NCBI GenBank assembly: GCA_030598645.1 | Contig: JAUVPN010000015.1 | Span: 1 to 17,008 of the forward strand | Direction of reading: 5' to 3' | DNA: 17,008 nt | Origin: Hyphomicrobium sp. | GTDB taxonomy: Bacteria; Pseudomonadota; Alphaproteobacteria; Rhizobiales; Hyphomicrobiaceae | Shown here: piece after piece, positions 1 through 17,008 of the stretch | How positions within the stretch are numbered: the stretch's first letter is position 1 | Layout: each line of letters begins with the position of its first letter | Made by a program: the position numbers and the translations under genes | Notes under the pieces: model-generated | Database searches by the model: none | What the model was told of the DNA's origin: nothing | What the model saw: only the letters and a program-made list of their open reading frames with translations

Positions 1-356
1 GGGCCAGAATAGACGCAGCCTTCATTGCAGCTGTCGCGCGCGATCTCGATTTCCGCCAGTCCCGGCACACGGTTTTGCAGCCGGTTCCAAAGCCACATGG
101 CGATGTGCTCCAGCGTCGGAGACTCCAATCCATCGACTTCGTTCAAAAGGCGATGATCGAGGGCGTCATGCGCGTCTGTCATGGCCGACGCTAGATCGTC
201 GAAATGGAATACGTAGCCTGTCTCGGGGTCAGGCATCCCGTCGATCGTGACGCGCGCGCGAAAGGAATGGCCGTGCAGGCGCGCGTTCGGCGTGCTCGGC
301 TTTGCACTAGGAAGATAATGGGCCGCTTCGAAACGGAAGTCTTTGTAAATTCGCAT
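1..356 (-). CDS. queD: 6-carboxytetrahydropterin synthase-like protein (QueD), 3' end cut by window
   Basis: This is a COG0720 (QueD/PTPS) family protein. QueD turns dihydroneopterin triphosphate into 6-carboxytetrahydropterin, the second step to preQ0. The first 118 residues are visible and the C-terminus lies outside the window. The zinc ligands are clear: H13 (FEAAH), and H28 and H30 (LHGH). The Asp-His pair is D67-H68 (LDHRLLNE). The position four residues before the HGH motif, which is the catalytic Cys in E. coli QueD (CxxxHGH), is N24 here. The Glu of the KETC motif near the C-terminus is replaced by D108 (RDSC). It starts 71 bp after queE on the same strand, so co-transcription is likely. 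No clear Shine-Dalgarno precedes ATG 356. The family is certain; standard QueD activity is less so because of the two substitutions. Confidence 0.88.
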   Translation of the reverse strand, partial: MRIYKDFRFEAAHYLPSAKPSTPNARLHGHSFRARVTIDGMPDPETGYVFHFDDLASAMTDAHDALDHRLLNEVDGLESPTLEHIAMWLWNRLQNRVPGLAEIEIARDSCNEGCVYSG

Positions 357-427
357 GCGCGCTATCTAGGCCATTTTTGATGGACGTTCCAGGTGTGTTG
401 GCGTCACGGTCAGCAAGAGGGGCAGGC

Positions 428-1048
428 TCACGGGATGCCGATAAGTTTTTGTGTCTGGAGCGATAGGCGCCAGGTGGGGTGGGCCTTGCAGTATGCAATG
501 GCAAGTGTGGTGTTGCCCGCCTGGTCCGGACCGTCCATGGGCTGCAGGAAGTAGTGTTCAAAATCCAACGACTCAAGGGCCGTAGGTTCCAGGTCCGCCT
601 GCGGAAATACGAACTTGAGCTCGTGGCCGGTGCGTTGCGTGATCTCAGTTCCAGCCTTGGGGCTTACGCAGATCCAGTCGATTGAAGTTGGCACCGCAAG
701 AGTACCATTGGTCTCGATTGCGATAACAAAGCGGTGGGCGTGCATAGCGTCGATCAGCGCCTGATCGACCTGAAGCATGGGCTCCCCGCCGGTGAGAACG
801 ACAAAACGTGTGTCGCGGCCAATTTCAGCACACGCGCCGGCGAGCGCGGATGCGTCCTTGAACCGTCCCCCGCCTGGGCCGTCGGTACCGACAAAATCCG
901 TGTCGCAGAACTTGCAATCGGCTCCCTCTCGGTCGGGTTCGCGCCCGGACCACAAATTGCAGCCCGCAAAGCGGCAGAACACGGCCGGTCGGCCCGTCTG
1001 CGCGCCTTCACCTTGCAACGTATGGAAGATCTCTTTCACTAAATACAT
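428..1048 (-). CDS. queE: 7-carboxy-7-deazaguanine synthase (QueE)
   Basis: Radical SAM enzyme that rearranges 6-carboxytetrahydropterin to 7-carboxy-7-deazaguanine, the step between QueD and QueC. The protein is 206 residues. It opens with the LQGEGAQTGRPAVF segment typical of QueE. The three cluster cysteines are C30, C45 and C48, a CX14CX2C spacing instead of the classic CX3CX2C. This expanded form is known from Burkholderia-type QueE. The SAM-binding TGGEP motif is at 86-90, and ETNGT (112-116) and the SPKAG segment follow. ATG 1048 is preceded by an AGGAAAGG ribosome-binding site. It is divergent from the DUF2239 gene and lies upstream of queD. Confidence 0.95.
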   Translation of the reverse strand: MYLVKEIFHTLQGEGAQTGRPAVFCRFAGCNLWSGREPDREGADCKFCDTDFVGTDGPGGGRFKDASALAGACAEIGRDTRFVVLTGGEPMLQVDQALIDAMHAHRFVIAIETNGTLAVPTSIDWICVSPKAGTEITQRTGHELKFVFPQADLEPTALESLDFEHYFLQPMDGPDQAGNTTLAIAYCKAHPTWRLSLQTQKLIGIP

Positions 1049-1097
1049 GGGCCTTTCCTAGAACATCATTATTCTTCAGGGAATTGCCCGACGAGTT

Positions 1098-1145
1098 ATT
1101 TCTACCCGGCTAGAATTGACAACACAAATTTATCCGGGTAAAAAT
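1098..1145. repeat. 12-bp inverted repeat bracketing the queE/DUF2239 promoter region
   Basis: The left arm ATTTCTACCCGG (1098-1109) and right arm CCGGGTAAAAAT (1134-1145) are inverted copies with 11 of 12 positions matching, separated by 24 bp. The right arm covers the -10 element of the plus-strand promoter and the left arm lies just upstream of its -35. That placement suits a regulator binding site acting on one or both divergent genes. The regulator is unknown. Confidence 0.5.
1116..1144 (+). promoter_or_regulatory. Sigma70-type promoter for the DUF2239 gene
   Basis: A perfect -35 TTGACA (1116-1121) is followed by a 17-bp spacer and a -10-like TAAAAA (1139-1144, four of six matches to TATAAT). 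Transcription would begin near 1151, leaving a leader of about 25 nt before GTG 1176. The TTG at 1116 could be read as an in-frame start codon, but it is better explained as part of the -35 box. Confidence 0.6.
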
Positions 1146-1175
1146 CACCCCTATGAGCATCGATGGGGGGGTCGG

Positions 1176-1820
1176 GTGGATCAGCAAAAAGGCATTCTTT
1201 GCACGGCATTTTGCGGGGAGCGCCGAATTGCTAGCGGCGCATTGCGCGATGTCGTAGTGCAAGCAAGAGCCCTCGGACAACGAGGTGAAACCCGGCCGGT
1301 CTTCATCTGGGAGAATTCTTCGGGTCGCTTGATTGATATCGGCCTGGATGTCGCCGAGGCGGAGGTTCTGGCACGTGTCAGAGAGTTACAGTCTAAACGG
1401 GTGCAAGGCGATGGGCCCGAAGAAGTTCCTCGACAAAGCCAACGCGGACCGGGTCGCCCAAAACTTGGCGTCGTCGGTCGTGAGGTGACGCTACTCCCGC
1501 GGCACTGGGAATGGCTACGTACTCAACCCGGTGGTGCATCGGTAGCATTGCGCAAATTGGTTGAACAGGCGCGACTTGCAAATACTGAAAGGGACGCCGC
1601 CCGCCAATCGCAAAATGCCGCTTACCGGTTTCTATCTTTCATGGGCGGAGATCTGCCAGGTTTTGAAGAAGCAAGTCGCGCACTGTTTCGTGGTGAAAAG
1701 GAGAGTTTTGAAACGTTGATCATCAACTGGCCGTCCGACATACGAGATTTTGCCATGACTCTCGCTTCTCGCGGCTTGGGAACGGTATCGGCCGCGTTAG
1801 AACGCCATGCCGAAGAATGA
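1176..1820 (+). CDS. DUF2239 family protein of unknown function
   Basis: Predicted 214-residue soluble protein matching my recollection of the DUF2239 family. It has an N-terminal YTAFxGxRRIASG-like segment (here CTAFCGERRIASGALRDV) and a central GRPKLGVVGREVTLLP..W motif followed by GGASVALRKLVEQAR. The central basic stretch with an amphipathic helix resembles a ribbon-helix-helix-like or DNA-contacting element, but that is only inference. The frame is open upstream to TTG 1116. GTG 1176 is preferred because it has a G-rich Shine-Dalgarno 4-5 nt upstream, gives the expected family N-terminus, and lies downstream of a good promoter whose -35 box contains the TTG. It is a lone plus-strand gene between minus-strand genes. 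Confidence 0.8.
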   Translation: MDQQKGILCTAFCGERRIASGALRDVVVQARALGQRGETRPVFIWENSSGRLIDIGLDVAEAEVLARVRELQSKRVQGDGPEEVPRQSQRGPGRPKLGVVGREVTLLPRHWEWLRTQPGGASVALRKLVEQARLANTERDAARQSQNAAYRFLSFMGGDLPGFEEASRALFRGEKESFETLIINWPSDIRDFAMTLASRGLGTVSAALERHAEE

Positions 1821-1853
1821 TCGAACTTGTCCCATCCTTTTAGCCGAGAGGGT

Positions 1854-2870
1854 CTAAGGAGGTAGCACCGGGCCTCCACCTGCGCCTGTTACGTCAATTG
1901 CGGCGGCGATCTCTTCCATGTCGTTGTGGTCGAGGTCAAGGGTGCACGCGTCGAGCCACCCTTCTAGTTGATGCGGATTACGTGCACCGACGATCGCGCC
2001 GGTCACCCCCGGCCATGCGAGTGTCCAAGCTACAGCTACTGCGGGCACACTCGTGGCCCGACGGTCCGCTATCGTTTTCATTGCGTCAACGAGTTTCAAG
2101 TTCTGCTTGAGTTTTTCGCCCTCGAACTCGGCGTCTCGTGAACGCCAGTCGTCTGGCGGAAGGGCATTGGCGCGAGCCACGGTAAAGGCACCAGAGAGCA
2201 GCCCGGCCTGCATTGGGCTATAGACGATGAGACCCGTTCCGTGAGTGATGCACCAAGGCAGCTCGTTGCCGGCAAACTCACGACGGATTGCAGAAAATGG
2301 AGGTTGCAACGTATCGACGTGACCGATACGCCGCGCCGCTTCCAGCTGGTCAACAGAATGGTTCGACAGGCCGACGGCGCGGACCTTTCCCTCCTTCTTC
2401 ATGTCGAGCAGAACCCCCCAATAATCTTCTAAGGGCGTCCCGTCCTTCGCTGGCCAGTGCATCTGGTAGAGATCGATTTGTTCGACCCCTAGGCGGCGCA
2501 ACGAGTCTTCGAGCTCACGGCGCAGGCTTTTAGGCGCACCATGCGTCCGCGGAAACGCGCTGCGGTCATTTTCATCCCATGCCAGGCCGCATTTCGTAAA
2601 TACATAGGGACGCTGACCGACAGGAATCTCGCTTAGCGCCTCGCGTACTATGTTTTCTGAGTGGCCCAGACCATAGATGGGCGCAGTATCGATCCAATTG
2701 ATGCCGTACTCGACGGCTCGCCGGATAGCGGCGACGGATTGGCGATCATCTTGCTGACCCCAACCGACGGCCCAGTCATGACCTCCGATAGCCCATGCAC
2801 CGAAACCAACCGGTGTAATCTCCATATCCGTGCGGCCAAGCCGGCGCATGGGAAGTGCTTTTACGACCAT
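1854..2870 (-). CDS. Aldo/keto reductase
   Basis: NADPH-dependent oxidoreductase of the aldo/keto reductase superfamily, 338 residues, with a (beta/alpha)8 fold and probably cytoplasmic. The catalytic tetrad is visible as D61 and Y66 (DTAPIYG), K93 (FTKCG) and H138 (QMHWP). The N-terminus reads RRLGRTDMEITPVGFGAWAIGG, and cofactor-binding motifs GLSNHS and GAIVGARNPHQLEGW lie in the middle and near the C-terminus. ATG 2870 has an AGAGGGG ribosome-binding site about 7 nt upstream; an internal ATG at residue 8 is the alternative. The substrate cannot be read from sequence. It lies 237 bp downstream of the queC/small-protein pair on the same strand and has no evident link to queuosine synthesis. 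Confidence 0.92.
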   Translation of the reverse strand: MVVKALPMRRLGRTDMEITPVGFGAWAIGGHDWAVGWGQQDDRQSVAAIRRAVEYGINWIDTAPIYGLGHSENIVREALSEIPVGQRPYVFTKCGLAWDENDRSAFPRTHGAPKSLRRELEDSLRRLGVEQIDLYQMHWPAKDGTPLEDYWGVLLDMKKEGKVRAVGLSNHSVDQLEAARRIGHVDTLQPPFSAIRREFAGNELPWCITHGTGLIVYSPMQAGLLSGAFTVARANALPPDDWRSRDAEFEGEKLKQNLKLVDAMKTIADRRATSVPAVAVAWTLAWPGVTGAIVGARNPHQLEGWLDACTLDLDHNDMEEIAAAIDVTGAGGGPVLPP

Positions 2871-3107
2871 TTCGGTGCCCCTCTTGTATCTGCGCGCAAG
2901 CCCCCGCGGGCGAGGGGAAATTGGGTAACCTACTGGGAGATATCAGCCCTGCCGGTCCGAGTGACAGGCCTCGTAAAGGAACCAAACGCGCCGCATTGTC
3001 TCGTCACTACCTCAGCACCAACTCACCATATGCAATCTCGTCCGGTGATTGACGAGCATGCTGACGGCCCGTTGATCAACAGCTATGGAGGCAGCCAATC
3101 AGAGGTG
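2871..3107. other. Non-coding gap upstream of the aldo/keto reductase
   Basis: These 237 bases hold no gene I can support. A perfect 10-bp palindrome GTTGATCAAC lies at 3071-3080 and a short GC-rich inverted repeat (GCCC/GGGC) at 2900-2911. Neither is followed by a T-run on either strand, so I do not call a terminator. A promoter for the reductase presumably lies here but no convincing -35/-10 pair was seen. Confidence 0.4.
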
Positions 3108-3359
3108 TTACTCCGCGAGGCAATCCCGGATGGCGGCAAGCTCCGCCTTTGGGTCGCCGAACTCCTCGAATTCGTGCTCAGTACGCCGGTACCAGTAACG
3201 GCTGTTATCGTGATCGCCCTCGATCTTGTGCAGTACCGCGTGCAACCAGTCGGCGGTCGCATCACCCGAAAGAGTTTGCGTTGCCTTGTGTGCCGCCTCC
3301 CAATCGCCGGCGATTGCGAGGTCAGTGGCGTTGATTAGTTGCTCTTTTGTTGCTGCCAT
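3108..3359 (-). CDS. Small conserved-looking hypothetical protein overlapping queC
   Basis: Predicted soluble, mostly helical protein of 83 residues. It begins [20 protein letters not shown] and has a distinctive [20 protein letters not shown] core, followed by an acidic stretch and [13 protein letters not shown] recall similar short proteobacterial proteins of unknown function; no catalytic motif is evident. ATG 3359 is chosen because AAAGGA lies 8 nt upstream and the family-like N-terminus starts there. A longer start at 3407 would sit deeper inside queC. The gene starts 25 bp inside the 3' end of queC, in another frame, so the two are almost certainly co-transcribed and probably translationally coupled. 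Confidence 0.75.
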
Positions 3360-4051
3360 TTCTCCCATCCTTTCGCGCGCAAACTGCACGCGGGGCAGTG
3401 TCCGCACCCATAACCCCAGGCGTGACGGCGCGAGCGAATGCCTAGATAGCAGGTGTGCGTGTCCTCGACGATCAACTCGACGAGTGGTCTGCCACCAATT
3501 TTTTCAGCGAGCGCCCACGTGGCGGACTTATCAATCCACATGAGTGGAGTTTCAAGTGTGAATTCTGTAGCCATCCCGAGCGAGATTGCTCTGCCCAGTG
3601 CTTGGAGCGTTTCGTTTCGGCAGTCTGGGTAGCCCGAATAATCGGTCTCACACATACCTCCCACGAGGATGCGCATGCCGCGGCGATACGCCAGTGCGGC
3701 GGCATAAGTAAAGAATAGCAGATTGCGACCCGGCACGAATGTGGAGGGTAACCCGGCGGCGGTCAGTTCAATTTCAGCATCGCGCGTAAGTGCAGTGTCG
3801 CTAAGGTGCCCCAACTCAGGTAGCTGCAGCATATGATCGGGTCCACAACGCGCGCCCCAACGCGGGACCAACGCGGTTAGTTTGTCGCGGAGTATCGGGC
3901 GTTGGCCGAGCTCGGCTGCGTGCCGTTGACCGTACGTGAAACCGACTGTCTCGATGCGGTCGTATTGATCGAGTGCCCAAGCAAGACAAACTGTGGAGTC
4001 CTGCCCGCCGGAAAAAAGAACGAGAGCGGCGTTGTTTGTAGATGTGATCAT
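3335..4051 (-). CDS. queC: 7-cyano-7-deazaguanine (preQ0) synthase QueC
   Basis: ATP-dependent enzyme that converts 7-carboxy-7-deazaguanine and ammonia to preQ0, the last step before QueF or archaeosine-type branches. It has 238 residues, the normal length. The PP-loop SGGQDS is at residues 14-19. The structural zinc ligands are C201, C216, C219 and C222 in the TCYLG...GCGHCPAC segment. [16 protein letters not shown] and [15 protein letters not shown] are family hallmarks. It is divergent from eno with a 132-bp spacer. The 83-aa gene overlaps its 3' end. queE and queD lie about 2.3 kb downstream, separated by the reductase and DUF2239 genes. Confidence 0.97.
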
Positions 4052-5473
<1,422 letters not shown>

Positions 5474-5604
5474 CGAACTGCTCCCAGCTGTTACTGGCGT
5501 GAGAAGCTTTAACGGCCCGAAAGCGGTACACGGCTTTACCTCAGATTAAGGAGAAGCGTGCCATAAAATTGGAGTTTCCAGTTCAGTGTGGCGTACGGAA
5601 AGTT

Positions 5605-5919
5605 ATGCGTCAGCTAAATCATGATCGGCGATCGAGGCCACGGCAGATCACGGTGTTGCTTCTCTGCTTGGGTATGACGGCCTATTTTGCTCATCACGCG
5701 TTCAATGGCCGACACGGCCTCGAGGCACGATCCAGGTTGACTGAACGGTCAGCCCTTTTGGAATTTGAGATCAAGAGCCTCGAGGCCGTGCGCGCCAAAC
5801 TTGAGCGCGATGTGGCGCTGCTGACGCCCCAATTGGCTGACTCCGACATTGTCGAAGAGATTGCGCGCGATGTTCTGGGCTTCGTACATCCTGACGATCG
5901 CCTGGTATTGGGCCGCTGA
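5605..5919 (+). CDS. FtsB/DivIC-like septum formation initiator protein
   Basis: Small bitopic membrane protein of 104 residues resembling FtsB/DivIC, which in characterised bacteria bridges FtsL and FtsQ in the divisome. A short basic N-terminus is followed by one membrane segment at about residues 15-33, then a predicted coiled coil at about 40-76 rich in E, L and R. The C-terminal motif IVEEIARDVLGFVHPDDRLVL is characteristic of the family. The frame is open back to TTG 5569, but ATG 5605 with GGAA just upstream gives the usual length. The position between eno and pdhA is common in alphaproteobacteria. Confidence 0.88.
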   Translation: MRQLNHDRRSRPRQITVLLLCLGMTAYFAHHAFNGRHGLEARSRLTERSALLEFEIKSLEAVRAKLERDVALLTPQLADSDIVEEIARDVLGFVHPDDRLVLGR

Positions 5920-6029
5920 GGCCGTTCTGGTCATCGGCAACCTCCTCTTGTAGATTTTGGGCAAGCCAACTCGTCAGTCGGCCAACCGCCGTGGTGCGAT
6001 CATCATCGCCAAGACCCTAGGTAAGCCCG

Positions 6030-7088
6030 ATGGCGCCAGCCAAAGCCCAACGCAGCCAAAGCCGCTCCTCTCCGGGCAAAACAAAATCGACGGCCCGACG
6101 CAAACGCCGGGTGTCGCCCGCCATTGCTTTGACCCCAGAGGAGCAACTTGAAACCTATCGTATGATGCTGCTGATCCGGCGCTTCGAGGAGAAGGCCGGG
6201 CAGCTCTACGGCATGGGTCACATCGGAGGATTTTGTCACCTCTATATTGGTCAGGAAGCGGTCGTGGTGGGGATGCAGGCCGGGTTGAAGCCAGGCGACC
6301 AGGTGATTACGGCGTACCGCGACCACGGTCATATGTTGGCGGTTGGCATGCATCCCAATGGGGTGATGGCCGAGCTCACTGGCCGGAGGGGGGGGTATTC
6401 TAAGGGCAAGGGGGGCTCCATGCACATGTTCTCTCAGGAGAAGCACTTTTATGGTGGGCATGGAATCGTCGGCGCCACCGCCCCGCTCGGGGCCGGGCTC
6501 GCATTTGCAAACAAGTACCGCGGCAATGACAATATTGCTCTTTGCTACTTTGGGGACGGGGCAACGAACCAAGGACAGGTCTACGAGACATTCAATATGG
6601 CAGAGCTGTGGGAGCTACCGGTTGTCTTCATCATCGAAAACAACCGGTATGCGATGGGAACTGCGATCGAACGATCTTCATCAACCACGAACCTTTCACA
6701 GCGCGGCATGTCGTTTGACATTCCAGGCGAGCAAGTCGATGGCATGGACGTGCACGCAGTGCGTGAAGCAGGTGCACGCGCGATCAAATACACTCGCTCC
6801 GGTAAAGGGCCAATCATTCTGGAGATGATGACCTATCGCTATCGCGGCCATTCGATGTCCGACCCGGCCAAATATCGCACCCGTGAAGAGGTGCAGAAAA
6901 TGCGCGAGACTCATGACCCGATTGCACACTTACGCGGAGAGATTTTGAGCGAAGGCTTGCCCGACGATGCGCTAAAGAAGATCGACCGCGAAGTTCGTGA
7001 TGTCGTAAATGCAGCCGCCGATTTTGCCCTCTCCGATCCCGAGCCCGATCCCGCAGAGCTCTATACCGACGTGGCCGTGGCTGATTGA
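6030..7088 (+). CDS. pdhA: Pyruvate dehydrogenase E1 component, alpha subunit
   Basis: Thiamine-diphosphate-dependent E1 alpha subunit, which with E1 beta decarboxylates pyruvate and reductively acetylates lipoyl groups. It has 352 residues. The first 30 residues are basic and Ser/Pro/Ala-rich, which is usual for alphaproteobacterial PdhA. The ThDP motif runs from GDG (175-177) to NN (204-205). The HGHMLA segment (99-104), GGSMHMF and the YRYRGHSMSDP loop (269-279) mark pyruvate-type E1. ATG 6030 is preceded by TAGGTAA at about 8 nt. The stop is 21 bp before pdhB. No clear promoter was seen in the 110 bp after the FtsB-like gene. Confidence 0.97.
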   Translation: MAPAKAQRSQSRSSPGKTKSTARRKRRVSPAIALTPEEQLETYRMMLLIRRFEEKAGQLYGMGHIGGFCHLYIGQEAVVVGMQAGLKPGDQVITAYRDHGHMLAVGMHPNGVMAELTGRRGGYSKGKGGSMHMFSQEKHFYGGHGIVGATAPLGAGLAFANKYRGNDNIALCYFGDGATNQGQVYETFNMAELWELPVVFIIENNRYAMGTAIERSSSTTNLSQRGMSFDIPGEQVDGMDVHAVREAGARAIKYTRSGKGPIILEMMTYRYRGHSMSDPAKYRTREEVQKMRETHDPIAHLRGEILSEGLPDDALKKIDREVRDVVNAAADFALSDPEPDPAELYTDVAVAD

Positions 7089-7109
7089 GCCATACGGGGA
7101 CGAGACACA

Positions 7110-8489
7110 ATGCCGACACAAGTTCTGATGCCAGCTCTTTCACCCACCATGGAGGAGGGAACCCTTGCCAAATGGCTCGTCAAGGAAGGGCAGGACATCA
7201 AGTCCGGTGACGTGATCGCGGAGATCGAAACCGACAAGGCCACCATGGAAGTCGAGGCCGTTGATGAAGGCATTCTATCCCAAATCTTAGTTCCCGCAGG
7301 GACCGAGGGCGTGAAGGTCAACACGCCAATTGCGACTATCGATACTGAAGATGACAAGGAGGGAGCCCAAGAAGGCGAGGCTCCCGATAGCAAGCTCTCA
7401 CCGTTAATCGATAAACATGTCGCAGCGCGCTACGAGGATGTAGAGGTTAAGGCGCCAGCCCCACCGGCCGACGATGCAGCTAAACCGGATATTGCGACAC
7501 GAATAGAAACAGTCACGCTGACCATGCGTGAGGCCCTGCGTGACGCCATGGCCGAGGAAATGCGCCGCGATGCAGACGTGTTTCTCTTGGGAGAAGAGGT
7601 GGCAGAGTACCAGGGTGCCTACAAGGTAAGCCAAGGCTTGCTGGAGGAGTTCGGCGACAAGCGGGTTATCGATACACCTATCACCGAGCAGGGGTTTGCC
7701 GGCGTCGGAGTGGGCGCTGCTTTCTCGGGCCTGAAGCCCATTGTGGAGTTCATGACCTGGAACTTTGCAATGCAGGCAATCGACCAGATCATCAATTCAG
7801 CGGCAAAGACCCGCTACATGTCGGGTGGACAGATGAGCGTGCCAATTGTGTTTCGAGGGCCAAATGGGGCTGCTGCCCGCGTCGCGGCGCAGCACAGCCA
7901 ATGTTATTCGGCATGGTATGCGCACGTGCCAGGTCTCAAAGTTATCGCACCATCGACGCCTGGTGACGCCAAAGGCCTCCTGAAGAGTGCCATCCGTGAT
8001 CCCAATCCCGTTGTGTTCCTCGAAAACGAAATCCTATACGGGAGCAGCGGCGAGGTGCCGAGGGGCGACGATTGGATCGTACCGATTGGAAAGGCTCAGA
8101 TCGTGAGAAAGGGCGGGCATGTCACCATCGTTTCTTTTGCGCGCGGACTGACATACGCCTTGGAGGCCGCTGATCGGCTTGCCAAGGAAGGTATCGAGGC
8201 CGAAGTGATCGACTTGCGGACATTACGCCCCCTCGACCTGGACACAGTGTTAGGGTCAGTACGAAAGACAAATCGCATAATCACGGTGGAAGAAGCCTGG
8301 CCGGTTTGTTCTGTAGGATCTGAAATTTGCGCCCAAGTTGCGATGCAAGCCTTTGATGATCTCGACGCGCCACCCGCGAAGGTCTGCGGCGCGGATGTTC
8401 CGATGCCCTATGCCGCAAATTTGGAGGTGCTGGCGCTTCCCTCGGTTGAAAAGGTGATCGCGGCGGTCAAGTCGGTACTCTATGTATGA
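7110..8489 (+). CDS. pdhB: Pyruvate dehydrogenase E1 beta subunit with N-terminal lipoyl domain
   Basis: E1 beta subunit of 459 residues with a fused biotinyl/lipoyl domain, an arrangement known from Zymomonas and many alphaproteobacteria. Residues 1-78 are the lipoyl domain, with K43 in the ETDKA turn as the lipoylation site. Residues 79-132 form a linker that is acidic first and then Ala/Pro-rich. From about 134 the transketolase-type domain begins ([14 protein letters not shown], with E162 in [11 protein letters not shown]), followed by the transketolase C-terminal domain with [10 protein letters not shown] and TVEEAWP. ATG 7110 has GGGGA 9 nt upstream. In this locus it carries the only lipoyl domain, since the E2 encoded downstream lacks one. 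Confidence 0.97.
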
Positions 8490-8510
8490 TACTCGATAGG
8501 AGGACGAGCG

Positions 8511-8828
8511 ATGGTCAATGAGCTTCCAGTAGAGCTTGATCCACCCGAAGGTGTCGAAGAATCTGAAGCTGCGGTCGAAGTGCTGCGCGCATGGATCGGT
8601 GACGGCGCGCTTCTTGTATCGCTCAATTCGTCTGCGTTCGGAGACCACGTCGCAGATTGGGGACGGCTATTAGCCGAGATCGGCCATCACGTGGCTAAGG
8701 CAGTAGCCCTCAATGGGTACATGGAAGAGGACGAGGCGCTGGCTGCATTGCGAGAGTCCTTCTCGAGTGGCTTTGCGGAGTCGTCTGCCAGCATGTCTGG
8801 TCAACTCAAGGGGCAGACGAAGCATTGA
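8511..8828 (+). CDS. DUF5076 family protein
   Basis: Protein of 105 residues of unknown function, assigned to DUF5076 from recalled features: a Pro/acidic N-terminus, EVLRAWIGDGALLVSLNSSAF, then DWGRLLAEIGHHVAKAVALNGYMEEDEALAALRESF. It is probably a compact alpha/beta cytoplasmic protein, with no signal peptide or membrane segment. A perfect AGGAGG (8498-8503) sits 7 nt before ATG, the best ribosome-binding site in the PDH block, so it may be well translated. It lies between pdhB (21 bp upstream) and pdhC (116 bp downstream). The same placement recurs in related alphaproteobacteria as I recall, suggesting a role tied to the PDH complex, but no function can be named. Confidence 0.82.
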   Translation: MVNELPVELDPPEGVEESEAAVEVLRAWIGDGALLVSLNSSAFGDHVADWGRLLAEIGHHVAKAVALNGYMEEDEALAALRESFSSGFAESSASMSGQLKGQTKH

Positions 8829-8944
8829 GGCCGCGCCTCCGTTATTTCAGCTGCTTTCTTTGGGTTGCGATCGGCGGTCCTATCTTAATTTCGTTCATGA
8901 CGCGTCGATGGGCACGACGCTTCAAGCTTGAGAGGCGCCTGTAG

Positions 8945-9910
8945 ATGGTTACCTCAACCAGAGGTGATGACGATGAACGGATCTTAGCGTCTCCACTTGC
9001 GCGGAGATTGGCGGCTCAGATGGGCCTTGATCTTGCGAGCTTGCAGGGATCAGGTCCGCGTAGCCGCATAATCAAGCGCGATATCGAAGCCGCCATAGGA
9101 CTAGGCGACAGACGCGCTGCGAGCGGGCAGGCCGTCGCCGCTGTGCCGGCCACCGGTATGGCCGCAGTGCCGGCGCTTTCCGATGACAAGGTCCGGGCGC
9201 TCTACGACAAAGGCACCTACGAGATTGTTCCTCACGATAAAATGCGCAAGGTGATCGCAGAGCGCCTCACAATCGCGGCGCAGACCATTCCGCATTTTTA
9301 TCTGTCAATCGATTGCCGCCTCGACGAATTGATGCGCGCCCGCGAGCGGATGAATTCGGCCTCTCCACGCGAAGGTCCACGCGCTTACAAACTCTCTGTG
9401 AATGATTTCATCATTAAGGCGATGGCCCTCGCGCTGCAAGAAGTGCCGGAGGCCAATGCAACTTGGACCGAAGACGGGATGTTGCGTCATAAGTACTCCG
9501 ATTTGGGTGTCGCCGTAGCGGTTGACGGTGGCCTATTCACCCCCATTATTCATCAGGCCGAGGTGAAATCGCTCTCAGAGATCTCCAATGAGATGCGTGA
9601 TTTGGCCGAACGCGCGCGCAAGCGCCGACTAGCACCTCACGAATACCAAGGTGGAACTACGTCGATCTCGAATTTGGGAATGTACGGTATCAAGAACTTC
9701 GATGCCGTGATCAACCCGCCGCACGCGACGATACTTGCAGTTGGCGCCGCGGAACGCCGGGCAATTGTCGTCGCCGATGGTATCGCACCGGCCACCGTGA
9801 TGAATGTGACTCTTTCTTGCGATCATCGCGTGGTGGATGGCGCGTCGGGTGCTGCCTTACTTGGCGCCTTCAAGGCCTTTATTGAGGACCCGGTCCGCAT
9901 GTTGGTTTGA
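8945..9910 (+). CDS. pdhC: Pyruvate dehydrogenase E2 (dihydrolipoyl acetyltransferase) lacking a lipoyl domain
   Basis: E2 acetyltransferase that passes the acetyl group from lipoyl to CoA and forms the structural core of the complex. It has 321 residues, against roughly 420-460 for usual alphaproteobacterial PdhC. The N-terminus goes straight into the peripheral subunit-binding domain (about 14-50: SPLARRLAAQMGLDL...GSGPRSRIIKRDIEAA). A linker at about 51-90 and the catalytic domain follow, with H294 and D298 in DHRVVDG. No ETDKA-type lipoyl domain precedes it. An in-frame TAG (8942-8944) directly abuts ATG 8945, and only 116 bp separate it from DUF5076, too little for a hidden lipoyl domain. 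GAGAGG lies 9 nt upstream. The acetyltransferase domain looks intact, so this is not an obvious pseudogene. Confidence 0.93.
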   Translation: MVTSTRGDDDERILASPLARRLAAQMGLDLASLQGSGPRSRIIKRDIEAAIGLGDRRAASGQAVAAVPATGMAAVPALSDDKVRALYDKGTYEIVPHDKMRKVIAERLTIAAQTIPHFYLSIDCRLDELMRARERMNSASPREGPRAYKLSVNDFIIKAMALALQEVPEANATWTEDGMLRHKYSDLGVAVAVDGGLFTPIIHQAEVKSLSEISNEMRDLAERARKRRLAPHEYQGGTTSISNLGMYGIKNFDAVINPPHATILAVGAAERRAIVVADGIAPATVMNVTLSCDHRVVDGASGAALLGAFKAFIEDPVRMLV

Positions 9911-10149
9911 GAGTGTCTTGCGTTCAAAAGCAGAAGGAATTGGCCGATCTTAGATGCTTGCGGCGGCAGTATTTCATCGTTCAGCTAATTAGGCACTTTA
10001 GCCTCATTTCCACTATATAATTTATGCAGATGGAGGGGCAGGGCGGACGAATGGGGGATCCTGCTTGAGCTAATCGGCGGTGTGACCAGAAGTGTCAATG
10101 CGCCGTGAGCGTATCATTACCAACGGTTTCTGCCTCGGAGTATTGCGCC
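9911..10149 (+). promoter_or_regulatory. Gap after pdhC with a candidate promoter
   Basis: This 239-bp spacer breaks the tight pdhA-pdhC spacing. It holds a perfect -10 box TATAAT at 10016-10021, in an AT-rich stretch, but no good -35 at 16-18 bp. It may let the lipoprotein/lpd genes be transcribed separately from pdhABC. No terminator hairpin with a T-run was found after pdhC, and no gene is supported inside. Confidence 0.35.
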
Positions 10150-10923
10150 ATGAGGGCTAATCATGAATTCGAGTTCGCGCTGATTGCGATCGCCGCATTT
10201 ATGTCGGGCTGTGCGCAGGACGGCACCATGACGACCGGGAGCGTCAATGCCGTTCCCGATCCAGCTTGCGTGAAGCTTGCGACACAAATCAGGGGTCTGG
10301 AAGAACAAGGTGTGACGGAGAAGGTCTCCAATGCGGCAAAGAAAAAGTATAAACTGAATCCATCCGATCTAACCAAGGTGGCACAACTCAACAAGGCCAA
10401 TGCTACCTTCCAGTCGAGATGCTCAAACATGCCGCCAAAACCAAATCTGGCGTCGGTTCCGGCAAATACGACTAAAAAAACTAACGGAACAACGAAACCA
10501 AAAGTCGCGGCAAATAAGTCCCCGCCAATTCCGGTGCACAAGCCTTCAATCGCGGCTCTTGGAGAGACGGATGCAAGCGCTCAAGCTGAGAGTACACGCG
10601 AGCAAACGCAACCACCTCCTCAAACGGGTGCTGCTGCGATTGCCCCAATTATGAAGGGGAATCCTGACGCAGTTTCTCTATCGTCGCAGGGGGAAACGGC
10701 GGTCATTAATCGAACACCTCAGGACAAGCCCGAGGAACCACAGACAACGATAACAACGGGAACGATCCCCACCGCGCCATTCCTGCAGACCAAGCCTGCG
10801 GAAACGCAACCAACTCAACAGGTGGGAACTCCCGCAAGTGGACCTACAGCGCCGGGGACTCCAGAAGCGGTGCAACTATCTCCACGCACTGAAGCTCCAA
10901 CAGTTTTGCCGCCATCGCAGTAA
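10150..10923 (+). CDS. Putative lipoprotein with CX50C domain and Pro/Thr-rich tail
   Basis: Predicted 257-residue protein of unknown function. The N-terminus has a hydrophobic stretch (about 9-18) ending in a lipobox-like MSGC with C21, so export and lipidation are likely, although the n-region carries two Glu. Residues 40-91 form a compact segment bounded by C40 and C91, probably a disulfide-linked helical module. From about 92 to the end it is low complexity, rich in Pro, Thr, Gln and Ala, as in periplasm-spanning linkers. The Cys-bounded segment recurs in the next gene with identical Cys spacing. The frame is open back to 10105; ATG 10150 with GGAG 9 nt upstream places the lipobox correctly. 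Confidence 0.7.
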   Translation: MRANHEFEFALIAIAAFMSGCAQDGTMTTGSVNAVPDPACVKLATQIRGLEEQGVTEKVSNAAKKKYKLNPSDLTKVAQLNKANATFQSRCSNMPPKPNLASVPANTTKKTNGTTKPKVAANKSPPIPVHKPSIAALGETDASAQAESTREQTQPPPQTGAAAIAPIMKGNPDAVSLSSQGETAVINRTPQDKPEEPQTTITTGTIPTAPFLQTKPAETQPTQQVGTPASGPTAPGTPEAVQLSPRTEAPTVLPPSQ

Positions 10924-11034
10924 GTTGTGATGCCATCAAGGGAGGGGCTTGCGTCCCGCTTTTGCGTGTGGTGAAACGAGGCCGTGGCGTGTCCTTAGTT
11001 GGGGGTCGACGGGTTGGCGGAGACGAGGCTTAGA

Positions 11035-11304
11035 ATGCGCATTTCTAAGAGGGTTTCGATTGGCGCAGTGGCGCTTGGGTTTGCCGCGTGTGCTGCCGAC
11101 GGCAATCCCGGGGCAGCGGCACTTAGCGGTGGACAGACGTGCCAGTCCATTCGCGCTGATCTCAACGGCCTCGACAGCAAAGGTGTGCCAGCACTGGTGG
11201 AGCGGCAGAACGCCGGCAAGAAACTCTCAAAATCACAAAAAGCGCAGGCTGATCTCTATAATAAGCTTCTGAACGATTATCTCGGTGCACGCTGCCACGT
11301 ATGA
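11035..11304 (+). CDS. Small putative lipoprotein with the same CX50C domain
   Basis: Predicted 89-residue exported protein of unknown function. A basic n-region (RISKR) and a hydrophobic stretch lead to FAAC with C19, a borderline lipobox; type I cleavage nearby is possible. The mature part is almost only a module from C36 to C87 with GLDSKGV, several Lys, NK and a terminal RC. It aligns with residues 40-91 of the preceding protein: both are CX50C with GL..(Q/K)GV in the same positions. ATG 11035 is chosen over 10999 because it starts the signal peptide and has GAGG 6 nt upstream. It ends 62 bp before the lpd start. Confidence 0.7.
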   Translation: MRISKRVSIGAVALGFAACAADGNPGAAALSGGQTCQSIRADLNGLDSKGVPALVERQNAGKKLSKSQKAQADLYNKLLNDYLGARCHV

Positions 11305-11366
11305 TGAGCTGGGACTCGGCACCTTGTGTGCCGAGGGTAACACCCCAGCGGAAGGATGCGTGCCGC

Positions 11367-12830
11367 ATGTCTAGTCGAGACTATGACATTATCGTCCTTG
11401 GAGCCGGGCCAGGCGGCTACGTGGCCGCGATACGTGCTGCGCAGCTGGGTTTTCGCACCGCGGTCGTTGAGCGCGCGCATTTGGGCGGCATTTGCCTCAA
11501 CTGGGGTTGCATCCCAACAAAGGCGCTCCTGCGTTCTGCAGAAGTCTATCGTATTTCCGGCCGCGCCCAAGAGTTCGGCATTGTGCATAACGCCCAGATC
11601 GCAGCGGATTTGGAAAAGATGGTAGGGCGTTCGCGGGCAGTGGCAAGTGAACTCAATACGGGTATCGGCTTTCTACTGAAAAAGAATGGCGTCGATGTCA
11701 TTTGGGGAGAGGCTCGTATCGGCGAACGCGGAAACCTGTCCGTCAGTGCACCGAAGAAGAAATCAGGGGGCTATGAACTAGCCGCGCCAAAGGGCGCGCT
11801 AAGTGCCGGCGAATACTCAGCCAACCACATTATCGTTGCCAGCGGCGCGCGACCGAGAGTGCTTCCTGGTCTCGAACCCGACGGCAAGTTGATCTGGACG
11901 TATTTTGAGGCCATGGCGCCGCCCGCGATACCGAAGTCTCTGCTGGTTGTTGGTTCAGGTGCGATAGGCATTGAGTTCGCGTCCTTCTATCGTGCGCTCG
12001 GGGTGGACGTGACGGTAGTGGAAATCCTGCCAGAGATTCTGCCGGCCGAAGACGCCGAGATTTCGGTGCTTGCACACAAGGCCTTCGAGAGGCATGGCAT
12101 AAGGTTCTTCACCAGTGCCAAAGTGACTAAGGTTGAGAACGGGATCAATGAGGTCGCCGCGACTATTGAGTTTAGCGACGGCAAGACGGAGACGATCAAG
12201 GCGGAGCGTGCAATTTCCGCTGTCGGTGTCGTCGGCAACGTCGAGGGGCTGGGGCTGGAAGAGCTAGGCGTTTCGATCGACCGGGGGACAATTCTTACTG
12301 ACCAGGTGGGTCGGACGAACGTGACAGGTATCTACGCTATTGGAGATGTCGCGGGAGCACCGATGCTGGCGCACAAGGCCGAGCACGAGGGTGTCGCATG
12401 CGTCGAGGCGATAAAGCGACTCAATGTTCGGGGTCTCGATAAACTGCGGATTCCCAGCTGCACGTACTCCGATCCCCAGATTGCATCAGTGGGCCTCACT
12501 CAAGACAAGGCGATTGCGGCCGGTCGCGAGGTGCGCGTTGGGCGCTTTCCTTTTCGGGCCAATGGCAAGGCATTGGCCTTAGGCGAGCGCGAAGGTCTTG
12601 TCAAAACCATCTTCGATGCCAAAACGGGTGAGCTAATTGGTGCCCACATGATCGGCTCGGAGGTCACCGAGCTGATCCAGGGCTTCGTCATTGCGATGCA
12701 ACTCGAGGCCACTGAAGAAGATCTCATGCATACGGTCTTCCCACATCCTACACTATCGGAGATGATGCATGAGAGTGTGCTGGCGGCTTACGGTCGCGCA
12801 ATCCATATTCCACCCGTTACTGGCCGCTGA
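11367..12830 (+). CDS. lpd: Dihydrolipoamide dehydrogenase (E3)
   Basis: FAD flavoprotein that reoxidises dihydrolipoyl groups with NAD+; E3 of the pyruvate dehydrogenase complex and possibly of other 2-oxoacid complexes. It has 487 residues. The FAD-binding motif is GAGPGGY (12-18), the redox disulfide is C43/C48 in GGICLNWGCIPTK, the NAD site is VGSGAIGIEFASFY, and the second FAD motif is IYAIGDVAGAPMLAHKA. The catalytic H460-E465 pair is in HPTLSE. No lipoyl domain is fused to it. The frame is open to 11301, but ATG 11367 fits the family N-terminus, with GAAGGA 10 nt upstream. It binds the subunit-binding domain of the E2 encoded upstream. Confidence 0.97.
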   Translation: MSSRDYDIIVLGAGPGGYVAAIRAAQLGFRTAVVERAHLGGICLNWGCIPTKALLRSAEVYRISGRAQEFGIVHNAQIAADLEKMVGRSRAVASELNTGIGFLLKKNGVDVIWGEARIGERGNLSVSAPKKKSGGYELAAPKGALSAGEYSANHIIVASGARPRVLPGLEPDGKLIWTYFEAMAPPAIPKSLLVVGSGAIGIEFASFYRALGVDVTVVEILPEILPAEDAEISVLAHKAFERHGIRFFTSAKVTKVENGINEVAATIEFSDGKTETIKAERAISAVGVVGNVEGLGLEELGVSIDRGTILTDQVGRTNVTGIYAIGDVAGAPMLAHKAEHEGVACVEAIKRLNVRGLDKLRIPSCTYSDPQIASVGLTQDKAIAAGREVRVGRFPFRANGKALALGEREGLVKTIFDAKTGELIGAHMIGSEVTELIQGFVIAMQLEATEEDLMHTVFPHPTLSEMMHESVLAAYGRAIHIPPVTGR

Positions 12831-12875
12831 TGTCGACATTCACTAGTGGATTGTGAGCTCTGGGAAGGAATCCGA

Positions 12876-13130
12876 ATGAACGTCGAAACACGGGCGCTGC
12901 TCACCTTCCTCATCATCGGGATCATAGCGGGCTTCCTCGCCTCACTCATCGTTGGCGGCAGTGGGATTGTCCGCTATCTTATAACTGGCGTGATAGGCTC
13001 CTTTGTCGGGGGCTATCTATTTGATGTGCTTGGTATCGACCTGGGGATTAAGAATCGCATCGCATCACAAATTGTCACGGCCTCGATCGGGGCCATTGTA
13101 ATCATTATACTGGCACGCATCATTGCCTAA
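12876..13130 (+). CDS. GlsB/YeaQ/YmgE-type small membrane protein, copy 1
   Basis: Very hydrophobic 84-residue protein of the transglycosylase-associated (GlsB/YeaQ/YmgE) family, whose function is unclear despite the name. Three membrane segments are visible: about 8-27 (LLTFLIIGIIAGFLASLIVG), about 31-53 (RYLITGVIGSFVGGYLFDVLG) and a C-terminal IVTASIGAIVIIILARIIA. Gly-rich helices are typical. ATG 12876 has AAGGA 6 nt upstream; an upstream TTG-type start at 12846 is less likely. It is 45 bp after lpd and 41 bp before a paralogue. Confidence 0.85.
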   Translation: MNVETRALLTFLIIGIIAGFLASLIVGGSGIVRYLITGVIGSFVGGYLFDVLGIDLGIKNRIASQIVTASIGAIVIIILARIIA

Positions 13131-13171
13131 CCAACAGACAACGCAACACGTCAATTGGGAATTCGCGAGCG

Positions 13172-13441
13172 ATGGAAGACTACTCGGCTTACTGGCCTTG
13201 GATCATAATGGCTCTAAACGGCCTGATCGCCGGATGGCTTGCCGGGTTACTCCTTGGCGGCGGCGGACTGATCCGCAACATGTTCGTCGGCATCATAGGC
13301 GCCTATATCGGTGGGGTCATGGTTCGGGCCAACTTGCTTAGTCTGCCGTTCACCACCGGGTCCGAATTCGGCGACCAGGTTGCGGTCTCGACTATAGGTG
13401 CGATCGTTGTGGTCGTTTTAGCTCGCATCATCGCCCGCTAA
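13172..13441 (+). CDS. GlsB/YeaQ/YmgE-type small membrane protein, copy 2
   Basis: Protein of 89 residues of the same family as the preceding gene. It has three hydrophobic segments (WIIMALNGLIAGWLAGLLLG; NMFVGIIGAYIGGVMV; VSTIGAIVVVVLARIIAR). The final SIGAIVIIILARIIA of copy 1 and STIGAIVVVVLARIIAR here are nearly the same, so the pair is a tandem duplication or an old paralogous pair. A polar loop (TTGSEFGDQ) precedes helix three. The ribosome-binding site before ATG 13172 is weak. A link to PDH or lipoylation is only positional. Confidence 0.83.
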   Translation: MEDYSAYWPWIIMALNGLIAGWLAGLLLGGGGLIRNMFVGIIGAYIGGVMVRANLLSLPFTTGSEFGDQVAVSTIGAIVVVVLARIIAR

Positions 13442-13447
13442 TATTCA

Positions 13448-13464
13448 CAGGCCAAGACGGCCTG
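13448..13464. other. Short hairpin after the GlsB-like pair
   Basis: CAGGCC and GGCCTG pair around a 5-nt loop directly after the stop of the second GlsB-like gene. There is no T-run, so it is not a standard terminator, but it could mark a transcript end or a processing point. Confidence 0.3.
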
Positions 13465-13496
13465 GCCTTGATCGGCGACAAAAATCTGGCCACCTC

Positions 13497-13513
13497 CGGG
13501 TATGCAATACCCG
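13497..13513. promoter_or_regulatory. Perfect 7-bp inverted repeat upstream of lipA
   Basis: CGGGTAT and ATACCCG flank a 3-nt GCA, forming a perfect dyad 44 bp before the lipA start. It can be an operator or an RNA hairpin. It is followed by a GCTTAG direct repeat (13513-13518 and 13524-13529, 11-bp spacing) and no poly-T tract. Confidence 0.35.
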
Positions 13514-13557
13514 CTTAGCTATTGCTTAGACCTTGAACCGAAAGGCTCCCCGCCAAA

Positions 13558-14475
13558 ATGAATGCAAAGATCGAGGGGGTAGCCAGAGCGGGTGGGAAGT
13601 TCTTGGCAAAGCCAGATTGGATACGAGTTAAAGCGCCGCGGGATTCGGCGGCGATCGCGGAGACGGCGCACATCGTTCGCGCACGTGGTCTGCACACTGT
13701 TTGCGAGGAAGCCAGATGCCCCAACATCAGCGAGTGTTGGGTCAAGCGGCATGCCACCTTCATGATCATGGGTGACACCTGCACGCGCGCCTGCGCTTTT
13801 TGCAATGTGCGCACCGGCCAGCCGCTGCCGCTAAATCGCAGTGAGCCTGAGAACGTGGCAAAAGCGGTGCGTGAGTTGGGTCTGACGCACGTTGTCATAA
13901 CATCGGTTGACCGAGACGATCTTGTCGATGGTGGGGCTCATCACTTCGCCCGCGTAGTCAACGCGATCCGCACAGAATCTCCTAGCATTACCATCGAGGT
14001 TTTGACCCCTGATTTTTTGCGTAAAGAGGGTGCGCTTGAGGCGATCGTCGATACGGCTCCCGACGTTTTCAATCACAATCTGGAAACGGTTCCGCGACTT
14101 TACCTATCCATTCGGCCTGGTGCGCGCTATTTCCATTCACTTCGCCTCTTGCAGCGCGCAAAAGAGCTCGACGAGCAACTTTTTACCAAGTCGGGGATCA
14201 TGGTCGGCTTAGGCGAGGCGCGCGAAGAAGTAATGCAGGTAATGGACGACCTCCGGACAGCTCGAGTGGATTTCCTCACGATAGGGCAATATCTGCAACC
14301 GAGCCGCCGTCATGCCGAAGTAAAGCGTTTCATTCCGCCTGACGAGTTCGAAGCCCTGCGCCGCATTGCTACCGCCAAAGGCTTTCTGCTAGTAGCTGCG
14401 AGCCCATTAACGCGCTCCTCCTATCATGCTGCAGAGGACTTCGAACGCCTCAAGAATGCGCGAAGGGCGACCTGA
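13558..14475 (+). CDS. lipA: Lipoyl synthase
   Basis: Radical SAM enzyme that inserts two sulfur atoms into octanoyl groups on lipoyl domains, making the cofactor needed by PDH. It has 305 residues. The auxiliary cluster ligands C49, C54 and C60 are in [13 protein letters not shown], and the radical SAM cluster C75, C79 and C82 in CTRACAFC. The C-terminal RSSYHA (286-291) supplies the Ser ligand to the auxiliary cluster. [10 protein letters not shown] and [12 protein letters not shown] are family signatures. The likely target in this locus is K43 of the E1 beta lipoyl domain. ATG 13558 has AAAGG at a long 12-nt spacing. lipB is not in the window. Confidence 0.97.
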
Positions 14476-14493
14476 AACACGACGGAGTCGCCC

Positions 14494-14976
14494 TTGCATA
14501 AATTCCAGACCAGACGACGCGTACCGTTCAGCGCCGAGCAGATGTTCCAGGTGGTGGCCGCCGTTGACAAATATCCGGAATTTCTACCTCTTTGCGAGAG
14601 CATCGACGTAGCCTCGCGTGAGAAGCGAGGCGCGGCAACCGAACTAGTGGCAACCATGTCGATCGGCTATCATGCCTTATCCGAATCGTTCACTAGCCGC
14701 GTAAAACTGCATCCTGACGAGAGGGAAATCTTCGTAACCTATCTGGATGGACCCTTTTCCCATTTGGAAAATCGATGGGCTTTCCGGGATCTATCAGGCG
14801 GCTCAGAGGTCGAATTTTTCATTGAATATGAATTCCGTTCAACAATGCTCGCTCTACTCATGGGCGCCCTTTTCGATAAGGCGGTGCGCAAGTTTGCGAG
14901 TGCCTTTGAGGAGCGCGCGTACCAACTCTACGGAAATCCGCGCATGTCCACCGAGGTCGCCAGTTCAAGCAAATAA
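14494..14976 (+). CDS. Coq10/RatA-type START-domain protein (ubiquinone-binding)
   Basis: Protein of 160 residues of the polyketide cyclase/START-like Coq10 family, which binds ubiquinone or its intermediates and supports respiratory electron transfer. It has the family opening (F..RRRVPFSAEQMFQVVAAVDKYPEFLPLCE), a middle YHALSESFTSRV..HPDEREIFVTYLDGPFSHLENRWAF, and a final helix F.KAVRKFASAFEERAYQLYG. The start is TTG 14494 with GGAG 6 nt upstream, and only 18 bp separate it from lipA, so the two are co-transcribed. The gene ends 21 bp before a convergent gene. RatA-like toxin activity is an alternative label for this family in Escherichia, but the Coq10 role is the usual reading in alphaproteobacteria. 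Confidence 0.9.
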   Translation: MHKFQTRRRVPFSAEQMFQVVAAVDKYPEFLPLCESIDVASREKRGAATELVATMSIGYHALSESFTSRVKLHPDEREIFVTYLDGPFSHLENRWAFRDLSGGSEVEFFIEYEFRSTMLALLMGALFDKAVRKFASAFEERAYQLYGNPRMSTEVASSSK

Positions 14977-14997
14977 CGAGACCGCGTGGCGTTAAAT

Positions 14998-15801
14998 CTA
15001 GCGGATCGCCTTGTCGAAGTTACGTGCGCTCTCCATGCCGCCAGCCGTTCCCAGTCCGAGCACGTTGGTGAGGTTCGCTCCATAAAGGTCAGCGTCGGAG
15101 AAATCGGCTCCGGCAAGGTTGGCTCCCGTCAGATCAGCGCGGGTAAGGTCGGCACTTTTGAAAAGAGCACCCGCTAGATTTGCACCACGTAGATTCGAGA
15201 ACCTCAATAGCGTGTAACTCAGATCTGCGTCAGCCAGCGTGGCACCTGAAAGATCGGCGCCCTCAAGTTCCGTGCGCCAGATGTGCTCGATGAATCCGGT
15301 TTGATTGCGTGGGGCAAGGGTAGCGCCTGTCAAGTTGGCTCCGCTGAGATTTGCGTAATTAAAACGTCCCAATATCATAGCCTCACGCAGGTCAGCCCCC
15401 GCAAAACTCGAGGCTTCGTCAACGGTGGCTGAAAGCGACGAGAAAGCCGATGGGCGCAAGATGGTGACCCGCGCCAAATTGGCACCGTCTAAGCGTGCCC
15501 CAATTAGTATGACGCGGTCGAGACGGGCATCACTAAGGTCGGTCTTCGAAAGATCCGCGCCCGAAAGGTCGGCGCCAAACAAGTCGCTGCCTTTGAGCTT
15601 AGCACCCTTAAAGTTCAGCCCGCTCATGTCGAGTTCGCGAAGGTCAAGATTACTTAAATCGGGCGGGGCAGCCGGATCCGCCCTGAACAAACGTTCAGTT
15701 AGTTGGCGGGCAGTTAGGTCTGCGGCAATCGAAGGCGAAAATCCCCCCACGCAAGCCGAAAGAACTGCGCCTCCCGCTAAAAGGCCAGATCTGATTGTCA
15801 T
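14998..15801 (-). CDS. Exported pentapeptide-repeat protein
   Basis: Predicted 267-residue protein with an N-terminal export signal. A lipobox-like LSAC with C17 suggests a lipoprotein, while SIAA before D28 would suit ordinary signal peptidase cleavage. Residues about 48-250 are A(D/N)LXX pentapeptide repeats in several blocks (for example GADLSGADLSKTDLS and RADLTGANLAGADFSDADLYGANL), which fold into a right-handed quadrilateral beta-helix. Breaks at about 110-132 and 163-174 divide the repeat array. The function is unknown; DNA gyrase-mimic pentapeptide proteins are cytoplasmic, so this one is different. ATG 15801 has AAGGA 8 nt upstream. It lies 45 bp after cinA on the same strand. Confidence 0.88.
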   Translation of the reverse strand: MTIRSGLLAGGAVLSACVGGFSPSIAADLTARQLTERLFRADPAAPPDLSNLDLRELDMSGLNFKGAKLKGSDLFGADLSGADLSKTDLSDARLDRVILIGARLDGANLARVTILRPSAFSSLSATVDEASSFAGADLREAMILGRFNYANLSGANLTGATLAPRNQTGFIEHIWRTELEGADLSGATLADADLSYTLLRFSNLRGANLAGALFKSADLTRADLTGANLAGADFSDADLYGANLTNVLGLGTAGGMESARNFDKAIR

Positions 15802-15846
15802 TAGTATTATCCTTGGTCGCGCCCCGTTCCCTATGAGAGATGAGGT

Positions 15847-16374
15847 CTACGCCTTCGATGCGGCAGGAGGACGCTCGCCTAACTTCTTGCGGACCATAGC
15901 AACCGCTTCGCGCACACTGGCCAACCGAATGGCATGGCGTTGTAAATTTCCGAACCGATATTCCTGACAGAGTGTTGCCGTTCCTCTGAGCGCCACAGCG
16001 ATATAGACCAGGCCAACAGGCTTCTCGAGGTTCCCACCTTCAGGTCCTGCAATACCCGTTACCGAGACCGCGATGTCGACCGGCGCCCGCGCTAGCGCCC
16101 CATCCGCCATTGCGCGGGCGACAGCTTCACTGACAGCACCGCAATGCGCAATTACAGAGGTGTCGACACCTAAGAGTTCAGTTTTAGCGGTGTTCGAATA
16201 GGCAACGATGCCGCGCTCCAGGACGGCCGATGAACCAGGGATCTCAGTCAATAGCCCACAGACGAGACCGCCAGTACAGCTCTCAGCTGTTGTAAGCCGT
16301 AGAGAGCGAAGCCGCAGCTCCGAGAGCAAGGCCACGGCATCTCCGACAAGGTGGTCAGAAAAACACTTGTTCAT
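15847..16374 (-). CDS. CinA C-terminal domain protein, nicotinamide-nucleotide amidase type
   Basis: Stand-alone CinA C-terminal (PncC-type) protein of 175 residues. This family deamidates nicotinamide mononucleotide to nicotinate mononucleotide in NAD salvage. The signatures are TAESCTGG (29-36), GAVSEAVARAMADGAL and AVSVTGIAGPEGG...KPVGLVYIAVA. The N-terminal molybdopterin-binding-like half of full CinA is absent, as in many alphaproteobacteria. ATG 16374 is the first usable start, but the good AAGGAG site (16417-16422) serves a 9-codon ORF just upstream rather than this ATG directly. It sits between a MarR gene and the pentapeptide gene. Confidence 0.92.
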   Translation of the reverse strand: MNKCFSDHLVGDAVALLSELRLRSLRLTTAESCTGGLVCGLLTEIPGSSAVLERGIVAYSNTAKTELLGVDTSVIAHCGAVSEAVARAMADGALARAPVDIAVSVTGIAGPEGGNLEKPVGLVYIAVALRGTATLCQEYRFGNLQRHAIRLASVREAVAMVRKKLGERPPAASKA

Positions 16375-16382
16375 GCGAAACG

Positions 16383-16412
16383 TCAGACATGAGAACAGGC
16401 ATATTCGCCCAT
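16383..16412 (-). other. Nine-codon leader ORF before the CinA-type gene
   Basis: ATG 16412 follows AAGGAG by 4 nt and encodes nine residues (MGEYACSHV) ending in TGA at 16383, 8 bp before the CinA-type start. It may couple translation between the MarR gene and the amidase gene, or it may be chance. Confidence 0.25.
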
Positions 16413-16440
16413 CCTACTCCTTCTTGTCCGGCGGTTGACG

Positions 16441-16929
16441 TCAAACAGGAGCAAGTTTTTCAGCTTGGCCCAAAAGACTATCGAGAACATTGCGGCTCTC
16501 CGCGCCCATCACAGACACAGCTCGCTTTTGGGCGTCCTGCCAGATCGGGAATGCTTCCTTCAAGACCGCTTGGCCTTTGGCGGTAAGGTGTAAACCGCGG
16601 CCACGACGTCCAGCAGGTGGATCCATAATGATATGACCCAGCGCTAGTAGTCGTTTCAGGTTGCGGGACAATGTCGACTTCTCGATGTCGAGTTCATGTC
16701 CGATCTCGACAGCAGTTATGCTGTCGCGGGCAGCAAGTTGGGCAAGTAGCGTGTATTGGCTTGCCGTTATACCGATCGGGCGCATGGCGTCGTCATAGAC
16801 GCGTGTTATTATTCGTGACAATTGTCGAACGCGTGTCGCGAGACATGCCCCTGCCGTCATTTCAGCGATGTCCGCGATACTGGCTGTCTCTGCTGGTTGA
16901 TGTTCCAGCGTTTGTGTCATGACATTCAT
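16441..16929 (-). CDS. MarR family transcriptional regulator
   Basis: Winged helix-turn-helix regulator of 162 residues, probably a dimer that binds a palindromic operator and responds to a small ligand. The N-terminal helix holds CLATRVRQLSRIITRVYDDAM, followed by GITASQYTLLAQLA, recognition-helix region ITAVEIGHELDIEKSTLSRNLKRL, and a wing with PPAGRRGRGLHLTAKG. The reading frame is open to TTG 16962; ATG 16929 with GGGGG 6 nt upstream is preferred, and ATG 16920 is also possible. It lies 66 bp upstream of the CinA-type gene on the same strand and may regulate it and itself. The ligand is unknown. Confidence 0.92.
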   Translation of the reverse strand: MNVMTQTLEHQPAETASIADIAEMTAGACLATRVRQLSRIITRVYDDAMRPIGITASQYTLLAQLAARDSITAVEIGHELDIEKSTLSRNLKRLLALGHIIMDPPAGRRGRGLHLTAKGQAVLKEAFPIWQDAQKRAVSVMGAESRNVLDSLLGQAEKLAPV

Positions 16930-17008
16930 TAGCGGCCCCCGACAAAGTTCGTGGTCATACAACCCCTTGTTACCTGATGCCGCGATTCTGCCTCAGTGGT
17001 CAACGCAC

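What the first reader, a model, noticed from the sequence alone, without database searches (positions are those of the whole stretch)
8945..9910. PDH E2 without any lipoyl domain; the only lipoyl domain in the locus is on E1 beta
The E2 begins at its E3/E1-binding domain, is about 100 residues shorter than usual PdhC, and is blocked upstream by an in-frame TAG touching its ATG. The 116 bp before it cannot hide a frameshifted lipoyl domain. E1 beta carries an intact lipoyl domain with K43, and E3 has none. In the standard mechanism E2 lipoyl arms carry the acetyl group; here the swinging arm would have to be on E1 beta and visit the E2 active site. Fused E1 beta lipoyl domains are known, normally in addition to an E2 lipoyl domain, so complete transfer of the arm would be a rearranged PDH architecture.
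Basis: partly seen in the sequence, partly recalled or inferred. Interest (0 to 1): 0.72.

Follow-up and report, generated by a model that had tools for sequence, protein, structure and literature searches.

The report
Pyruvate dehydrogenase with relocated swinging arm
In this bacterium and its relatives the central enzyme that turns pyruvate into acetyl-CoA has dropped the lipoic-acid swinging arm from its usual subunit (E2) and seems to keep one only on a neighbouring subunit (E1 beta), a rearrangement that could show which subunit really needs to hold the arm.

Summary
E2 (8945-9910, 321 aa) has the subunit-binding domain and acetyltransferase core but no lipoyl domain (LD); an in-frame TAG touches its ATG. 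The locus's only LD is on E1 beta, with its lysine. It is no assembly error: the 120 listed best protein hits are 291-335 aa without LD, and records of Hyphomicrobium strains not titled MAG show it. On a tree of 103 E2s the LD was lost at least twice, in Hyphomicrobium and inside Methyloceanibacter (one clade rejected, AU p 0.001). E1 beta keeps its LD in 11 of 11 readable LD-less loci; dN/dS is 0-0.13. In 13 of 15 LD-less genomes the one other E2-type gene carries its own LD and is SucB-like where checked; AceE passes its cut-off in 1 of 15. Best reading: a working PDH whose sole arm hangs on E1 beta, after loss of a redundant E2 copy. LDs on E3 (Mycoplasma) or E1 beta (Zymomonas) are known; an LD only on E1 beta appeared in none of my paper listings. 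The window's own genome is not held; lipoylation is untested.

The parts
6030..7088 (+). pdhA, E1 alpha (352 aa)
   Evidence: PF00676; TIGR03182 equivalog 497.5 bits over cut-off 393.85
7110..8489 (+). pdhB, E1 beta with N-terminal lipoyl domain (459 aa)
   Evidence: PF00364 + PF02779 + PF02780; NF008854 equivalog 786.6 bits over 454
7119..7340 (+). lipoyl domain of E1 beta (residues 4-77), the only one found in the locus
   Evidence: PF00364 E 7.4e-20
7236..7238 (+). codon of K43, predicted lipoyl-lysine (ETDKA)
   Evidence: invariant in the 11-sequence alignment A2
7350..7484 (+). linker between E1 beta LD and E1 beta core, about 45 residues
8511..8828 (+). DUF5076 protein (105 aa) inside the gene row
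   Evidence: PF16826 E 3.5e-21
8829..8944 (+). gap with the decayed 3' end of a membrane-protein gene (similarity 8874-8938); no lipoyl domain found
   Evidence: alignment score 59 to L001 (300 base shuffles: max 49) and 60 to L082 (max 37); 21-25 in three LD-bearing control loci; no LD
8942..8944 (+). in-frame TAG directly before the E2 start
8945..9910 (+). pdhC, E2 without lipoyl domain (321 aa)
   Evidence: TIGR01349 matched only from profile position 133 of 437
8981..9088 (+). E3/E1-binding (peripheral subunit-binding) domain
   Evidence: PF02817 E 2.8e-14
9215..9904 (+). acetyltransferase core
   Evidence: PF00198 E 3e-80
9821..9841 (+). active-site motif DHRVVDG
   Evidence: pattern DHR.[VI]DG present in 13 of 13 LD-less, 87 of 87 LD-bearing and 3 of 3 cut E2 rows
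11367..12830 (+). lpdA, E3, no lipoyl domain found
   Evidence: TIGR01350 550.9 bits over 408.8
13558..14475 (+). lipA, lipoyl synthase
   Evidence: TIGR00510 383.9 bits over 310.25

Best explanation
A functional pyruvate dehydrogenase in which the lipoyl arm is carried only by E1 beta. E1 (alpha2 beta2) docks on the binding domain of E2; its own LD, on a linker of about 43-67 residues, is acetylated at the E1 active site, swings to an E2 core active site to hand the acetyl group to CoA, and to E3 (docked on other binding domains) to be re-oxidised. E2 is reduced to scaffold plus acetyltransferase. The state arose by loss of the E2 copy of the LD in ancestors that had an LD on both subunits. 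Shown here: domain content, conservation, at least two losses, purifying selection, and only one other E2-type gene (with its own LD, SucB-like where checked) in 13 of 15 LD-less genomes. Inferred: lipoylation of K43, docking, and travel of the arm to E2 and E3.
For: LD-less E2 in all 120 listed hits of 8000 scored and in 13 of 100 uncut E2 rows on the tree, in two places. E1 beta LD with DKA lysine in 11 of 11 readable LD-less loci; an LD also heads E1 beta in three more LD-less loci, L122-L124. dN/dS in eight, partly overlapping, LD-less pairs: E1 alpha 0.05-0.12 (six pairs), E1 beta LD 0-0.10, E1 beta core 0.05-0.11, E2 0.04-0.13. The E1 beta LD is of PDH-E2 kind (TIGR01349 114.6 bits against sucB 56.1) and resembles its own genome's E2 LD more than permuted pairs do (mean identity 0.805; highest of 5000 permuted means 0.760; 57 loci). 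13 of 15 LD-less genomes have exactly two PF00198 genes, the other one with an LD in the same frame; in G213 and G292 one contig is about as long as the whole held genome. AceE over cut-off in 1 of 15; POR domain in 2 of 15. No GcvH in 7 of 12. E2 homology reaching into the binding domain in 12 of 13 LD-less rows.
Against: No direct evidence of lipoylation or activity. The window's own genome is not held. E2 scores below the curated cut-off of its PDH model (393 against 445), as expected for a missing LD. The E1 beta linker is not clearly changed (median 59 against 49, p 0.07, not corrected for kinship), and LD constraint is not visibly tighter than in ten LD-bearing pairs. L014 has frame breaks in E1 alpha and E2 and L055 an in-frame stop near the E2 end, so single genomes may be decaying or badly sequenced. 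In the family of G003, 53 of 103 genomes have AceE over cut-off, so this PDH can be replaced. Several LD-less genomes are MAGs, where absence of a gene is weak evidence.
Confidence: 0.85

Rival explanations
1. The arm comes in trans from another lipoyl protein, such as the LD of SucB (a mixed PDH/OGDH assembly, as in Actinobacteria in mirror image) or a GcvH-type protein.
For: An LD-bearing second E2 is in all 15 LD-less genomes searched, SucB-like by its LD in the 10 genomes sampled. Precedent: the actinobacterial OdhA uses lipoyl groups of E2p (PMC10415282, passages).
Against: E1 beta keeps an LD of PDH kind under purifying selection. The SucB-like LDs stand apart from the PDH LDs on a long branch. 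GcvH is missing in 7 of 12 LD-less genomes.
Confidence: 0.06
2. The locus is a decaying or non-PDH remnant; PDH is supplied by an AceE/AceF system or by a ferredoxin enzyme.
For: G003 has AceE-AceF-Lpd; 53 of 103 genomes of its family have AceE over cut-off; POR domain in G001 and G047; frame breaks in L014.
Against: AceE over cut-off in only 1 of 15 LD-less genomes and POR in 2 of 15; low dN/dS in all parts; active-site motif in 13 of 13. Other routes such as pyruvate-formate lyase were not searched.
Confidence: 0.05
3. Assembly or sequencing artefact, or a deletion private to this window.
For: Part of the gap before E2 is decayed sequence.
Against: Same architecture in other data: P0001 (96% identical), P0002-P0005 (83-85%), L003 and L007, G213 and G292. 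From E1 beta stop to the start of E2 homology there are only 15-67 bases in L002, L007, L014 and L083.
Confidence: 0.01
4. An unrecognised LD substitute sits in the gene row (DUF5076, the membrane protein, or the new N-terminal segment of Methyloceanibacter E2).
For: Extra genes lie between pdhB and pdhC in several LD-less loci.
Against: L002, L007 and L083 have no room for such a gene between pdhB and pdhC; DUF5076 also occurs in LD-bearing relatives.
Confidence: 0.02

Closest known systems
Zymomonas mobilis PDH (Neveling et al. 1998/1999; seen only as citations in passages of PMC7873978 and PMC7494870)
   Same: Lipoyl domain in E1 beta of an alpha2beta2 E1 (cited title)
   Different: Recalled, not tested: Z. 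mobilis also has an LD on E2. Here E2 has none.
Mycoplasma hyopneumoniae PDH (PMC7873978, passages; Matic et al. 2003 as a cited title)
   Same: LD located on a subunit other than E2; that subunit is the lipoylated one by western blot
   Different: There the LD is on E3 (PdhD); here on E1 beta, with no LD found on E3
Actinobacterial OdhA/KGD (PMC10415282, passages)
   Same: An acyltransferase that depends on lipoyl groups provided in trans
   Different: There E1o and E2o are fused and the LD sits on E2p of the PDH
Rhizobiales PDH with LD on both E1 beta and E2 (here Rhodopseudomonas, Bradyrhizobium and others)
   Same: Same gene order pdhA-pdhB-pdhC and the same E1 beta LD
   Different: E2 also has an LD; that copy is lost in the window's clade

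Membership tests
Pyruvate dehydrogenase complex (alpha2beta2 E1 type) | E1 alpha and E1 beta of PDH type | tested here: met
   TIGR03182 and NF008854 over their cut-offs
Pyruvate dehydrogenase complex (alpha2beta2 E1 type) | E2 acetyltransferase core with DHRxxDG motif and subunit-binding domain | tested here: met
   PF00198 and PF02817; motif; best match among solved structures is a PDH E2, E 9.6e-79
Pyruvate dehydrogenase complex (alpha2beta2 E1 type) | E3 dihydrolipoyl dehydrogenase in the locus | tested here: met
   TIGR01350 over cut-off
Pyruvate dehydrogenase complex (alpha2beta2 E1 type) | At least one lipoyl domain with lysine in the complex | tested here: met
   On E1 beta, K43
Pyruvate dehydrogenase complex (alpha2beta2 E1 type) | Overall PDH activity | not testable with these tools
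   needs biochemistry
TIGR01349 full-length PDH E2 | Whole-protein score over the curated cut-off, LD included | tested here: not met
   393 bits against 445; matched profile 133-437 only
Short E2 models NF011416 (347 positions) / NF008815 (308 positions) | Score over curated cut-off | tested here: not met
   192.1 against 429 and 135.7 against 378
Zymomonas-type PDH (LD on E1 beta in addition to E2; E2 part recalled) | LD on E2 as well | tested here: not met
Mycoplasma-type PDH (LD on E3) | LD on E3 | tested here: not met

The most novel reading that the evidence does not exclude
A PDH architecture in which E1, not E2, owns the sole swinging arm, evolved at least twice among Hyphomicrobium and Methyloceanibacter: every acetyl transfer then depends on E1 being docked on E2, the number of arms is set by E1 occupancy rather than by the E2 core, and the E2 lipoyl domain, usually held to define a PDH E2, is dispensable in nature.
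Probability: 0.8. Interest if true: 0.62.

Novelty: new variant of a known kind. Interest (0 to 1): 0.57.

Why it matters
Textbook PDH puts the swinging arm on E2; what a second LD on E1 beta adds is, to my knowledge, not settled. Natural loss of the E2 copy, at least twice, suggests that the E1 beta LD alone can serve all three active sites. It offers ready-made systems (Hyphomicrobium and Methyloceanibacter strains, with LD-bearing relatives as controls) to test how arm position and number affect active-site coupling, and it warns annotators not to call such short E2s truncated.

Tried and rejected
Hidden or frameshifted LD before E2: none by profile search in three forward frames of the E1 beta-E2 gap in 13 LD-less loci. 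Single origin of the LD-less state: rejected (AU p 0.00112, quick tree; the Hyphomicrobium clade alone has support 91, not starred). Longer E1 beta linker as compensation: not significant (one search stopped with an error before its own linker test). Tighter constraint on the E1 beta LD: not visible in eight LD-less against ten LD-bearing pairs. Transfer of the E2 LD to E1 beta: not needed, since the LD-bearing relatives have E1 beta LDs too. A possible E2 without binding domain in G349 (L126) proved to be a run of unknown residues in the record. Structure prediction of E2 gave a poor model (mean pLDDT 42) and was not used; no fold search was run. The 39-aa reading frame 8825-8944 that I first noted as a possible gene is better read as decayed membrane-protein sequence. 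The E3 query in script one search was read one base out of frame by my mistake, so its E3 rows mean nothing; it was put right. The window's frame at 1116-1820 has no PADLOC match.

Full report
What is there. The window holds a gene row with pdhA (6030-7088), pdhB (7110-8489), a DUF5076 gene (8511-8828), pdhC (8945-9910), lpdA (11301-12830, likely start 11367) and lipA (13558-14475). Pfam finds the E3/E1-binding domain and the acetyltransferase core in PdhC and nothing before them; PdhB has a lipoyl domain (LD) at residues 4-77 with K43 in ETDKA; no lipoyl family matches E3. The in-frame TAG at 8942-8944 touches the ATG, and GAGAGG at 8930-8935 is a plausible ribosome-binding site. NCBIfam places E1 alpha, E1 beta and E3 over their cut-offs; E2 matches the PDH E2 model TIGR01349 only from position 133 of 437 and so stays under its cut-off, 393 against 445.

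It is conserved, not an accident. In a search of about 5.8 billion proteins (8000 candidates scored, 120 listed) all 120 listed hits are 291-335 aa long and carry only PF02817 and PF00198, although proteins up to 1.75 times the query's length were eligible. After dropping 8 loci that repeat genomes already present (a few identical rows remained), 103 E2 rows (94 different) were left: 87 with an LD in the same frame, 13 without, 3 cut by a contig end. LD-bearing E2s with a complete LD match (84) measure 433-497 aa, median 456, from LD to stop.

At least two losses. On the E2 tree the 13 LD-less rows fall in two places: nine Hyphomicrobium-type rows including the window (support 91, not starred) and four Methyloceanibacter-type rows (99, starred), the latter beside LD-bearing rows L032, L043 and L048. 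Starred branches force at least two changes; holding the 13 together is rejected (log-likelihood lower by 82, AU p 0.00112). The Methyloceanibacter-type E2s start with a different, shared N-terminal segment of about 40-45 residues, which fits a separate event.

A wider look. Of 397 genomes drawn from the order, 359 have a match to the window's E2 at E 1e-70; the match table was cut short. Among the rows listed, 11 have an open frame under 400 aa. Eight are LD-less (G001, G003, G004, G007, G045, G180, G213, G292), G313 and G349 carry an LD, and G216, at a contig end, was not checked. G008 is LD-less in spite of a 461-aa open frame, so open-frame length is no count of the trait.

E1 beta is the remaining carrier. 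The E1 beta LD with its lysine is present in 11 of 11 LD-less loci where the N-terminus can be read (2 more are cut) and in 57 of 57 readable LD-bearing loci (14 more have E1 beta cut or broken, and 16 have no E1 beta in the stretch); it also heads E1 beta in the LD-less loci L122-L124. Thus the E1 beta LD most likely predates the losses, and the event is loss of a second copy, not transfer. The E1 beta LD is PDH-E2-like. In 57 LD-bearing loci it is on average 0.805 identical to the E2 LD of the same genome, against 0.740 for permuted pairs (highest of 5000 permutations 0.760); the own E2 LD is the best match among E2 LDs in 13 of 57 and closer than the closest other genome's E1 beta LD in only 2 of 57. 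Co-evolution or occasional exchange would explain this, but kinship among the genomes is not corrected for.

Selection. Simple dN/dS for eight LD-less pairs (partly overlapping, and including L014 and L055) is 0.05-0.12 for E1 alpha (six pairs), 0-0.10 for the E1 beta LD, 0.05-0.11 for the E1 beta core and 0.04-0.13 for E2; the window against L001 gives 0.05-0.10. The active-site pattern is in 13 of 13 LD-less E2s. So the complex looks kept, not decaying. Against this, L014 has frame breaks in E1 alpha and E2, and L055 an in-frame stop near the E2 end.

Whole genomes of relatives. The window's own genome is not held. In 15 LD-less genomes (G001-G009, G045-G047, G180, G213, G292), 13 have exactly two PF00198 genes: the short PdhC and one E2 with an LD in its frame. 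In G001 that gene is SucB by family scan and follows a 988-aa frame that I read as SucA without a scan; G003 shows the same arrangement. By its LD it is SucB-like in the 10 genomes sampled (G001-G009, G045); G046, G047, G180, G213 and G292 were not opened for this. The exceptions are G003, with an AceE-AceF-Lpd row, and G002, with a third E1-E2 row beside an acyl-CoA synthetase-like gene (names by my reading). G213 and G292 lie on contigs of 3.42 and 3.21 Mb, about the whole held genome; each has five PF00364 matches: the second E2, E1 beta, two that look like biotin carboxyl carriers by size (inferred), and a weak partial one. AceE is over its cut-off in 1 of 15 (G003), the POR domain in 2 of 15 (G001, G047). 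GcvH proper is found in 5 of 12 tested; a sixth match lies inside AceF of G003. Several of these genomes are MAGs, so single absences are weak. In the family of G003, 53 of 103 genomes have AceE over cut-off and 39 of 103 a pdhC-like match at 1e-60; of the eight LD-less genomes in that family only G003 has AceE. So AceE is common in the family but rare where the LD-less PDH stands; other routes from pyruvate, such as pyruvate-formate lyase, were not searched.

The gap before E2. The E1 beta-E2 gap shows no LD in three forward frames in any of 13 LD-less loci (best E 1.6). In the window its end aligns with the 3' end of a membrane-protein gene that lies intact in L001 (152-aa frame) and, shortened, in L082 (scores 59 and 60; shuffle maxima 49 and 37; three LD-bearing controls 21-25). 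In L002, L007, L014 and L083 only 15-67 bases separate the E1 beta stop from the start of E2 homology. The missing LD is therefore unrelated to the decay seen in the window.

How it most likely works. E1 bound to the E2 binding domain uses its own LD: acetylated at E1, it reaches the E2 core and then E3. Domain content and conservation are shown; lipoylation, docking and travel are inferred from established PDH chemistry. With two LDs per E1 tetramer (inferred), arm number follows E1 occupancy. The linker is 43-67 residues in LD-less loci and 30-114 in LD-bearing ones, not clearly different (p 0.07).

What is known. PMC7873978 (passages) reports by western blot that the lipoylated PDH subunit of Mycoplasma hyopneumoniae is E3 (PdhD), cites Matic et al. 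2003 for a 'novel lipoyl domain arrangement', and cites Zymomonas mobilis for an LD in E1 (its text says PdhA; the title it cites says E1 beta). PMC10415282 (passages) describes actinobacterial OdhA, which uses lipoyl groups of E2p in trans. PMC6067878 (passages) covers the lipoate-binding protein LbpA in Hyphomicrobium denitrificans sulfur oxidation; the passages shown do not treat that organism's PDH. The 1998 Zymomonas paper is not held; that its E2 also has an LD is recalled. Ten searches listed no title or abstract start naming a PDH with an LD only on E1 beta. I file it as a new variant of a known kind.

Noticed in passing
window 8829-8944; L001 5529-5987; L082: A membrane-protein gene between DUF5076 and pdhC is intact in L001, shortened in L082 and decayed in the window: stepwise loss of a gene of unknown role.
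   Followed up: partly
L122 (about 5823-5933), L037, L040, L045, L055: Methyloceanibacter-type E2s without LD share a new N-terminal segment with a conserved SSAEHVMDRIAEQIL-like stretch in place of the LD.
   Followed up: no
L003 and L115 (G003:C4:906000-920000): Hyphomicrobium sp. NDB2Meth4 carries both the LD-less PDH and an AceE-AceF-Lpd row; 53 of 103 genomes of its family have AceE over cut-off, suggesting replacement of pdhABC by AceEF in the family.
   Followed up: partly
LD-bearing loci, e.g. L006, L011, L032: The E1 beta and E2 lipoyl domains of one genome resemble each other more than permuted pairs do, which hints at exchange or co-evolution between the two copies.
   Followed up: partly
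L014, L055, L125 (G313): Frame breaks or in-frame stops in pdh genes of single genomes; sequencing error or decay not resolved.
   Followed up: no
window 10105-10923 and 10999-11304: Two reading frames between pdhC and lpdA without Pfam match; the longer looks rich in Pro, Thr and Ala.
   Followed up: no
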